The notes beneath the pieces are model-generated. The model saw nothing but the letters and a program-made list of their open reading frames with translations, had not been told where the DNA came from and did not search any database. The translations under genes were made by a program, and so were the position numbers. Of a stretch of DNA of 64,000 nucleotides, positions 1 through 64,000 are shown piece by piece. Origin of the DNA: Lacrimispora celerecrescens. Lineage in GTDB: Bacteria > Bacillota > Clostridia > Lachnospirales > Lachnospiraceae. Every line of letters begins with the position of its first letter. Position 1 is the first letter of the stretch. The stretch is from positions 248,001 to 312,000 of the forward strand of contig NZ_JPME01000018.1 in assembly GCF_000732605.1 (NCBI RefSeq), given 5' to 3'.

Positions 1-522
1 ATAAAACTCAATGTCCTGTGCCATGGCATAAAGCCGCTCCGGCTCCCAGCCCGGAAGGGAGTATCCTCTGGCTTTTCCTTCCATAGCCTTTGCCATCTTT
101 TCCGGGTTCATCTGAAGAACCTCATCATGGCGGTAAGCCATAACATAGCTTCCGTCTTCTGTCCGATAAGCAAGATCACTCCGTGCCCAGTCCATCACAG
201 GCATAAAGTTATAGCAGAGACATTTGACCCCTACAAGGCTTAAATGCTCCAGGGTCTTTATATAAGCATCTATATACCCATCCCTAGTAGAAAGGCCTTT
301 CTTTATGTCTTCATGAATATTGACGCTTTCGATAACCTCCATCTCAAGACCGGCCTCATGAATCTCCTGTTTCAGGGCTTTTAAGGTCTCTAACGGCCAT
401 ACTTGTCCCACGGGTACCTTTGGCAGGCAGGTGGCCACACCGGAAACTCCCGGTGTCTGGCGGATCTGTTCAAGGGTCACGCTGTCATCCCCAAAGGGAA
501 ACCAACGCATAATCATTTTCAT
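1..522 (-). CDS. uxuA: Mannonate dehydratase, N-terminal part (cut by window edge)
   Basis: UxuA dehydrates D-mannonate to 2-keto-3-deoxygluconate in the glucuronate branch of hexuronate catabolism, in the cytosol. I translated 174 codons open from the ATG at 522 to base 1. The family N-terminus MKMIMRWFPFGDDSVTL is present, and so is a YNFMPVMDWARSDL segment typical of UxuA. A GGAGG ribosome site lies just upstream of the ATG. The family is about 350 residues, so roughly half is outside the window. The promoter carries a palindrome that also occurs, imperfectly, in front of the neighbouring GntR gene, so this regulator probably controls uxuA. Family assignment is secure; the regulation is inferred. 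Confidence 0.93.
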   Translation of the reverse strand, partial: MKMIMRWFPFGDDSVTLEQIRQTPGVSGVATCLPKVPVGQVWPLETLKALKQEIHEAGLEMEVIESVNIHEDIKKGLSTRDGYIDAYIKTLEHLSLVGVKCLCYNFMPVMDWARSDLAYRTEDGSYVMAYRHDEVLQMNPEKMAKAMEGKARGYSLPGWEPERLYAMAQDIEFY

Positions 523-597
523 GTTTGAATACCTCCGTTTCCTTGCTCCTTATTCTTTTCTAAACGCAATTGTTTGTGACTATCCAGTCCTAGCATA

Positions 598-626
598 AGT
601 ATATATCTAGTATACTAGTAGTTCAA
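598..626 (-). promoter_or_regulatory. uxuA promoter with GntR-type operator in the spacer
   Basis: On the minus strand a -35 TTGAAC (621-626) and a -10 TATACT (598-603) are 17 bases apart. The spacer holds a perfect 12-base palindrome, CTAGTATACTAG (607-618). A related site lies upstream of the gntR gene. GntR/FCD regulators commonly bind GTATAC-centred palindromes, so binding here should block RNA polymerase. Confidence 0.75.
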
Positions 627-713
627 TCAGCAGATTTCATAAATATCTTCTTTTTTTTTTGTATATAATGTATAGATGTTGATTTTTTCCAAAACCTAAC
701 ATCAAATCGACGC

Positions 714-763
714 AAAAAAGCGGTAATAAGAGATGGGGACTACCCACCCTTATTACCGCTTTT
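714..763 (-). terminator. Rho-independent terminator of the GntR gene
   Basis: A 14-bp stem (717-730 with about 750-763) around a loop of roughly 18 bases is followed on the minus strand by a T-run (CTTTTTTG). It separates the GntR transcript from the uxuA promoter. Confidence 0.85.
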
Positions 764-792
764 ATTATTTTTTATGAATCAGAAAGGCAACA

Positions 793-1467
793 TCACAGAA
801 AATACTCTGAATATTCTTTTCGCAAAGCTTCCTCATCGATTTTATATCTGGATAAATGCTTTTCCATCAATTCTTTTGCCTTGACTCCGTCCTTTGCAGC
901 AATGGCGTCCACAATGGCATGATGGTCGGAAATTGTCTTCAAATCCTTTACCGCAATCAAAGACATGCTGCGTATCCTGTCAAAATGAATGGTAATGCTG
1001 TCCATGAGCTGATAAACCTGGTCTTTGCCGGTTATGTGAAACAGCAGCCGGTGAAATTCATCATCCAGCTTAAGTAGCCGCTCCGGAGAACGATTTTCCA
1101 GATAAAACTCCTGAAGCTTCACATTCTCGTTAAGCTGCATAACCGCTTCTTCCCCAGCCGTCTTACAGGCCAGCTCCACAACTGCGCATTCCAGGACATT
1201 GCGCATAAAAATCGCCTCTTCCACCAGCTTATAATCGATCAAAGCCACTGCGCTTCCCTTTTGAGGATAAATTTCAACGATTTTCACCTTTGACAACTCA
1301 ATCAAGGCTTCTCTTACCGGAGTCCGGGACAAATTCATTTCTGAGGATAATTCATTTTCACTCAGCATACTTCCCGGAACCAGATCAAGATGTATGATAT
1401 TATCCTTTAACATCCGGAGTGCATATTCCCTTCCTGTCTCTTTGGAATACCGTTCTGTCAGCCGCAT
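793..1467 (-). CDS. GntR-family (FCD) transcriptional regulator
   Basis: A 224-residue DNA-binding regulator. Residues about 10-75 form the winged helix-turn-helix (SENELSSEMNLSRTPVREAL is the recognition region). Residues about 83-210 form the all-helical FCD effector domain, with a metal-site pattern at Asp135, His139, His182 and His204. The family senses sugar acids or other carboxylates. Its neighbour is uxuA, and both have GTATAC-centred palindromes at their promoters, so a hexuronate-pathway regulator with autoregulation is the simplest reading. The effector cannot be read from the sequence. Confidence 0.9.
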   Translation of the reverse strand: MRLTERYSKETGREYALRMLKDNIIHLDLVPGSMLSENELSSEMNLSRTPVREALIELSKVKIVEIYPQKGSAVALIDYKLVEEAIFMRNVLECAVVELACKTAGEEAVMQLNENVKLQEFYLENRSPERLLKLDDEFHRLLFHITGKDQVYQLMDSITIHFDRIRSMSLIAVKDLKTISDHHAIVDAIAAKDGVKAKELMEKHLSRYKIDEEALRKEYSEYFL

Positions 1468-1502
1468 ACCATGACCTCTTTTCTCAAATTCTGTTCATAC
1501 TT

Positions 1503-1547
1503 AGAATAAGCGAAATCAATCTCAATGTCAAGCACTAGTATACAAGT
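1503..1547 (-). promoter_or_regulatory. Promoter and operator of the GntR gene
   Basis: The minus strand has -35 TTGACA (1526-1531), a 17-base spacer and -10 TATTCT (1503-1508). Immediately upstream lies ACTAGTATACAAGT (1534-1547), an imperfect palindrome sharing its TAGTATAC core with the uxuA operator. This suggests autoregulation. Confidence 0.7.
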
Positions 1548-1583
1548 ACGCTGTATCCAAAAAGCTCCGGCCACCGGATGATC

Positions 1584-3461
1584 CTAATATCTCATAGGAA
1601 TGATTTCTAAATATTCCTTAACCGTAGCACCTGCAAGGAACATATCAATGATCTGTTTTCCTAACGGATTTAAATCATCGGTATAGTATTTCATCAGCTC
1701 CTGTTTAAAGAAATCTGTCAGGATCTTTGCTCCGTCGTCGTATCCCTGAGTGCCTACTTCCTGCTGCGTCTCAGGCCTTAAAAATGCTCTTCTGATGTAC
1801 TGGCCGTCAATTTTTAAGGAATCAAGGCCAAAGCCAAGAAGCGGACAGCGAGCTTCCACAAGATGCTCCGGTTTAAACTTGGCGCTGCCTCGGCGGGCAA
1901 TGTACTCCCTGGCAACCCACTGGGGCATAAAGCTCACTTCATATGCACCGATATGCTGGTTGGGAATCAGGACATACCGGGTATTGGTTGAATTTAAAAT
2001 CTGGTCAAGCAAAAGGTTGGCCTGGGTCACCATCTTACCGGTTGCAAAAGGCCAGTAGGAGCCCACACCTTCACTGGTCATTTCAAGGGAATCGATGATA
2101 CTTGGATTATTGAATCCTCTCGGAGCCACAAGACGCCATAACCATGCCAATGCCGGAGGCAGTATGTGGAGAATACCAAGAATTCCATATGTCGGGTTTT
2201 CCTTTGTACATGCAGGAGTCCGAACGCCAAAGCTTCTCACGTCTACTTCCACAGGGGTATCAATGGCTTTAGGAACCAGTCTTCTAGGTAAAACAACACG
2301 GGGGTTGGGACAAGGCTTTCCGTTTTGATCCAGGGTATGTTCCCAAACCAGACAGGTGGCACCGGGTACTGCCTGCATGTTTAAGAAGATAAGGGGCTCT
2401 TCCGGCTGGATCAATATTTTCTCATATTGAGGAGAGGAACCATAGCATTTGATGTTATCCAGGCGCAAGAACCATGCGGATTCTGCATCCTTGACCACCA
2501 GCTTTTTACTGTCGTTCTGCATTTTGGGATGACATAATGCCATGTCATCTGTCACAGGGATCAGTTCGCAGGTTTCACTTAATACCAGATAGTTTTTTTC
2601 ACCTGTAACCGTATTTCTTCCTAATATAGCTCTGCCATCCATTTCCTTATGAATGTCTTCGATCATTTCACTTTTTCCGCCGCCGGAAGCACCTTCGTGC
2701 ATGATGACGATCTCATTGTCATAAGGTGTGATCACTTTTACCGTTGATGCATGTGCCGTTACCCAGCCTTCTTCTTCTCCAATATTAAGAAGAACTCCGT
2801 AGATGCCCTTTTTGGCACTAGGGCCGGGATATAAATTATAGGAATAAACTTCATGGATACCATCCAGGCGGTTATGAACCACGATCTGCTTTCCGTCAAA
2901 ATGGGTATGTCTGAACGGAGGAGCCAGAAATACAACCGCTCTTGGATTAAAGTCGGAAGAAATCTCGTCAATATTTAAAAATCCCTGCAGATCTGCTAGC
3001 CCGGCTGCGAAAAATCCGGCGTTTAAGGGTGCGATCAGGATAGAATCATATCCATACTCAAGTCCGCCTGACTTAAATGGGAAAAAGATCAACTCCTGCT
3101 TTTTCAGCCAGTCAAAGGTTTCCGTTCTTAAGGTTTCAAAATCAGAATGATATACCTCCTCGTATCTGGGTTTATCCGTTGGTTTATGATCCGCAATTAA
3201 CAGACAGTCAGGATCGCGTCTTCTCATGTAGTCGTCCGCATAATTGACTACGACTCCGTTTTTACACTTCGTAGCAGTTGCTTCCAATACATTGCCTTTG
3301 CCTTCCACTTCATATTCAATGAAAAATTCGGTATTTTCAGAATTTCCCATTGCCAGCGTCAGCAAATCTTCCCTGGTCTTTGGAATGACGACACCTTTTG
3401 ACTCAGCCAATATATCTGTTACATACTCGGGTAAATTCATATCACGTAAACATTCCAGCAT
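1584..3461 (-). CDS. DUF4914-like, PEP-carboxykinase-related protein
   Basis: A 625-residue cytosolic protein. It carries a P-loop, GASGGGKSE, near residues 257-265, resembling the kinase loop of ATP-dependent PEP carboxykinase, and an adjacent stretch (GRAILGRNTVTGEKN) that fits a nucleotide fold. I recognise it as the clostridial DUF4914 type, related to PEP carboxykinase; its reaction is not established from sequence. The open frame extends to 3530, but I chose the ATG at 3461 because GGAGG sits at the right distance upstream of it and the upstream residues look non-coding. It stands alone, followed by the divergently spaced GntR promoter. A true PEP carboxykinase is the main alternative. 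Confidence 0.7.
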   Translation of the reverse strand: MLECLRDMNLPEYVTDILAESKGVVIPKTREDLLTLAMGNSENTEFFIEYEVEGKGNVLEATATKCKNGVVVNYADDYMRRRDPDCLLIADHKPTDKPRYEEVYHSDFETLRTETFDWLKKQELIFFPFKSGGLEYGYDSILIAPLNAGFFAAGLADLQGFLNIDEISSDFNPRAVVFLAPPFRHTHFDGKQIVVHNRLDGIHEVYSYNLYPGPSAKKGIYGVLLNIGEEEGWVTAHASTVKVITPYDNEIVIMHEGASGGGKSEMIEDIHKEMDGRAILGRNTVTGEKNYLVLSETCELIPVTDDMALCHPKMQNDSKKLVVKDAESAWFLRLDNIKCYGSSPQYEKILIQPEEPLIFLNMQAVPGATCLVWEHTLDQNGKPCPNPRVVLPRRLVPKAIDTPVEVDVRSFGVRTPACTKENPTYGILGILHILPPALAWLWRLVAPRGFNNPSIIDSLEMTSEGVGSYWPFATGKMVTQANLLLDQILNSTNTRYVLIPNQHIGAYEVSFMPQWVAREYIARRGSAKFKPEHLVEARCPLLGFGLDSLKIDGQYIRRAFLRPETQQEVGTQGYDDGAKILTDFFKQELMKYYTDDLNPLGKQIIDMFLAGATVKEYLEIIPMRY

Positions 3462-3731
3462 ATTTTCCTCCGTTCCTGCGCAAGCCCTTATGCACATCTG
3501 TAGTTCGCGCCAAATATGGGGGCGGCGCAAACCATGTAGTTAAAATGATCTTCTTCAACCTTTGTTTCCCAATTTTATTAAGTATTACATAGTTTCTATT
3601 TTAATATTCCAGGCATGTGATTGTTCTAGCTATTTTTCCAAATGCCCTTTACAAAATCATGCCGAATACCTTCTTATTTCGTTGTTAAAGTATTCTCCTA
3701 TTCATTCATCGCCTCCTCCTTCGATATATAT
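3462..3731. other. Intergenic leader of the DUF4914-like gene
   Basis: About 270 bases upstream of the DUF4914-like gene. AT-rich; I see the GGAGG ribosome site at about 3466-3472 but no convincing -35/-10 pair, riboswitch or conserved small reading frame. Confidence 0.4.
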
Positions 3732-3766
3732 AAAGCCGATATCCAGTTCATGGATATCGGCTTACT
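3732..3766 (-). terminator. Hairpin terminator after the MpsC-like gene
   Basis: AAGCCGATATCCA pairs with TGGATATCGGCTT around a 5-base loop. On the minus strand it is followed by TTTATATATAT. It lies just past the stop of the 3808-4173 gene. Confidence 0.75.
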
Positions 3767-3807
3767 TACAACTTAGAATTAATTCTACTTTGTGACGTCT
3801 TCCGGTG

Positions 3808-4173
3808 TTATTTAGCTGTATATAGCTCTTCCAAATTTCTATCAACCGTAATAACAATGATCTTTTCACCTGTTTTCGTGCTGATATCCGAGTGAGTGCT
3901 GATAATTGACACATCCATAACATCTGTTAATATTTTCTCCAGATATTCTCTTCCGCCCTCGAACAGGGAAGTCCGGACTTTCTTAAGCAGCTCAATACCC
4001 TGCGCGCTTTCCGTCAGTTTCTTTTCTGAAGGGCTTAAGAATCCAATTAACCTGACTATGATCATATCATTTAATACATAGGTACGGATCGTCTTTGGAC
4101 CCCTTCCCATATATTCAACTTCAAATTTACTGACAACTTCACTGATTTTAGCTTCCAGCTGACCTTTTGTCAT
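3808..4173 (-). CDS. MpsC / DUF2294 family protein
   Basis: A 121-residue single-domain protein without signal peptide or membrane segment. The pattern GRGPKTIRTYVLNDMIIVRL followed by a helix and a C-terminal strand pair is that of the DUF2294 family, renamed after MpsC of the staphylococcal MpsABC membrane-potential-generating system. No mpsA or mpsB partner is visible nearby, so that role cannot be assumed here. Monocistronic, with its own terminator. Confidence 0.7.
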   Translation of the reverse strand: MTKGQLEAKISEVVSKFEVEYMGRGPKTIRTYVLNDMIIVRLIGFLSPSEKKLTESAQGIELLKKVRTSLFEGGREYLEKILTDVMDVSIISTHSDISTKTGEKIIVITVDRNLEELYTAK

Positions 4174-4305
4174 ATTACATCACCTGTCAGATACAATATC
4201 ATGAAAATCTGGGCCTGTCAATGATTTTTTAATTAACGAAAGTTAACATTTTATCGGACACTTAGATTTCAATCGGCTCCGGCAATCGACCAGCCCCCTC
4301 CAATC

Positions 4306-4334
4306 TTGACCAAAGAAAATAGATATAGTATCAT
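4306..4334 (+). promoter_or_regulatory. Promoter of the ABC exporter operon
   Basis: -35 TTGACC (4306-4311), 17-base spacer, -10 TATCAT (4329-4334), followed by an AAAAGGGGG ribosome site before the ATG at 4369. Confidence 0.65.
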
Positions 4335-4368
4335 GAAGTTAAGCACATTTTAAAAGGGGGCATCAATA

Positions 4369-6132
4369 ATGAGCCAGCCAAAACAGATCGAAAAAGTTAC
4401 TAAGCCCGACCACATCCTGTCCTATTTTAAACTGGAGCTATGGCCGCTATTATTAGTCACGGTATCAGGTATCTTTTATAACGTTGGTATGATTGCCGGA
4501 CCCTATTTTGAAGGGAGGCTGGCACAATGCCTGTTCGATATCATGAATGGGTATCAGACCTTTTCTGCCATGATATCGCTTGCAGTCACTTACCTGGCCG
4601 TTATTCTCGCCGTTCAGCTGATGCGCTGCATCAAACGGTTTTATGTACGGCGGTTCGCCAATGATACAAGCCGCAACATGCGGCATATGCTGTATAACAG
4701 TTTGGTAAATATGAGCCAGGAGGAACTGAAGCAGGAAAGCCTTGGTGCTATCATGACCAAAGCAGTGACCGATGTGGACGCATGCGTGGAGGGAATGCGG
4801 AAATTTACCACGGAAATATTTGATACCGGCGTGGTACTGGCATCTTATCTTGCCATGCTTTTTGTTTATGACTGGCGGCTGGCTTTGCTTTCCGGTATCT
4901 TTACACCCATTGCCTATTTCATTGCAGGGCAGCTGAAAATTCGCATCACACAGTATAATATGGAATATAAGAAAAGTGCAGGCCGGTTAAACAGTTCCAC
5001 CATGGACAGAATTTCTAATTCCATTACCTACCGTGTGTATGGCTGTGAGCCAAACCGTGACAGTGCTTACGAAACTCATCTTGCGGATTATGAGAAACGT
5101 GCAGTTTCAGCAAACCTATGGGGAAGTGCCATGCAGCCGATTTACAACATTATCTCCATGTGTGGCGCAGTTTTGATTATTTATTCAGGTTCTAAAAACG
5201 TGCTTGGAACCGGTTGGGCCAACTGGAACATCGCGGCGTTTACTACTTTTCTTTCCTGTTTTACAAAAATGGCCCTCAAATCCTCCAAAGCAGCTAATCT
5301 GTTCAATGCCGTGCAAAAGGCACAAGTTTCATGGGTAAGAATTAAACCGCTGATGAAAGAATATGTGGAACAGAATACGGATTCCGCCATCGACTTTTCA
5401 AAACCTGGGGGACTCACGGTATCTGGCTTATCCCTGGGTTGGCCGGGTGGCCCTAAAATCCTCAAAGGCCTTTCCTTTTCTGCCGGCCCCGGGCAAATCC
5501 TTGGTGTGTCAGGGCCTGTGGCAAGCGGTAAATCTGCACTGGGCAAAGCCTTGATTGGAGAAGTTCCCTATGAAGGCAGCATCCGTGTGGGAGAACGGGA
5601 ACTCTCCACTCTGAGCGGCTACGAACGCAGCAGACTGATTTCCTACATGGGGCATCAGCCGGACCTGGTAAGTGACAGTATTGAGGAGAACATCCGTCTT
5701 GGAGAACATGGGAGCATTGCCCCTTATCTGCAGGCAGTATGTTTCGGGAAAGAGGTGTCACAAATGCCCCAGGGAGCAGCTACTTCAGTAGGCAGCGGGG
5801 GAATAAAGCTTTCAGGCGGTCAGCAGGCACGAACCGCTCTGGCCCGCACACTTTATAATGCACAGCACATTTTAATTTTGGATGATCCCTTTTCCGCGGT
5901 TGACCGCGGCACGGAGCAGAAAATCTTTGAAAATCTGCGTACATTGGCTGCGGATAAAATCGTGATACTCATTTCCCATAGGCTATATCTGTTTCCCACC
6001 TTGGATAAGGTGCTGTTTTTAGACGGCGGCAGAGGAGTTTTTTCTACCCATGACGATTTGATGGAGAAAAATCCCACTTATGCAGAATTGTATCATGCAC
6101 AGATGGAGGGGGAGATGCAAAATGAAGAATAA
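4369..6132 (+). CDS. ABC exporter half-transporter, first subunit
   Basis: A 587-residue fused membrane/ATPase half-transporter. Residues about 30-330 hold the six-helix type IV ABC exporter domain. The nucleotide-binding domain has Walker A GPVASGKS near 382, signature LSGGQQ near 481, Walker B LILDDP near 502 and H-loop ISHR near 534. The catalytic glutamate after Walker B is replaced by Asp, which is typical of the degenerate-site subunit of heterodimeric exporters. The next gene overlaps it by 11 bases and supplies the other subunit. Probable drug or peptide export; substrate unknown. Confidence 0.9.
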   Translation: MSQPKQIEKVTKPDHILSYFKLELWPLLLVTVSGIFYNVGMIAGPYFEGRLAQCLFDIMNGYQTFSAMISLAVTYLAVILAVQLMRCIKRFYVRRFANDTSRNMRHMLYNSLVNMSQEELKQESLGAIMTKAVTDVDACVEGMRKFTTEIFDTGVVLASYLAMLFVYDWRLALLSGIFTPIAYFIAGQLKIRITQYNMEYKKSAGRLNSSTMDRISNSITYRVYGCEPNRDSAYETHLADYEKRAVSANLWGSAMQPIYNIISMCGAVLIIYSGSKNVLGTGWANWNIAAFTTFLSCFTKMALKSSKAANLFNAVQKAQVSWVRIKPLMKEYVEQNTDSAIDFSKPGGLTVSGLSLGWPGGPKILKGLSFSAGPGQILGVSGPVASGKSALGKALIGEVPYEGSIRVGERELSTLSGYERSRLISYMGHQPDLVSDSIEENIRLGEHGSIAPYLQAVCFGKEVSQMPQGAATSVGSGGIKLSGGQQARTALARTLYNAQHILILDDPFSAVDRGTEQKIFENLRTLAADKIVILISHRLYLFPTLDKVLFLDGGRGVFSTHDDLMEKNPTYAELYHAQMEGEMQNEE

Positions 6133-7783
6133 GAACAGTCTTGGCTCTGTGCTGAGAAAAATCATCTCCTCTTCCAAATGGATGACCCTTACGACGGTGA
6201 TCATCATCGCAGGAGCGATTGCAACAGCCCTTCTCCCACCGTTGGTTTTGGAACGCATCGTCAATCGGCTGACTGCCCATCAGCCGATCCCACTCTATCT
6301 CGCACTGATCTATTTTGGACTGCTGGCGCTTTCGGGTTTATTGGAGTCTGGTCAGAACGTGATGATCACCGTGTTTGGTCAAAAGGTCACCCACGGCCTT
6401 CGAAGTGAAATGTGTGCCAAGCTCCAGCGTCTGCCTGCCGCCTATTTTGCACGGCACGAGGCAGGCAAAACTACTTCTCGTTTTGTAAATGATGTGGATG
6501 TGGTAGATTCGCTGTTCACCAATGGCATTATCAGTATGTTTGCCGATGCCTGCAAGGTACTTAGTATCCTGGCAGTCATCTTTTATAAAAGCTTGGGGCT
6601 TGGCATTCTGATGCTGTGGGTCACACCGCTGTTGTTTGTCATGACGCGCCTGTTCCAGAAGCGGATACTGAAGGCACAGCTTGCAAACCGCGCAGCAGTG
6701 GGTAATGTCAATAATCATGTGCCTGAGACAATACGGACGATCCGCATGATCCGCACCCTGTTCCGGCAGAAATACATGGAGCAGAAATATGATGATTACA
6801 TTGAAGAAAGCTACCACGCAACAGATAAGTCAAACCTTTATGATTCCATTTATTCTCCCATTGTTATCTTCATCAGCTCTTGCGTAATTGCGGTGATGAT
6901 GATATGCGCCGCTCTGGGCGGACAGGTGCAGCAGTTCTTTGGTGTCACCGTCGGTACTGCAGTAGCCATCATCGCTTATGTGAATAAGGTGTTTGACCCT
7001 CTGGAAAGTATTGGTATGGAGATTCAAAACATCCAATCCGCTGTTGCAGGAGTAAAGAGAATCAACGAATTCTTAAATGAGCCGGAACGGGAAAAAACAG
7101 ACGAATCGGTTACCGGTAAGGGACCAATTCCAAACACAAAACCCTGTATCTGCTTTGATCATGTAAGCTTTTGCTATGATAAGGAAAATACCGTGTTAAA
7201 CGACCTTTGCTTTAAGGTAGAAAGCGACGAAGCGGTCACCCTTGTGGGCAGAACGGGCGCGGGAAAAAGCACGATCTTCCGTTTGCTGCTGGGTCTGTAT
7301 TGTCCTAATGAAGGGCGAGTGCTTGTAGACGGTGTGGAGGCCTCTAAAATCCCAGATACCAGGAAGAGAAAGCTGTTCGGCTATGTGGAACAGTCATTCC
7401 ATTCCGTATCAGGCACGATGGCAGAACAGATTTCTTTGTTTGATCCTGCCATCAGCCAAAAACAGGTGGAGGATGCTGCAAGACTGGTTGGACTTCACGA
7501 AAGCATTTTGGCACTCCCGGAAGGTTATAATACCCCTGTGGAAAAAGCCATCTTTTCGCAGGGGCAGTTTCAACTGCTTTCCATTGCCCGGGCGGTAGCC
7601 GCCTCTCCAGAAATTCTGCTGTTGGATGAAATTACGGCAAGCCTTGACAGCGATACGGAACGCAGAATATTGGACGCTTTAGAGCGTGCCTGCGAAGGCA
7701 GAACAGTACTTTCCATATCCCACCGCCTGCACGTAAATACCCGGAATTATCGAATAATAGAAATAGGTAGTAAATGCTTGTAA
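6122..7783 (+). CDS. ABC exporter half-transporter, second subunit
   Basis: A 553-residue fused membrane/ATPase subunit. I start it at ATG 6122, preceded by GGAGGGGGAG, rather than the longer frame from 6080; it overlaps the previous gene by 11 bases, implying translational coupling. Walker A GRTGAGKST is near residue 376. Walker B LLLDEI keeps the catalytic Glu, but the signature is FSQGQ instead of LSGGQ. Together with the Asp-for-Glu change in the partner this gives one canonical and one degenerate ATP site, as in TM287/288-type heterodimers. Substrate unknown; neighbours are other export/resistance genes. Confidence 0.9.
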   Translation: MKNKNSLGSVLRKIISSSKWMTLTTVIIIAGAIATALLPPLVLERIVNRLTAHQPIPLYLALIYFGLLALSGLLESGQNVMITVFGQKVTHGLRSEMCAKLQRLPAAYFARHEAGKTTSRFVNDVDVVDSLFTNGIISMFADACKVLSILAVIFYKSLGLGILMLWVTPLLFVMTRLFQKRILKAQLANRAAVGNVNNHVPETIRTIRMIRTLFRQKYMEQKYDDYIEESYHATDKSNLYDSIYSPIVIFISSCVIAVMMICAALGGQVQQFFGVTVGTAVAIIAYVNKVFDPLESIGMEIQNIQSAVAGVKRINEFLNEPEREKTDESVTGKGPIPNTKPCICFDHVSFCYDKENTVLNDLCFKVESDEAVTLVGRTGAGKSTIFRLLLGLYCPNEGRVLVDGVEASKIPDTRKRKLFGYVEQSFHSVSGTMAEQISLFDPAISQKQVEDAARLVGLHESILALPEGYNTPVEKAIFSQGQFQLLSIARAVAASPEILLLDEITASLDSDTERRILDALERACEGRTVLSISHRLHVNTRNYRIIEIGSKCL

Positions 7784-7858
7784 TTTTAATGATACCTGCA
7801 ATATGATGATTCGCTTATCATTTTAGGATTCCGTATAGTTTTCTGGCCTCAGATATGG

Positions 7859-7864
7859 TAAAAT
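7859..7864 (+). promoter_or_regulatory. Extended -10 box upstream of the MFS leader
   Basis: TGG followed by TAAAAT is an extended -10 motif; the -35 (about 7836-7841) is poor. Transcription from about 7871 would include the leader peptide and hairpins before the MFS gene. Confidence 0.45.
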
Positions 7865-7929
7865 AAATGAAATTACTTTTAAGTGATTTTGATTAGAAAC
7901 GAAAACCGTAAATATAAAGGAGAATAAAA

Positions 7930-7968
7930 ATGCTGCTCTGTATTGGCACCGCTCCGTGCAAAGTCTGA
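7930..7968 (+). CDS. Leader peptide of the MFS exporter gene (12 aa)
   Basis: ATG at 7930 follows AAAGGAG (7916-7922) with a 7-base gap, an excellent ribosome site for so short a frame. The product reads MLLCIGTAPCKV and stops at TGA 7966-7968. Its last codons form the 5' arm of two alternative hairpins, and it precedes an exporter gene. This is the arrangement of leader peptides that control resistance genes by ribosome stalling. The inducer is unknown. Confidence 0.7.
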   Translation: MLLCIGTAPCKV

Positions 7969-8063
7969 AACGGACGAAACTGCACGGAGTAGATTGAATT
8001 CGTCCGTTGGACTTTGCACTTTCAATAAATCATAAAGATTTTATTTGAAAAAGGAGCAAAGTC
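7952..8063 (+). promoter_or_regulatory. Attenuator: three competing RNA pairings before the MFS start
   Basis: Pairing 1: CTCCGTGCA (7952-7960) with TGCACGGAG (7981-7989). Pairing 2: 7956-7965 plus 7969-7978 with 7999-8008 plus 8010-8019, about 20 bp with a small internal loop. Pairing 3: GACTTTGC (8010-8017) with GCAAAGTC (8056-8063), which lies between the AAGGAG ribosome site (8051-8056) and the ATG at 8064. Pairings 1 and 2 exclude each other, as do 2 and 3. No T-run follows pairing 2, so translational control is more likely than termination. Confidence 0.7.
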
Positions 8064-9368
8064 ATGTTAAAAAATTTAAAAACAAACATCGAGGAACTTC
8101 GTAATTTCCTGATTTTATGGATCACACAGTCATTTTCGGCCTTGGGCAGTGCAATGACCAACTTCGCGCTGGTGATCTGGTCTTATCAACAGCAGGGGTC
8201 GGCTCTCACCACCTCGTTATTGGCCATCTGTTCCTATGCACCCTATGTCCTTTTAAGCATTTTTGCAGGTGCACTGAGTGACCGGTGGAACAAAAAGGCT
8301 ACGATGCTGCTCAGTGACAGCTTTGCGGCATTGTGTACTGTTTCGGTGCTTATACTGATGACAACTGGTAAACTCCAGATTTGGCATCTGTATTTAATCA
8401 ACACCTTGAATGGATTGATGAACACGGTACAGCAGCCTGCATCGGATGTAGCCATCAGCCTGTTGGCCCCGCAAAAGCATTACCAGAAGGTAAGCGGGAT
8501 GCGTTCCTTATCCAATTCGTTGGTTACCGTACTGACGCCTATGCTGGCTTCCGCCCTGCTTTCTTTTGGAAGCATCCGTCTTGTCATCCTGTTCGATTTA
8601 ATTACATTTTCCATAGCGTTCCTATCGCTGTTATGCTTTGTCAAAATCCCGCAGGCCACAGAAGGCCGGGGCCCGGAGAGGGAAACGGTATTGCAGTCTG
8701 CCAAAAGCGGCTTGCGGTATCTTAAAGATAACCGGGGAATTCTGGATCTGATTCTGTTTTTGGCTGTTATCAATTTTACTGCTTCTATCTTCAATGCCGC
8801 CCTGCCCGCTATGGTACTGTCACGTGCCGGTGGCGGAGAACTGGCCCTTGGAATGATCAACACTGTTACAGGAATTGCAACAATGGTTGGAAGCATTTTG
8901 GTTTCTATGCTGCCTCCGCCAAAAAGCCGGGTTCGAGTGATTTGTAATTGCCTGCTTTTTTCCATGAGTACTGAGAACTTTATCCTTGCTTTTGGCAGGA
9001 GTACTCCTGTATGGTGTTTTGGCGCAGTCCTTGGCTGGATCTTTATTCCTGTTATGAACGCCAACATGGATGTTCTTTTCCGAACAATGATCCCTATTGA
9101 AATGCAGGGCCGCGTCTATTCAGCAAGGAATACCTTACAGTTTTTCACCATTCCCCTGGGATATCTGTGCGGCGGCATTTTGGTAGACCGGGTGTTTGAA
9201 CCATTTATGGCAGGACAGCCGGCAGGCAGTCTGTGGACCCCACTGTTTGGAACAGGAAAAGGCTCCGGTGCGGCGATGTTATTTTTTGTGATCGGATTTT
9301 TAGGTGCCTTATCATGTCTGCCATTTCGGGCGGACAGAAATATTTGGAAACTGGAGGAAACGTTGTAA
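8064..9368 (+). CDS. MFS efflux protein (macrolide-efflux-like)
   Basis: A 434-residue integral membrane protein with about 12 hydrophobic helices. The N-terminus (NFLILWITQSFSALGSAMTNFAL) and the GALSDRWNKK loop between helices 2 and 3 match the drug:H+ antiporter branch that includes Mef-type macrolide exporters. The start at 8064 follows AAGGAG and is controlled by the attenuator described upstream. The gene is followed within 27 bases by an ArsC-type gene on the same strand. Drug export is inferred from family and leader; the drug is not. Confidence 0.85.
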   Translation: MLKNLKTNIEELRNFLILWITQSFSALGSAMTNFALVIWSYQQQGSALTTSLLAICSYAPYVLLSIFAGALSDRWNKKATMLLSDSFAALCTVSVLILMTTGKLQIWHLYLINTLNGLMNTVQQPASDVAISLLAPQKHYQKVSGMRSLSNSLVTVLTPMLASALLSFGSIRLVILFDLITFSIAFLSLLCFVKIPQATEGRGPERETVLQSAKSGLRYLKDNRGILDLILFLAVINFTASIFNAALPAMVLSRAGGGELALGMINTVTGIATMVGSILVSMLPPPKSRVRVICNCLLFSMSTENFILAFGRSTPVWCFGAVLGWIFIPVMNANMDVLFRTMIPIEMQGRVYSARNTLQFFTIPLGYLCGGILVDRVFEPFMAGQPAGSLWTPLFGTGKGSGAAMLFFVIGFLGALSCLPFRADRNIWKLEETL

Positions 9369-9395
9369 TAAATAAAACCAGGGGGTAGTTTATAT

Positions 9396-9803
9396 ATGAA
9401 TAAACCCAAAGTAGCGTTTGTATGCGTCCATAACTCTTGCCGCAGCCAGATAGCCGAAGCTCTTGGCAAACACCTTGCCTCAGATACTTATGAAAGCTAT
9501 TCTGCCGGGACAGAGGCCAAACCGCAAATCAACCAGGACGCAGTACAGCTTATGAATCGACTTTATGGAATTGATATGGAGCAATCCCAGCATAGCAAGC
9601 TCCTATCTGAAATTCCTCCGGTAGATATTGTTATTACAATGGGCTGTAATGTAAAGTGCCCGTTTCTGCCCTGTAAATACCGGGAAGATTGGGGACTTAA
9701 CGATCCCAGCGGCATGGATGATACCGCATTTTTAGAAACAATAACCCTTATCCGGGATAAAATTTTAAACCTTAGAGACCGTATCCAAAACGGAACTTTA
9801 TAA
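9396..9803 (+). CDS. arsC: Arsenate reductase, LMW-phosphatase (thioredoxin) type
   Basis: A 135-residue cytosolic protein. The phosphatase-like loop C10-VHNS-C15-R16 and the Asp-Pro at 103-104 match thioredoxin-linked ArsC. The resolving cysteines fall in MGCNVKCPFLPCKYREDWG (Cys84, Cys88, Cys93). It would reduce arsenate to arsenite, which then needs an exporter; no arsB, acr3 or arsR is visible here. It follows the MFS gene by 27 bases with a GGGGG ribosome site, so the two are probably co-transcribed. A general low-molecular-weight phosphatase is the alternative. Confidence 0.85.
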   Translation: MNKPKVAFVCVHNSCRSQIAEALGKHLASDTYESYSAGTEAKPQINQDAVQLMNRLYGIDMEQSQHSKLLSEIPPVDIVITMGCNVKCPFLPCKYREDWGLNDPSGMDDTAFLETITLIRDKILNLRDRIQNGTL

Positions 9804-9808
9804 AAGAG

Positions 9809-9845
9809 GCTGGCAGGTGCTTTGGCACTTGCCGGCTATTTTATT
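9809..9845 (+). terminator. Rho-independent terminator after arsC
   Basis: A 12-bp stem with two G-U pairs (9809-9820 with 9825-9836), loop TTTG, then TATTTTATTA. Confidence 0.85.
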
Positions 9846-9982
9846 ACATTCTGGCAATCATACGGTCCATGACTGTGAAAGCTGGTTAAAATTTTCTTCA
9901 ATATATGGTAAGATATCTATAAGAAAAAATTGTTTACTCATTCATAACAGGAATTTAATCAATAAACTAAGGCGGTGATCTT

Positions 9983-10816
9983 GTGACAAAGGATAAAGCA
10001 GATGGTAAATATGACGATTTGATAAGTAAGCTGAAAATTGATTGTAAAAAATGCAGCGGCTTATGCTGCGTTGCTTTGTACTGCACAAAAACAGATGGTT
10101 TTCCTGCCAATAAAGAGGCTGGGACACCATGCAAACATCTTGATTCGGATTTTTGCTGCAAAATCCATTCCAGACTGGCGGACAAAAATTACAAAGGTTG
10201 TTTGGCTTATGACTGTTTCGGAGCGGGGCAAAGAACGACTCAACTATATTTACCAGATGGAACATGGAAAGCAAATTCTGAACAGAAAGATAAACTCTTT
10301 CAGATATTTATGATTGTATATCAGTTGCATCAGATGCTATGGTACCTGGTTGAGGCATTTACTTTGACATCAGATGAACTACTAAAATCAACGATTGATT
10401 TGCTTATCTATGAAAGTGGACAAATGGTACAGCAGCCCATGGATCATATTGCAATGCTGGATCTCTCAGAATACAGATTAAACGTAAACAACGTATTGAA
10501 ACAGATAAGCACTGATATTTCATCAAAAGATACATCAAATCAATTTCACGCTTTAAACTATTTGGGAAGAAATTTTAAGAAAGCAAATCTTGACAGAAAG
10601 AATTTCAGTATGTCATTAATGATCGCTGCAAACTTATCCGGATGCAGCTTATGGAAGACAAATTTTTTAGGTGCTGACCTCCGTGACGCCAACATAAAAA
10701 ATGCAGATTTGAGTAATAGCATCTTTTTAACACAAATGCAGATTAATTCTGCAATCGGAAATTCGTATACTAAAATCCCTATAAATTTGACCCGTCCGGC
10801 AACATGGGAAAAATAA
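9983..10816 (+). CDS. Cys-cluster plus pentapeptide-repeat protein
   Basis: A 277-residue protein starting at GTG 9983. The N-terminal 80 residues hold ten cysteines (21, 24, 28, 29, 34, 50, 58, 59, 73, 78) in a YkgJ-like pattern ending GC-x4-DC-FGAGQ, likely binding a metal or Fe-S centre. The C-terminal part, about 190-250, is a short run of pentapeptide repeats (ANLDRK, ADLRDANIKNADLS), which fold as a right-handed beta-helix. Pentapeptide proteins can mimic DNA or protect gyrase, but that role is not shown here. It stands alone between arsC and an AraC regulator. Function unknown. Confidence 0.75.
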   Translation: MTKDKADGKYDDLISKLKIDCKKCSGLCCVALYCTKTDGFPANKEAGTPCKHLDSDFCCKIHSRLADKNYKGCLAYDCFGAGQRTTQLYLPDGTWKANSEQKDKLFQIFMIVYQLHQMLWYLVEAFTLTSDELLKSTIDLLIYESGQMVQQPMDHIAMLDLSEYRLNVNNVLKQISTDISSKDTSNQFHALNYLGRNFKKANLDRKNFSMSLMIAANLSGCSLWKTNFLGADLRDANIKNADLSNSIFLTQMQINSAIGNSYTKIPINLTRPATWEK

Positions 10817-10926
10817 GCCGGTTTTTCCGCCATGGTTACGTGGTAAACTTATACCGGATTAGCAAAAATAGTCGAGAAGTTTCTCTCACTGTCAATGTAA
10901 GATAAGGAGCATAAGGTGGTGAAAAA

Positions 10927-11796
10927 ATGGAAGAAAAAATCGAGGCTGTCCAGAGGATGCAGGATTATATTGCGGAACACTTATCAGAAACTATCACACT
11001 GACTGCTCTATCAAGCGTTTCCTATTATTCGCCGTGGTACTCCTACCGTCTGTTCTTGCAGCATACCAACATGACGCCAGCCGATTATATCCGGCGCCTG
11101 CGGCTCTCCAAGTCAGCAATCAAGCTGCGGGATGAATCCTGTAAAATTATAGATACTGCTTTGGAGCTTGGATTTGGCAGCGTGGACGGCTATCAGCGGG
11201 CGTTCTTCCGTGAATTTGGGTGCAATCCCAGGGAATATGCGAAAAGCCCCGTTCCGCTCTATCTTTTCACGCCTTATGGAGTCAAATACCGCGCACTCAG
11301 AAAGGAGAAACAGATGGAAACAGTAAAAAGTGTATTTGTGCAGGTTATCGAAAAGCCGGAACGAAAGGTACTTATCAAAAGAGGGATAAAGGCTGCCGAC
11401 TATTTTGCTTATTGTGAGGAGGTTGGCTGTGATGTGTGGGGACTTTTGCAAAGTATCAAATCCATTAGCGGTGAGCCGGTTTGTCTGTGGCTGCCAGCGA
11501 AATTAATTGCTCCCGGCACCTCGGAGTATGTGCAGGGAGTTGAAGTGCCTGTGACTTATGATGGAGTTGTTCCCGATGGATTTGATGTTATTGTACTTCC
11601 TGCCGCAAAATATATGATGTTTAAAGGAGAGCCCTTTGATGAGGAGGATTACTGTAAGGCCATTGAAGATGTGCAGACAGCAATCAGTAAATACGATCCA
11701 GCTGTCATAGGCGCACAGTGGGATTCATCAAACCCTCGCATCCAGCTTGAGCCTGTCGGCACAAGAGGTTACATTGAACTTCTGCCAATCAAATGA
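10927..11796 (+). CDS. AraC-family regulator with GyrI-like domain
   Basis: A 289-residue regulator. Two helix-turn-helix units occupy residues about 8-105 (LTALSSVSYYSPWYSYRLF and IIDTALELGFGSVDGYQRAF). The C-terminal half (about 130-289) is a GyrI-like small-molecule-binding domain. Regulators of this Rob/BltR-like design often sense hydrophobic drugs and switch on efflux. The nearby ABC and MFS exporters are possible targets, but no shared operator was identified. A GGTGGTG ribosome region precedes ATG 10927. Confidence 0.85.
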   Translation: MEEKIEAVQRMQDYIAEHLSETITLTALSSVSYYSPWYSYRLFLQHTNMTPADYIRRLRLSKSAIKLRDESCKIIDTALELGFGSVDGYQRAFFREFGCNPREYAKSPVPLYLFTPYGVKYRALRKEKQMETVKSVFVQVIEKPERKVLIKRGIKAADYFAYCEEVGCDVWGLLQSIKSISGEPVCLWLPAKLIAPGTSEYVQGVEVPVTYDGVVPDGFDVIVLPAAKYMMFKGEPFDEEDYCKAIEDVQTAISKYDPAVIGAQWDSSNPRIQLEPVGTRGYIELLPIK

Positions 11797-11805
11797 CAAA
11801 AAAGC

Positions 11806-11855
11806 GACAAAGAAGCACAAGATGGCTTAAATAAGCCGTCTTGTGCTTCTTTGTC
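11806..11855. terminator. Bidirectional terminator between araC-type gene and purD
   Basis: A 23-bp stem (11806-11828 with 11833-11855, few mismatches) and AAAT loop, with A/T tracts on both sides. It separates convergent genes. Confidence 0.85.
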
Positions 11856-11927
11856 AAAAGATGAGAATCGACCAGTTATACAGCAGCGGTGTTCCCGCCA
11901 AGAGACTCTAAATTTCCCGCTTCTTTT

Positions 11928-13202
11928 TTAAGTCTGGTCAATACTTTTACCAATATCCCGTCTCATATACTTATTCTCAAAAGATACCCATTCCGCCGCC
12001 TGATAGGCATGTTCTCTGGCTTCCCTTAAATCCGCTCCGATTGCCGTCACTCCCAGCACTCTTCCGCCATTGGTCACCACTGTACCGCTGCCGTCAAACT
12101 TGCTTCCTGCATGAAAGGCAAAATATATCTCCTGTCCCTTAAATGCTTCCAGCCCGGTAATGGGATACCCCTTTTCATATTTTTCCGGGTAGCCCTCCGA
12201 TGCCAGTACAACGCAGACTGCCGCATTATCTTCAAACTGCAGGTCTATCTGATCCAGAGTTCCGTCAATGCAAGCCTCAAAAATCTCTACAATGTCATTC
12301 TCCATCCGAGGAAGCACTACTTGTGTCTCAGGGTCACCAAACCTGGCATTGTATTCCAACACCCTGGGGCCTTTTTCCGTCAGCATCAGTCCAAAGAATA
12401 TGATCCCCTTAAATTCCCGGCCCTCTGCTTTCATGGCATCCACAGTCGCCTGATAAATATGCTGCTTACAAAACTCATCCACTTCTTCCGTATAAAACGG
12501 ACTTGGGGAAAAAGTCCCCATTCCCCCTGTATTAAGACCTTGGTCTCCGTCTTTTGCCCGCTTATGATCCTGGGCGGATGTCATAATTTTAACAGTCTTT
12601 CCATCCACAAAAGAAAGTACCGACACCTCCCGGCCTGTCATAAACTCTTCCACCACGATTCGGTCTCCTGCGGAGCCAAACCGTTTATCAAGCATTAAGT
12701 CCTTAACTCCACGTTCAGCCTCTTCCCTTGAGCCGCAGATCAGGACTCCTTTTCCCAAAGCTAGGCCGTCAGCCTTTAACACAATGGGCATTGGAGCAGT
12801 TTTTACATAATTTAATGCCTCTTCCAGAGACTCAAAGACTTCATAAGCTGCTGTAGGAATTCCGTATTTTTTCATTAGATCCTTGGAAAATGACTTAGAG
12901 CCTTCCAGCAAAGCCGCACGTTTTTGCGGCCCGAACACCCTTAGTCCGGCTGCTTCAAACGCATCCACCGCTCCCGCGACCAAAGGATCATCCGGTCCTA
13001 TGATGGTCAGATCGATTTCATTTTCCCTGGCAAATGCCACCTGCCTGTCAAAATCCATGACTCCCATATCCACACATTCTGCAATCTCTGCTATTCCTGC
13101 GTTTCCGGGGGCGCAATATATCTTATCAACCTTAGGGCTTCTGGAGACTTTCCATGCAATGGCATGCTCACGTCCGCCTCCGCCTATGATCAAAACTTTC
13201 AT
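11928..13202 (-). CDS. purD: Phosphoribosylamine-glycine ligase
   Basis: PurD joins glycine to phosphoribosylamine with ATP, the second step of de novo purine synthesis. The 424-residue protein has the N-terminal [15 protein letters not shown] motif and an ATP-grasp core (PIVLKADGLALGKGV, and ARFGDPETQ near residue 290). I start it at ATG 13202, with GGAGG upstream; this start overlaps the purN stop by four bases (ATGA). It is the last gene of purE-purM-purN-purD. Confidence 0.97.
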   Translation of the reverse strand: MKVLIIGGGGREHAIAWKVSRSPKVDKIYCAPGNAGIAEIAECVDMGVMDFDRQVAFARENEIDLTIIGPDDPLVAGAVDAFEAAGLRVFGPQKRAALLEGSKSFSKDLMKKYGIPTAAYEVFESLEEALNYVKTAPMPIVLKADGLALGKGVLICGSREEAERGVKDLMLDKRFGSAGDRIVVEEFMTGREVSVLSFVDGKTVKIMTSAQDHKRAKDGDQGLNTGGMGTFSPSPFYTEEVDEFCKQHIYQATVDAMKAEGREFKGIIFFGLMLTEKGPRVLEYNARFGDPETQVVLPRMENDIVEIFEACIDGTLDQIDLQFEDNAAVCVVLASEGYPEKYEKGYPITGLEAFKGQEIYFAFHAGSKFDGSGTVVTNGGRVLGVTAIGADLREAREHAYQAAEWVSFENKYMRRDIGKSIDQT

Positions 13203-13801
13203 TGTGATTCCTCCTGTCCGTTTGCGATCAGCTGTATGGCCTGGGGAAGGATCTGCCATTCCGCCTCTTCCATGACACGCCGCTGCAATGCTTCAGGCGT
13301 ATCCCCTTCCCGGACTTCAACCGCCTTCTGCAAAAGAATCGGTCCCGTATCCATCCCTTCATCAACATAGTGGACCGTAGCTCCCGTAACCTTCACTCCC
13401 CGGGCCAGGGCGGCTTCATGAACTTTAAGCCCATAATACCCCTTTCCGCAAAATGACGGAATGAGGGACGGATGGACGTTAATGATCCGGTTCCTGTACT
13501 TTTTTATCATGGCTGCCGGAATAGCAACCAGATAGCCGGCTAAAACAATCAGATCAAGGCAGTACTGGTCAATCTTTGAAAGAAGCGCTTCATAGAACTC
13601 CTCCCTCTCTTTAAAATCAGCAGGAGATATACAGAAATCCTCAATTCCATGGTTTCTGGCTCTTTCCAGTGCATATGCGTTCCGGTTATTGCTGATGACC
13701 ACCTTTACCTCTGCATTGGTGATCGTTCCACAATCTATGGCGTCTAAAACTGCCTGAAGGTTGGTTCCCCCGCCGGAAACCAATATACCGATTTTCAGCA
13801 T
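13199..13801 (-). CDS. purN: Phosphoribosylglycinamide formyltransferase
   Basis: PurN transfers a formyl group from 10-formyl-THF to glycinamide ribonucleotide, the third purine step. The 200-residue protein has the [13 protein letters not shown] nucleotide region and the catalytic [10 protein letters not shown] segment plus DEGMDTGPI. It overlaps purM by seven bases and purD by four, so translation of the three is coupled. Confidence 0.96.
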
Positions 13802-14820
13802 AAGGTCACGCCCTTCTCTCCTCGTTCCGTATGGCCGATCACATAGGGCACTTCTCCAGCCCCCTGGATTGCTTCCATAGTCCTATCCACATCCGCCGGG
13901 TTCACTGCCAGAACCATTCCAATTCCCATATTATAGGTATTGTACATGATCTCTTCCTTGATATTACCTTTATCCGCCAACAAACGAAAGATGGCCGGTA
14001 CTTTATAACTGCTCTTTTCAACCACCGCCCTGATACCATCAGGAAGCATACGGGGGATGTTTTCATAAAAACCGCCTCCGGTGATGTGGCTGCAGGCTTT
14101 GATCACTGCCCCGCTGTCTTTTACGCTTTTTAATGTATTTACATAGATTTTGGTAGGAGTGATCAGGGCATCACCAAGAGTTTTACCCAGTTCCTCATAA
14201 TAGGTGTCCAAGCTTTCTTTCGTCATGTCAAACACCTTGCGTACTAGGGAAAAGCCATTGCTGTGAATGCCGGAAGAGGCGATTCCAATGAGCACATCCC
14301 CCTCTTTGACATCAGCTCCGGTGATAAGATCTTTCTCATCTACCACACCTACCGCAAAACCGGCCAAATCGTATTCGTTTTCAGGATAAAACCCGGGCAT
14401 CTCCGCTGTCTCACCGCCAATCAAAGCGGCATTGGCCTGTTTGCATCCGTTTGCAACTCCGCTGACGATCTCCGCGATTCTTTCCGGGTAATTCCTGCCG
14501 CAGGCAATATAATCCAGGAAGAACAAAGGCTCTCCGCCTGCACAGGCGATATCATTGACACACATGGCAACACAGTCGATTCCAACGGTATCGTGCCTGT
14601 CCATTAAAAATGCAAGCTTCAGCTTTGTGCCCACCCCATCAGTTCCTGATACCAGAGTCGGCTTTTCCATGTTTTTAAAGGCTGACATGGAAAATGCCCC
14701 TGAAAATCCTCCAAGCCCTCCGAGAACCTCAGGTCTCATGGTTTCCTGCACATGCTTTTTCATTAATTCAACCGACTTATATCCGGCTTCAATGTCCACT
14801 CCTGCATTCTTATAATCCAT
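13795..14820 (-). CDS. purM: AIR synthetase
   Basis: PurM closes the imidazole ring, converting formylglycinamidine ribonucleotide to aminoimidazole ribonucleotide with ATP. The 341-residue length is normal. Motifs seen are the N-terminal [25 protein letters not shown] and [14 protein letters not shown] 14820 follows GAGGAGAAAAA. It lies between purE and purN in a tightly packed operon. Confidence 0.97.
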
Positions 14821-14844
14821 TTTTTCTCCTCGCCTCCGATTTTC

Positions 14845-15363
14845 TCACTTCTTCATCTGGGTTAAATATTCCTGATATCCGATATGGTCCAGTTTCTCCG
14901 CTTTTTCTACCACTTCGTTTTTTAAGTTTTCCGAATATTCCTTCAGTCTTCCTAAAAGTGCCTCGTCACTAACCGCTAAAATCTTAGCTGCAAGGATTCC
15001 TGCATTGGTTCCTCCGCCTATCGCAACCGTAGCAACCGGAACTCCGGAAGGCATCTGCACGATAGAATAAAGTGAATCCACTCCGCCAAGGTCTGAAGTT
15101 TTCATAGGAATGCCGATCACCGGCATCGGGAACAGAGCCGCACACATTCCCGGTAGATGAGCTGCCTTACCTGCTCCGGCAATAATGACCTTTATGCCTC
15201 TTGCTTCTGCCGTTTTGGCATATTCAAAAAATATATCCGGTTCCCTGTGGGCGGAGATCACCGTCATCTCAAACTCCACTCCCAGTTTTTTCAAAACATC
15301 TGCAGCCTGAGCCATAACAGGCATATCAGAATCACTTCCCATTACAATCGATACATTTGCCAT
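14845..15363 (-). CDS. purE: N5-carboxyaminoimidazole ribonucleotide mutase
   Basis: A 172-residue class I PurE, which moves the carboxylate to form CAIR. Seen motifs are MGSDSDMPVM, SAHREPD and the glycine-rich AGAGKAAHLPGM. Class I enzymes normally need PurK; none is in this window. First gene of purE-M-N-D, with AAAGGAG before its ATG. Confidence 0.96.
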   Translation of the reverse strand: MANVSIVMGSDSDMPVMAQAADVLKKLGVEFEMTVISAHREPDIFFEYAKTAEARGIKVIIAGAGKAAHLPGMCAALFPMPVIGIPMKTSDLGGVDSLYSIVQMPSGVPVATVAIGGGTNAGILAAKILAVSDEALLGRLKEYSENLKNEVVEKAEKLDHIGYQEYLTQMKK

Positions 15364-15474
15364 AGTAAATTCTCCTTTTATTTTGTTTAATATGAGGATT
15401 CATTATTTGCAGTAATACATTTTATTAGTTTAATTAATAATTGTCACTTATTAGTTAACTTTTACTTATTAATT

Positions 15475-15503
15475 ATCATACAAGCTTTTTTCCTCTTCGT
15501 CAA
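15475..15503 (-). promoter_or_regulatory. Promoter of the purE-M-N-D operon
   Basis: Minus strand -35 TTGACG (15498-15503), 17-base spacer, -10 TATGAT (15475-15480). The leader of roughly 105 bases is AT-rich, with repeated TTAATAAGT-like words; I see no purine riboswitch. Confidence 0.7.
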
Positions 15504-15549
15504 TGGTTTTCTTAAAATTTTGACCATTGCCAATGGGGAATACAAGAAG

Positions 15550-15596
15550 GGCGGGAGAACCGGAAAGATATATATTACTCTCTCCGGCCTCCCGCC
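15550..15596 (-). terminator. GC-rich hairpin after the chemotaxis receptor
   Basis: GGCGGGAG (15550-15557) pairs with CTCCCGCC (15589-15596), with inner CCGGA/TCCGG pairing. The T-run is weak, but it sits just past the receptor stop codon. Confidence 0.6.
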
Positions 15597-15609
15597 TGAC
15601 TATGTATGG

Positions 15610-17442
15610 TTAATACTTTCCGCCTCCAAAGGATGGCTCATCAAAATAAACTGGATCAATGTTAAGAACCGGTACCTCATGATCTTCTCTATAAACCGGT
15701 TTCACCTGCCGGGAATCCCTGGATCTTGATTTTGTCTTTGGCTGGGAAGCCACCGATTCATTTTCGCCTTCGTAAAGCTGAAAGCCCTCAACAAGTCCCT
15801 TCATAATCTGGGCCTGACCTGACAGCTCTTCGCTTGCTGCGGCACTCTGTTCTGCCGTCGCTGAGTTGGTCTGAACTACACAGGATATCTGGTCAATTCC
15901 CTGTGCTACCTGATCAACTGCCACTGCCTGCTTGTCAGAAGCCAATGCGATCTCTCCAATAATCGAATTAATGCGCCGGCTTCCTTCTACAACTGACTGC
16001 ATAGCCTTCGCAGTTTCAGCGGTAATCTTCGTTCCATTTTCAACAGCCTGCATGCTTTCCCCAATGAGCAGCGTGGTATTCTTTGCCGCTTCTCCTGATT
16101 TGCTTGCAAGATTTCGTACTTCATCTGCCACAACTGCAAAGCCCTTTCCGGCTTCTCCGGCACGGGCTGCTTCAACAGCCGCATTCAATGCCAGGATATT
16201 GGTCTGGAATGCGATATCCTCAATGGTCTTTATAATCTTTCCAATTTCATTGGACTTATCACTGATCTCCATCATAGCCTGATTCATCTCAGACATCTTA
16301 ACACTGCTTTTTTCTACATTCCTGGTTGCTTCTTCTGAAGTAGCACGAGCTTCTTTTGCATTTTTGGCATTAACGTTTATCTGATTTGATATATCGCTTA
16401 TGGCAGCCGCAAGCTCCTGAATGGAAGAGGCCTGCTCTGTAGCTCCCTGGGACAATGCCTGGGCTCCGGAAGATACCTGCCCGGATCCATTGGCTACCAA
16501 ATCAGCCGACTGGTTAATACGGGAAAGGGCTTCACTTAAATTATTCCTGATTCCTTGCATGGCCATAAGAATCGGCTCATAATCAAGGATATACTGTTCC
16601 TGGTGCTTGGAAGCCACCTGGAAATCACCGATTGCCAACGCCCCCAGCAGGTTGCTGATATCGTCAATCATATTTCCGATATTAGAAATGGTGGTACGCA
16701 TGCTGTCAGCCAGAGCGCCCAACTCATCCTTTGACTGGTAATCCAACTGAATATGAAGGCTTCCTCTTGACATTTCTCCTGCCGCCCTCTCGATCTCTTT
16801 CACCGGCGCCACGATACTCTTCGTTGTGAAAAGTGAAAAGCCCAACGTAGCTAATACAGCAAGAATCTGCATAGCGATTACTGCTATCTGAGTGAATTTC
16901 GCCATTTGCTGGGCGTTATTATAATTGGCAACGGCTCTTTCATCGGCGGTATTGCTGATCCCTACCAGATCTTCCTGAACCTTGGTGAAATAAGGGTCTA
17001 AAGATGCAAAAAATATATCCGCAGCCTGTCTGGTTTTATTTTCCCTTGCCAGGCCAAACACCTGATCCTTGTAAGGTTCTGCCTCATTTAAGGTATTTTC
17101 AATGCTGTCCACCAGAGACTGGTCCCCCTGATAGTTTTCCCTTAAAAATTGTATCTTGCTATGAAACGCTTCCAGATCCGCCTCTGCAGCATCGATATAT
17201 TCCCCGGTAGTCTTTAAATCAAGACTCATGGTTGCATATCCTACATTTTTAGCCGCAGACTGAATATCACGTCTCATCTCAAGAGTTTGTACATCGATCT
17301 GGTGTCCGTTGTTAAAGAAATCTACAAACTTACCGTTGTTTTGCCTTAAGCTTATCACGGAGATTGTGGAAACTAATAAGAACAGCACGAGGATAGCTCC
17401 AAAAGCAAGTCCAATTCTTTTACCAATCTTTAAATTCTTCAC
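15610..17442 (-). CDS. Methyl-accepting chemotaxis protein
   Basis: A 610-residue membrane chemoreceptor. Helix 1 is at about residues 11-32, a four-helix-bundle-type sensing domain follows to about 178, and helix 2 spans about 180-205. A HAMP linker and the long signalling coiled coil come next, with the conserved hairpin tip ([20 protein letters not shown] and [12 protein letters not shown]) around 415-450. It would signal to CheA/CheW at the cell pole; none of these genes is nearby. The start is GTG 17442, with GGAGG upstream. The ligand is unknown. Confidence 0.95.
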
Positions 17443-17530
17443 CTTTGTCCTCCATTCACTTTATCTATCCTATTTTGTATATAAATGAATCAAAGGGATA
17501 TGATCGCATATTCAATTGATTCATAAACTC

Positions 17531-17560
17531 AAGGTTGAAAGAAATTTTTCTTTCAACCTT
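17531..17560 (-). terminator. Hairpin between aminopeptidase and chemoreceptor
   Basis: AAGGTTGAAAGAA (17531-17543) pairs perfectly with TTCTTTCAACCTT (17548-17560). The T-tract on the minus side is poor, so it may be a terminator or a leader hairpin. Confidence 0.5.
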
Positions 17561-17657
17561 AAACCTTTGTATACCTTATCGGCATGTTCTATTCTTTTTA
17601 TAAGCTTTTTAAATAAAATTTGTTAAATATTTGCATATTTTTCGTTATTTTAAACAA

Positions 17658-19733
17658 TTAAAGACCTGCTAAAGGAATATTTAATTCTTCTGTGCCCTTT
17701 AATACAAATCTGCCGTCATCAATAATTAAAACTCGATCTCCGGAAGCTGTGACAGCCTCGATTTTATCCAGTTCCGCATAAGGTATGGTAATATCCGTAT
17801 GGCAGCTGAAATAGGCCTTTGATACGTCTTCTTTCCTAAGAATGGAAACCTCATTATCCCTGGCAATGATTTCCTTGCCATTTGGGTTGTAAACAGGGCT
17901 GTCCTCCGCCCAGCTATAACAAGTGTCACCCACTGCAAAATGGGGTCCCATTTTTTCCACAATGAGGATAGGCAGTTTATCGAGAATTCCAAACTTACGT
18001 GCCATGGCATAAGCCGTGGTATTGGTACCTATGGCAAATTCTCCCATGGGAAGGGTATCTTGATTCTTTAAAATAACTTGCTTTATGAGGGCCTTTCCTT
18101 CCTCTTGATCCTCAAAATTGCTGCAGGAATAATCCTTGATCATACCATTTTCAAAGGTCATAACGAGGTCTTTAAACTGGAAATCCGTAATATATACCGT
18201 ACTGACTGCTAACGTTCCTTCCGTTCCAGTAAGTCTTGGGGACGTAAACACCTCTCCAAGAGGAATGTTCACATCAGCCACACAGTTTTCAAACTTTGTT
18301 TCCTTATTTCTGTCTTTCAACGGGTGAAGGGCCACTTTCAGATGAGTCTTGTTATTTCCTTTTCCCGTAACCTCCACATAATCAGCCTCATCCAAAACAT
18401 CGATAATCGCCTGCTGGATTCCCTTATATTTCTCATAATCAAGGGTGTTGATGGCAATGGTTTCTTCAAAGATCTTCTCAAAGTCATCCCCTATCTCCGG
18501 TACCGGGAAAGCAATAATCGTGAAGCTGGTCTCATCTCCTGGCACGTATTGATTGAGAATTCTTGAGGTTTCATTCGACATCTCTGTTGAAAGCTTTTCC
18601 TGTTTGGCATCTAAGCGGTTGACTTCCGGCTTATTTATCGGCTCAAAGCCTTCTTTTCCAAAGGTTTCCATCAACGCCGGGCCGGCAAAGGCTGCTGCCT
18701 GTTCTTTGTAGGTTTCATAAGCCACCTTCAAAACAGCCGCTTTCCGGTCTTTAAATGCTTTATTCAGATAGAGAGCATCATCGTACCGATGATCGTAAAC
18801 ATACTGCCTGTTAGGAGATGTGCTATAGTAACCATTCTTCCGGCCGGCATTGGTATTGACTGTCCAGATTGCCGCACGGCAAAGAATCACTTGAAGGCCA
18901 AGTTTCTCAAAATTCTCCATGGCATATTTCACCATGCGCTCAAAACCCAGCTCATAGCGGATCTGCACTGATCCTTTTTTCTTTAAATCCCTTCCCATTA
19001 CTTCAAAGCCCTTGCGGTACCCTTCTGTGTAGGTATCCGCCATAAGGCGTACGGTTTCCTCTGGCAGGGAATTTAAGAACTCCGCAGTTTTTAATTCCGA
19101 ATCGGAAATATATTCACCAAAGTAATACAAATACCGAAGATCTCTCAAATCATTGTCCCGGATGATATCCGCTGCAAAGGAAAGCGTCGGATCAAGCCCT
19201 TCCCTGACCCGGAAAGTAACCGTATGATCCGTATAATCGCTGACAAACCAGTAGATCACTTCTTTTATTCTGGAAACCTCAAGGATTTCCTCCTCAAACA
19301 TGTTGTAAATTTCAATAAGCGTTTCATTTAATATAGTAAGATCCGTAAGCCTCCACTCATGGACAAAAACAATGTCGCCCCGGATTTCCTTATACAGATA
19401 CGAAAGAAGCTGGCCATAACCCTCTCCCAGCCTTGATACTGCATACGCCGGATTCGCATAGCTCTCCTCATAATGATCGGGTAAAATATCCTGGTAAAGC
19501 TTCTGGTTCCATTCTCTTAAAACCTCTACCGAAGCTGCTTTTTGGTCACCGGATTCAATAAACCGGAGATACTCCCCCATCATGGAGATAAAAGATGCTG
19601 TTCTGGCAAAATAATCACGATACGGTTCCTGCACGGTATGTTCCGATGCCATCTGGCCGATCCGTTCCATAGACAGCTCAAAGCGCTCCTTAATAATCTC
19701 ATTTTCCTGCTGAAACATCATTTGATAATCCAT
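17658..19733 (-). CDS. M29-family aminopeptidase with long N-terminal extension
   Basis: A 691-residue cytosolic protein. The last ~350 residues look like an M29 (AmpS/PepS-type) metallo-aminopeptidase: the region FAIGTNTTAYAM, ILIVEKMGPHFAVGD and the acidic segment ahead of them carry family features. M29 enzymes are usually about 410 residues, so about 280 residues at the N-terminus are extra and I do not recognise that domain. I chose ATG 19733, preceded by AAAGGGG, over an upstream frame to 19775. It lies five bases after the small membrane-protein gene upstream, so the two are probably co-transcribed. Confidence 0.75.
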   Translation of the reverse strand: MDYQMMFQQENEIIKERFELSMERIGQMASEHTVQEPYRDYFARTASFISMMGEYLRFIESGDQKAASVEVLREWNQKLYQDILPDHYEESYANPAYAVSRLGEGYGQLLSYLYKEIRGDIVFVHEWRLTDLTILNETLIEIYNMFEEEILEVSRIKEVIYWFVSDYTDHTVTFRVREGLDPTLSFAADIIRDNDLRDLRYLYYFGEYISDSELKTAEFLNSLPEETVRLMADTYTEGYRKGFEVMGRDLKKKGSVQIRYELGFERMVKYAMENFEKLGLQVILCRAAIWTVNTNAGRKNGYYSTSPNRQYVYDHRYDDALYLNKAFKDRKAAVLKVAYETYKEQAAAFAGPALMETFGKEGFEPINKPEVNRLDAKQEKLSTEMSNETSRILNQYVPGDETSFTIIAFPVPEIGDDFEKIFEETIAINTLDYEKYKGIQQAIIDVLDEADYVEVTGKGNNKTHLKVALHPLKDRNKETKFENCVADVNIPLGEVFTSPRLTGTEGTLAVSTVYITDFQFKDLVMTFENGMIKDYSCSNFEDQEEGKALIKQVILKNQDTLPMGEFAIGTNTTAYAMARKFGILDKLPILIVEKMGPHFAVGDTCYSWAEDSPVYNPNGKEIIARDNEVSILRKEDVSKAYFSCHTDITIPYAELDKIEAVTASGDRVLIIDDGRFVLKGTEELNIPLAGL

Positions 19734-19738
19734 AATCC

Positions 19739-20059
19739 TTACCCCTTTATTCCTATAATGATAAGAACTGCCCAAAGAATGATAAGGCTCAAGCTGATCC
19801 CCATTCCTATTTTAGACAGTATGTATTTCTTTTCCTTTTCAAAGAAAGAAAAAACACCATAAACCATTGAAACAATTGAAATCAGCATACTACAGAAACA
19901 GACAGCTGCTACATTAAGCTGTGCCTGTCCTTCAGCCATTACAGAGCTGATGATTCCAATCATTCCAAGTGCAAGTGCCCCAACCGCAAGTCCCAGGCAT
20001 AGAAAGCTTCTCTTTGCAAAGGATTTCCTAATATAGGACACTTTTTTCTGCTTTTGCAC
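19739..20059 (-). CDS. Small membrane protein, DUF6142-like
   Basis: A 106-residue protein with three hydrophobic helices (about 18-40, 50-72 and 85-104). It begins at GTG 20059, with AAGGAGG upstream, and its first 32 bases overlap the end of the VanZ-like gene. The pattern resembles DUF6142 of Lachnospiraceae, an assignment from memory and not certain. Function unknown. Confidence 0.65.
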   Translation of the reverse strand: MQKQKKVSYIRKSFAKRSFLCLGLAVGALALGMIGIISSVMAEGQAQLNVAAVCFCSMLISIVSMVYGVFSFFEKEKKYILSKIGMGISLSLIILWAVLIIIGIKG

Positions 20060-20525
20060 GCCTTTTCCTCCTTATTCTTACTCTTGTGTACTGAACGATT
20101 TTGTACAAAATGTATCCCAGGATGCCTCCCAACGTATTCAGTATCATGTCATCCACATCAAAACATCCCACCTTGAAAATAAGCTGAATGGTTTCAATGC
20201 ATAAGCTGAACAGAAAGCTTAGCAACATTGTATTAAACCAGCAGCGACTCCTGCGGCTTATGATCGGAAGAAAGAATCCGCAAGGCATAAAGCCCACAAT
20301 GTTTCCCACAATGTTCAGCATAAAGGACTTCAGTCCGACCACATGGCGGTAAATAATAAAGCGCCGTATTTCCTTAAACGGGGTTAAGTTGTATGCATAT
20401 TCCTGCTGAGCATGATTCCCCCTGCCAAAATAATCGGAAAAAAATAAAAAGTATGCCAAAAAGATCAGGTAAAATATAAAAATTACCCAACCCATTTTCT
20501 GCCGTTTTGTCGCATTTCTAATCAT
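20028..20525 (-). CDS. VanZ-like membrane protein
   Basis: A 165-residue protein with four or five hydrophobic helices. Motifs typical of VanZ are NLTPFKEI, NIVGNIVGFMPCGFFLP, and SLCIETIQLIF followed by DVDDMILNTLGGILGY. VanZ gives low-level teicoplanin resistance in enterococci; most homologues have no tested role. I start at ATG 20525 (GGAG seven bases upstream); an upstream in-frame stretch to 20603 only reads through two hairpins. It overlaps the next gene by 32 bases. Confidence 0.85.
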   Translation of the reverse strand: MIRNATKRQKMGWVIFIFYLIFLAYFLFFSDYFGRGNHAQQEYAYNLTPFKEIRRFIIYRHVVGLKSFMLNIVGNIVGFMPCGFFLPIISRRSRCWFNTMLLSFLFSLCIETIQLIFKVGCFDVDDMILNTLGGILGYILYKIVQYTRVRIRRKRRAKAEKSVLY

Positions 20526-20542
20526 AACAGCTCCATCTATAT

Positions 20543-20614
20543 GCGGCGCTAAGGAAAACAAGTTTTCCTTAGCTGCCGCGGTATTCGCCCAATGAATATG
20601 CAAGCATATTCATT
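20543..20614 (-). repeat. Two perfect hairpins in the VanZ leader
   Basis: Hairpin A (20543-20579): CTAAGGAAAAC pairs with GTTTTCCTTAG around AA, extended by GCGGC/GCCGC. Hairpin B (20591-20614): AATGAATATGC pairs with GCATATTCATT around AA. Both lie between the upstream region and the VanZ ribosome site. Neither has a T-run, so they may be repeat elements or a regulatory leader. Confidence 0.6.
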
Positions 20615-20644
20615 CAGCTCATTACTCGCGCAAAAAAGAGAGAG

Positions 20645-20687
20645 GCTGCTTAAAGCCACACCTTTCCACCAGCATCCTCTCCTATAA
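20645..20687 (-). terminator. Weak hairpin after the 49-aa protein gene
   Basis: GAGAGGCTGC... pairs with ...GCATCCTCTC (one mismatch) with a long loop, just past the stop at 20694. Only a modest terminator candidate. Confidence 0.4.
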
Positions 20688-20693
20688 TAACAG

Positions 20694-20843
20694 TTAAAAT
20701 GTAATTTCAGATTTTCTTTTCAGTAAGAACGCTCCGTTTATAATTGAAATGGTCCCGGCGGCAATCCCGATAACTGTCACTACAATTCCAACTCCAATGC
20801 TCAAAGCTCCAATATTTCTCATCGTTTTATATACTCTTTCCAT
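20694..20843 (-). CDS. Small one-helix membrane protein (49 aa)
   Basis: ATG 20843 follows AAGGAG with a 7-base gap. The product has one strong hydrophobic helix (about 9-40, GALSIGVGIVVTVIGIAAG) and a basic tail, KRKSE. The open frame reaches further upstream to 20978, but that part is translated tandem repeat DNA. Family unknown. It follows pyrE at a distance and is preceded by the repeat array. Confidence 0.6.
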   Translation of the reverse strand: MERVYKTMRNIGALSIGVGIVVTVIGIAAGTISIINGAFLLKRKSEITF

Positions 20844-20854
20844 ACAAAGTCTCC

Positions 20855-20997
20855 TTTCCTCTCTCCTGCCCATGCTTTTTGGGCATAAAGGTATACCCGT
20901 AGGGTGTTTCCTCTTTTCCTGCCCATGTTTTTTGGGCATAAAGGTATACCCGTAGGGTGTTTCCTCTCTCCTGCCCACGCTTTTTGGGCATAAACAC
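20855..20997 (-). repeat. Tandem repeat, 52/53-bp period, 2.6 copies
   Basis: Copies begin at 20855, 20907 and 20960; the third is cut short. Each contains GCCCATGCTTTTTGGGC, a small hairpin, then ATAAAGGTATACCCGTAGGG. Read on the minus strand the unit runs GGGTATACCTTTATGCC, then a GGGCAGGA purine-rich stretch ending GAGGAAA. A related array lies at 42465-42580, also just before a gene start. Confidence 0.85.
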
Positions 20998-21011
20998 CTC
21001 CCTTAAAGGGA

Positions 21012-21689
21012 TTATTTTATGCCATAGACTTCGTAGTAAGCGTCAATGGCTTCTTTTATACCATCATCAATAATAACTTTTCCATTATACTCTCGGTTAT
21101 GCAGATATTCAATGACTTCTGCCATGGAAACGATTGCGGCTGCTTTAAATCCGTACTTTTCCTGGATCTCATCCAAAGCTCCCTTTTCCCCTTTTCCCTT
21201 TTCCATACGGTTTAAGGAAACCATAAGGCCTAATATCTCTACATTTCCCTGGGCCTTGATAATGGGGAAAGTCTCCTCAATGGATTTTCCGGAAGTAGTC
21301 ACATCCTCAATGATTACCACCCGGTCTCCATCCTTTATGGGGCTTCCCAGGAGGATCCCTGCATCACCGCCATGGTCCTTCTCCTCTTTTCTGTTTGAGC
21401 AGTACTTAATTTCCTTTCCATACAGCTCATGAAAAGCGATGGCAGTGGTAACGCTTAAGGGAATTCCCTTATAAGCCGGTCCAAACAGAACATCAAAATC
21501 ATCCCCAAAATTATCGTGAATGGCCTTTGCATAGTATTCACCCAGTTTTTTAAGCTGTGCTCCTGTCACGTAGGATCCTGCATTCATAAAAAACGGGGAT
21601 TTTCTTCCGCTTTTCAATGTGAAGTCTCCAAATTTAAGGACATTGCTGTCTACCATGAATTCAATAAATTCCTGCTTATACTGTTCCAT
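21012..21689 (-). CDS. pyrE: Orotate phosphoribosyltransferase
   Basis: PyrE makes OMP from orotate and PRPP. The 225-residue protein has the PRPP-binding motif VVIIEDVTTSGKSIEE and the FGPAYKGIPLS segment. ATG 21689 follows AAGGAG. In many relatives pyrE lies beside pyrF-pyrK-pyrD; here it is about 3.1 kb away, separated by an AT-rich region with gene remnants. Confidence 0.97.
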   Translation of the reverse strand: MEQYKQEFIEFMVDSNVLKFGDFTLKSGRKSPFFMNAGSYVTGAQLKKLGEYYAKAIHDNFGDDFDVLFGPAYKGIPLSVTTAIAFHELYGKEIKYCSNRKEEKDHGGDAGILLGSPIKDGDRVVIIEDVTTSGKSIEETFPIIKAQGNVEILGLMVSLNRMEKGKGEKGALDEIQEKYGFKAAAIVSMAEVIEYLHNREYNGKVIIDDGIKEAIDAYYEVYGIK

Positions 21690-21742
21690 AATGCCATTTT
21701 CTCCTTATTCTATGCGCTTTACAGCGTTTTTCTATGTAGTGA

Positions 21743-21979
21743 TTAAGGCGTTTTGTGCCATTTTTGTACCATTTTAAAAATCATGTCTCTTTCTGTTCCA
21801 TTTTCTTTGGCTTCTTGCATAGTGATAAGATTAAGTTTAGTCAATTTTCTCCAACCCAATTCATCTTTTATACGCTTAAAATGTGTCGCATAGGTTTCCT
21901 TGGTTGGATTTCTGCAGTTCTTTTTGCACGTACTTAACCAAACATCGTACCACTGCCTAGTTCTTTCCCATTGAGCGAC
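21743..21979 (-). pseudogene. Tyrosine recombinase (integrase) remnant
   Basis: A 79-codon open stretch with no start codon. It reads ...WYDVWLSTCKKNCRNPTKETY, THFKRIKDELGWRKL, then LNLITMQEA, the SAM-like arm-binding domain of Tn- and phage-type integrases. After that the frame jumps to a short basic tail (MVQKWHKTP) and stops, so the catalytic domain with its R-H-R-Y residues is missing. It ends about 55 bases before pyrE and marks a decayed insertion. Confidence 0.75.
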
Positions 21980-22210
21980 CTACCCATCACTTACTCCTTC
22001 CTATGCAAAAATCGGAGGGAAAGAATCTAAATTAGAACATTCACCCTTGATTTTAGCATAATCACCATATATTTTCAATTACATAATTTGATTTAACAAC
22101 CATGAATCTAATCTGCCCTTATTTTTTCATAATTAAATTCTTAGCTGCGTCTATCGCTTTCTGCAATACTAACTACCTCTTTTTAACTACTTCTCTTAAA
22201 TTATTCAATG

Positions 22211-22246
22211 CTAAAAGGAAGCGAAGGCATAGCCCTTCACTTCCTT
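22211..22246 (-). terminator. Terminator of the 22261-22830 gene
   Basis: GGAAGCGAAGG (22217-22227) pairs with CCTTCACTTCC (22234-22244). On the minus strand it is followed by TTTTAGC. Confidence 0.8.
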
Positions 22247-22260
22247 CCATGTTCGTCTTT

Positions 22261-22830
22261 TCATACAATACACGTTTCATAAACGTTTTCTTCCCACCAG
22301 CCAAAAGCTATCCTACCCGAGGCAGATGAGGTGGGAGCTTCTGGCGTAGACAGGAATATTAATAAAGAACCTCCGGGCGGGAATATTAATTTACCATTTT
22401 CAGTCTCAACTAAGGTTGTTTCTGGTTGAGCTCTGCGTACAAACGCTTTAACGCCTCCTGATGGATCCCCTATAACATTTGAGGCATACTGCAGTCTTAT
22501 TTTGGGTTTTGATAAAGGAACGATGGTAGTATTAGTAGGCGTTACCAAATCCGAATCTGTTGGTATCCCCGGTGGAGTTGCATTAAACCAAAACTGGGCG
22601 CGATAAGGTGCTTCCGAAATATCTGTAACAGTCCAGACATTTACATATAAGTTAACCCGAGAGCAGCTCGGATTATATAACCTGGCCCATGCGCTCGTAT
22701 TATTACCAAAAGATAAGTTATCTGCATAGCCAATAAAATATACTCCTTGCATGGATTTGTAAAGTTCTATTGGAACATCTACCCTTTTAGGTAATATGCA
22801 CGTATCATGGCTGCATATATAGTTATCCAT
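22261..22830 (-). CDS. Uncharacterised 189-aa protein, possibly DUF6143
   Basis: A 189-residue protein with no signal peptide or membrane helix. The start CSHDTC is followed by a beta-rich body with ARLYNPSCSRVNLYVNVWTV and GGSLLIFLSTPEAP. The style (short N-terminal Cys, then a beta-sandwich-like core) resembles DUF6143 of spore-forming clostridia, an assignment from memory. ATG 22830 follows AAAGGTG. It has its own terminator and lies inside the AT-rich insert between pyrE and pyrD, divergent from a DUF4489 gene. Function unknown; a spore-surface role is only a guess. Confidence 0.55.
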   Translation of the reverse strand: MDNYICSHDTCILPKRVDVPIELYKSMQGVYFIGYADNLSFGNNTSAWARLYNPSCSRVNLYVNVWTVTDISEAPYRAQFWFNATPPGIPTDSDLVTPTNTTIVPLSKPKIRLQYASNVIGDPSGGVKAFVRRAQPETTLVETENGKLIFPPGGSLLIFLSTPEAPTSSASGRIAFGWWEENVYETCIV

Positions 22831-23381
22831 ATTACCACATCACCTTTCTGAATGATTGACCGTTTAACAGGCTAGTACTGAATCAGCCAATATATACTAT
22901 GCTGCAGCAATTAGATCGTTTCATGCAATGAAAATTTGTTCATTTAAATATTACTAATAAGTATGATTGAAACGATGAATTAAAACAACTCTTTGGCCGG
23001 AGCTTTAGACTTCGGCCAATTCTAATATAACAGCTTGTTCACGCCATTTATTTAAATGCATATATTATTATTATTACAGAATAGATTACTGTAAACCCAG
23101 ATTTTGCTCCATTACATCTAACCTCCATTGTTCCTTATATGAAGTACTGTAGTACTTCTCGATAAAAAGTGTATAATCTCATGAATTGGAAATTCATTAA
23201 ATTGGCAAGTATCCGGTATTAAGCTCGCCTTTATTTAGATTGCAATTTATAAGAAATTTTTCCCATCTCGTAGAAATCATTTATCTCATATTATATATTA
23301 GCTAAGGAAATAAATAGCTTGTTCCATTCACACGTTCTTTATAAGTACATAGAAAACTATTATTGTGAAGGAGTAAATAAT
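22831..23381. other. AT-rich divergent intergenic region with inverted repeats
   Basis: 551 bases between two divergent genes. It holds two inverted repeats: ATCGTTTCA (22915-22923) with TGAAACGAT (22968-22976), and TTGGCCG (22993-22999) with CGGCCAA (23013-23019), the latter a compact hairpin. No promoter is convincing; CATATTATA at 23287 could pass for a SigK -10, but it lacks a clear -35. No reading frame is supported. Confidence 0.4.
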
Positions 23382-24386
23382 ATGAACTTATCAAAAATTA
23401 ATTCGAAGAATGATTTTAAAAATAGTAATAATAACAGTGACTCATGCGGCCAAATACTAAAATGCGGAGAAGTTAGTCAGGCATTATTCTTTAATGGAGA
23501 AAGTATAGGAACTACTGTGTCTGCCACTACTATTGCCATAGATACCTCTAGATTTTGTAACCCATGTGTAATATTCGAATTCACATCCAATATAATTGGA
23601 ACTCTTTTTCAAGGAACTCTAAATTTTCAATTATATCGATCATGTAATAATCAACTACCAATTCCTATAGGTCCACCATTCTATTTTACGCAATCGATAC
23701 CAGCTATTTTCGCTAATATATTTTCATTTTTTATTTGTGATTGTAATTCATGTTCAAATGAATGCTGCACCTATAGTATTGTAGTTACAGCCTCTACTCC
23801 TATAATTGGCAATGTTGGTATTTTTGCAGCAAGGCTAGCTGCAATTATTGTAGATAAATCAAACCATGATGATGACTATCACTCATGTAATAAATCTTGC
23901 TGTAAAGATAACAAGACTTTTTTAAAATGCGGAACATCAGGTAGTGTAATATCCATAACACCAAGTACTTTGGCTGGCACTACTTTTACCGTTAGTACTC
24001 TCACTTTAAATAATCCCTGCCTAAGTAATCCACTCGTAAAGCTTGAATTTACATGCAATTTAGCTTATTCAAGCCCTACCACTATTGATAGCACAGTTGT
24101 AAACTTTCGCGTTGTTAAACTATGCAACAATCAAAGTAACGCAATACCAGTTGGGCCACAGTTGGCATTTTCAGTTCCATTTACAACACTAATAATTCCA
24201 CCTGTGGCACCTGGGTTTTCTGGTACTTCAACATTTTCATTCTTTGTTTGTGATTGTGACATTTGCCCTCATGAATGCTGCACCTATTCAGTAGAAGCAA
24301 CCACAGCTACAACTGACGCTTCTGTTACGATCAGCAACACAAGACTTTCTGCAATCGCTGTAGATAATAATTGCAATTGTTGTTAA
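23382..24386 (+). CDS. Protein with two DUF4489 domains
   Basis: A 334-residue Cys-rich protein. Two similar domains, about 26-160 and 183-330, each begin KCG and end in a C-D-C...ECCTYS motif (CDCNSCSNECCTYSIV and CDCDICPHECCTYSVE) before a threonine-rich strand and LAAI/LSAI. This is the DUF4489 pattern of clostridia; most proteins of this kind appear to have one domain. ATG 23382 follows AAGGAG; the frame is open to 23319 but without a ribosome site. It ends in a CNCNCC-like tail. No signal peptide. A structural or spore-associated role is plausible but not shown. It is AT-rich compared with the pyr genes around it. Confidence 0.8.
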   Translation: MNLSKINSKNDFKNSNNNSDSCGQILKCGEVSQALFFNGESIGTTVSATTIAIDTSRFCNPCVIFEFTSNIIGTLFQGTLNFQLYRSCNNQLPIPIGPPFYFTQSIPAIFANIFSFFICDCNSCSNECCTYSIVVTASTPIIGNVGIFAARLAAIIVDKSNHDDDYHSCNKSCCKDNKTFLKCGTSGSVISITPSTLAGTTFTVSTLTLNNPCLSNPLVKLEFTCNLAYSSPTTIDSTVVNFRVVKLCNNQSNAIPVGPQLAFSVPFTTLIIPPVAPGFSGTSTFSFFVCDCDICPHECCTYSVEATTATTDASVTISNTRLSAIAVDNNCNCC

Positions 24387-24398
24387 TACAAAATTAGT

Positions 24399-24425
24399 AA
24401 AAGGCTCATTAGAGCCTTTTATTGA
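24399..24425 (+). terminator. Terminator after the DUF4489 gene
   Basis: AAAGGCTC pairs with GAGCCTTT around ATTA, followed by TATTGAG. It sits 13 bases past the stop. Confidence 0.75.
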
Positions 24426-24537
24426 GTTATGCAAGGATATTTGAGGTAATAAAATCTAGGATTCTCCTTCTTCCTTCGTAGAATATTTTAAAACTGATTT
24501 ATTGAATAATGTAGTGTCCTGTCGTATGTTCACGGCA

Positions 24538-24697
24538 AATTACCCTCTACTTATTGATCATATCCTACGTGAAGCCAAATTGTACCATAGCCATTTAGTC
24601 GCACTGGAAAACAGGCAGTATCATTTTACCTTTGCTGGCAGATCATGTGCTGCGTGAATCGAACCACTATATCCGGTTACTTCGACAATTGCCTTAA
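24538..24697 (+). pseudogene. DUF2935 gene remnant
   Basis: Frame 1 from 24538 reads NYPLLIDHILREAKLYHSHL...ENRQ; a second frame from 24626 reads LPLLADHVLRESNHYIRLLRQLP and stops at TAA 24695. The PLL-DH-REA motif occurs once in each half of the two-fold DUF2935 (ferritin-like helical bundle) proteins. Here the two halves are joined with about 90 residues missing and a frameshift. No start codon with a ribosome site is present, so this is a decayed gene. Confidence 0.65.
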
Positions 24698-24783
24698 CGC
24701 AATTTTCATTATGTATTTAAACTATTGTTCTCCATTTTGGATCTTCTGTGCTATTTTTGTGGTTCGCAGATGTGGCATAACAA

Positions 24784-24821
24784 AAAACTACAAACTATCG
24801 TCACTGATAGTTTGTAGTTTT
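24784..24821. terminator. Bidirectional terminator after pyrD
   Basis: A perfect 16-bp stem, AAAACTACAAACTATC with GATAGTTTGTAGTTTT, loop GTCACT, A- and T-tracts on either side. It ends the pyrF-K-D transcript. Confidence 0.9.
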
Positions 24822-24852
24822 CTTTATATAATCTGTGCCGTTGGCTGCTAAT

Positions 24853-25755
24853 TTATCGTACAGCCCCTATCAGTTCCCTGATATCTTCTACGTTATATTT
24901 CTTCATATAACCCTCTATGCCCCTGACTATCTCTTCCGCTGCATAAGGATTCCGGAAATTGGCCGTTCCTACGGAAACAGCCGTTGCTCCGGCAAGAATG
25001 AATTCTATGGCATCCTCGGCATTCATGATCCCGCCCATGCCGATAATGGGAAGCTTCACCGCATTGGCCGCCTGATAAACCATGCGTACTGCAATGGGCT
25101 TAATGGCCGGACCGGATAAACCACCTGTTTTATTGGCGACTGCAAAAGTACGGCGGTTAATATCTATCTTCATACCGGTCAAGGTGTTAATAAGGGACAG
25201 CACATCTGCGCCTCCGGCCTCTGCTGCCTTTGCCATTACCCCAATGTCCGTTACGTTGGGGCTTAGCTTCATGATAACCGGCTGCTTTGCATATTTTTTA
25301 ACTTCCCTAGTTATGGCCTCAACTGCTTTGGGATCTTGTCCAAAAGCGATTCCGCCCTCTTTCACATTCGGACAGGAAATATTGATCTCCAGCATATCAA
25401 CCGGCTCATCTGCCAGCCGTTCCACAACTTCGATGTAATCCTCTGTGGTCCTACCGCAAACATTGACAATGATCTTCGTATCGTACTTCTTTAAAAATGG
25501 AATGTCTCTTTTAATAAAAACTTCCATTCCCGGATTCTGAAGACCGATGGCATTGATCATACCTCCGTAGGTTTCCGCGATTCTGGGTGTCGGGTTACCG
25601 GGCCACGGTACATTTGCCACGCCCTTTGTAACCACTGCACCCAAATGATTCAAATTAATCATCTCGCTGTATTCCTCACCGGAACCAAAGGTGCCGGAAG
25701 CAGTCATAACCGGATTATTAAGCTCCACCCCGGCCAGATTCACTTTCGTATTCAT
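24853..25755 (-). CDS. pyrD: Dihydroorotate dehydrogenase B, catalytic subunit
   Basis: PyrD (class 1B) oxidises dihydroorotate to orotate with FMN, passing electrons to NAD through PyrK. The 300-residue protein starts NTKVNLAGVELNNPVMTASG and has the active-site NISCPNVKEGG loop. Its ATG directly follows the pyrK stop, so the two subunits are made together. Class 1B enzymes are usual in anaerobic Firmicutes. Confidence 0.97.
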   Translation of the reverse strand: MNTKVNLAGVELNNPVMTASGTFGSGEEYSEMINLNHLGAVVTKGVANVPWPGNPTPRIAETYGGMINAIGLQNPGMEVFIKRDIPFLKKYDTKIIVNVCGRTTEDYIEVVERLADEPVDMLEINISCPNVKEGGIAFGQDPKAVEAITREVKKYAKQPVIMKLSPNVTDIGVMAKAAEAGGADVLSLINTLTGMKIDINRRTFAVANKTGGLSGPAIKPIAVRMVYQAANAVKLPIIGMGGIMNAEDAIEFILAGATAVSVGTANFRNPYAAEEIVRGIEGYMKKYNVEDIRELIGAVR

Positions 25756-26532
25756 CTAAAATTCTACCTCCTCAGCCTTAAATACCGGACCCTCCTTGCA
25801 GACGCGCTTATTATGAACCATGGAATGCTCGTCCACTGACTTGCTTTTGCATACGCAGGCAAGACAGGCTCCTATGCCGCAGGCCATCTTTTCTTCCAGG
25901 GACAAATAACATTCTATTTCATGTTCATAAGCATAGGCCTTTAGAGCCTTCAGCATGGGAGTGGGGCCACAGGCAAAGATCACATCTCCTTTTAAGCCCT
26001 GTTCCCGGATGGCGTCCAAAACATTGCCCTTCGTTCCAGCACTTCCGTCCTCTGTAGCAATATAGGTATCTCCGTATGGGCTAAATTCTTCATTTAAAAA
26101 CAGAACATCCCGGTATCCAAGCACCACCTGTTTCTCACAAGGTAAATGCTTTGCCAGTTCCAGCATCGGTGGAATTCCGATTCCGCCTCCGATCAAAAAT
26201 GCCTTTTTCCCTTTCCCGCCGGCTTCAAGTGGAAATCCATTGCCCAAAGGTCCCAAGACCTCAATGGTATCCCCTTCTTTATAATGGGAAAACTCTTCCG
26301 TTCCTCCGCCTACAACCCGGTACACCAGCCTTAAAAGGCCCTTGTCCTTATCAGTCTCACAAATGCTGATCGGTCGGGGCAGCAGCTTTGCTCCATCCTT
26401 AGTATATAGGTCAACAAACTGTCCCGGCACTGCCTGGGCAGTGATTTCCTTTGTCTTAATCCACATGCTGTATACATCGTCTCCAAGCCGTGTCTGACTG
26501 GCGACCACAGCAATTTCCTTTATCTTTGCCAT
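25756..26532 (-). CDS. pyrK: Dihydroorotate dehydrogenase electron-transfer subunit
   Basis: A 258-residue FAD/[2Fe-2S] protein of the ferredoxin-reductase type. It has the RPISI flavin motif, GGGIGIPPML nucleotide loop and a C-terminal cluster site CGIGACLACVC...C. It connects PyrD to NAD. It lies between pyrF and pyrD with no gap. Confidence 0.96.
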   Translation of the reverse strand: MAKIKEIAVVASQTRLGDDVYSMWIKTKEITAQAVPGQFVDLYTKDGAKLLPRPISICETDKDKGLLRLVYRVVGGGTEEFSHYKEGDTIEVLGPLGNGFPLEAGGKGKKAFLIGGGIGIPPMLELAKHLPCEKQVVLGYRDVLFLNEEFSPYGDTYIATEDGSAGTKGNVLDAIREQGLKGDVIFACGPTPMLKALKAYAYEHEIECYLSLEEKMACGIGACLACVCKSKSVDEHSMVHNKRVCKEGPVFKAEEVEF

Positions 26533-26541
26533 GCGATCCCC

Positions 26542-27459
26542 CTATAATACCCTGTTGATGTCAGTGACCATGTCAATAACCGCCTGTCTGGAAGCTTCAC
26601 CGAAATGCTCTCCGCCAAACCGGGCGTATTTTTCAGATTTATAGGCTGCAATAATTCCCCTGGAGGAGTTCACAATTGCTCCTAGGCCATCCTCGTTGAA
26701 GCAGGGTTTTAAATCCTCAGCCGTTCCTCCCTGAGCACCGTATCCCGGTACCAGGAAATAGGTGTTTGGCATCAGCTTGCGTAGAATTCTGCTCATCTCC
26801 GGATAGGTGGCCCCCACAACAGCTCCCACATTGCTGTAAGTGCCATCCATGCAGTCTGCCCCCCATTCAACGACCTTATCTGCAACCAGTTCATACAGCG
26901 GTCTTCCGTTAATCAGCTGATCCTGGAATTCTCCGCTGGAAGGGTTGGAGGTTTTCACCAGTATGAAAAGGCCTTTGTCTTCTTCCTTGCATACATCCAC
27001 AAAGGGCTTCACGCCATCGGTCCCCAAATATGGATTGACCGTAAGGAAATCTGTGCCGAAAGCAGAAAAGCTTTTGTTTCCAACCTTCACCTGACCGATG
27101 TGTGCCGTAGCATAAGCGGCGGATGTGGAACCAATATCTCCTCTTTTAGCATCTCCAATGACGAAAAGCCCCTTTTCCTGACAATAGTTAACTGTCTTTG
27201 TATACGCTTTCAAACCTTCAATGCCAAACTGCTCGTACATGGCAATCTGAGGTTTCACGGATGGGATCAGATCATAAACATGATCAACAATTTCTTTATT
27301 GAATAGCCAAATAGCTTCCGCAGCGCCTTCTAATGTTTCACCGAATTCTTCAAATGCCTTTTTCATTACATGCTCTGGTATATAGCTTAACATGGGGTCC
27401 AAACCTACGCAGATTGGGGCTTTTGTTTTCTGAATTTTGTCTATTAACTGCCTGATCAT
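26542..27459 (-). CDS. pyrF: Orotidine-5'-phosphate decarboxylase
   Basis: PyrF converts OMP to UMP. The 305-residue product belongs to the longer type (usually 270-310 residues), with ICVGLDP near the start and the catalytic DAKRGDIGSTSAAYA. I chose ATG 27459, which follows AAGGAGG; the open frame extends to 27516. First gene of pyrF-pyrK-pyrD. Confidence 0.95.
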   Translation of the reverse strand: MIRQLIDKIQKTKAPICVGLDPMLSYIPEHVMKKAFEEFGETLEGAAEAIWLFNKEIVDHVYDLIPSVKPQIAMYEQFGIEGLKAYTKTVNYCQEKGLFVIGDAKRGDIGSTSAAYATAHIGQVKVGNKSFSAFGTDFLTVNPYLGTDGVKPFVDVCKEEDKGLFILVKTSNPSSGEFQDQLINGRPLYELVADKVVEWGADCMDGTYSNVGAVVGATYPEMSRILRKLMPNTYFLVPGYGAQGGTAEDLKPCFNEDGLGAIVNSSRGIIAAYKSEKYARFGGEHFGEASRQAVIDMVTDINRVL

Positions 27460-27512
27460 AGCTTCCTCCTTGGATCTCTTTTCCCTAATTTTTTTTATTC
27501 TTACCAATTCTA

Positions 27513-28169
27513 TCATAAGAAAGAACTGGCTTCAAGCCTTTTACCAAACTGATCGTAAAAATCCTGATCCTTGTCATAGGGCATAAGATAAAACTGCTTT
27601 AAAACATACATGCTGATCTTATTTGCCAATGTCTGATCCTCATTTTCTTCCATTTCTCTTTCCAGTCGTTTTAAGAAGAAGTGCCAGTCAGACACAAATC
27701 TCTCATACCGTTTTACATCAGGAGTGTCAATCCATTTGCGCACCTTGACCTTTACCCTGTTTTCCTTCCTGCACTCATGTACCTGGAGAAAATACTGAAA
27801 GCCCTGCTCATCATAGATCCTCCCCAAGGGGAACAATCGGCAGATCCCCGGCCGGAAACCATGGATCCCGCATCGTCCCTCCCGGTTTAAGAACCCGCAT
27901 CGTTCCTCTTTTCCTCCCATTTTTAGGTTTGGAAGCACGATACCATCCACCACCTGAAGTTCCAGCTTATCTGCTAGAAGCTCCTCCATCGTACAATTAA
28001 GATTTACCGTCAGCCGAAAGCAGTCAAGAGGATCCAGAGTAACCGACTGCCCCATTCCCTGACAACAGGCCGAACAGTCCTTGCAGTCACCACAGTCCGC
28101 CTTTACCATATCGTTTAAGCTATATAATTTTCCATCTGAGATTTCTTTCCAATCGATGTCCCGTTTCAT
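27513..28169 (-). CDS. YkgJ-family cysteine-cluster protein
   Basis: A 218-residue protein with the YkgJ-type pattern CGDCKDCSACCQ near residues 26-37 and CGFLN-x5-CGIHGFRPGIC about 90-110, probably binding a Zn or Fe-S centre. Function is unknown in the family. It lies upstream of pyrF but with a different spacing; its stop is 53 bases before the pyrF start and it may share the transcript. The ribosome site is weak. Confidence 0.8.
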   Translation of the reverse strand: MKRDIDWKEISDGKLYSLNDMVKADCGDCKDCSACCQGMGQSVTLDPLDCFRLTVNLNCTMEELLADKLELQVVDGIVLPNLKMGGKEERCGFLNREGRCGIHGFRPGICRLFPLGRIYDEQGFQYFLQVHECRKENRVKVKVRKWIDTPDVKRYERFVSDWHFFLKRLEREMEENEDQTLANKISMYVLKQFYLMPYDKDQDFYDQFGKRLEASSFL

Positions 28170-28244
28170 GAATCGTTTTCCTCAACTTTCTTTTTAACAA
28201 ACATGGATATTCTACCATCTCTTACCTATACATTCAATGGCATT

Positions 28245-29114
28245 TTAATAAGATTTACAGAGCTCCATGAAAGTGTTCATCGTTGAAGTCAGATATTTAC
28301 TGCGATGATAGATAATATTAAAATTTCTTATTAAGCGTGGGTCTATAGGTACCTGTTTAACAATGCCTTCGGCTATGTCCTTTTCAACGAGAAGATATGG
28401 CAGGACGGAAACTCCAATTCCTGAAGAGACGCCCTTTACAATCGCCTGTGTGCTGGTACTTTCCCATAGTGGATGAACGGATAATTGCGCCATGGAAAAG
28501 TAACCATCTAATATCTCACGACCTGCACTTCCTTTTTCTCTCATTAGTAGATCATAATCCGCAATTTCAGAAAGCGTGATGTGATCTCTTTTGCTCAAAG
28601 GATGGGAAGGTGATACAATCGCACACAAAGAATCTTCCATGAATGGCTCATAAACCATATTCTCCTGCTCCGGAACTGTTTCTATTAAGCCAATATCCAC
28701 ACCATTATCAAGAATATGCTGCTCGATGGCAGCTGAGTTATTAATGACAACTTCGATTGTAAGATCTGGATATAACAGCTGCATTTCCTTTATGATACCG
28801 GGTAAAACATGTGTGCCAATGGTTATACTTGCCCCAATCCTTAAAGTGCCGAGAGTTTCCCAATTACGGATTTTCTTTTCCATCTCATCAAATTGGGAAA
28901 CGATATGAATCGCATAACTGTAAAATTCGCTTCCGCATTCCGTTGGCAGGATCCGTCTTCCGATCCGTTCAAATAAACGGATGCCATAGTATTCTTCAAT
29001 TTCCTTGATTGCAAGACTTACGGATGGCTGCGCTAAATGCAATGCAGCCGATGCTTTTGTAATGCCTCCGTTTTGGTATACAGAAACAAAAATTTGAATG
29101 TGCCGGAGTGTCAT
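28245..29114 (-). CDS. LysR-family regulator next to chromate transporter
   Basis: A 289-residue regulator with the N-terminal helix-turn-helix (GGITKASAALHLAQPSVSLAIKEIE) and a C-terminal two-lobe effector domain. It is divergent from the split chrA genes, with 105 bases between start codons, the usual layout for a LysR protein controlling its neighbour. Effector unknown; oxyanion sensing is one possibility. Confidence 0.9.
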   Translation of the reverse strand: MTLRHIQIFVSVYQNGGITKASAALHLAQPSVSLAIKEIEEYYGIRLFERIGRRILPTECGSEFYSYAIHIVSQFDEMEKKIRNWETLGTLRIGASITIGTHVLPGIIKEMQLLYPDLTIEVVINNSAAIEQHILDNGVDIGLIETVPEQENMVYEPFMEDSLCAIVSPSHPLSKRDHITLSEIADYDLLMREKGSAGREILDGYFSMAQLSVHPLWESTSTQAIVKGVSSGIGVSVLPYLLVEKDIAEGIVKQVPIDPRLIRNFNIIYHRSKYLTSTMNTFMELCKSY

Positions 29115-29219
29115 GATCTCATCCTTTCAAATCATAATGAAATTATTATATATTTAATAAAATAATACTATTTTACATAATAATCAACTGTAAATATAAT
29201 AAATGTAAGGAGGCGAAAC

Positions 29220-29786
29220 ATGAAAATGAAGAAAAATATTTTATTACAACTATTTATATCCACTTTGTACTTAAGTGCCTTTACGTTTGGAGGCGGATAC
29301 GTGATCGTCACATTGATGAAAAAAAAGTTTGTGGATGAATACCATTGGATCGAAAATGATGAAATGCTGGACTTAATTGCCATTGCCCAATCTGCCCCTG
29401 GTGCCATTGCCGTAAACGGTGCCGCTGTTGTGGGTTATAAACTGGCTGGAACCGCAGGCACCATAACGGCAATCATAGCAACCATCATTCCCCCATTTGT
29501 TGTCATTTCGGCTATTTCTGTTTTTTACACAGCTTTTAGAGACAATGCAATGATCAGCCTGATGCTTGAAGGAATGCAGGCGGGCGTCGGGGCCGTGATC
29601 GCCTCCGTAGTCTATGAAATGGCACGGGGAATTGTACAAGGACATAGCAAAAGCTCAAATTTAATTATGATCGGAGCATTTATAGCTGCCTTTCTTTTAA
29701 ACGTGAACGTAGTATATGTGGTGCTTGCGTGCATCTTAATAGGAATCCTGCGGACGTGGTTTGAAATGGAAGGGAGGAAAAAATGA
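29220..29786 (+). CDS. chrA: Chromate transporter family, first half
   Basis: A 188-residue membrane protein with five to six hydrophobic helices and the FTFGGGYVIVTLM motif of CHR transporters. It is a short-chain CHR protein; the partner half follows with a four-base overlap (ATGA). The ATG follows AAGGAGG. CHR proteins move chromate or another anion across the membrane. Confidence 0.9.
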   Translation: MKMKKNILLQLFISTLYLSAFTFGGGYVIVTLMKKKFVDEYHWIENDEMLDLIAIAQSAPGAIAVNGAAVVGYKLAGTAGTITAIIATIIPPFVVISAISVFYTAFRDNAMISLMLEGMQAGVGAVIASVVYEMARGIVQGHSKSSNLIMIGAFIAAFLLNVNVVYVVLACILIGILRTWFEMEGRKK

Positions 29787-30352
29787 TTTACTTACAGCTG
29801 TTTTTGAGTTTTCTCCAAATAGGAGCATTTAGTTTTGGAGGCGGTTATGCCGCCATGCCGTTAATTCAAAGTCAAATCGTAACTCATCATAAATGGTTAA
29901 GCATGACGGAGTTTACGGATTTGATTACCATATCCCAGATGACACCAGGTCCCATAGCAGTGAATTCCGCGACCTTTGTAGGCATTAAAATAGCTGGGAT
30001 TCCCGGAGCAATGGTGGCGACTGCAGGATGCATTCTTCCCTCCTGCATTATGATTACACTAATTGCTAAATTCTATTTGAAATACAGAAAGATGACCGTA
30101 CTTCAGGGCGTTTTAAATTCCTTGCGTCCCGCTGTTGTGGCTATGGTAGCAGCTGCCGGGATATCAATCTTGCAATCTGCATTCTGGGGCGGCAATTCAT
30201 TTATAAATTTAGCAAGTACCCGATGGAGTTTAATTCTCATATTTGGCATATGTATTGTCTTATTGCAGAAATTCAGAATGAATCCGATCTGGGTCATGAT
30301 ATTGGCAGGTGTTATGAAGGTCACTGCTTCTTTGATAGGAGGAGGATTATGA
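29783..30352 (+). CDS. chrA: Chromate transporter family, second half
   Basis: A 189-residue membrane protein with the FSFGGGYAAMPLIQ motif and MTPGPIAVNSATFVG. It pairs with the preceding short-chain protein to form a functional heterodimer, as known for paired CHR genes. It overlaps its neighbours by four bases on each side, so the three genes are translationally coupled. Confidence 0.9.
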   Translation: MIYLQLFLSFLQIGAFSFGGGYAAMPLIQSQIVTHHKWLSMTEFTDLITISQMTPGPIAVNSATFVGIKIAGIPGAMVATAGCILPSCIMITLIAKFYLKYRKMTVLQGVLNSLRPAVVAMVAAAGISILQSAFWGGNSFINLASTRWSLILIFGICIVLLQKFRMNPIWVMILAGVMKVTASLIGGGL

Positions 30353-30846
30353 AGCTGATTGTCAGGCAGAAACTTGGAGAATATATTGTTTACGATGAGA
30401 GTAACAGCGTTGTTGGAAAATGGAAACAAAGCTATTTTCAAGGCGCAAAAATGGAGTTTCTTGATACAAACGGAACAGTTCTATATACTATAAAAAAATG
30501 CGGGGAAAGAATTGAGATAAAAGGGAAAGATGACATCATATCTGAATGCCGGTTCCATTATGCACAGGATGGGAATGGAACTATCATACAGAAAAGTCTG
30601 TTCAGACCACCCATGGCAGAAAAATCAGTGACGGATTCCTTATGGGGCAAAATTGTCATCATACAGAATGAACAGAGAGATTTCACGATATTCCTAAATG
30701 GTATGGAAGTGGGAAATATGACCCGCATGATGTCTTTGCGGAAACTACTCATAATAAATTCCCCTGCTATATCAACGGAGCAATGCTGTGTTATTTTTAT
30801 ATTGGGAATTTATATGCTCCATGATGATGACATAGAGATTGTCTAA
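30349..30846 (+). CDS. Unknown 165-aa protein coupled to chrA pair
   Basis: A 165-residue protein with no signal peptide or clear membrane helix until a hydrophobic C-terminus (about 130-155). The body is beta-rich (KLIVRQKLGEYIVYD, KWKQSYFQ), faintly like a tubby/LURP-type barrel, but I do not recognise a family with confidence. ATG 30349 overlaps the end of chrA (ATGA) after AGGAGGAG. The longer open frame to 30223 is inside chrA. Co-translation suggests a part in the same function. Confidence 0.6.
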   Translation: MKLIVRQKLGEYIVYDESNSVVGKWKQSYFQGAKMEFLDTNGTVLYTIKKCGERIEIKGKDDIISECRFHYAQDGNGTIIQKSLFRPPMAEKSVTDSLWGKIVIIQNEQRDFTIFLNGMEVGNMTRMMSLRKLLIINSPAISTEQCCVIFILGIYMLHDDDIEIV

Positions 30847-30882
30847 ATTGCTATTTTGCTTCACAAATTTTTCACAATTTAA

Positions 30883-30925
30883 TTAGCACTCAACTATTGA
30901 CAGTGCTAACAATGTGTGTTATATT
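30883..30925 (+). promoter_or_regulatory. CIRCE operator and promoter of hsp20
   Basis: TTAGCACTC (30883-30891), nine bases, then CAGTGCTAA (30901-30909): a CIRCE element with one mismatch, the binding site of HrcA. It overlaps -35 TTGACA (30897-30902); a 17-base spacer leads to -10 TATATT (30920-30925). HrcA would repress this gene until heat stress. Confidence 0.9.
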
Positions 30926-30995
30926 ACATGTATAACAAATAGAAATGCATCGGAAATCCGGTGACATATAAATTTCCAAAAAGGAGGAACCCTTT

Positions 30996-31409
30996 ATGTT
31001 ATTAACCAGAAGAAATAGCTTATTCGATGATTTTTTCAATGATCCGTTTTTTACGGATGCATATCACAACAAACAGTCCCTGATGAAAACTGACATTGAG
31101 GACAATGGAAACGGCTATGTCATTGATATGGAACTCCCAGGTTATAAAAAAGAGGACGTACGGGCCGAATTAAAAGATGGGTATCTGACCATAAGCGCAG
31201 ACACAGTCTCTGAAAATGAAGTAAAGGACCAGAAAAACTATATCCGCAGGGAGCGTTACAGCGGTTCGGTAAAGAGAAGCTTTTATGTAGGCTCCGGCTT
31301 AAAACAGGATGATATCAAAGCATCCTTTGAAAACGGCATCTTAAAACTTGTCGTTCCAAAAGAGGCTCCAAAGCAGATCGAGGAAAACCACTATATCACC
31401 ATTGAGTAA
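30996..31409 (+). CDS. Hsp20 small heat-shock protein
   Basis: A 137-residue alpha-crystallin-type chaperone. The crystallin core covers about 35-135, with YVIDMELPGYKKEDV, the ENGIL-type groove-contact motif (FENGILKLVVPK) and a C-terminal beta-strand; it lacks a long C-terminal extension with an I-X-I motif. It holds unfolding proteins under stress. ATG 30996 follows AAGGAGGAA. The upstream CIRCE box fits heat control. Confidence 0.95.
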   Translation: MLLTRRNSLFDDFFNDPFFTDAYHNKQSLMKTDIEDNGNGYVIDMELPGYKKEDVRAELKDGYLTISADTVSENEVKDQKNYIRRERYSGSVKRSFYVGSGLKQDDIKASFENGILKLVVPKEAPKQIEENHYITIE

Positions 31410-31421
31410 TGCAATATAGAC

Positions 31422-31460
31422 AAAAAGGGAAGGCCCCTTAGAGGACCTTCCCTTTCTTTC
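31422..31460. terminator. Terminator after hsp20
   Basis: AAAGGGAAGG pairs with CCTTCCCTTT with an inner stem, and T-rich TCTTTC after it. It sits between convergent genes, so may serve both strands. Confidence 0.8.
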
Positions 31461-31476
31461 TGTACCAGTCGAACGA

Positions 31477-32250
31477 TCAGCATTTATACTCTTTTAAAAA
31501 TGCCGTAGTCACATATGCCCCGCTCTTATAAGACTTTTTCTCCATGGCTTCCTCTGCTTCCAGCTTTACATTTATCCACATTTCTTCCGCAGCAATGGTT
31601 AAATGAGAAAGCATAATCCCTGTGCTGATCTCCCGCATGGATACAAGAGAAGGCGACGGCAGGAATTCCCTGCAGGAAAATACATAGATTTTATCATGAT
31701 AAACGATAAAGCGCCAAGGCTGTGTATTCATGGCCGACGGAGCAAGACGGACAGCCTTTAAAATATTTTTCATGGATTCCCCGGCTTCTTCCTTAAACAC
31801 GCATAATTCCTTTAAAGGAAGCCGTTTTGCCGTTGCAGGATCACGGTAAAGCAGCGTTTTCGGATAGCCAAAGGCGACCACGATCACCTTCTTCATACCT
31901 GTCAGGCCTGGGTCCGGAATCTTTGCATTCCCAAGATAACAGGTTCCAAGTCCTTTTCCTGTCATATATAAAAGAACATGCTCCAGCACATATCCTGCAT
32001 TTGCCAGATACCCATCCTTTTCCTCAGAGTATAATACCAGATAATAAGGTGCCTCCACCTTCCACAATCCCTTAACAGGCAGGTGTTCCTCCATATTCTC
32101 ACTTATTTCCAGTTTTATCTCAATATCCCCGTGCAGCCTTGGTATATTATCCCCAAAATAAAGGATGTCCTTTAGAAGCTGCTCCGGGACCCGTTCCTTC
32201 TTAAACTTTCTGATCGATCTTCTCTTAAATATCATCTGATACAGATTCAT
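31477..32250 (-). CDS. Nitroreductase-family flavoprotein
   Basis: A 257-residue protein starting MNLYQMIFKRRSIRKFK, the FMN-binding N-terminus of the nitroreductase family, with LAPSAMNTQPWRF later. It is longer than the usual 170-220 residues, owing to a middle insert. Such enzymes reduce nitro- or quinone compounds with NAD(P)H; no substrate can be inferred. ATG follows AGGGGAG. It lies just past pepF on the same strand. Confidence 0.85.
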   Translation of the reverse strand: MNLYQMIFKRRSIRKFKKERVPEQLLKDILYFGDNIPRLHGDIEIKLEISENMEEHLPVKGLWKVEAPYYLVLYSEEKDGYLANAGYVLEHVLLYMTGKGLGTCYLGNAKIPDPGLTGMKKVIVVAFGYPKTLLYRDPATAKRLPLKELCVFKEEAGESMKNILKAVRLAPSAMNTQPWRFIVYHDKIYVFSCREFLPSPSLVSMREISTGIMLSHLTIAAEEMWINVKLEAEEAMEKKSYKSGAYVTTAFLKEYKC

Positions 32251-32284
32251 ACCTGCTCCCCTCTCCTCTATCCAAAAACCAGAC

Positions 32285-34069
32285 TTAAATAAGCTGGCTC
32301 ATTTCCTCCAAAAGTCCGGCAAACACCTGGAGTGCATCCTTCACAGGTTCTGCTGTCCCCATGTCAACGCCACAAAGCTTTAATAAGTCTATGGGAGTCA
32401 TCGAATTTCCGCCGCTTAAAAATTCAAAATATCCCTTGACCGCATTCTCATCTCCCTTAAGAATCCTGCTGCTGATTGCAATGGCAGCCGAAAACCCGGT
32501 GGCATACTGGTATACGTAAAATGGTGTGTAAAAATGTGGAATTCTGGACCATTCATAATCAATTTCCTGGTCAACCACCATGTCCGGACCAAAATACTCC
32601 TCATTCAGCCGGTGGTATATTTTACAAAGAACCTCTGCAGTAAGCACTTCTCCTTCCCCTGCACGGCGATGAGTCTCTGCTTCAAACTCTGCAAACATGG
32701 CTTGACGGTAAAGAGTCCCCCGGAAACTGTCCATAAAATGATTCACAAGATAAGCCCGTTCCTTTTTATCTGACGTAGTCTCCAATAAATGCCGGATAAG
32801 CAGCGCTTCATTGCAGGTAGAGGCCACCTCCGCTACAAAGATCTTATATCCTGCATCGATATAGGTCTGGTTTTTATCGGAAAACCAGCTGTGAAGGGCA
32901 TGCCCCATCTCATGAGCCAGAGTAAACACACTGTCAAGGGTTCCGTTAAAGTTTAACAATACATAAGGATGAATTCCGTAAACACCCCAGGAATATGCGC
33001 CGCTCCGCTTTCCTTCATTCTCATATACGTCGATCCACCGGTTAGTAAAGCCTTCTCTTAACAGAGATAAATAGTCCTCTCCCAGTGGCTTTAGGCCTTC
33101 CAGCACCATGGACTTGGCTTCCTCAAAAGTATATTTACGTTCTTCCCTTGATACCATGGGTACATATAGATCATACATATGCAGTTCATCAACTCCAAGG
33201 GCCTTCTTTCTTATGGATACATATCCATGGAGACTGGGCAGTTCCTCATGAACTGCTTTTAAAAGATTGTCATACACTTCCTCCGGAATCTCATTCTCTC
33301 CAAGGGAATGGGCTCTGGCGGAGGGATAATTTCTTGCTTTTGCGTAAAAAGCCGCCTGTTTCACATTGGAAGAAAAAGTAGCAGCCAGAGTATTACTAAA
33401 CTGCCCATAGACGCTATAAAGGGCCTCAAACGCGGATTTTCTCACCCTTCTGTCCTGCTTTTCCATAAGAGCTACGTAGTTTCCATGAGTGATTTTAACA
33501 GGCTGATTCTTTTCATCCACGATTTCAGGGAACTTCACATCCGCATTATTAAACATATTAAAGATCTCCGAAGGAGCGGAGGTAGCTTCCATTGACTTTG
33601 CTAACAAGGCTTCCATAGAGGCTGACAAGGTATGGGCCTTCTTCTTTAAAATGATTTCTAAGGTTCTGTCATAACGCGTAAGCCCGGTCGTGTTCTTCCG
33701 GTAACGGTCAAGGGTTTCCTCCGGTATTGCCAGGATTTCCGGTATCAAAAATGATGACAGCCCTGCTGCCTCATAGGAAAGGGACCTTGCCCTGGAGGAA
33801 AATTCCTGATATCTGGCATTGCCTGTATTCTCATCGGATTTCTGCTTCCCGTATACAAATAATGTTTCAATCTTTAAGGATAACTCCTCATCAAACTTAA
33901 GACAGGAAAAAAGCATCTCGCCTGAATCCGCCAGATGTCCTTCATATCTTTTATAACCTGAAAGCGAGCGTTCTGTTTCACGGAACAAATCCTCCCATGC
34001 ACTCTCAGAAGGTAGAATGTCCGCCAGGTTCCAGGTATCGCAAACCGGTATTTCTTCTCTCTTTTTCAA
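32285..34069 (-). CDS. pepF: Oligoendopeptidase F
   Basis: A 594-residue M3-family zinc peptidase that cuts short peptides in the cytosol. The zinc motif LAHEMGHALHSW lies near residues 377-388, and a downstream glutamate (EVASTCNEALL) completes the site. The start codon is TTG 34069, after GGAGGG; no better ATG start is near. Length is normal for PepF. Confidence 0.95.
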   Translation of the reverse strand: MKKREEIPVCDTWNLADILPSESAWEDLFRETERSLSGYKRYEGHLADSGEMLFSCLKFDEELSLKIETLFVYGKQKSDENTGNARYQEFSSRARSLSYEAAGLSSFLIPEILAIPEETLDRYRKNTTGLTRYDRTLEIILKKKAHTLSASMEALLAKSMEATSAPSEIFNMFNNADVKFPEIVDEKNQPVKITHGNYVALMEKQDRRVRKSAFEALYSVYGQFSNTLAATFSSNVKQAAFYAKARNYPSARAHSLGENEIPEEVYDNLLKAVHEELPSLHGYVSIRKKALGVDELHMYDLYVPMVSREERKYTFEEAKSMVLEGLKPLGEDYLSLLREGFTNRWIDVYENEGKRSGAYSWGVYGIHPYVLLNFNGTLDSVFTLAHEMGHALHSWFSDKNQTYIDAGYKIFVAEVASTCNEALLIRHLLETTSDKKERAYLVNHFMDSFRGTLYRQAMFAEFEAETHRRAGEGEVLTAEVLCKIYHRLNEEYFGPDMVVDQEIDYEWSRIPHFYTPFYVYQYATGFSAAIAISSRILKGDENAVKGYFEFLSGGNSMTPIDLLKLCGVDMGTAEPVKDALQVFAGLLEEMSQLI

Positions 34070-34209
34070 TTAAATCCCTCCAACTCCTTTACTTGTGTTT
34101 ATTCTATCACCCATATTTCAAAGAAACAATCAGCAATATGGAAAATATTTTATTGATTTTACACATTTTATTGTATTATACTATACGAAAACGAATCAGG
34201 AGTCCTGCC

Positions 34210-34980
34210 ATGAATATGATACGAACGAAAGCCCCCAGTGAAACGCAAAACAGCGACTTGCTCCACCTGCAGGAAGCCTGCAAAAAACACGATAATATTT
34301 CTCTCACCTTTCCCATGGAAGAAGAATGTATTTTTTACTTATTATATGAAGAAGACAGTCTCTTATCCGCCATTTGTACATTTTTTAATGAAAACGGAGA
34401 CTATGAATGCAGTGCTTATACCATTCCGGCAAACAGACAGCGGGGATATTTTACCATACTTCTGGAAGAGCTTTTGAAAGAAACGGGAGACCATGATCTG
34501 GTTTTTCCCGCAGAAGAAACCTGCGAAGATACTGTCCTTACCCTTCATGCCATAGGAGCCGATCTTTGGTATCAAGAGCATTTGATGGAGCTTACTTCTT
34601 CCGCTTTTTTAAAAACCGGCCTGACTAAGAACAACCGTTTTTCTGACTCTCTTACACTCTCTATGACCTGTGATGACGAAAAAGAGCCTTCCCTGTGTAC
34701 CTTTCTGATAAATGGCAGCCCTGTAGGCTCCTGTTATCTGGATTTCAGAGGGCAGTCCGCCTCTTATTTTTACGGGTTCGAAATTTCTGAAAGTTTACGG
34801 AACCAGGGACTTGGCAGTGCCTGCCTTTCTCTGCTTTTGGATACCTTATTTTTAAGACCTGGTTTTGAAAAAATTAAAAAGCTTATTCTTCAAGTGTCCG
34901 GCCAAAACGGCCCTGCCATGGCCTTATATAAAAAGGCAGGCTTCCAAATTACGGAAAGCCTGTCCTATTATATATACTGA
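34210..34980 (+). CDS. GNAT acetyltransferase, probable two-domain
   Basis: A 256-residue protein. The last 80 residues hold the acetyl-CoA motif ESLRNQGLGSACLSLLL and the ending GPAMALYKKAGF, typical of GNAT. The N-terminal half has a weaker, partial GNAT-like fold (IPANRQRGYFTILLEELL). I start at ATG 34210, with GGAG eight bases upstream; the open frame to 33997 overlaps pepF antisense. Substrate unknown. Confidence 0.8.
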   Translation: MNMIRTKAPSETQNSDLLHLQEACKKHDNISLTFPMEEECIFYLLYEEDSLLSAICTFFNENGDYECSAYTIPANRQRGYFTILLEELLKETGDHDLVFPAEETCEDTVLTLHAIGADLWYQEHLMELTSSAFLKTGLTKNNRFSDSLTLSMTCDDEKEPSLCTFLINGSPVGSCYLDFRGQSASYFYGFEISESLRNQGLGSACLSLLLDTLFLRPGFEKIKKLILQVSGQNGPAMALYKKAGFQITESLSYYIY

Positions 34981-34983
34981 ACA

Positions 34984-35619
34984 TTATTTTATTTCCCGGA
35001 TCATACAGTACTGTTTTAAATGAAAACGCTTTTCCACGATACTAAAGACCTTAAAACCGAAATGTTCATAAAACTTTACATTGCTTACATTATGTGTTTC
35101 CAGGGAAATCATGAGCCTGTTTTTATCCGCGTAGTCAATGGCTTCCCTTAACAGAAGAGAGGAAATCCCATGATGCTGCATGGCAGGGCGTACAGCCAGA
35201 TAAATAAGATGCAGACGTTTCTCCTGGTTAAGACGATCCGTCCAGCTGGAATTCAAATACTCCCTTCCCTGTATAAAATTCCAAAATGTTTTTAAAGAAG
35301 GATCCTCCTTGATCAGATAGCCGTCTGTTTTTAAAACAGCGGCTGCTTCTGCCAGATAGTAATGAAAGGCATTATAAGGCTGGGATTCATCGTCCACCAC
35401 AAGAATCCCATTAATGTCCGGACTGTCGGCATATATTTCACAAGTTTCTAAAAATTCCTCCATATCACATTCAAATAATTCCGGGAGCAGACGGCTCCTG
35501 GTCTCCCCGTCAGGGATCAACCTGCAATAAAGCGGATCTCCGGCAAAGCATTCTGTCAGCAGTTCTTTTAATTTCTCTACATCTTCTTTTTTTACCCGGT
35601 ACAATCGGTCGCTATCCAT
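34984..35619 (-). CDS. GNAT acetyltransferase
   Basis: A 211-residue cytosolic enzyme. The acetyl-CoA region (YLAVRPAMQHHGISSLLLREA) and the closing SNVKFYEHFGFKVF segment are typical of GNAT. It is convergent with the preceding GNAT gene, only three bases apart. Substrate unknown. ATG 35619 has AGAGG upstream. Confidence 0.85.
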   Translation of the reverse strand: MDSDRLYRVKKEDVEKLKELLTECFAGDPLYCRLIPDGETRSRLLPELFECDMEEFLETCEIYADSPDINGILVVDDESQPYNAFHYYLAEAAAVLKTDGYLIKEDPSLKTFWNFIQGREYLNSSWTDRLNQEKRLHLIYLAVRPAMQHHGISSLLLREAIDYADKNRLMISLETHNVSNVKFYEHFGFKVFSIVEKRFHLKQYCMIREIK

Positions 35620-35834
35620 AATCTTAAACCTCTTCCATTTGCTTTAAACTCCGTACCATTTTTCATGGTGTACTTTCATTTCTCTTCTTCTTTTGCTTTT
35701 TTCGTTGCCTGTAATTCCCCCTCCAATATTATATAATATTTTATATAAAAGTTGTACAGCATTTTACTACAAAAAGGGCGGCAAAAAGAGTATGATCGAC
35801 ATTAAAAATTTAACGCAAATCGGTTAAGATATAA

Positions 35835-35872
35835 AAAGTGAGGAAACCTGCTGTAAAGCTTTTCCTCACTTT
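35835..35872 (-). terminator. Terminator after yebC
   Basis: AAAGTGAGGAAA (35835-35846) pairs perfectly with TTTCCTCACTTT (35861-35872). The minus side then reads TTTATAT; the plus side has GTCTTTTT. Confidence 0.8.
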
Positions 35873-35888
35873 GTCTTTTTGTATATGT

Positions 35889-36617
35889 TTATTCGTTCCA
35901 GTTATGATAAGTGGCCTGTACGTCATCCTCCACATCAAGAAGATCCATAATCCGGTTCATCTTCTTAATGGAATCTTCATCCGTCAGTTCCACCCATGTC
36001 TGAGGAATCATGGTAACATCTGCTTCCACCATAGTGATGCCTGCAGCCTCTAATGCCTCACGCACGGCACTGAATTCCTCAGGTCCGGTAATTATTTCAA
36101 AGCTGTCCTCTTCCTCGGAAAAATCTTCGGCACCTGCCTCAAGAGAAATCATCATCAGCTCATCCGGATCCATCTCACATTCTTCCTTATCAATGATGAT
36201 CTGGCCTTTTCTATCAAACATAAAGGACACGCAGCCAGGAGTTCCCACATTGCCGCCGCCTTTGGTAAATGCGTTTCTTACGTTTGCTGCAGTCCGGTTC
36301 TTGTTGTCTGTCAGCGTATCTACGATGATTGCAACCCCATTGGGGCCGTATCCCTCGTATGTAATGGTTTCATAATTAACGGAACCTGCATCGCCGGCTG
36401 CTTTTTTAATGCCGCGGTCAATGGTATCGTTGGGCATATTATTGGCTTTCGCCTTTGCGATAATATCACGGAGCCTACTATTGTTTGCAGGGTCTGGTCC
36501 GCCTTCTTTCACAGCTACCGCCAATTCTCTTCCGAGAATAGTAAAAATCTTGCCTTTAGCAGCATCGTTTCTCTCTTTTTTGTGTTTAATATTCGCGAAC
36601 TTTGAATGTCCTGACAT
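35889..36617 (-). CDS. yebC: YebC/PmpR-family regulator
   Basis: A 242-residue protein starting SGHSKFANIKHKKERNDAAKG, the conserved YebC N-terminus, with the GYGPNGVAIIVDTLTDN motif. Members act as transcription regulators, and some help ribosomes with polyproline stalls; the role in this organism is not known. Monocistronic, with its own terminator. Confidence 0.95.
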   Translation of the reverse strand: MSGHSKFANIKHKKERNDAAKGKIFTILGRELAVAVKEGGPDPANNSRLRDIIAKAKANNMPNDTIDRGIKKAAGDAGSVNYETITYEGYGPNGVAIIVDTLTDNKNRTAANVRNAFTKGGGNVGTPGCVSFMFDRKGQIIIDKEECEMDPDELMMISLEAGAEDFSEEEDSFEIITGPEEFSAVREALEAAGITMVEADVTMIPQTWVELTDEDSIKKMNRIMDLLDVEDDVQATYHNWNE

Positions 36618-36722
36618 TGTACCAACACTCCTTTTCTTTCTCTACTTCATCCTTATAATCACTAATAAGTCAACATCTTTTCCATTTTAGCACTAATTTT
36701 TTCATCTTGCAAGAAAAATAAT

Positions 36723-36772
36723 GCACAGCTGCCGATTCCCTCTTTTTTCCTGAGAACAAATGACAGCTGTGC
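36723..36772 (-). terminator. Terminator after the CNNM/CorC gene
   Basis: GCACAGCTG (36723-36731) pairs with CAGCTGTGC (36764-36772); the minus side continues ATTATTTTTC. Confidence 0.75.
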
Positions 36773-36777
36773 CGATT

Positions 36778-38184
36778 TTACATTTTTACGTCCGAGAAAT
36801 CCTCATGAGCATCCATTTTTCTAAGTTCCTGCTCTTCCTCGTGGTCCTCTTCCGTCTGCTCTTTCCGAACCCGGATGGTATGAATGATTTTATTTTCCAC
36901 ACGAAGGATTTTGAAACAATATCCCAGAATAGATACCTCTGTCTCTTCCCCTTCCTGAGGAATCCGGTCCAGCCTGGAAATCAACAAGCCATTAATGGTA
37001 TCATAGGAGTCATAATCCTCTTCATCAAATTCGATGCCCAAGGCCCTCTCTACTTCTTCCAGGGGAGTCATGCCGTTGATCACATAGGAACCGTCGTCTG
37101 AGGGGACAATGTATTCTTCATCCACATCATATTCATCCATGATATTGCCCACAATTTCTTCCAAAATATCTTCCATTGTCACGATACCCGCTGTCTGCCC
37201 GTATTCATCCACCACAATCACCATGTGGATCTTTCTGGACTGCATTTCTTTAAACAGAGTATCAATATTCCTGGTTTCCGGAATGAAATGAGCTTCTCTA
37301 AGAAGCCCTTCAATCTCCCACAGCTGGCGGGATGCATTCCTTTTATTTTCCACGGCAATAAGAGCATCCTTCATATGAAGGATCCCGATAATGTCATCCA
37401 CGTCCTTTTTGTAAATCGGATAACGGGAATTATATCCCTCTTTCAGTATGAAATTCACCGCTTCCCGAAGTGTAATCTCGCCGTCCAAAGCGACCAGATT
37501 CTTTCGGTGGGTCATAATATCCCCGGCTTCCTTATCATTCAGTTCGAAGATGTTTGTAATCATCTCCGCCTCTCTGGCCTCTAAAACGCCCTGTTCATGG
37601 CCCTCGTTCACCATGGACATGATGTCCTCTTCCGTAACGTTCTCATTATCTGATGCCATATCGATTCCCAACAGCTTCAGAACAAAGTAAGCCACCACAT
37701 TTGCCAGCCAGGTAAAAGGGATAAGAGGTATCATAATGAGGGATACTGCAGGCAGCATACGATAGCCCCATTTTTCAGGATTCTCTGCTGCACAGCGTTT
37801 TGGAATAATGATACCAAAGCTGATCAAAAGTACGATCAGTACAATGGAAACCAGCAGCAGGCTAATAAGGGATACCCATTGGCTGGGATAAACCCCGTCT
37901 CTTGTCAGGACAGTCCCAAGCCTTGCTCCCAGCTGCTCCATAACAAAAGCCCCGGTTACCATACCGATTAAATTTGTGGTGATTTGGATAGTATTTACAA
38001 ACCTGGTCGGTCTGTTTACAATATGTAACAGCTTCCCGGCCTTTTTACTACCCTCCTCCATCTGATGCTCCAGTTCGCTTGTATTCACGTTTTGGATTGC
38101 TGATCCAAACCCATAGAAAATAGCGTCCAGCACGATAAAAGCAATAAAAATAATCACGCGTATAAGCGGATTGCCATCGTCCAT
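36778..38184 (-). CDS. CNNM/CorC-family (hemolysin-like) membrane protein
   Basis: A 468-residue protein. The N-terminal DUF21/CNNM membrane domain (about 1-180, three or four helices) is followed by two CBS domains (about 200-320, ending ILEEIVGNIMDEYD) and a CorC_HlyC domain (about 340-430). The C-terminus is highly acidic. Relatives are linked to Mg2+ or Co2+ efflux; the hemolysin label is historic. Its ATG follows AAAGGAG at a long 12-base spacing. It is downstream of mazF-alr-nnr-rex on the same strand, but with its own terminator. Confidence 0.9.
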   Translation of the reverse strand: MDDGNPLIRVIIFIAFIVLDAIFYGFGSAIQNVNTSELEHQMEEGSKKAGKLLHIVNRPTRFVNTIQITTNLIGMVTGAFVMEQLGARLGTVLTRDGVYPSQWVSLISLLLVSIVLIVLLISFGIIIPKRCAAENPEKWGYRMLPAVSLIMIPLIPFTWLANVVAYFVLKLLGIDMASDNENVTEEDIMSMVNEGHEQGVLEAREAEMITNIFELNDKEAGDIMTHRKNLVALDGEITLREAVNFILKEGYNSRYPIYKKDVDDIIGILHMKDALIAVENKRNASRQLWEIEGLLREAHFIPETRNIDTLFKEMQSRKIHMVIVVDEYGQTAGIVTMEDILEEIVGNIMDEYDVDEEYIVPSDDGSYVINGMTPLEEVERALGIEFDEEDYDSYDTINGLLISRLDRIPQEGEETEVSILGYCFKILRVENKIIHTIRVRKEQTEEDHEEEQELRKMDAHEDFSDVKM

Positions 38185-38280
38185 TCTAAAAATTTACTCC
38201 TTTTGTTATTTATCATTCGTATTTTTTTCTCGTAACTATTTAGAAATATATCATTTTATCTGCATTCCGTCAATGGTGAA

Positions 38281-38628
38281 CTATGTATCCAGTTCCAGGC
38301 TCACCCTTAATGCACAGTCCACTTCCTGCTGAAGTTCGTCGTCGATATGACAAATCTTTTCTTTCAGCCTCTGCTTATCAATGGTGCGAAGCTGTTCTAA
38401 AAGAATCACCGAATCTTTTATCATATCGCATTTTTTTGTATCCAGCTCCACATGGGTTGGAAGCTTTGCCTTATTCATTCTTGATGTAATTGCCGCACAG
38501 ATCACGGTAGGGCTATGTTTATTGCCTATGTCGTTCTGTATAATTAGAACCGGACGGATTCCGCCCTGCTCAGAGCCTACCACCGGCCTTAGATCAGCAT
38601 AATAAATGTCTCCACGTCTGATAATCAC
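38281..38628 (-). CDS. mazF: MazF/EndoA mRNA interferase
   Basis: A 115-residue type II toxin that cuts single-stranded RNA at short sequences. GTG 38628 gives [21 protein letters not shown], with CGGAG eight bases upstream; this aligns over the whole length with Bacillus Endo[21 protein letters not shown] and [12 protein letters not shown] motifs are present. I see no antitoxin gene (ribbon-helix-helix EndoAI or MazE) in the 200 bases upstream: only alr precedes it. The antitoxin must be elsewhere or unrecognised. Confidence 0.93.
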
Positions 38629-38655
38629 ACTCTCACACTCCGTCAATTATTTAGG

Positions 38656-38686
38656 AAGTTCGGCTCGCCTAGCGCTCGCCGAACGG
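38656..38686. repeat. GC-rich hairpin between alr and mazF
   Basis: GTTCGGC (38658-38664) pairs with GCCGAAC (38678-38684); the loop is also partly self-complementary (CTCGCC/GGCGAG). It has no T-run. Possibly a dispersed palindrome. Confidence 0.5.
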
Positions 38687-38832
38687 CTAATTTGCAAAAT
38701 ACAGGCTGTATAACCCTTGCCTTCATTCATCAAATTATGCCTAAGTCTAGTATTGACCTTCTTTGACTCGAGTATTCACTTAAGTTTTTCCGCCGCATAC
38801 CTTATCATATGTTTTGGACATGGAGTTTGTTA

Positions 38833-40020
38833 TCAGCGCTTGCAAAACCCTTCGTAACAATCATTGAAATAATCCTTCTGACCAATGACCAAGCCGTTTT
38901 CTATATAAACACGGGGTACCCGTTTGCCTATGTCACAGACGATTTCATAATGGAAGCCGCCTCCGGTCATGGCCAGCTCTTCTACCGTAATCTCTTCCTT
39001 TCCCTGCCTGCCAATTAAAATAACCTCACCCTCTTCCTCTGCGTCCTTTATTCCAGTCACATCCACCATAAACTGATCCATGCAAACGCGTCCTAATATT
39101 CTGGCACGCTGCCCCCTTATTAACACATCCCCTTTTCCGGAAAGATTTCTAGGATAGCCGTCGCCATATCCTACGGGAATCGTTGCGATCGTCATCTCCC
39201 GGTCAGCGGTAAAGGTTCCTCCATAGCTTACGGATGTTCCGGGCTCAATTTTCTTTATGTAGGAAATAAAGCTTTTCAATTCCATGGCAGGCTTTAACCT
39301 TACCGTATCCCTGTCAACCTCTCCTGACGGATAAATACCGTAAATGGATATTCCAGCCCGTACTGCATGAAAGTTGGCCCTCTGAAGGTCCAGGATTCCG
39401 GCGCTGTTGGAACAGTGAAGGACAGGGATGGTGATCCCCCTGTCAGAAAGCATGGTTACGAATGATTGGTACTTTTCTATCTGTTTATCTGTGGCCATCT
39501 TATCCTTTTCATCCGCCTTTGCAAAATGAGTGAACAATCCTTCCACTTCAATACCCGGAAAACCGCAGATTTTCACCGCTTCTTCTGCCGCTTCCTCTGT
39601 GACCGGATATCCGATCCGGCTCATGCCTGTATCCACCACCAGATGGATCGCCGCCTTTTTTCCAGCCTTCTCGGCCAGAGAGGAAAGACGTTCGGCCCGC
39701 TTCAACTGAAATATGGATGAACTGATCCCATATTCGATCAAAAGACTGTATCCTTCATAAGGTACAACGCCAAGGACCAGAATGGGCTTTTTGATCCCGT
39801 GTTTTCTTAGAATCACGCCTTCCTCTACGGTGGCCACCGCAAATCCCCACACATAAGAATCTATGGCCCAGGCTACCGGAACCGCTCCGTGGCCGTATCC
39901 GTCGGATTTCACAACGCCGATCATCCTGGTCCCTTCCTTTAGATTTGCCTTCATGACCTCCATGTTGTGGCGGATGGCATCTAAATCTACTGTTTCATAA
40001 ACCCTGCTGTATAACTTCAT
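38833..40020 (-). CDS. alr: Alanine racemase
   Basis: A 395-residue PLP enzyme making D-alanine for peptidoglycan. The PLP lysine lies in VVKSDGYGHGAVP, and the catalytic Tyr in SYGGTFTA. I start at ATG 40020, with AGGAG upstream; a GTG three bases earlier is also possible. It sits between mazF and nnr. Confidence 0.96.
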   Translation of the reverse strand: MKLYSRVYETVDLDAIRHNMEVMKANLKEGTRMIGVVKSDGYGHGAVPVAWAIDSYVWGFAVATVEEGVILRKHGIKKPILVLGVVPYEGYSLLIEYGISSSIFQLKRAERLSSLAEKAGKKAAIHLVVDTGMSRIGYPVTEEAAEEAVKICGFPGIEVEGLFTHFAKADEKDKMATDKQIEKYQSFVTMLSDRGITIPVLHCSNSAGILDLQRANFHAVRAGISIYGIYPSGEVDRDTVRLKPAMELKSFISYIKKIEPGTSVSYGGTFTADREMTIATIPVGYGDGYPRNLSGKGDVLIRGQRARILGRVCMDQFMVDVTGIKDAEEEGEVILIGRQGKEEITVEELAMTGGGFHYEIVCDIGKRVPRVYIENGLVIGQKDYFNDCYEGFCKR

Positions 40021-40059
40021 CACTTGATCTCCTCGTTTATTTCTACAGGCATTTGCTAA

Positions 40060-41568
40060 TTAACGTATTGAATGTATCTCTTCCGTCAGTTCCCTGGCAA
40101 GAATGCTGTGTTCTCCCTGCTTTTCCTTTACCATGTCTCCGGCTCGGCCATGCAGCCATACACCGAAGGCCGCTGCATCAGACTCTTCCAGGCCCAGAGC
40201 CAGAAGCCCGGCTATGATCCCGGTCAGCACATCTCCCGAACCGGCCTTTGCCATGGCACTGTTGCCGCTTCCATTGATATAGGTTCTCTGGTCTTTTAAA
40301 GCCCCAATGGTTACCGCATCCTTTAACACGCAGGTGATACCAAAACGGTCCGCATATTCTCTGGCAGTAGTAATCAGCTGTTTCTGTATGGTTTCTACCG
40401 CGCTTCCTGTAAGCCTTGCCATTTCTCCCAAATGAGGGGTAACAATTATGTTTTCCGTGAAATAGCTGGTCAGCTCAGGGTTTGAAGCAATGGTGCCCAG
40501 ACCATCAGCATCCAGAACAATGGGAACATAAGCATTGGCAAGGACTTCCTCTACCAGATTCCTCACATAGCCTTCCTGTCCAAGCCCCGGCCCCAGAACA
40601 ATGGCGGTAGCCCACTCGCACTGCTTTACTAACAGCTCTTTAAATCTTTCAGTCCCTGCTTCTGCCTCCCCGGCTTCATAAGTGGTAATGATGGCTTCCG
40701 GAAGTCCGGTTTGAAGGATGGTCCGGTTTTCTTCCACTGTAAAAATTTTCACCAGGCCTGCTCCTGTCCGATAAGCGGCCAGTGCGCTTAAATAGGCAGC
40801 CCCGCTCATGTTCTTCGATCCGGCTACCACAAGTACCTTTCCGAAGCTCCCTTTATTGGAATAGGCCGGGCGCTTTGGCAGCTGCTTCACATCCTCCGGA
40901 TCCAGGGTAAAATATTCTGTCTTAAGGCGTTCTAAACTCTCTCCTGGAAAACCGATGTCAGCCACAAGTACCTTTCCGCTGTATTCCTTTCCGGGATACA
41001 GCATGGTTCCCAGCTTTTCATAACCGAAGGTGACGGTTATGTCTGCCTTTAGGGCAATACCCATGATCTGACCCGAATCAGAATGAATGCCTGAAGGGAT
41101 ATCCACGGCCACAGTAAATTTCGGTTGGCAGCGGCGGATTGTCTCCAGGATCTCCCGGTATCTTCCAAGAATCTCCCGGTCCAGCCCCACGCCGAAAAGT
41201 GCATCAATGAGAATATCGCAGGTACCAGGAATGAGATCAGAAAAACCTGCCAGATTGACACCCGTATGTTCTGCAATGGAAACCTGAGTCAGATATTCAC
41301 TGCTTCCCTTTTCTTTTCCGGCCACCAGTAAGGCAAAAACCTTATATCCTTTTAAATGCAGCATTCTGGCAGCCGCAACTCCATCCGCACCATTATTGCC
41401 GTTTCCGCACAAAACCCATATCCGGTCCGTTTTCTGCCCATGCTTCATCACTTCTTCCGCAACCGCCAGGGCGGCCCGTTCCATTAGCACCAGAGAGGGA
41501 ATGCCTATATTCTCTATGGTGTAGCGGTCCACCTGCTTCATCTGTCCTCCTGTAACCAGATATCTCAT
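40060..41568 (-). CDS. nnr: Bifunctional NAD(P)HX epimerase/dehydratase
   Basis: A 502-residue enzyme that repairs hydrated NADH and NADPH. The N-terminal epimerase (about 1-215) has GNGNNGADGVAAARML; the C-terminal ADP-dependent dehydratase (about 225-500) has AGSKNMSGAAYLSALAA and KAGSGDVLTGIIAGLLALG. This fusion is common in bacteria. It lies between rex and alr. Confidence 0.95.
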   Translation of the reverse strand: MRYLVTGGQMKQVDRYTIENIGIPSLVLMERAALAVAEEVMKHGQKTDRIWVLCGNGNNGADGVAAARMLHLKGYKVFALLVAGKEKGSSEYLTQVSIAEHTGVNLAGFSDLIPGTCDILIDALFGVGLDREILGRYREILETIRRCQPKFTVAVDIPSGIHSDSGQIMGIALKADITVTFGYEKLGTMLYPGKEYSGKVLVADIGFPGESLERLKTEYFTLDPEDVKQLPKRPAYSNKGSFGKVLVVAGSKNMSGAAYLSALAAYRTGAGLVKIFTVEENRTILQTGLPEAIITTYEAGEAEAGTERFKELLVKQCEWATAIVLGPGLGQEGYVRNLVEEVLANAYVPIVLDADGLGTIASNPELTSYFTENIIVTPHLGEMARLTGSAVETIQKQLITTAREYADRFGITCVLKDAVTIGALKDQRTYINGSGNSAMAKAGSGDVLTGIIAGLLALGLEESDAAAFGVWLHGRAGDMVKEKQGEHSILARELTEEIHSIR

Positions 41569-41617
41569 ATATCTTCCACCTTTCCGTTTTCCTTAAACCC
41601 TGTCTATAGAAAAACTA

Positions 41618-41654
41618 CCGGCAGCGAAGAGACTTCCCTTCACCTGCCGGCAGG
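41618..41654 (-). terminator. Possible hairpin after rex
   Basis: CCGGCAG pairs with CTGCCGG with a long loop; the T-tract is poor. Only weak evidence. Confidence 0.4.
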
Positions 41655-41658
41655 CATG

Positions 41659-42330
41659 TTACTCCATTATTTCAGATTGTCTGTTTCTTTCTTCCTCACT
41701 ATCCTGTATACTGCATACCCGGTAAGATAACCGCATCAGGCTTTCCGATAGATGGACATTCTCCACAACCACATCTTCCGGCACACTTAAATCCGTATGG
41801 GCAAAATTCCAGATCGCCTTGATTCCTGCCTTTACAAGGCGGTCTGCAATCTCCGGTGCCTTGGTCTTTGGAATGGTTAGAGCTGCGATCTGGACATCAT
41901 TATCTTTTACGAACTGCTCCAGATCATCTACGCTGCGGATCTCTATCCCGCGAACCACAAGGCCGATCAGACGCGGATTAATATCAAACATTCCTTTGAT
42001 GAGGAAGCCACGCTTTTCAAAATTTGCATAATTGGCAATTGCCTGTCCTAAATTTCCAGCGCCTATGATAATGATATTATGCTGCCTGTCTATTCCCAAT
42101 ATCTTCCCGATCTCTGCATATAAATATTTTACATTATAACCATAGCCCTGCTGGCCGAATCCGCCGAAATTATTCAAATCCTGGCGGATCTGAGAAGCGG
42201 TCACTTTCATTCGTACACTTAAATCATTGGAGGAAATACGTTCTACTCCATCTTCTAGTAATTCGCCCAGATACCGGTAATATCTCGGAAGCCTGGTAAT
42301 CACTGCTTTGGAAATTTCTTTCTCTGACAC
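41659..42330 (-). CDS. rex: Redox-sensing repressor Rex
   Basis: A 223-residue repressor that senses the NADH/NAD ratio. The N-terminal winged helix (ISKAVITRLPRYYRYLGEL) binds DNA; the Rossmann domain has the GAGNLGQAIANY motif. The start is GTG 42330, with AAGGTG upstream. It has its own promoter, with an inverted repeat over the -35 box. Rex typically controls fermentation and NADH-oxidation genes. Confidence 0.96.
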   Translation of the reverse strand: MSEKEISKAVITRLPRYYRYLGELLEDGVERISSNDLSVRMKVTASQIRQDLNNFGGFGQQGYGYNVKYLYAEIGKILGIDRQHNIIIIGAGNLGQAIANYANFEKRGFLIKGMFDINPRLIGLVVRGIEIRSVDDLEQFVKDNDVQIAALTIPKTKAPEIADRLVKAGIKAIWNFAHTDLSVPEDVVVENVHLSESLMRLSYRVCSIQDSEEERNRQSEIME

Positions 42331-42365
42331 TTCTTCACCTTCTTTAACTTAATCTAACTAATATT

Positions 42366-42394
42366 ATTATAACTGCGTGACAAAATAATGTCAA
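42366..42394 (-). promoter_or_regulatory. rex promoter
   Basis: Minus strand -35 TTGACA (42389-42394), 17-base spacer, -10 TATAAT (42366-42371). TGACA (42378-42382), six bases, then TGTCA (42389-42393) overlaps it; that repeat is not a clean Rex site. Confidence 0.8.
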
Positions 42395-42464
42395 ACGGGT
42401 TTTATCATTGTATCCTTGAAAAAAGGAAGGACCTATATTATACTATTTCTGTTGCCTTACATTC

Positions 42465-42580
42465 ATACTGGAAGAAAAACCCTTCGGATATACTTATATG
42501 CCCTAAATACAGGCAGGAAAGAGGAAATACCCCAGGGTATACCTTTATGCCATAGAACAGGCAGGAAAGAGGAAATAAAA
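42465..42580 (+). repeat. Repeat array before the ABC-F gene
   Basis: GGCAGGAAAGAGGAAATA occurs at 42512-42529 and 42560-42577 (48-base period), with GGGTATACCTTTATGCC between them and a degraded copy (about 42473-42505) ahead. The word order matches the array at 20855-20997 read on the minus strand. The last copy ends four bases before the ABC-F ATG and supplies its ribosome site. Confidence 0.85.
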
Positions 42581-42581
42581 C

Positions 42582-44495
42582 ATGATTCTGTCATGCAATA
42601 ACATAAGCAAAGCATTTGGAAGCAATCAAGTGATCAAGCATGCTTCCTTCCATATAGAAGACCATGAAAAAGCTGCTATTGTAGGGATCAACGGGGCCGG
42701 AAAATCCACGTTATTAAAAATCATCATCGGAGAGCTCCCAGCCGATGAAGGAGACGTAGTTGTTTCCAAAGGGAAATCCATCGGCTATCTGGCGCAGCAC
42801 CAGGATTTGTCCGGAGACCGGACCGTTTATGAAGAAGTCTTAGAGACCAAGCGTCCTGTCATGGAGATGGAAGCAAAGATCCGGCGGCTTGAAGTGGATA
42901 TGAAGCACGTCACAGGAGAAGAACTGGAAGCCATGCTTACCACCTACAGCCGGCTTAACCACGAATTTGAGCTGATAAACGGATATGCCTATCAAAGCGA
43001 AGTAACAGGAGTATTGAAAGGTCTTGGCTTTACAGAAGAAGAATTCCATAAACCTGTTAAGTCATTATCCGGCGGCCAGAAAACCCGGGTATCCTTAGGA
43101 CGGCTCCTTCTCACTAAGCCGGACATCATCCTTCTCGACGAGCCCACCAACCATCTGGATATGGATTCCATTGCTTGGTTGGAAGGATATTTAATCAATT
43201 ATGACGGCAGCGTAATCATCGTAGCCCATGACCGCTATTTCCTTGACCGGGTGGTCACGAAAATTATGGAACTGGATAACGGCCTTATGAGCGTTTATCA
43301 GGGAAACTACACCGATTACAGCGGAAAGCGGGCTATGATCCGGGATGCCCAGATGAAAGCATATTTAAACCAGCAACAGGAAATCAAGCATCAGGAAGAG
43401 GTTATCGCCAAATTAAAGTCTTTTAACCGGGAAAAGTCCATCAAGCGGGCGGAAAGCCGGGAAAAGATGCTGGATAAAATTGAAGTTCTGGAAAAACCAA
43501 CGGAAATAAATGATGAGATGCGGATCCGTCTGGAACCCAATATCATCAGTGGAAACGATGTCCTCACTGTTCGCGGGCTAGGGAAGGCCTTCCCCCAGAA
43601 CCAGCTCTTTGATAACGTTAATTTCGAAATCAAACGAGGGGAACGAGTAGCGATCATCGGCGGCAACGGAACCGGAAAAACCACCATTCTTAAGATATTA
43701 AACGGCATATTAGAACCGGATGAAGGGGAAATCTCCTTAGGCTCCAAGGTACATATCGGTTATTATGACCAGGAGCATCAGGTGCTTAATATGGAAAAGA
43801 CCTTATTTGATGAACTGCAGGACACCTACCCTTCCATGAACAACACCCAGATTCGGAACATCCTTGCTGCTTTTTTATTTACCGGAGACGATGTGTTCAA
43901 GCGGGTAAAAGACTTAAGCGGCGGCGAACGGGGCCGGGTATCCCTGGCAAAGCTGATGCTTTCGGAAGCCAACTTCCTCATACTGGATGAGCCTACCAAC
44001 CACTTGGATATTACCTCAAAGGAGATTTTGGAGGATGCCCTGGTCAATTATACGGGAACCATTCTGTACGTGTCCCATGACCGTTATTTCATTAACAAAA
44101 CCGCAACCAGGATCCTGGATTTAACCAATCAGACCCTGATCAATTACATCGGTAATTATGATTACTATCTGGAAAAGAAAGAAATCATGACCAGCTTATA
44201 CACAGCCCCTCTTTCTGCAAAGGCTGTTTCTCCGGAGGAAATCTCCGAGACCAAGCTGGACTGGAAGGCGCAAAAAGAAGAACAGGCCCGTCTTCGCAAA
44301 CGCCAGAATGATTTAAAGAAAACAGAGGATGAGATCCACCAATTAGAAACCAGAGACGGAGAAATTGATGAATTACTTGGTAAGGAAGAGATTTTTACTA
44401 ATGTCTCAAAGTTAATGGAGCTTAATAAAGAAAAGGAAACCATACGGCTGCGGCTGGAAGAGCTATATGAGCTGTGGGAAGATCTGGCTGAATAA
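42582..44495 (+). CDS. ABC-F family ATPase
   Basis: A 637-residue cytosolic protein of two ATPase domains with no membrane segment. Walker A motifs are GINGAGKST and GGNGTGKTT; signatures are LSGGQKTRV and LSGGERGRV; Walker B runs LLDEPTNHLD twice. A charged linker of roughly 80 residues joins the domains. The C-terminus is a coiled coil (ETKLDWKAQKEEQARLR...). ABC-F proteins act on ribosomes; some give drug resistance, others are housekeeping (YdiF/Uup type, which this resembles). It begins right after the repeat array. Confidence 0.93.
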   Translation: MILSCNNISKAFGSNQVIKHASFHIEDHEKAAIVGINGAGKSTLLKIIIGELPADEGDVVVSKGKSIGYLAQHQDLSGDRTVYEEVLETKRPVMEMEAKIRRLEVDMKHVTGEELEAMLTTYSRLNHEFELINGYAYQSEVTGVLKGLGFTEEEFHKPVKSLSGGQKTRVSLGRLLLTKPDIILLDEPTNHLDMDSIAWLEGYLINYDGSVIIVAHDRYFLDRVVTKIMELDNGLMSVYQGNYTDYSGKRAMIRDAQMKAYLNQQQEIKHQEEVIAKLKSFNREKSIKRAESREKMLDKIEVLEKPTEINDEMRIRLEPNIISGNDVLTVRGLGKAFPQNQLFDNVNFEIKRGERVAIIGGNGTGKTTILKILNGILEPDEGEISLGSKVHIGYYDQEHQVLNMEKTLFDELQDTYPSMNNTQIRNILAAFLFTGDDVFKRVKDLSGGERGRVSLAKLMLSEANFLILDEPTNHLDITSKEILEDALVNYTGTILYVSHDRYFINKTATRILDLTNQTLINYIGNYDYYLEKKEIMTSLYTAPLSAKAVSPEEISETKLDWKAQKEEQARLRKRQNDLKKTEDEIHQLETRDGEIDELLGKEEIFTNVSKLMELNKEKETIRLRLEELYELWEDLAE

Positions 44496-44507
44496 AATGA
44501 GAGAGCG

Positions 44508-44535
44508 AAGCTGTCCTTTGTAAAAAGGGCAGCTT
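44508..44535. terminator. Terminator shared by ABC-F and MgtA genes
   Basis: AAGCTGTCCTTT pairs with AAAGGGCAGCTTT around GTAA; T-rich tails lie on both sides. It stands between convergent genes. Confidence 0.75.
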
Positions 44536-44543
44536 TCCTCATC

Positions 44544-44717
44544 CTACTTATCTCCTGATGTGTTATCATCGTCCCTTTTCGGTTTTATTCCCCAGAATAC
44601 AACATTCATCACAATCACAATGAGCGCACAGAGGGACATCGAAACCCAAAAGCCCATGTCAATGCCCAGCCACTGCGTTGTACCAAAAAGCTTTAACCAA
44701 ATATTGGCCCAATTCAT
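44544..44717 (-). CDS. Small membrane protein beside MgtA (57 aa)
   Basis: Read directly: ATG 44717 with AAAGGAG upstream and TAG at 44544. The product starts MNWANIWLKLFGTTQWLG and has one membrane helix (about 22-43), then a charged tail ending DNTSGDK. It lies 17 bases past the MgtA stop on the same strand, so the two are co-transcribed. I recall similar small proteins beside MgtA in other clostridia, from memory. A regulatory or stabilising subunit is plausible but not shown. Confidence 0.75.
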   Translation of the reverse strand: MNWANIWLKLFGTTQWLGIDMGFWVSMSLCALIVIVMNVVFWGIKPKRDDDNTSGDK

Positions 44718-44734
44718 CACAAATCTCCTTTCTT

Positions 44735-47494
44735 TTAGAGAAGATCACCGTAATACCGTACATATGCCTTTTTCAGGCTTGTAGCCAGCACCATGTACAA
44801 TAGAATACACGGGATCAGGTACGCAAAGTATGCGGAAGGCAGCGGAATAAATCCCAGATCCCGTCCAAAAGCGGTAAATGGGATAATGGTCAGCACTGCA
44901 ATGCCTGCAAAAGTAAGCAGTGTTAACGAAACAGAGGCACGGCTTTGGATGAACGGGAGCTTCGGCGTACGAATCATGTGGATTACCAGGGTCTGGCTCC
45001 ACATGGATTCTACAAACCAACCGGCTTGAAACAATGCCACATAATTCGTCTGAATCCGCAGCAATTCCGTACCGGAAAAATGATTTGCCAGGTCGTTATA
45101 CAAAAAACCATGGGACACAAACAACGGGCAAAAAACAAAATACATGAACGCATAGGTAGTCCAGTCGAAGATAGAGCTGGTAGGTCCGAGCCAAAGCATA
45201 AAATTTCCAACAGAAGACGCATCCCATTTGCGGGGTTCTTTCAGAAACTCCTTATCGACGTTGTCCCAGGGGATTGCAGTACAGGATAAATCATAAATCA
45301 GGTTAAGAAAGATTAACTGCAAGCTCATCATAGGCAGAAATGGAAGTAAAGCTGATGCCGCCAGCACCGAGAACATGTTGCCAAAATTGGAGGAGGCTGT
45401 CATCTTAATATATTTATTCATATTGGCATAGGTCTTACGCCCTTCGATAATACCTTCCTCCAAAACCATTAAGTCTTTTTCCAAAAGAATGATATCGGCG
45501 GATTCCTTTGCAATGTCTACTGCGTTATCCACAGAAATGCCGATATCGGCAGATTTCATTGCGGCCGCATCGTTGATTCCATCACCCATGAAGCCTACGA
45601 TGTGTCCACTGTTACGAAGGACGGTGACGATACGGGTTTTCTGATCCGGTGAAAGCTTTGCAAACACAGCGGTGTGTTCCGCCGCCTCTGCCAGAGCAGA
45701 ATCATCCATCTTGTCAATATCAGAGCCTAACAGCAGGTTATTAACCTGAAGTCCTACCCGTTTGCATATAAAGCGGGTTACCTTGTCATTGTCACCAGTC
45801 AAAATCTTGGTTGTAATTCCATACTCCTTGAGAACTTTAATCGCCTCTTGTACGGATTCCTTCGGCGGATCCAGAAAAGCCAGATACCCGATCAGAACCA
45901 TGTTATGTTCGTCTTTTACTCCGAAAGCACCGACTGGGGAGGGGTTGGTTTTTTGTGCAACAGCGATAACCCGCATCCCATCTTCATTCAGGCGGTCTAC
46001 CGTCTGAAGAATATTGGTTTTAATCTCTTCCGTAAGCGGTTCTACCTTTCCCTGATATTCGGCAAAAGAACAGATTGAGAGCATTTCCTCTACTGCTCCT
46101 TTCGTAACCATCTGAGTCTTGCCGGTTTTATCACTGACCACTGTGGAAAGACGGCGGCGGGTGAAATCAAAGGGGATCTCATCTACCTTTGTATAGGTCT
46201 CTGACAAATCGATCAGTCTTGAGTCGGAGGCTTCTTCTTCCTCTGTCTTTCGGATGATAGCCACATCCATTAGATTCTTGTAACCTGTCTGAAAATAACT
46301 ATTTAAGTAAGCATGGCGAAGTACACGGGTGTCTCTGTTTCCCATTACATCCATGGAATATTCCAATACCACACGCTCCTGGGTCAATGTACCGGTTTTG
46401 TCCGTACAAAGAATATCGATCGCTCCAAAATTCTGGATGGAGTTTAAATTCTTTACGATTGTCTTTTTCTTGGACATAGATACGGCACCTTTGGCCAAAC
46501 AGGTCGTTACAATCATCGGCAGCATTTCAGGAGTTAAGCCGACCGCGATGGAGATGCCGAAGAGGAATGCTGCTATCCAGTCACCTTTGGTAATCCCGTT
46601 GATCACAAATACAACAGGAACCATAACAAACATAAACCGGATGAGAACCCACGACACGGCATTCACACCCTTGGTAAAGTTAGTCTCAACAGCTTCACCG
46701 GCAACCGAAGAAGCCATGGAGCCAAACAAGGTATCGTCACCCACGGAGATAATAACTGCGGTAGCTCTGCCGCTGATTACGTTGCTGCCCATAAATGCGA
46801 TATTCGAATACTCTGTAGTCGCATTTACTTCATCCTTACCAACGACCGCAAATTTTTCCACAGGCTCGCTTTCGCCTGTTAAGGCCGACTGGCTGATAAA
46901 CAGATCCTTCGCCTCAATAATTCTTACATCCGCAGGTATCATATCACCGGCAGAAAGATGGATGATATCACCAACCACCGCTTCGACAAGTGGAATCTCC
47001 TGTTTCTTTTCTTCCTCTCGGTCAACCGTACAGGTTGTGGTGATCATCCCTAAAAGTTTTTCGGCAGCATTGCCGGAGCGGGATTCCTGAACAAAGCGCA
47101 ACGCGCCGGAAATCACCACCATAGTCATGATAATAATAACCGTAAGTGGATCCGCATCCTCCGGAATACCTCGCACCACCGGCAGAATAATATCTGTGAT
47201 TGTTGATACAATGGCAAGGCAAAACAAAATTGCTGTAAAGGGGTTGATAAACGCTTCCGCCAGTCTTTGGGGCATTGTCTTTTTCTTTTCGTGGGTTACT
47301 TTGTTTTCCCCATAGGCATTGCGGCTTGCAATGACCTCTTTTTCAGAAAGTCCCTCCAGAGAGGCATTGAATTTTTGTAAAACAGTCTCAATTTTATTAT
47401 CTGCAGCAAAAGCAATGATTTCGTTGGCTTTTTCTCTTCGCGTGAAGCCCTCTGAGATCTTTCTTGCTCTCGCTCTTTTTTGTTTCTTATTCAC
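44735..47494 (-). CDS. mgtA: Magnesium-translocating P-type ATPase
   Basis: A 919-residue P3-type ATPase importing Mg2+. It has the phosphorylation site [11 protein letters not shown], the TGES loop, the hinge [18 protein letters not shown] and about ten membrane helices. I start at GTG 47494 (AGGAGG upstream); the open frame begins at 47533. No M-box riboswitch is visible in the short leader. Confidence 0.95.
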
Positions 47495-47589
47495 AAGTCT
47501 ATACCTCCTAAATTGTACCTTGACGGACACCATCTATTTTGCCCCCTTTTATAGTAAATTATAATAGTACGGAGCTGTCAGGGTTTTGG

Positions 47590-47632
47590 GCAAGAAAAAA
47601 AAGCCGCAGGACATAAAAATCCTACGGCAATC
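47590..47632 (-). terminator. Terminator after the cell-wall-binding gene
   Basis: GCCGCAGGA pairs with TCCTACGGC with an inner A-rich loop; the minus side continues TTTTTTTTCTTG. Confidence 0.85.
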
Positions 47633-47668
47633 TCATAAACTAAAAACATTCAAATGGGAATTTCTCTT

Positions 47669-48730
47669 TTATGTATACAATATCCTTTTTAGTATTTCCG
47701 TCACCCGAGGGGCATCTTCTTCCATCTCTCCCCTGGTATAGGAGCTCCCCACATAAGCTGCCACCAGCTTTCCAAAATAAAACCTGATATCATTGGAAAA
47801 ATAATCTGGAATGTACACGAAATCCTCCACCGAATCCATGCTCATTAGCAGATCTGTAGCATCCTGGCTGGTGCTGCCATAACAGCCGGAGGCATATCCA
47901 ATATATTCCCCAAAAGCTGCCGTCAGCTCCTCCGCCTGGCAGATTTTGATTTTTTTATAATTCGTATCCAGTTTATAACATACATAATAAATACCGCTTT
48001 CCGTCATAGGCGCAGAAAAATACTTTTTTCCGGGATAGTAGATGATCTCCCAGCCCTGATCCTTAAATTTCCTGATCCAATCCCTGGGAATATTCTTTGC
48101 AGCCTCTGTAAAGGCATCTTTCACCTCAGAAGACACGGATGCGGAAGTTTTCTTTCCATCAATACTAATATCGAAATCCTTATTTCTCTGGCCATTTTCA
48201 TCCATGAAGAAAAGACCTACATATTGATTTGCAGCCATCTGCCCATTATCAAAGAAATAATATCGTTTTCCTGCTACGTTTTTATAGCCGGAAGAAGCCA
48301 TTTCCCCCTTTGTGGAAAACCAGTACCAGCTTCCGTTTGTTCCCTGATACCAGCCCTTTTGGGCAGTGCCGTCTTCATTATAATAATGCCACTTCTCTTC
48401 ATCGTCGTTGTAACACCAGCCAAGCTGCAGTTCACCCGTTTCAGAAAAGCAGTAGTCCATTCCGCCGATTCTTGTCCAATCAGAAGCCATGTACCCCTCA
48501 TTGTCAAAGTAATACCAATAACCGTTAATCTCTTCCCAACGGTATTTCTTGAATTCTCCTGCGGCATTGACATATTTCCAGCCGCCTGTGTCTTGCTGCC
48601 ACTGCCAGTCCGATACTATTGTCTGCTGGTTTTCGCCCTCTCCCTGTATCTTCTCTTCCGCTGCCATGGAAGTCATCATGCTTCCCATGATGAGAATGAT
48701 ACTTGCCGCCGCTATCCATCGTTTCCTCAA
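47669..48730 (-). CDS. Secreted protein with cell-wall-binding repeats
   Basis: A 353-residue exported protein. A signal peptide (about 1-24, ending SMAAEE) is followed by about five choline-binding-type repeats (GWKYVNAAGEFKKYRWEEI, GYWYYFDNEGYMASDW, WHYYNEDGTAQKGW, SWYWFSTKGEMASSGY, RYYFFDNGQMAANQ). Residues about 185-353 form a globular domain I do not recognise. The start is TTG 48730 with AAGGAG upstream. It would be held on the wall and act there; no enzymatic motif is clear. Confidence 0.85.
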   Translation of the reverse strand: MRKRWIAAASIILIMGSMMTSMAAEEKIQGEGENQQTIVSDWQWQQDTGGWKYVNAAGEFKKYRWEEINGYWYYFDNEGYMASDWTRIGGMDYCFSETGELQLGWCYNDDEEKWHYYNEDGTAQKGWYQGTNGSWYWFSTKGEMASSGYKNVAGKRYYFFDNGQMAANQYVGLFFMDENGQRNKDFDISIDGKKTSASVSSEVKDAFTEAAKNIPRDWIRKFKDQGWEIIYYPGKKYFSAPMTESGIYYVCYKLDTNYKKIKICQAEELTAAFGEYIGYASGCYGSTSQDATDLLMSMDSVEDFVYIPDYFSNDIRFYFGKLVAAYVGSSYTRGEMEEDAPRVTEILKRILYT

Positions 48731-48903
48731 GAGTTATGCACTCCTTCCAGGCCTTCCATATTTTATAATATATTACTATATTTTCATAGAAAAGTACAGG
48801 TTTCAAATTTAAAGTTTTTATTAACAATGAAAAGCCCTCCTTCCTATTTTCTCATTTATAGGCTATAATTATAAAAAAATTAACAGAAAGGTAGGTGATA
48901 CTT

Positions 48904-49137
48904 GTGAAATGGAAGCGTATTCTGGCTATGACCGGAGTAGTACTCATTCTCTCCATGTATGTGATAGCTATCATATCCGCCTTTTCCCATAATCCGGAAG
49001 CAAAAAACTGGCTGATGGCCGCTATTTTCTCTTCTGTCATCATCCCCATCTTTGTCTATGCCGCTCAGCTTGTCGCCCGAGTAATCAGGCCGAATAAAGA
49101 TCAACCGGATACAGCCGGCAAAAAAAACGAAGCATAA
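48904..49137 (+). CDS. Two-helix membrane protein (77 aa)
   Basis: A 77-residue protein with two hydrophobic helices (about 6-26 and 37-58) and a charged tail. I start at GTG 48904; GTG 48895 is an alternative. It is divergent from the cell-wall-binding gene. No family is recognised. Confidence 0.65.
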   Translation: MKWKRILAMTGVVLILSMYVIAIISAFSHNPEAKNWLMAAIFSSVIIPIFVYAAQLVARVIRPNKDQPDTAGKKNEA

Positions 49138-49305
49138 GATAATGAAAACAGGAAGCGCATACACTCTTTTAGCAATCCTCCAATAAGGATATTTACAATA
49201 CGCTTACCAGGAATAGTAAATAACTTTACTGGAGAATTTGCTTTATGCGTAAATGGAACCATATTCGCTACCGCAATTCTCAACCACAATTCTCAACCAT
49301 AATTC

Positions 49306-50121
49306 TCAATCGACTTGAATCGCAATCTGAATGATGTAATCTGAAGGATCCTCTGCTGCTAAATAACTAAGAATCTCTTGCTCATAAGCATCGCCGATTA
49401 TGCTCAGACGATTTTCTTTTATATAGTTTACTAACGCCACATAGGACTTTGGCAGCATATCATATCCGCCTTTATGATTTATAACCGCGTATTTGCCTTT
49501 AGGTTTTACATGCACCTTTTCCCCTTTTTGCTTTTTTAATAATTTATTAAAAAAGAACTCCGGCTTATGATAGATCCCCCGTTCCAAATGATCTTTGCCG
49601 ATAATAATGCCAGACGGGTAGGTGTACTCGATATGGTGATCTGCACAATAGTCAAAATGTTCCCCCATATTTTTCACGTCTTCTTTTTCAATCCCCTCCG
49701 GAGATAAAGCCACCGTAATCAAATATTCCTCCTCAAATTCCTGTATAAACGGAACATCACAAACTACCTGCAGTGCATTTTTTGTCATATCATAGATCGT
49801 CTGCAGCAATCGTTCCATCCGCTCAATCTTTTTTTGCTCTAAAGCTAACTGTTTTTTCTTCTGCTTCAAAACAGAAAGGAACCGGGTGGGACTTTTATGA
49901 TCCAAATATTCTTTTATCTCACTTAACGGAGTTCCTGCTTCCTGTAAGGTAACAATAATATCAAAAGTGGAAAATTGCTTCAAAGAATAAAATCGATACC
50001 CTTTCTCATTCACGTATTCTGGTTTTAAAATGCCGATATCATCATAATGAAACAGCGTATGTTTGGACACTCCGCAGGCTTTTGCAAATTCACTGGTCGT
50101 TAGATATTGATTTTTTGACAC
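49306..50121 (-). CDS. MerR-family regulator with GyrI-like domain
   Basis: A 271-residue regulator. The N-terminal winged helix ([25 protein letters not shown]) binds DNA; a coiled coil (about 78-115) makes the dimer; the C-terminal GyrI-like fold (about 120-271) binds small molecules, as in BltR and BmrR. The start is GTG 50121, with AGGAA upstream. The target is not obvious: the divergent gene encodes a guanidine-modifying enzyme 147 bases away. Confidence 0.88.
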
Positions 50122-50267
50122 TTTTTTATTCCTCCTATTGACTATCGGGTTACCCGATACCTTATAATGTCATGATGCAGGGAGATTGTCAATGATATTC
50201 TTTCCTGAGTGAAATAATATGAAATGGTTCAAAATAATGAGATAATCTTGAAGGGAAATGGTTTTGT

Positions 50268-51248
50268 ATGGAAACAAACAGAATAAAAGTAAAAAGTGAA
50301 TTTGCTCCTTTAAAAAAAGTGGTTCTAACCCAATCCGAATTTATCTTTCCGGCCCGGGATGAAAACTTTAAAGATGATGCATTTCTTTCAAAGGAAAGTT
50401 TAAGCCTGCTTGATGGCGTTGATACTGCAGCAAAGAACTATAAAGAGGTTTTCCCTGAGCGCCAAAGAAAATGGGAAAATGAACGGGAAAACTTAAAAAA
50501 GGTCCTTGAGAAATATGGAGTGGAAGTTGTACGTCCGCGATTGCTGACAGACTACGAAAAAGAATCCGGCAGAGAGTTCGGCTCCTGTAATTTCTTTGTA
50601 CGTGATCCTTTCTTTACGGTTGGTCCCTCAATTATTGAAGGATCGTTACGTTTCTTCCATCGTAGAAATGAAGTTCTGCCAATCAGAAATATTCTTGTTA
50701 ATGAAGCTTACAGCACGGGAGCCTTCTATGTTTCTGTGCCAAGACCTGATAGTTCAGAAGGTATTGATGCCGAGCAGGGTCCTTTTTTGGAAGGCGGAGA
50801 TGTTCTGGTTTTAGATAAAACGGTTTTCGTGGGGAATTCTGGGTTAGCCTCTAATCATAATGGTTATCTATGGCTTCAATCATTTTTATCCCATTTTGGC
50901 TATGAAGTGATTGAGGTTCCGTTAAAGCAGGATGTACTGCATTTGGATTGTGCTTTAAGCCTTGTAAGAGACGGACTGATGATTATTTGTGAGGAGGCCC
51001 TTATAAATGGAATTCCTAAAGCCCTAAAGGATTGGGATAAAATCTCTGTCCCTTATAAAGATATCGCCTATTTGGCGGTGAATGGACTTCCGGTCAATGA
51101 GTCTACGTATATTTTAGATCCTCAATTCGAATATATTGCGGAGCAGTTAAAGACGAGAGGTATAACTGTGGAGTATATTGATTTTGAAATATCCAGGAGC
51201 TTGGGAGGTTCCTTTCGATGCAGTACACAGCCGCTTGTGAGGGTATAG
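50268..51248 (+). CDS. Guanidine-modifying (amidinotransferase/DDAH-type) enzyme
   Basis: A 326-residue protein of the arginine-deiminase superfamily. It has the NFFVRDPFFTVG segment, the EGGDVLVLDKTVFVG strand with a substrate-binding pair, His in LHLDCALS (residue ~225) and the catalytic Cys in SFRCSTQPL near 319. Such enzymes hydrolyse or transfer the guanidine group of arginine derivatives; dimethylarginine hydrolase and agmatine-type activities are possible, and substrate is not resolved. It is divergent from the MerR regulator. Confidence 0.75.
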   Translation: METNRIKVKSEFAPLKKVVLTQSEFIFPARDENFKDDAFLSKESLSLLDGVDTAAKNYKEVFPERQRKWENERENLKKVLEKYGVEVVRPRLLTDYEKESGREFGSCNFFVRDPFFTVGPSIIEGSLRFFHRRNEVLPIRNILVNEAYSTGAFYVSVPRPDSSEGIDAEQGPFLEGGDVLVLDKTVFVGNSGLASNHNGYLWLQSFLSHFGYEVIEVPLKQDVLHLDCALSLVRDGLMIICEEALINGIPKALKDWDKISVPYKDIAYLAVNGLPVNESTYILDPQFEYIAEQLKTRGITVEYIDFEISRSLGGSFRCSTQPLVRV

Positions 51249-51297
51249 TGACTGAAAACTCTTTTACGGATATAACCAGGTATTTTGCTGAAATGAC

Positions 51298-51440
51298 TTG
51301 AATTTGGAAAGAGAATTGACTATAATTGAAATATAAAAGAAAGCACCCACTCCAAAAGTGGATGCTCTCAAGGTTAATGCTTAAATGTCCTTACGACACC
51401 GCCTACCCTGTTGGCAGACAGGGTGGGCATTTTTATTTTC
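51298..51440 (+). ncRNA. Candidate antisense antitoxin RNA
   Basis: A near-consensus promoter, TTGAAT (51298-51303), 17 bases, TATAAT (51321-51326), drives a transcript from about 51333. It has a 5' hairpin (AGCACCCACT/AGTGGATGCT, one mismatch) and ends in a strong terminator: GCCTACCCTGT (51401-51411) with ACAGGGTGGGC (51418-51428), then ATTTTTATTTT. No protein-coding frame is credible. Its 3' part overlaps the end of the toxin gene on the other strand, as in TxpA/RatA-type pairs. Confidence 0.55.
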
Positions 51441-51549
51441 TCTTGTTTCTCTTATCGAGAAAGGCAAGAAACGCTACAATCAAGCTACCAAAAGATATTA
51501 ACAAAGCTAATATCTCGATGAAAATCGTAATGACTTCATATGCTGTCGT
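51433..51549 (-). CDS. Holin-like toxin peptide (38 aa), start codon ACG
   Basis: Read directly on the minus strand: 38 codons to TAA 51433. The peptide is (M/T)TAYEVITIF-IEILALLISF-GSLIVAFLAF-LDKRNKRK, one membrane helix and a basic tail, the pattern of the small holin-like toxins of Firmicutes. The codon where the family has its Met is ACG (51547-51549), not ATG; GGAAAG lies upstream. No other in-frame start is seen. It is either translated weakly from ACG or is a disarmed copy. A strong antisense transcript overlaps its 3' end. Confidence 0.6.
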   Translation of the reverse strand, partial: TTAYEVITIFIEILALLISFGSLIVAFLAFLDKRNKRK

Positions 51550-51690
51550 GAGTGCTTTCCTGAATTTATTTTATCATGAGAACTGATGTTCTTCAAACAT
51601 AAAATATATATATTTGTACGATTTTTCCACTATGACAAGTTAAATCTTTCTGCTCTAATGCCATCGCCATAATTTTTATTGAATAAATAT

Positions 51691-51729
51691 AAGCAGAGAC
51701 AGTAGAATATTAATCCTACTGCTCTGCTT
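51691..51729. terminator. Terminator after purA
   Basis: AAGCAGAG (51691-51698) pairs with CTCTGCTT (51722-51729), with inner AGTAG/CTACT pairing. Confidence 0.75.
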
Positions 51730-51754
51730 AAAATAGTTATTATTTTTTTGATAA

Positions 51755-53032
51755 TCATTTACGAAAAATAATCTCGTCCCTTCCCGGCCCATTGGAAACC
51801 ATGGATATGGGCGTTTCGATTTCTTTCTCTATGAATTCAATATAATTCCTGCAGTTCTCCGGAAGATCCTCGTAATTCTTAATTCCCCTGATCTCACACT
51901 TCCAGCCTGGAAGGCTTTTATATACTGGTTTTGCTCTGTTCAGCTCTACAGTTGTAGGGAAATCTCTGGTAACCTTTCCGTCGATCTCATAGCCCACACA
52001 TACTTGAAGTTCGTCAAGATATCCCAGCACATCAAGAACGGTGAGGGCAACCTCTGTAGACCCCTGGATCCGGCATCCGTACCTGGATGCAACAGCGTCA
52101 AACCAGCCCATACGTCTTGGCCGTCCGGTCGTTGCGCCGTATTCGCCGCCGTCTCCGCCACGCCTTCTCAGCTCATCTGCCTCATCTCCGAATAGTTCGC
52201 TGACAAATGCACCGGCCCCAACGGCACTGGAATAAGCTTTTACCACTGTGGTAATGTTTTTAATCTCATAGGGCGGAATGCCCGCACCAATGGCACCGTA
52301 GGCCGCAAGTGTTGAGGAAGATGTAACCATAGGATAAATACCATGGTCAGGATCCTTTAGAGAGCCCAGCTGGCCTTCCAAAAGAATGTTCTTACCCGCT
52401 TTGATGGCCTCATGAAGGTATTTGGACACATCACATACATATGGCTTCACCATCTCACGGTATTCTAAGAGAGTCTCAAACAGTTCCTGGGGGTCCATGG
52501 CCGGCTTGTGATAGAGATGCTCCATTAAAACATTCTTTGTTTCACAAACCCGGTCAACCTTTTCCTTTAAAGATTCTTCGTCAAAAAGCTCGCTGACCTG
52601 GAATCCGATCTTTGCATATTTATCTGAATAAAATGGAGCAATCCCTGATTTCGTGGAACCAAATGACTTTTTGCCAAGGCGTTCCTCCTCATACTGGTCA
52701 AACAGAATGTGATATGGCATCAGGATCTGGGCACGGTCTGAAACCAGAATGTCAGGCTTCGGAACACCCTTGCTTACGAGATCCTCAATTTCCTTTACCA
52801 GGAACGGAATATTTAGTGCCACACCATTGCCAATGACGCTGGTAGTATGATGATAGAATACGCCTGAGGGCAGAAGGTGAAGTGCGAATTTTCCATAGTT
52901 GTTGATGATCGTGTGTCCGGCATTGCTGCCTCCCTGATAGCGGATGATGATATCCGATTCCTTTGCCAGCATATCCGTGATCTTACCTTTTCCTTCGTCG
53001 CCCCAATTGGCGCCTACGATTGCTCTTACCAT
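51755..53032 (-). CDS. purA: Adenylosuccinate synthetase
   Basis: PurA links IMP and aspartate with GTP, the first step to AMP. The 425-residue protein has GANWGDEGKGKITDML, where most PurA proteins read GxQWGDEGKGK; the Gln-to-Asn change is a family variation. The downstream segment GYPMVTSSSTLAAYG-like (YPMVTSSSTLAAYGAIG) is present. I start at ATG 53032, with GGAGGAG upstream. Confidence 0.96.
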   Translation of the reverse strand: MVRAIVGANWGDEGKGKITDMLAKESDIIIRYQGGSNAGHTIINNYGKFALHLLPSGVFYHHTTSVIGNGVALNIPFLVKEIEDLVSKGVPKPDILVSDRAQILMPYHILFDQYEEERLGKKSFGSTKSGIAPFYSDKYAKIGFQVSELFDEESLKEKVDRVCETKNVLMEHLYHKPAMDPQELFETLLEYREMVKPYVCDVSKYLHEAIKAGKNILLEGQLGSLKDPDHGIYPMVTSSSTLAAYGAIGAGIPPYEIKNITTVVKAYSSAVGAGAFVSELFGDEADELRRRGGDGGEYGATTGRPRRMGWFDAVASRYGCRIQGSTEVALTVLDVLGYLDELQVCVGYEIDGKVTRDFPTTVELNRAKPVYKSLPGWKCEIRGIKNYEDLPENCRNYIEFIEKEIETPISMVSNGPGRDEIIFRK

Positions 53033-53132
53033 ATGATTGCTCCTCCTTCGAGTGAAAAATGCCATTTACTTACTTATGATAACGCATAACTGCGCATAAG
53101 TAAAATTAATATTATTTATATTTTACATAAGT

Positions 53133-54026
53133 TTAAATTATATCATCTGTCATCAGCTGTAAAAGGCGCTTCCCTGCCGGAGATACGGGTGTTTTGACGT
53201 CAGTGACAATGGTAAAATGGCGTTTGGGCATTTCTTCCCGGAACTTAAGCTCCACAAGATTCCCTTTTTCCAACTCCATCTGCGCAAACCCCGACATCAC
53301 ACAGCCTATTCCAAGATTCCGCATGGCGAACTGAACGATCATGTCACTGGTGGAAAGCTCAAACTCCGGCTCTACCACAATCCCATGGCCTGCCAGATAT
53401 TCATCCATAAACGTTCTTGTACTGGTATTCTTTTCAAGAAATATGCAAGGCAGTTCTTTCAAGATATCGTAATCCAGCTCTTGATCCTTTAAGTAACGGA
53501 ACTTATCCCCCGCTACAAACACGTTCTTTATTTCCTTTACATCGGTCCGCATGACCTCGCTCTTTGCCTCAAAGGGAGTGCTGACTACTCCGAAATCAAT
53601 GTTACCGTCGTATAAATACCGAAGCGTCTCAGGTGTAGGCCCATTGGAAACGATTACCTTGATACCAGGATACAGCTCATGGAACTTCTCCAAATAGGGC
53701 AATAAATAAAACTGAAGCGTCATATCACTGGCTCCGATCCGCACTTCGCCCGTATCCAGATCTTTTAGCCTGTTTAACATACTTTCTCCATGCCAGATGT
53801 TTTCTAAACCTGATTTTACATATCCGTAAAAAAATTCCCCCTCCCGGGTCAGACGAACCCCTTTGGAAGTCCGCAGAAAAAGCTGGCTGTCCAGAGCCTT
53901 TTCCAGCTGTCTTACCGCCTGGCTCACGGCAGGCTGGGATATACACAGCTTCTCTGCCGCCAGAGTGATGCTTTTAAGCTGGGCCACATAATAAAACACT
54001 TTGTAATATTCCAAATTACTGCTCAT
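53133..54026 (-). CDS. LysR-family regulator between purA and purB
   Basis: A 297-residue regulator. The N-terminal helix-turn-helix (KSITLAAEKLCISQPAVSQAVRQLE) and the LRYLYDGNIDFGVV effector lobe are typical. It resembles the CysL/YwfK type. No divergent target is adjacent; the gene lies between purB and purA on the same strand with terminators around it. Effector unknown. Confidence 0.88.
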   Translation of the reverse strand: MSSNLEYYKVFYYVAQLKSITLAAEKLCISQPAVSQAVRQLEKALDSQLFLRTSKGVRLTREGEFFYGYVKSGLENIWHGESMLNRLKDLDTGEVRIGASDMTLQFYLLPYLEKFHELYPGIKVIVSNGPTPETLRYLYDGNIDFGVVSTPFEAKSEVMRTDVKEIKNVFVAGDKFRYLKDQELDYDILKELPCIFLEKNTSTRTFMDEYLAGHGIVVEPEFELSTSDMIVQFAMRNLGIGCVMSGFAQMELEKGNLVELKFREEMPKRHFTIVTDVKTPVSPAGKRLLQLMTDDII

Positions 54027-54047
54027 GACTTCCTCCTAATGTGAAAA

Positions 54048-54093
54048 ATCAAAAAAACAAAGGCAGACATCCCATAATCTCTGATGTCTGCCT
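54048..54093 (-). terminator. Rho-independent terminator after purB
   Basis: AGGCAGACATC (54061-54071) pairs with GATGTCTGCCT (54083-54093); the minus side continues TTGTTTTTTTG. Confidence 0.9.
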
Positions 54094-54101
54094 GCAAGCC
54101 T

Positions 54102-55532
54102 CTATACGTTAATCTCTGCCTTCAGCCCGAGAAGTTCCCTATTTTCTTCAAGAAGAGGCTTAACCACCTCTTCCAGATAAGCAGTCACCTGAGCCGGAGC
54201 ACATCCGACATATCTTTGGGGATCCATGCTTTTCTTTAAATCCTCCAAAGAAAGGTTGAAGGAGGGATCTGCTGCGATCAGTTCCAGCAGATTGTTGTCA
54301 AGGCCATTGACCTTTACATTCCGGCCTGCCTCCATAGACAGTTCCCTGATCCGTTCGTGAAGCTCCTGCCTGTCCCCGCCGGCCTTTACCGCATCCATCA
54401 TGATGTTTTCCGTAGCCATAAAGGGTAGCTCTGCCATCATGTGCTTCTCTATTACCTTAGGATATACCACAAGGCCATCCACAACATTCAAATAAAGATC
54501 CAGAATTCCATCAACTGCTAAAAATCCTTCCGGAATGCTTAATCTTTTATTTGCGGAATCATCAAGCGTTCTCTCAAACCACTGGGTAGAAGAAACCAGC
54601 ATAGGGTTCATTACATCTGCCATCACATAATTGGACAGGGATGCCATTCGTTCGCTTCTCATCGGATTGCGCTTGTAAGCCATAGCGGAAGAACCGATCT
54701 GACTCTTTTCAAAAGGCTCTTCTACTTCCTTTAAATGCTGCAAGAGACGGATATCATTGGAAAATTTATGGGCGCTCTGGGCAATGCCTGCCAACACATT
54801 GACCACTCGGCTGTCCACCTTTCTGGAATAGGTCTGGCCGGAAACCGGATAGCAGCCGGCATATCCCAGTTTCTCTGCAATCATGGAATCCGCCCTTCTC
54901 ACCTTATCCATATCGCCGTCAAACAGCTCCAGGAAGCTGGCCTGTGTTCCTGTGGTACCCTTAGAGCCAAGAAGCCTTATAGAACCAAGGATATAGTCCA
55001 GATCTTCTAAATCCATGGTCAGATCATGAAGCCAGAGCGTGGCTCTTTTACCAACGGTCGTGGGCTGAGCCGGCTGGAAATGAGTGAAAGCCAGAGTAGG
55101 CAGGTCCTTATACGCGTCAGCAAACCGGGCCAGTTCATCAATCACATTCATGAGTTTTCTGCGGACCAGCTTTAACGCTTCTGTCATAACGATTAAATCG
55201 GTATTGTCCCCTACATAACAGGAGGTAGCTCCCAGATGGATAATTCCTTTTGCCTTTGGGCACTGAACGCCATATGCATACACATGAGACATGACATCAT
55301 GACGGACTTCTTTTTCCCTCTGGATGGCCACATCATAATTAATATCATCCTGATGGGCTTTTAATTCCTCTATCTGCTCTTCTGTAATAGGAAGCCCCAG
55401 TTCCTTTTCTACCTCTGCCAGGGCAACCCACAGCTTTCTCCATGTTTTAAATTTCCTGTCCGGTGAAAAGATATACTGCATCTCCTTACTTGCATAGCGC
55501 TCAGACAGCGGGCTTTGGTATCTATCTGTCAT
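54102..55532 (-). CDS. purB: Adenylosuccinate lyase
   Basis: PurB splits SAICAR and adenylosuccinate, releasing fumarate. The 476-residue protein has the fumarase-family signature SSAMAYKRNPMRSERM, with GSKGTTGTQASFLELF before it. AAGGAGG precedes ATG 55532. A strong hairpin separates it from purF. Confidence 0.97.
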   Translation of the reverse strand: MTDRYQSPLSERYASKEMQYIFSPDRKFKTWRKLWVALAEVEKELGLPITEEQIEELKAHQDDINYDVAIQREKEVRHDVMSHVYAYGVQCPKAKGIIHLGATSCYVGDNTDLIVMTEALKLVRRKLMNVIDELARFADAYKDLPTLAFTHFQPAQPTTVGKRATLWLHDLTMDLEDLDYILGSIRLLGSKGTTGTQASFLELFDGDMDKVRRADSMIAEKLGYAGCYPVSGQTYSRKVDSRVVNVLAGIAQSAHKFSNDIRLLQHLKEVEEPFEKSQIGSSAMAYKRNPMRSERMASLSNYVMADVMNPMLVSSTQWFERTLDDSANKRLSIPEGFLAVDGILDLYLNVVDGLVVYPKVIEKHMMAELPFMATENIMMDAVKAGGDRQELHERIRELSMEAGRNVKVNGLDNNLLELIAADPSFNLSLEDLKKSMDPQRYVGCAPAQVTAYLEEVVKPLLEENRELLGLKAEINV

Positions 55533-55596
55533 GGTTCTTATTTTCCTCCTTGGGCTTCATTTACATTCATAGTAACATATTTTTTATTTGATGGGA

Positions 55597-55655
55597 AGAG
55601 AAACCGGGGCCCCTCCGGCTGGATAAACTTACTCAGCCCGGCGGTCCCCGTCTCT
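55597..55655 (-). terminator. Strong GC-rich hairpin between purF and purB
   Basis: GAGACGGGGACCGCCGGGCTG pairs (with small mismatches) with the CAGCCGG...GGTTTCTC arm, 55597-55622 with 55634-55655. On the minus strand TTTCTCTTCCC follows. It may end the purC-purF transcript or lower purB expression. Confidence 0.65.
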
Positions 55656-55669
55656 CATAATATCCATTT

Positions 55670-57112
55670 TTACTCCATGTATTCTCCCCGGATGTCTTCC
55701 TTGGGCGGTTCAATGGGATAATCTCCGCTAAAGCATGCGGTACAGATCGGAAGTCCTTCTGCCATTTCATTCAACCGTTCAATCTTTAAATAAGACAGGG
55801 AATCCGCTCCCAAAAGATCCCGGATTTCTTCAATAGTCCTGTTATGTGCCATCAACTGATCTTCGTTAGGTATATCGGTTCCGAAATAACAGGGATGGAG
55901 AAATGGCGGGGAACTGATCCGGACGTGGACCTCTTTTGCCCCTGACTCCCGAAGCATGTTGACAATAAGGGCACTGGTGGTTCCACGGACGATGGAATCA
56001 TCGATCATGATAACCCGTTTCCCCATAACAGCTTCCTTTAATACGTTCAGCTTGATTCTGACTGAAGATTCCCGGTTGCTCTGCTTCGGCTTAATAAATG
56101 TCCTGCCAACATAGGAATTCTTTACAAAAGCAGTCCCATAAGGGATTCCGGACTGAAGGGAATATCCCAAAGCAGCGGCATTGCCCGATTCCGGCACTCC
56201 GACCACAAGATCCGCTTCCACCGGAGAATCCATAGCTAACGCACGGCCGGCACACATCCTGGAATGGTAGACACTGACACCGTCAAACACGCTGTCCGGC
56301 CTGGCAAAATAAATATATTCAAAAATACATCTGGCTTCCTTTGACTTATCCGTGGGGCATAGACTTGTATCGGAGGAGATTCCCTCCTTTGTAATGGTCA
56401 CGACTTCTCCGGGGCGAACGTCACGGACAAACTCTGCACCAAGGGTATCAAGAGCGCAGCTTTCCGATACCAGGATATAGGCATTATCACGTTTTCCAAT
56501 GCACAAAGGCTTAAATCCATAAGGATCCCTGGCTCCGATGATCTTACGGGGACTCATAATGACAAGGGAATAAGCCCCTTTCAGTTTTTTCATGGCATTT
56601 GCTACAGCAGCCTCAACGGTAGCGGCTTTCACCCTCTCCCTTGCAATGTGGTAGGCGATCACCTCTGAATCAATCGTAGTCTGGAAAATGGCCCCGTTAT
56701 ACTCAAGCTCACGTCTTAAATCCGGCGCATTGACCAAGTTGCCGTTATGAGCCATGGCCAAAGTTCCTTTCAGATAATTGAGTACAAGCGGTTGGGCATT
56801 CTCCCTTGTGCTGCTGCCTGCAGTAGAATAACGAACATGACCCACGCCGATGTCGCCGCGGAGGCCTTCTAAAATTTCCGGTGTAAAGACCTCATTGCAT
56901 AACCCCATCCCCTTATGAGCGCTTACCTTTGCCCTGGAGCTGCCGGTATCGCTGACTGCGATTCCACAGCTCTCCTGGCCTCTGTGCTGCAATGCAAGCA
57001 ATCCATAATAGATGGTGGAAGCAACGTCGCCGCCGTCAAAATCGTACATTCCGAATACGCCGCATTCCTCATGCAGCTCATCCTCAAAATTGAAATCCAA
57101 TTCGTTATTCAT
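55670..57112 (-). CDS. purF: Amidophosphoribosyltransferase
   Basis: PurF makes phosphoribosylamine from PRPP and glutamine, the committing step of purine synthesis. The 480-residue protein has a short propeptide before the N-terminal catalytic Cys (ELHEECGVFGMYD), the PRPP motif VIMIDDSIVRGTTSALI, and the Cys residues of the Fe-S type (PICTACFSGDYPIEPP). I chose ATG 57112, 25 bases past the purC stop; an upstream ATG at 57151 overlaps purC. Confidence 0.95.
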   Translation of the reverse strand: MNNELDFNFEDELHEECGVFGMYDFDGGDVASTIYYGLLALQHRGQESCGIAVSDTGSSRAKVSAHKGMGLCNEVFTPEILEGLRGDIGVGHVRYSTAGSSTRENAQPLVLNYLKGTLAMAHNGNLVNAPDLRRELEYNGAIFQTTIDSEVIAYHIARERVKAATVEAAVANAMKKLKGAYSLVIMSPRKIIGARDPYGFKPLCIGKRDNAYILVSESCALDTLGAEFVRDVRPGEVVTITKEGISSDTSLCPTDKSKEARCIFEYIYFARPDSVFDGVSVYHSRMCAGRALAMDSPVEADLVVGVPESGNAAALGYSLQSGIPYGTAFVKNSYVGRTFIKPKQSNRESSVRIKLNVLKEAVMGKRVIMIDDSIVRGTTSALIVNMLRESGAKEVHVRISSPPFLHPCYFGTDIPNEDQLMAHNRTIEEIRDLLGADSLSYLKIERLNEMAEGLPICTACFSGDYPIEPPKEDIRGEYME

Positions 57113-57137
57113 TTGATGTCTATCCTCTCTGTGCTGT

Positions 57138-57845
57138 TTACCGGATGCCAAGACGGCGGAACACTTCTTCGTATGCGTCCTCCACGCCTCCTAAATCCCT
57201 GCGGAAACGATCCTTGTCCAGCTTTTCATGGGTATCCTTATCCCATAGTCTGCATGTATCAGGAGAAATCTCGTCAGCCAGAATAACCTGTCCATGATAA
57301 CGGCCGAATTCAATCTTAAAGTCGATCAGATCAATGTTTAAACCGTCAAAATATTCTTTCAGCACTTCATTTACTTTAAAGGCATATTCCGTAATCTTGT
57401 CGATCTCTTCCTGGGTGGCCAGATTAAGGGCCAATGCATAGTAGTTGTTGATGAACGGGTCGCCCAGATCATCATTTTTATAACTGAATTCAAGAGTCGG
57501 ACAGGAGAATTTCACACCTTCTTCCATCCCCATCTTCTTGGCAAAGCTTCCTGCGGAATAGTTTCTGATTATCACCTCAAGGGGAATGATCTCCACTTTC
57601 TTCACTGCAGTCTCTCGGTCGCTCAACTCTTCCACCAGATGAGTCGGAACGCCTTTGGCCTCCAGCTTTTTGAAAATAAAGTTGGTCATCCGGTTGTTGA
57701 CCGCGCCTTTACCTACAATGGTGCCTTTTTTAAGGCCATTAAATGCTGTGGCATCGTCTTTGTATGAAACAACCAATACATCCGGATTCTCCGTTGTATA
57801 AACCTTTTTCGCTTTTCCCTCATACAGCAATTCTCTTTTTTCCAC
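57138..57845 (-). CDS. purC: SAICAR synthetase
   Basis: PurC joins aspartate to CAIR with ATP. The 235-residue protein begins [18 protein letters not shown], with the [19 protein letters not shown] and [11 protein letters not shown] motifs. The start is uncertain: GTG 57845 with AGGTGG five bases upstream, or GTG 57854 with AAAGGA close by; I prefer the first. First gene of purC-purF. Confidence 0.95.
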
Positions 57846-57914
57846 GTTATCCACCTGTCCTTTACTGAATTAATTTATAAGTTTTTCAAATAAAACTACG
57901 GTGTTTCAGTAGAA

Positions 57915-57943
57915 ATTATAATACAGTAAAATTAGGATTGCAA
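57915..57943 (-). promoter_or_regulatory. Promoter of purC-purF
   Basis: Minus strand -35 TTGCAA (57938-57943), 17-base spacer, -10 TATAAT (57915-57920). No purine riboswitch is evident. Confidence 0.75.
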
Positions 57944-57991
57944 CTGGTTTTATTATTATAAATACTTATGACCCTTTTATGATTTTGTTTC

Positions 57992-58363
57992 TCAATCAGG
58001 GCCTTGAAGGATTACCCGCTCTACTTTTTGCCAGAATTTCACTCTGCCTTCCTTCCATTCAACAGTAATCCCCTGTTCATTTATCTCCCCGGTTTTCCTG
58101 CCCCAAAAGGCTTCAACCAATCGTTCTTCTTTCGCTTCCGCTACTCTGCGGACAGGCAGGAATTCATGGGCATTACTTATAATTGTTTCTCCATACGGCA
58201 GGAAAAATACCGCCGCTTCCAAAAGGATCAGAAGCAGCAAACCTTTTCTAAGAGAGATTATAAGGCCTTCCTTGTGAGGAATGGCTTTCTTTAGACTTCT
58301 CCATGGCTTTTTCCTTTTATTATTATACCGCTGATATTTAAAATAATCAAATTTCCTATTCAT
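57992..58363 (-). CDS. Unknown 123-aa membrane-anchored protein
   Basis: A 123-residue protein: a very basic N-terminus (NKRKKPWRSLKK), one membrane helix at about 40-57 (LLLLILLEAAVFFLP) and a soluble charged C-terminal domain ending KVERVILQGPD. No family is recognised. Its stop is about 50 bases upstream of the purC promoter. Confidence 0.6.
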   Translation of the reverse strand: MNRKFDYFKYQRYNNKRKKPWRSLKKAIPHKEGLIISLRKGLLLLILLEAAVFFLPYGETIISNAHEFLPVRRVAEAKEERLVEAFWGRKTGEINEQGITVEWKEGRVKFWQKVERVILQGPD

Positions 58364-58514
58364 GGACGTTTTGCCTTTCTGCCGGGAAGGCTCCTGTTAT
58401 TATGTCATAGTCTTTGAATATTCGGCCAGAATATGGTCTTTCTGATTAATAAAATAGAACTGTTTATAAAATGCAATAAGATATGTTTCGACAATATTAT
58501 ATCTTATAATAAAA

Positions 58515-58552
58515 AAAGCTTCAAGCATAGATTTTTGCCTGAAGCTTTTTTA
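58515..58552. terminator. Bidirectional terminator
   Basis: AAAAAAGCTTCA pairs with TGAAGCTTTTTT around a 17-base loop. It stands after the lipoprotein gene. Confidence 0.85.
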
Positions 58553-58570
58553 TTACAAAATTTCTTTTTA

Positions 58571-58882
58571 TTATGGTGCTTTTGTGGCTCCTGAAGTAGG
58601 TTGGCCATTGCTTTCCCCTGTAATCTTATCAACCCCTTTTTCTACATCATTAACAACACCATTAATGACACCAGTACTTTCATTTGCAGCACCTGTGCCT
58701 GTTGTTTCAGTCATAGTAGTTGTTTCAGTCGTAGATTTGGTTGTTGTTGCTGCAGTTGTCTGGGTTGTTGCACCTGTTGTCCCTGTTCCTCCGGTGTTCT
58801 TTTTTGTAGTTCCGCAGGCAGTCAGACACATTACTGTCATAATGACAATAAAGGTAATTGCTAAAGGTTTTATTCTTTTCAT
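58571..58882 (-). CDS. Threonine-rich lipoprotein (103 aa)
   Basis: A 103-residue exported lipoprotein with a signal peptide and lipobox LTAC at residues 20-23. The mature part is almost all Thr, Gly and Ala (TTATTTKSTTETT style), low in complexity and probably disordered. I start at ATG 58882, with AAAGGAG upstream. Function unknown; a surface tether is possible. Confidence 0.75.
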   Translation of the reverse strand: MKRIKPLAITFIVIMTVMCLTACGTTKKNTGGTGTTGATTQTTAATTTKSTTETTTMTETTGTGAANESTGVINGVVNDVEKGVDKITGESNGQPTSGATKAP

Positions 58883-58958
58883 AATACATTCTCCTTTCAT
58901 TTTCTACGATTAGTATGTGTAAAGAGAGAACGAATTATGGTGGAAGATATTGGAAATT

Positions 58959-59717
58959 TTATGATTTTATAACATCTTTCATGCTATATAGTCCCGGAGC
59001 TTTCCCTGCCAGGAATTTTGCTGCAGAAACAGCGCCTTTTGCAAAAATTGCCTTGGAATATGCAGTATGGTGGAAGGTAATAATCTCATCCGTTCCGGCA
59101 AAAATCACATCATGCTCTCCGACAATGGTTCCTCCCCTGACAGACTGGATCCCGATCTCCTTTTTGTCTCTGGCCTTTCTGACCTGGCTTCTGTCATAAA
59201 CATAATGATATTCCTGATCCATGGCCTCATTAATGGAATCCGCCAGTGCAAGAGCCGTTCCGCTTGGGGAATCAAGTTTTTTATTGTGGTGCTTTTCCAG
59301 TATTTCAATGTCAAATCCTGCGGCCGCAAGGACCTGGGTCGCCTCTTTTACCAGCTTCATAAGAAGATTGACGCCGAGAGACATATTGGCGGACCTAAGG
59401 ACTGCAACATGCCTTGAAGCATCCTCCAGCTTTTTTATCTGGTCGTCTGAAAGTCCGGTGGTACATACTACCACAGGTATTTTTTTCTTTACGCTATAAT
59501 CAAGAAGGCTATCCACTGCTTTAGAGGAGGTAAAATCCACGATCACATCCGCCTCTTCCCTGCAGGCTTCCAGTGACGGAAATACCGGATAGGGATTCTG
59601 CCTGGTATCATTGGGGTCGATGCCCGCAACGATGGTTATATTTGTTTCTTCTGCTGCAATCTGAGATACCACTTGACCCATGGCTCCGTTACAGCCGTGC
59701 ATTATCATCCTAATCAT
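58959..59717 (-). CDS. dapB: 4-hydroxy-tetrahydrodipicolinate reductase
   Basis: DapB reduces the DapA product, the second step of the diaminopimelate/lysine pathway. The 252-residue protein has the nucleotide motif GCNGAMGQVV and the active-site HHNKKLDSPSGTAL. It is 38 bases past dapA and is transcribed with it. Confidence 0.97.
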   Translation of the reverse strand: MIRMIMHGCNGAMGQVVSQIAAEETNITIVAGIDPNDTRQNPYPVFPSLEACREEADVIVDFTSSKAVDSLLDYSVKKKIPVVVCTTGLSDDQIKKLEDASRHVAVLRSANMSLGVNLLMKLVKEATQVLAAAGFDIEILEKHHNKKLDSPSGTALALADSINEAMDQEYHYVYDRSQVRKARDKKEIGIQSVRGGTIVGEHDVIFAGTDEIITFHHTAYSKAIFAKGAVSAAKFLAGKAPGLYSMKDVIKS

Positions 59718-59755
59718 GCTATCCTCTTTTCTTCCATAAGTATATGGTTTGCCGA

Positions 59756-60640
59756 TTACAAAATTCCATACTCTTTCATGGCTTGTCTTAAGCGCTCCTG
59801 ATTCTTAGGTTCCATCTCAGTAAGCGGCAGACGCATAGGGCCTGCAGCCTTTCCCATAAGGTTTAAGGCAGCCTTAACCGGAATCGGATTGACCTCACAG
59901 AACAAGGCATTGATGAGAGGAATGGCGGCAAGCTGAAGTGCTGCGCTTCGTTTTACATCTCCCTTAAAATAAGACTCACAGATTTCATGGGTCTGGGAAG
60001 GCGCAATGTTGGAAAGAACGGAAATAACTCCTTTTCCTCCCAGGGACAGCATGGGAACGATCTGATCGTCATTGCCGGAATATAAATCCACACGGCCATC
60101 CGTAAGATTCATAAGATCCGCGATAGCTGAAAAATTGCCGCTGGCCTCCTTTACCCCAACTATGTTAGGGACATGTAAGCATAAATCCGCTATGGTCTCA
60201 GCTGCTATGGTTACCCCGGTTCTTGCCGGGATATTATATAGAAGAATGGGAATCCTCACCTTATCAGCGACCGCTTTAAAGTGAGCCTTCAGTCCATTCT
60301 GAGTTGCCTTATTATAGTAAGGAGATACGAGAAGAAGCCCGTCAGCACCATGTTTTTCCGCCTCTTCAGACAGGTAAACAGCCGTCTCCGTGCAATTGGA
60401 ACCAGTTCCTGCAATCACAGGGATCCGCTTTTTCGTTACCTGGCACACGAATTTAATTACGTCCAAATGTTCCTCATGAGTCATGGTGGACGCCTCGCCT
60501 GTTGTACCGCACGCGATGATAGAGTCCGTTCCCAAAGCAATCTGTTCTTCTACCAGTTCCTCCAGCTTCTCATAGTTAACATCTCTGTTTTCCTTAAATG
60601 GTGTGATAAGCGCTACACCTGCGCCTTCATAAATTGCCAT
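59756..60640 (-). CDS. dapA: 4-hydroxy-tetrahydrodipicolinate synthase
   Basis: DapA condenses pyruvate with aspartate semialdehyde. The 294-residue protein has GTTGEASTMTHEEH, the catalytic Tyr in LLYNIPARTG and the Schiff-base Lys in VGVKEASGN. I start at ATG 60640, with AGGAGG upstream; the open frame runs to 60751. A lysine riboswitch lies upstream, so lysine shuts it off. Confidence 0.97.
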   Translation of the reverse strand: MAIYEGAGVALITPFKENRDVNYEKLEELVEEQIALGTDSIIACGTTGEASTMTHEEHLDVIKFVCQVTKKRIPVIAGTGSNCTETAVYLSEEAEKHGADGLLLVSPYYNKATQNGLKAHFKAVADKVRIPILLYNIPARTGVTIAAETIADLCLHVPNIVGVKEASGNFSAIADLMNLTDGRVDLYSGNDDQIVPMLSLGGKGVISVLSNIAPSQTHEICESYFKGDVKRSAALQLAAIPLINALFCEVNPIPVKAALNLMGKAAGPMRLPLTEMEPKNQERLRQAMKEYGIL

Positions 60641-60730
60641 GATATCTTCCTCCTGATTCTTTTTCATCATACTCAGTAAACGTTTTTTCGCAGCGGAGCA
60701 TTTTCCATTCACCGGACATAAACTTCCATA

Positions 60731-60764
60731 AATTAAAAACAGAGCTGACAACAGGGTCAGCTCT
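60731..60764 (-). terminator. Expression-platform terminator of the lysine riboswitch
   Basis: AGAGCTGAC (60741-60749) pairs with GTCAGCTCT (60756-60764), then GTTTTTAATT on the minus strand. This is the switch-controlled terminator ahead of dapA. Confidence 0.88.
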
Positions 60765-60794
60765 TAAAGTTTAGAATCTGGTAATCTCATCCTT

Positions 60795-60970
60795 CTTTAA
60801 GTAGCTCCCCATCCAAAAGGATGACAGTCATATGGCTCTTAACCATATGCCCAGAACAAGCATGCTCAGGCCATACCGTTCTTCGGCGTCTCTTCCTTCC
60901 CCCTGCCCTCATCTGTACCTGATACATCGGACAGGGTACTTATAAGCAACGCAACCTCTACTCTAATATG
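60795..60970 (-). promoter_or_regulatory. Lysine riboswitch (L-box) ahead of dapA-dapB
   Basis: On the minus strand, conserved L-box words occur in order: AGAGGTTGCG, ATAAGTAC, GGGGGAAGG, ACGCCGAAG, CTGGGC, ACTGTCATCC and GGGAGCTACTT-like (GGGGAGCTAC). A terminator follows. When lysine binds, the terminator should form and dapA-dapB should be off. Confidence 0.92.
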
Positions 60971-60991
60971 TATGTTACCATACTATCATCA

Positions 60992-61495
60992 TTATTTTGT
61001 GTTGTCAACTTTAACATGGTTGATTTCCAGAATACTGTCTACATAAGGTTCCATTTCCTTTTGAAATACCTTACCGGTTAATATGACTTCCATCTCATCA
61101 ACTTTGGACTGAAGCAGCTTTGCCAGTTCCTCTGCTTCTATGATCTTCTGGTCCAGAAGTCCTAGGATTTCATCCAGGATCAGCATGTCGCATTCTCCTG
61201 TTGATACAACCTTTCTGGCGAAATTCAGACCGTTGCGGATATTCATCCGCTCCTCTTCCTGCTGTTCTTTGGAAAGGCTTTCAAAAAAACAATCGGACTT
61301 TTCAAACCGGAATATTTTCATCTCAGGTTCTAAGCGTTTCATAATATCAAAAGAATCCCGGCCGGGGCAGCCCTTTAAAAACTGTATCATGATCACAGTT
61401 TTATTCTTTGTCAGAGCTCCGATTCCCATACCCATTGCAGCCGCGGTCTTTCCTTTTCCTTCCCCGCATATAACCTGTATTGCACCTTTATTCAT
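60992..61495 (-). CDS. cobO: Cob(I)yrinic acid a,c-diamide adenosyltransferase-like
   Basis: A 167-residue ATPase of the CobO/BtuR type, which adds the adenosyl group of coenzyme B12. The P-loop GEGKGKTAAAMG is followed by MIQFLKG and MLILDEILG. It is shorter than the typical 170-200 residues and lies alone, without other cobalamin genes. I prefer ATG 61495; the frame is open to 61510. A corrinoid-salvage role fits. Confidence 0.85.
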   Translation of the reverse strand: MNKGAIQVICGEGKGKTAAAMGMGIGALTKNKTVIMIQFLKGCPGRDSFDIMKRLEPEMKIFRFEKSDCFFESLSKEQQEEERMNIRNGLNFARKVVSTGECDMLILDEILGLLDQKIIEAEELAKLLQSKVDEMEVILTGKVFQKEMEPYVDSILEINHVKVDNTK

Positions 61496-61663
61496 CCTTA
61501 AGCACCTCATAACAGCTAAAAAGCAATTATTTACATATAATTTAGAACCTGATTATAGTATCATAAATTTAATATTTTTGCAAGTTTTCTTACTGTTTCC
61601 TTAATATTCCCCAGCGTAAAGGCATGCCTTTTAAGTGTTTAACATATTTATAAATAACAGATT

Positions 61664-62290
61664 TTACTCCGCACATTCCAGTTTGCTGACTGAAACCTCA
61701 TAAGCCACTCTTTTTTCACACTCTGTTTCCGTTAATTTTTTGGTGTATTCCCTGCTCTGAACTCTTCCCCATACTTTTACTCTTGTTCCTACTGTGAAAC
61801 CGGAAGCATATCTGGCGTTTCTTCCCCATGCAATGCAGGGTATGTAATCTGATTTTCCATATGGGCGGTTAACTGCAAGGAGCAGATCTGCAATTTCCCT
61901 TCCCAAAGGTGTTTTTCTGTAAATGGGGGCTTTGCATATGTATCCATCCAGAAAAATTTGATTGGTCTTTGTGTAATCCGTAAACTCTTCTATAAAATGA
62001 ACTTCTCTCACAAAAACAGAAAGTACCAGTCGGTTTTTTGTTCCTTCATGACGATTATAGGAACGGAACTGACCAATGGCTTCCACCGTTAAGCCTGAGT
62101 AATCTCCTTCCACGTCGATAAGACGTTCTGAAATCATGAGCGGTATGATATCTGCCTGTTCACTAAGACGATTTACCGCAACATCCACCATATAGAATCC
62201 TTCTCCAAATACCTCATGGCTGAAGGTGAAGCCGGAGACGATCTCTCCGATGACGCTCACTTTGTTGTTTTCAATCATTTTTTCTGACAT
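61664..62290 (-). CDS. ssb: Single-stranded DNA-binding-type protein
   Basis: A 208-residue protein with two OB-fold-like halves (KVSVIGEIVSGFTFSHE... and QIFLDGYICKAPIYRKTPLGREIADL). The second half shows the SSB core (IADLLLAVNRPYGKSDYIPCIAWGRNARYA). It lacks the acidic C-terminal tail of main SSB, so it may be a second, specialised SSB. No neighbour points to a system. Confidence 0.75.
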   Translation of the reverse strand: MSEKMIENNKVSVIGEIVSGFTFSHEVFGEGFYMVDVAVNRLSEQADIIPLMISERLIDVEGDYSGLTVEAIGQFRSYNRHEGTKNRLVLSVFVREVHFIEEFTDYTKTNQIFLDGYICKAPIYRKTPLGREIADLLLAVNRPYGKSDYIPCIAWGRNARYASGFTVGTRVKVWGRVQSREYTKKLTETECEKRVAYEVSVSKLECAE

Positions 62291-62425
62291 TGTATTTCCC
62301 CTCTTCTTTCACTTATTTGCTAATATGCTTCACAGCTAATATTAAATTTATGTGAGAGAATGCTCTAAAATGATAGAAAACAATCCAAAAATATCGACAG
62401 ATCAGGGCAGAATGCGCCGGAAAAT

Positions 62426-62482
62426 AAAAGAAGATACTGCTTCTTTGCCGAATTTTCGGCTAACGGAGGCAGTATCTTCCTT
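62426..62482 (-). terminator. Terminator after typA
   Basis: GAAGATACTGC and GCAGTATCTTC arms pair with an inner stem; T-rich TTTTATT follows on the minus side. It lies just past the typA stop. Confidence 0.75.
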
Positions 62483-62502
62483 TAAATTACAAATTACGTC
62501 AA

Positions 62503-63999
62503 TTACTTTTTATTATTAGATGACCTTTTTCTTAAGGTAGGGTCTAAAATTTTCTTTCTGATTCGAAGGTTTGAAGGGGTGATTTCTAAAAGTTCGTCGG
62601 TATCAATAAAGTCAAGACACTGTTCCAGACTCATATCCCTTGGAGGAGTCAGCTTAAGAGCCTCATCCGCACTGGAAGAACGGGTATTGGTCAGTTTTTT
62701 CGTCTTACAAACATTGATTTCGATGTCTTCTGCCTTTGGATTCTGTCCGATAACCATACCGGAATAAACCTTTACTCCAGGTCCGATAAACAGACTTCCT
62801 CTTTCCTGGGCGCTAAACAAACCGTAGGTAATGGATTCTCCTGGCTCATAAGCGATCAGGGATCCTGTCTTACGGTAGGATAACTCTCCCTTAAAGGTCG
62901 CATAGCCGTCAAATGACGTATTCATGATTCCGTTTCCTTTTGTATCCGTCATGAATTCTCCACGGTAACCGATCAGACCTCTGGAAGGAATAGCAAATTC
63001 CAGTCTTGTATAGCCTCCATTGGCAGGACTCATGCCCTGAAGCTCTCCCTTACGGCTTGTAAGCTTCTGAATAACGGCTCCTGTAAATTCCTCAGGTACG
63101 TCAACATAGGCGATCTCCATGGGTTCCATCTTGTGGTTTCTTTCGTCAAAATGGTACAGAACCTCAGCCTTGCTGACAGCAAATTCAAAGCCTTCTCTTC
63201 TCATGTTCTCGATCAAAACAGACAGATGAAGCTCCCCACGGCCGGAAACTTTAAAGCAGTCCGGAGAATCGGTCTCTTCCACCCGAAGGCTGACATCTGT
63301 ATTCAATTCCCTGAATAAACGCTCTCTGATATGACGGGAAGTAATGTATTTTCCTTCTTGTCCGGCAAGAGGGCTGTCATTTACCATGAAATTCATTGCG
63401 ATGGTAGGCTCTGAAATCTTCTGGAACGGAATCGCCTCCGGCTTTTCCGTAGCGCAAAGGGTATCACCGATGTGGATATCCGCAATTCCGGAAATGGCAA
63501 CAATGGCACCGATGGTAGCTTCCTGAACCTCTACCTTATTAAGGCCTTCGTATTCATACAGCTTTCCAACTTTAACCTTACGGAATTTATCTGGGTCATG
63601 ATGGTTTACGATCACACACTCCTGGTTCACTCTGATTCTGCCGTTATCCACCTTGCCCACACCGATACGTCCAACGTATTCATTGTAGTCAATGGTACTG
63701 ATAAGCAGCTGGGTAGATGCATCCGGATCGCCTTCCGGAGCAGGTATATGTTCAATGATTGTCGTAAACAGGGGAGCCATATCGGTTTCCTGATCATCAA
63801 GGGTCTTTTTAGCAAATCCGGACTTAGCGGAAGCATAGACAAATGGACAGTCAAGCTGCTCTTCGCTGGCATCAAGATCCATGAGAAGCTCCAATACTTC
63901 TTCCTCTACCTCCATAGGTCTTGCCTCCGGGCGGTCAATCTTATTGATGCAGGTTACGACTGACAGTCCAAGCTCCAGTGCTTTCCGAAGCACGAATTT
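62503..63999 (-). CDS. typA: Ribosome-associated GTPase TypA/BipA, C-terminal part
   Basis: The right edge cuts off the N-terminus: the frame is open through KFVLRKALELGL, typical of TypA after the G3 motif. The visible 498 residues include NKIDRP (G4), SAK (G5), the EF-G-like domains and the TypA-specific C-terminus (ANGGYTRLEFAIPSRGLIGYRGEF, and RSSSADEALKLTPPRDMSLEQCLDFI). TypA binds ribosomes under stress and cold. It would be about 610 residues in full. Confidence 0.95.
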   Translation of the reverse strand, partial: KFVLRKALELGLSVVTCINKIDRPEARPMEVEEEVLELLMDLDASEEQLDCPFVYASAKSGFAKKTLDDQETDMAPLFTTIIEHIPAPEGDPDASTQLLISTIDYNEYVGRIGVGKVDNGRIRVNQECVIVNHHDPDKFRKVKVGKLYEYEGLNKVEVQEATIGAIVAISGIADIHIGDTLCATEKPEAIPFQKISEPTIAMNFMVNDSPLAGQEGKYITSRHIRERLFRELNTDVSLRVEETDSPDCFKVSGRGELHLSVLIENMRREGFEFAVSKAEVLYHFDERNHKMEPMEIAYVDVPEEFTGAVIQKLTSRKGELQGMSPANGGYTRLEFAIPSRGLIGYRGEFMTDTKGNGIMNTSFDGYATFKGELSYRKTGSLIAYEPGESITYGLFSAQERGSLFIGPGVKVYSGMVIGQNPKAEDIEINVCKTKKLTNTRSSSADEALKLTPPRDMSLEQCLDFIDTDELLEITPSNLRIRKKILDPTLRKRSSNNKK

Positions 64000-64000
64000 T

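Follow-up and report, generated by a model that had tools for sequence, protein, structure and literature searches.

A putative translational attenuator, opened by ribosome stalling, ahead of an MFS transporter gene in Lacrimispora celerecrescens

Upstream of an MFS transporter gene of Lacrimispora celerecrescens, within the 64,000-nucleotide stretch of DNA that we analysed (the window), a short leader reading frame and a set of competing RNA arms probably form a translational attenuator that is switched on when a ribosome stalls at the leader. The element is erm-like in its logic and is not an erm member, a candidate that we rejected because the downstream gene encodes an MFS_1 protein, not an Erm methyltransferase, and because the peptide differs. 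A sequence-only reading of the locus had proposed ribosome-stalling control of the erm kind and had called the direction of control not obvious. The conserved leader frame, paired changes in the arms and the position-dependent opening in our folding model support stalling control, and the calculation indicates that a stall would turn the gene on.

Leader frame and alternative pairings in the window

The leader MLLCIGTAPCKV comprises 12 codons on the plus strand (7930..7968), from an ATG at 7930 to a TGA at 7966-7968, and follows an AAGGAG ribosome site that was read in the sequence at 7917..7922 and is kept as a Shine-Dalgarno (SD)-like site in relatives. The sequence-only reading had described a 12-codon frame with a good ribosome site overlapping alternative RNA arms, and we found the frame and each proposed pairing exactly where it had placed them. 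Arm S1 (7952..7966) pairs through 7952-7960 with S2b (7981..7989) as CTCCGTGCA/TGCACGGAG; S2a (7969..7978) pairs with the 7999-8008 part of S3 (7999..8019) as AACGGACGAA/TTCGTCCGTT; and S3 pairs through 8010-8017 with S4 (8056..8063) as GACTTTGC/GCAAAGTC, all on the plus strand. S4 repeats 7958-7965 and lies between the exporter ribosome site (AAGGAG at 8051..8056, read in the sequence) and the ATG. Segment 1 can also join segment 3, as had been proposed, through 7956-7965 and 8010-8019, which with the inner arm makes 20 bp.

Folding of 7930-8070 alone gave a minimum free energy (MFE) of -49.1 kcal/mol (z -5.9), and 1 of 200 dinucleotide shuffles folded as well. The MFE structure contains an AU-rich hairpin just 5' of the exporter ribosome site (about 8020..8050), with similar pairing in relatives by eye, and a pairing beyond those of the earlier reading, between GCTCC at 7951-7955 in the S1 region and GGAGC at 8053-8057 in the exporter ribosome site. 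Counted as helices alone, 1:2 plus 3:4 come to -23.4 kcal/mol and 1:3 plus 2:3 to -28.9 kcal/mol, or to -34.0 kcal/mol with the arm-1:SD pairing added. By computation, then, the locus has mutually exclusive pairings that would hide or free the start site, and paired changes accompany them in relatives.

The transporter gene (8064..9368, plus strand) encodes 434 amino acids with an MFS_1 profile match of 111.2 bits against a cut-off of 33.4. Its best NCBIfam matches, none of which reaches the respective cut-off, are to TIGR00900 (168 bits against 319.6) and to the Mef group; membership in mef(A)/mef(E) efflux was rejected on these scores (Mef(C), 116.3 against 870 bits; Mef(A), 95.1 against 675), and a search of the PDB gave no relative at E 0.001. 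Two mutually overlapping ABC half-transporter genes lie directly 5' of the leader (4369-7783), and just 3' of the MFS gene (9396-9803) a small LMWPc-family protein is encoded, whose arsenate-reductase-like matches are below cut-off. A sigma-70 scan reported 3 sites where 1.3 were expected, and the only plus-strand one near the leader start was at 7778-7807; an extended -10-like string 5' of the leader, TGGTAAAAT at 7856-7864, is absent from that scan and looks similar in close relatives by eye. Scanning the whole window with Rfam 15 returned no gathering-score match at the leader and, elsewhere, only a lysine riboswitch (60794-60968, minus strand, 114.2 bits). A literature search, with limited coverage of subscription papers, yielded no paper that we recognised as describing the element.

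Distribution and conservation of the element

Within the genus, 18 of 25 genomes hold 22 transporter homologs at E <= 1e-60, and the element stands upstream of all 22. A covariance model (R1), built from 20 genus elements and encoding S1:S3 and S2:S3 only, was run on overlapping samples of the order and of the class. It matched 20 of 392 genomes, in 10 of 173 genera, in the first and 17 of 391 genomes, in 14 of 222 genera, in the second, with 3 genomes matched in both; these matches lie mostly ahead of MFS genes. A sequence pattern matched at least 118 loci in named genomes, including Hungatella hathewayi, Emergencia timonensis, Cuneatibacter and Ruminococcus flavefaciens and, further, Paenibacillus, Breznakia, a Treponema MAG and Breznakiella; since S1, S2b and a portion of S3 were prescribed by the pattern, agreement of its loci in these letters is no evidence. 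It also matched 3 viral contigs, of which one without an assignable gene (L184) may be a chance match. When compared with plasmids and phages, a 201-base region had no match at E 1e-5, and the element of a Cfr locus (L061) had one partial plasmid match (33% of the query, 78.2% identity, Enterococcus faecalis).

The exact peptide proved rare in relatives, while the leader frame and the arms, with paired changes, are kept. The peptide pattern CIGTAPCK matched its own genome alone among 397 genomes of the family, and the RNA serves better as a probe. Class A leaders (MLLCIGTAPCKV, MKLCIGMAPCKV, MRLCIGSAPCKV and others) precede 11 of the 22 genus homologs, the window's own included; class B leaders are longer, end approximately in LCTRSD..TRLVQ and precede the 11 more distant homologs. 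The sequence of S1 is retained although the two classes read it in different frames.

Of 102 distinct class A MFS loci, 75 have an ATG exactly 22 nt 5' of S1 and 11 have one 3 nt later, at 19 nt. Counts elsewhere were 0 to 6 at each offset from -31 to -23, 19 at offset -14, which is another frame, and 10 at offset -13, which is codon 4. In the subset of 84 class A MFS loci with ATG, GTG or TTG at -22, an SD-like site precedes the leader in 79, the stop falls at the identical codon in 71, and residue 3 is Leu in 67, spelled with six different Leu codons; mean entropy over leader codons 2-6 rises from 1.02 bits at the first codon position to 1.33 at the second and 1.51 at the third. Kept in place, length and ribosome site, the leader frame is a putative translated gene, and by these signs it matches the short translated leader, with its own ribosome site, of a stalling-controlled attenuator. 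Residue 4 is variable: of 79 MFS loci among the listed matches of a second, pattern-derived set, 41 have Cys, 24 Ala and 10 Met. The APCK part of the leader was set by the search pattern there, and its conservation in that set is no evidence.

Pairing of the arms was assessed in 50 elements, a set from which L003, L021, L024-L029 and L045-L048 had been removed because they repeat other loci or are identical to them or almost so, and the MAFFT alignment misplaced the class A CGTCC, so helices were counted by script. All 8 tested S1:S2b pairs form in 49 of the 50 homologs, 30 of which came from model R1, which lacks the S1:S2b helix. For S1:S3 and S3:S4 the best-pairing registers were used by choice; on that basis, all 8 S3:S4 pairs form in 22 of 26 class A homologs, and position S1+4 is G or A with matching partners in both S2b and S3 in 26 of 26. 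Over 113 MFS loci, AT, GC and GT are the only combinations at the S1+4:S2b pair, with 8 changes on a FastTree tree, and CG and TA the only ones at the S1+3 pair, with 4 changes; the well-supported independent pairs on the tree, 5 for S1+4 and 3 for S1+3, are too few for a sign test. Among the listed matches of the second set, an A at S1+4 has T as its S2b partner in 67 of 67 MFS loci, though the pattern permitted C, and in 30 of these loci the outer S1:S3 pair does not form; a G at S1+4, in 12 MFS loci, is partnered by C in 7 and by T in 5. The outcome that the sequence-only reading had named as speaking against it, conservation of neither peptide nor pairing in relatives, did not occur.

Computed opening of the start site and ribosome position

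From each homolog we removed all RNA 5' of an assumed ribosome edge, folded what remained and took as the cost the energy needed to open the start site, SD through AUG. The calculation considered only the RNA 3' of the ribosome and ran without kinetics. With RNA starting 30 nt before S1, the mean cost was 9.6 kcal/mol in class A and 7.3 kcal/mol in class B. In 23 of the 26 homologs of class A and 18 of the 24 of class B, the cost then reached a sharp minimum with S1+3 or +6 as the first free base; further 3' it was high again, at about 10-12 kcal/mol. A dip of more than 2 kcal/mol was computed for 22 class A and 18 class B homologs, 40 of the 50 altogether; the other 10 lacked it, and among 200 shuffles 3 (1.5%) had one. 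In the window, the cost was 7.7 kcal/mol at S1-3, 2.9 at S1+1 to +4 and 7.7 at S1+9, and it rose to 12.6 kcal/mol at about S1+14 to +15, where the whole of S1 is masked and the site is closed. The site was likewise closed with the leader finished (edge S1+27, 9.0 kcal/mol) and with a ribosome held at the start codon (edge S1-6, 7.6 kcal/mol), so neither normal translation nor pure start-codon arrest would switch the gene on.

The second folding set took 110 of the 121 listed pattern loci, leaving out L156 and the 10 without an assigned gene. Among these listed matches, a dip of more than 2 kcal/mol was computed for 66 of 79 MFS loci, one CAT locus and one Cfr locus, and for 13 of 29 loci with a CD3324-like gene, the other 16 showing none. 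Either the model is weak at the CD3324 loci or the wrong start site was chosen there.

By toeprint convention, the first free base lies 16 nt after the first P-site base, and the open band of the window (S1+0 to +6) would place Leu3, Cys4 or Ile5 in the P-site. Class B leaders have their open band at the codons 12-15 nt before S1, where the -12 codon is Leu or Met in 21 of 24 leaders and is followed by Ser in 21 of 24. The strongest point in favour of the model, in our view, is that the band coincides with conserved leader codons in class A and class B alike, despite their different frames relative to the RNA.

Together, these calculations suggest a mechanism with two closed states and one open state. 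As long as the leader is free of ribosomes, S1 would pair through its 5' part with S2b or with the transporter ribosome site, and the start site would be closed. When the leader is read through, a ribosome at the UGA would cover S1 and the beginning of S2, S3 and S4 would pair, and the site would again be closed. A ribosome stalled early, with Leu3, Cys4 or Ile5 in the P-site, would cover S1 at its 5' edge only; the 3' part of S1 and S2a could then jointly pair with S3, which would leave S4 and the ribosome site free and allow the transporter to be made.

Linked genes, rival explanations and related systems

BLASTP against reference proteins assigned genes at the 121 pattern loci (the at least 118 in named genomes and the 3 viral ones) as 80 MFS, 29 CD3324-like, 1 CatA-like and 1 Cfr, with 10 left without assignment. 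The L061 gene is Cfr (NF011024, 642.4 bits, cut-off 468) and the L145 gene CD3324 (NF040785, 107.5 bits, cut-off 65), while the L059 gene matches CAT (PF00302) and misses the NCBIfam CatA cut-off (211.9 against 270). L044 holds a piece of a SpoU methylase with an interrupted reading frame, and the MFS-like gene behind the element in L038 is similarly interrupted in the assembly. At L113, one of the loci without a BLASTP assignment, an MFS gene was seen by eye further 3', behind more than 200 extra bases between S3 and its ribosome site, with the S4-like GGAGCAAAG still there by eye. A protein starting approximately ADITP..GF..SKG/SRG is encoded directly after the element in L160 and after the CD3324 gene in L066 and L084.

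The link to Cfr rests on two distinct loci, L061 and L062, because a further one, L171, apparently repeats the L062 contig, with which it agrees in length and protein. The leaders of both Cfr genes, with RLHAKSD and RLHAKPD, are of the CD3324 type, and the ribosome-site stretch, AGGAGGAAGCC, is similar too; to judge from the letters, the leader looks as if it had moved between the CD3324 and Cfr gene types. A gene for a Vat-like acetyltransferase lies within 4 kb at 13 of 29 CD3324 loci against 0 of 79 MFS loci (among the listed matches); in two of the 13 the alignment covers no more than about 50 residues, and the L145 copy reaches 243 bits with the Vat model, whose cut-off is 300. Cfr, CatA-like and Vat-like proteins confer protection from drugs that act at the peptidyl-transferase centre, and the linked genes therefore suggest such drugs as candidate inducers. 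We infer that ribosomes would stall at the leader codons named above, that a peptidyl-transferase-centre drug would be the cause and that the MFS protein would export that drug.

Other explanations fit parts of these data. Arms 1:2, 2:3 and 3:4 are present as in erm leaders and would suit a plain erm-type switch, in which masking of arm 1 merely permits 2:3, and S1:S3 and the exact stop are irrelevant. We consider this unlikely, since the computed start site is closed when S1 is fully masked, and 2:3 (7999-8008) does not overlap 3:4 (8010-8017) and thus cannot by itself free S4. The retention of S1 under different overlying leader frames in classes A and B would be expected of a structured RNA that binds a ligand or protein directly, with the ORF incidental; this is quite improbable given that leader start, SD and stop are conserved in place, that Leu3 varies synonymously and that no Rfam riboswitch matches at the leader.

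Slightly less probable again is an attenuator responding to amino-acid shortage, for example of cysteine, rather than to a drug. The leader has Cys4 and Cys10, and Cys occurs in many relatives, but the Cys4 position is Ala or Met in some of the MFS loci counted above, class B differs there, and the linked genes are Cfr, CatA-like and Vat-like, not amino-acid genes. Premature transcription termination seems to us the most far-fetched of the four: Clostridioides difficile CplR does join transcription and translation attenuation (accessible part of PMC10201436), but a scan of 7740-8110 here found no terminator-like site.

The attenuator that we favour, opened by a stalled ribosome, shares with erm- and cat-type translational attenuators a short leader ORF, alternative arm pairings and a start site freed by the stalled ribosome, which is here a computed result. 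It differs in controlling an MFS transporter, in its peptide and in its antisequester, which would combine the 3' portion of the leader arm with the arm that follows, so that opening would need a narrow band of stop positions. The mef(E)/mel attenuator likewise precedes a Mef-type MFS gene and acts, in the accessible part of PMC4335068, by transcription attenuation, whereas the scan of the present locus showed no terminator, and its MFS protein does not reach the Mef cut-offs. In the accessible part of PMC10201436, the clostridial gene cplR of C. difficile is induced by the ribosome-targeting drugs retapamulin and lincomycin via a uORF; it is likewise a clostridial case of translational attenuation, but it is an ABC-F gene with a 3-codon uORF, MR[I/M], and a terminator in addition.

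By eye, at two loci, the uup RNA (RF03060) has a similar arm 1 (CTCTGTACAA), an S1:S2 plus S2:S3 layout and a leader ORF, but its gene is another one and its leader reads arm 1 in a third frame. Membership in the same family was not established, as the window element scores 17.6 bits against a gathering score of 36.8, and R1 finds the uup RNA at E 0.07-0.18 only, mainly on the other strand. The genome itself carries a uup RNA (L065, G000:C39:39404-39451, 64.1 bits) 5' of an ATP-binding-cassette gene (ABC-F by eye), and a leader ORF and a downstream T-rich hairpin were seen by eye at L065 and L064.

A broader reading, which we put forward tentatively and with somewhat less than even confidence, is that one RNA module responding to the position of a stalled ribosome may have been reused under different leader peptides in two frames (a third if the uup RNA is kin) and shuffled between MFS, Cfr, CatA-like and CD3324/Vat genes. 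Many Clostridia and some Paenibacillus would then share a sensor of peptidyl-transferase antibiotics whose conserved core is the RNA geometry and not the peptide. If true, the attenuator would open for a narrow band of ribosome positions and stay closed both without a ribosome and after readthrough, and the predicted stall codons would make the inducer findable with a single reporter screen and a set of toeprints. An inducible-resistance switch absent from Rfam would be spread over many Clostridia, and its motif would serve to find genes that drugs induce, among them little-characterised ones like those of the CD3324 family.
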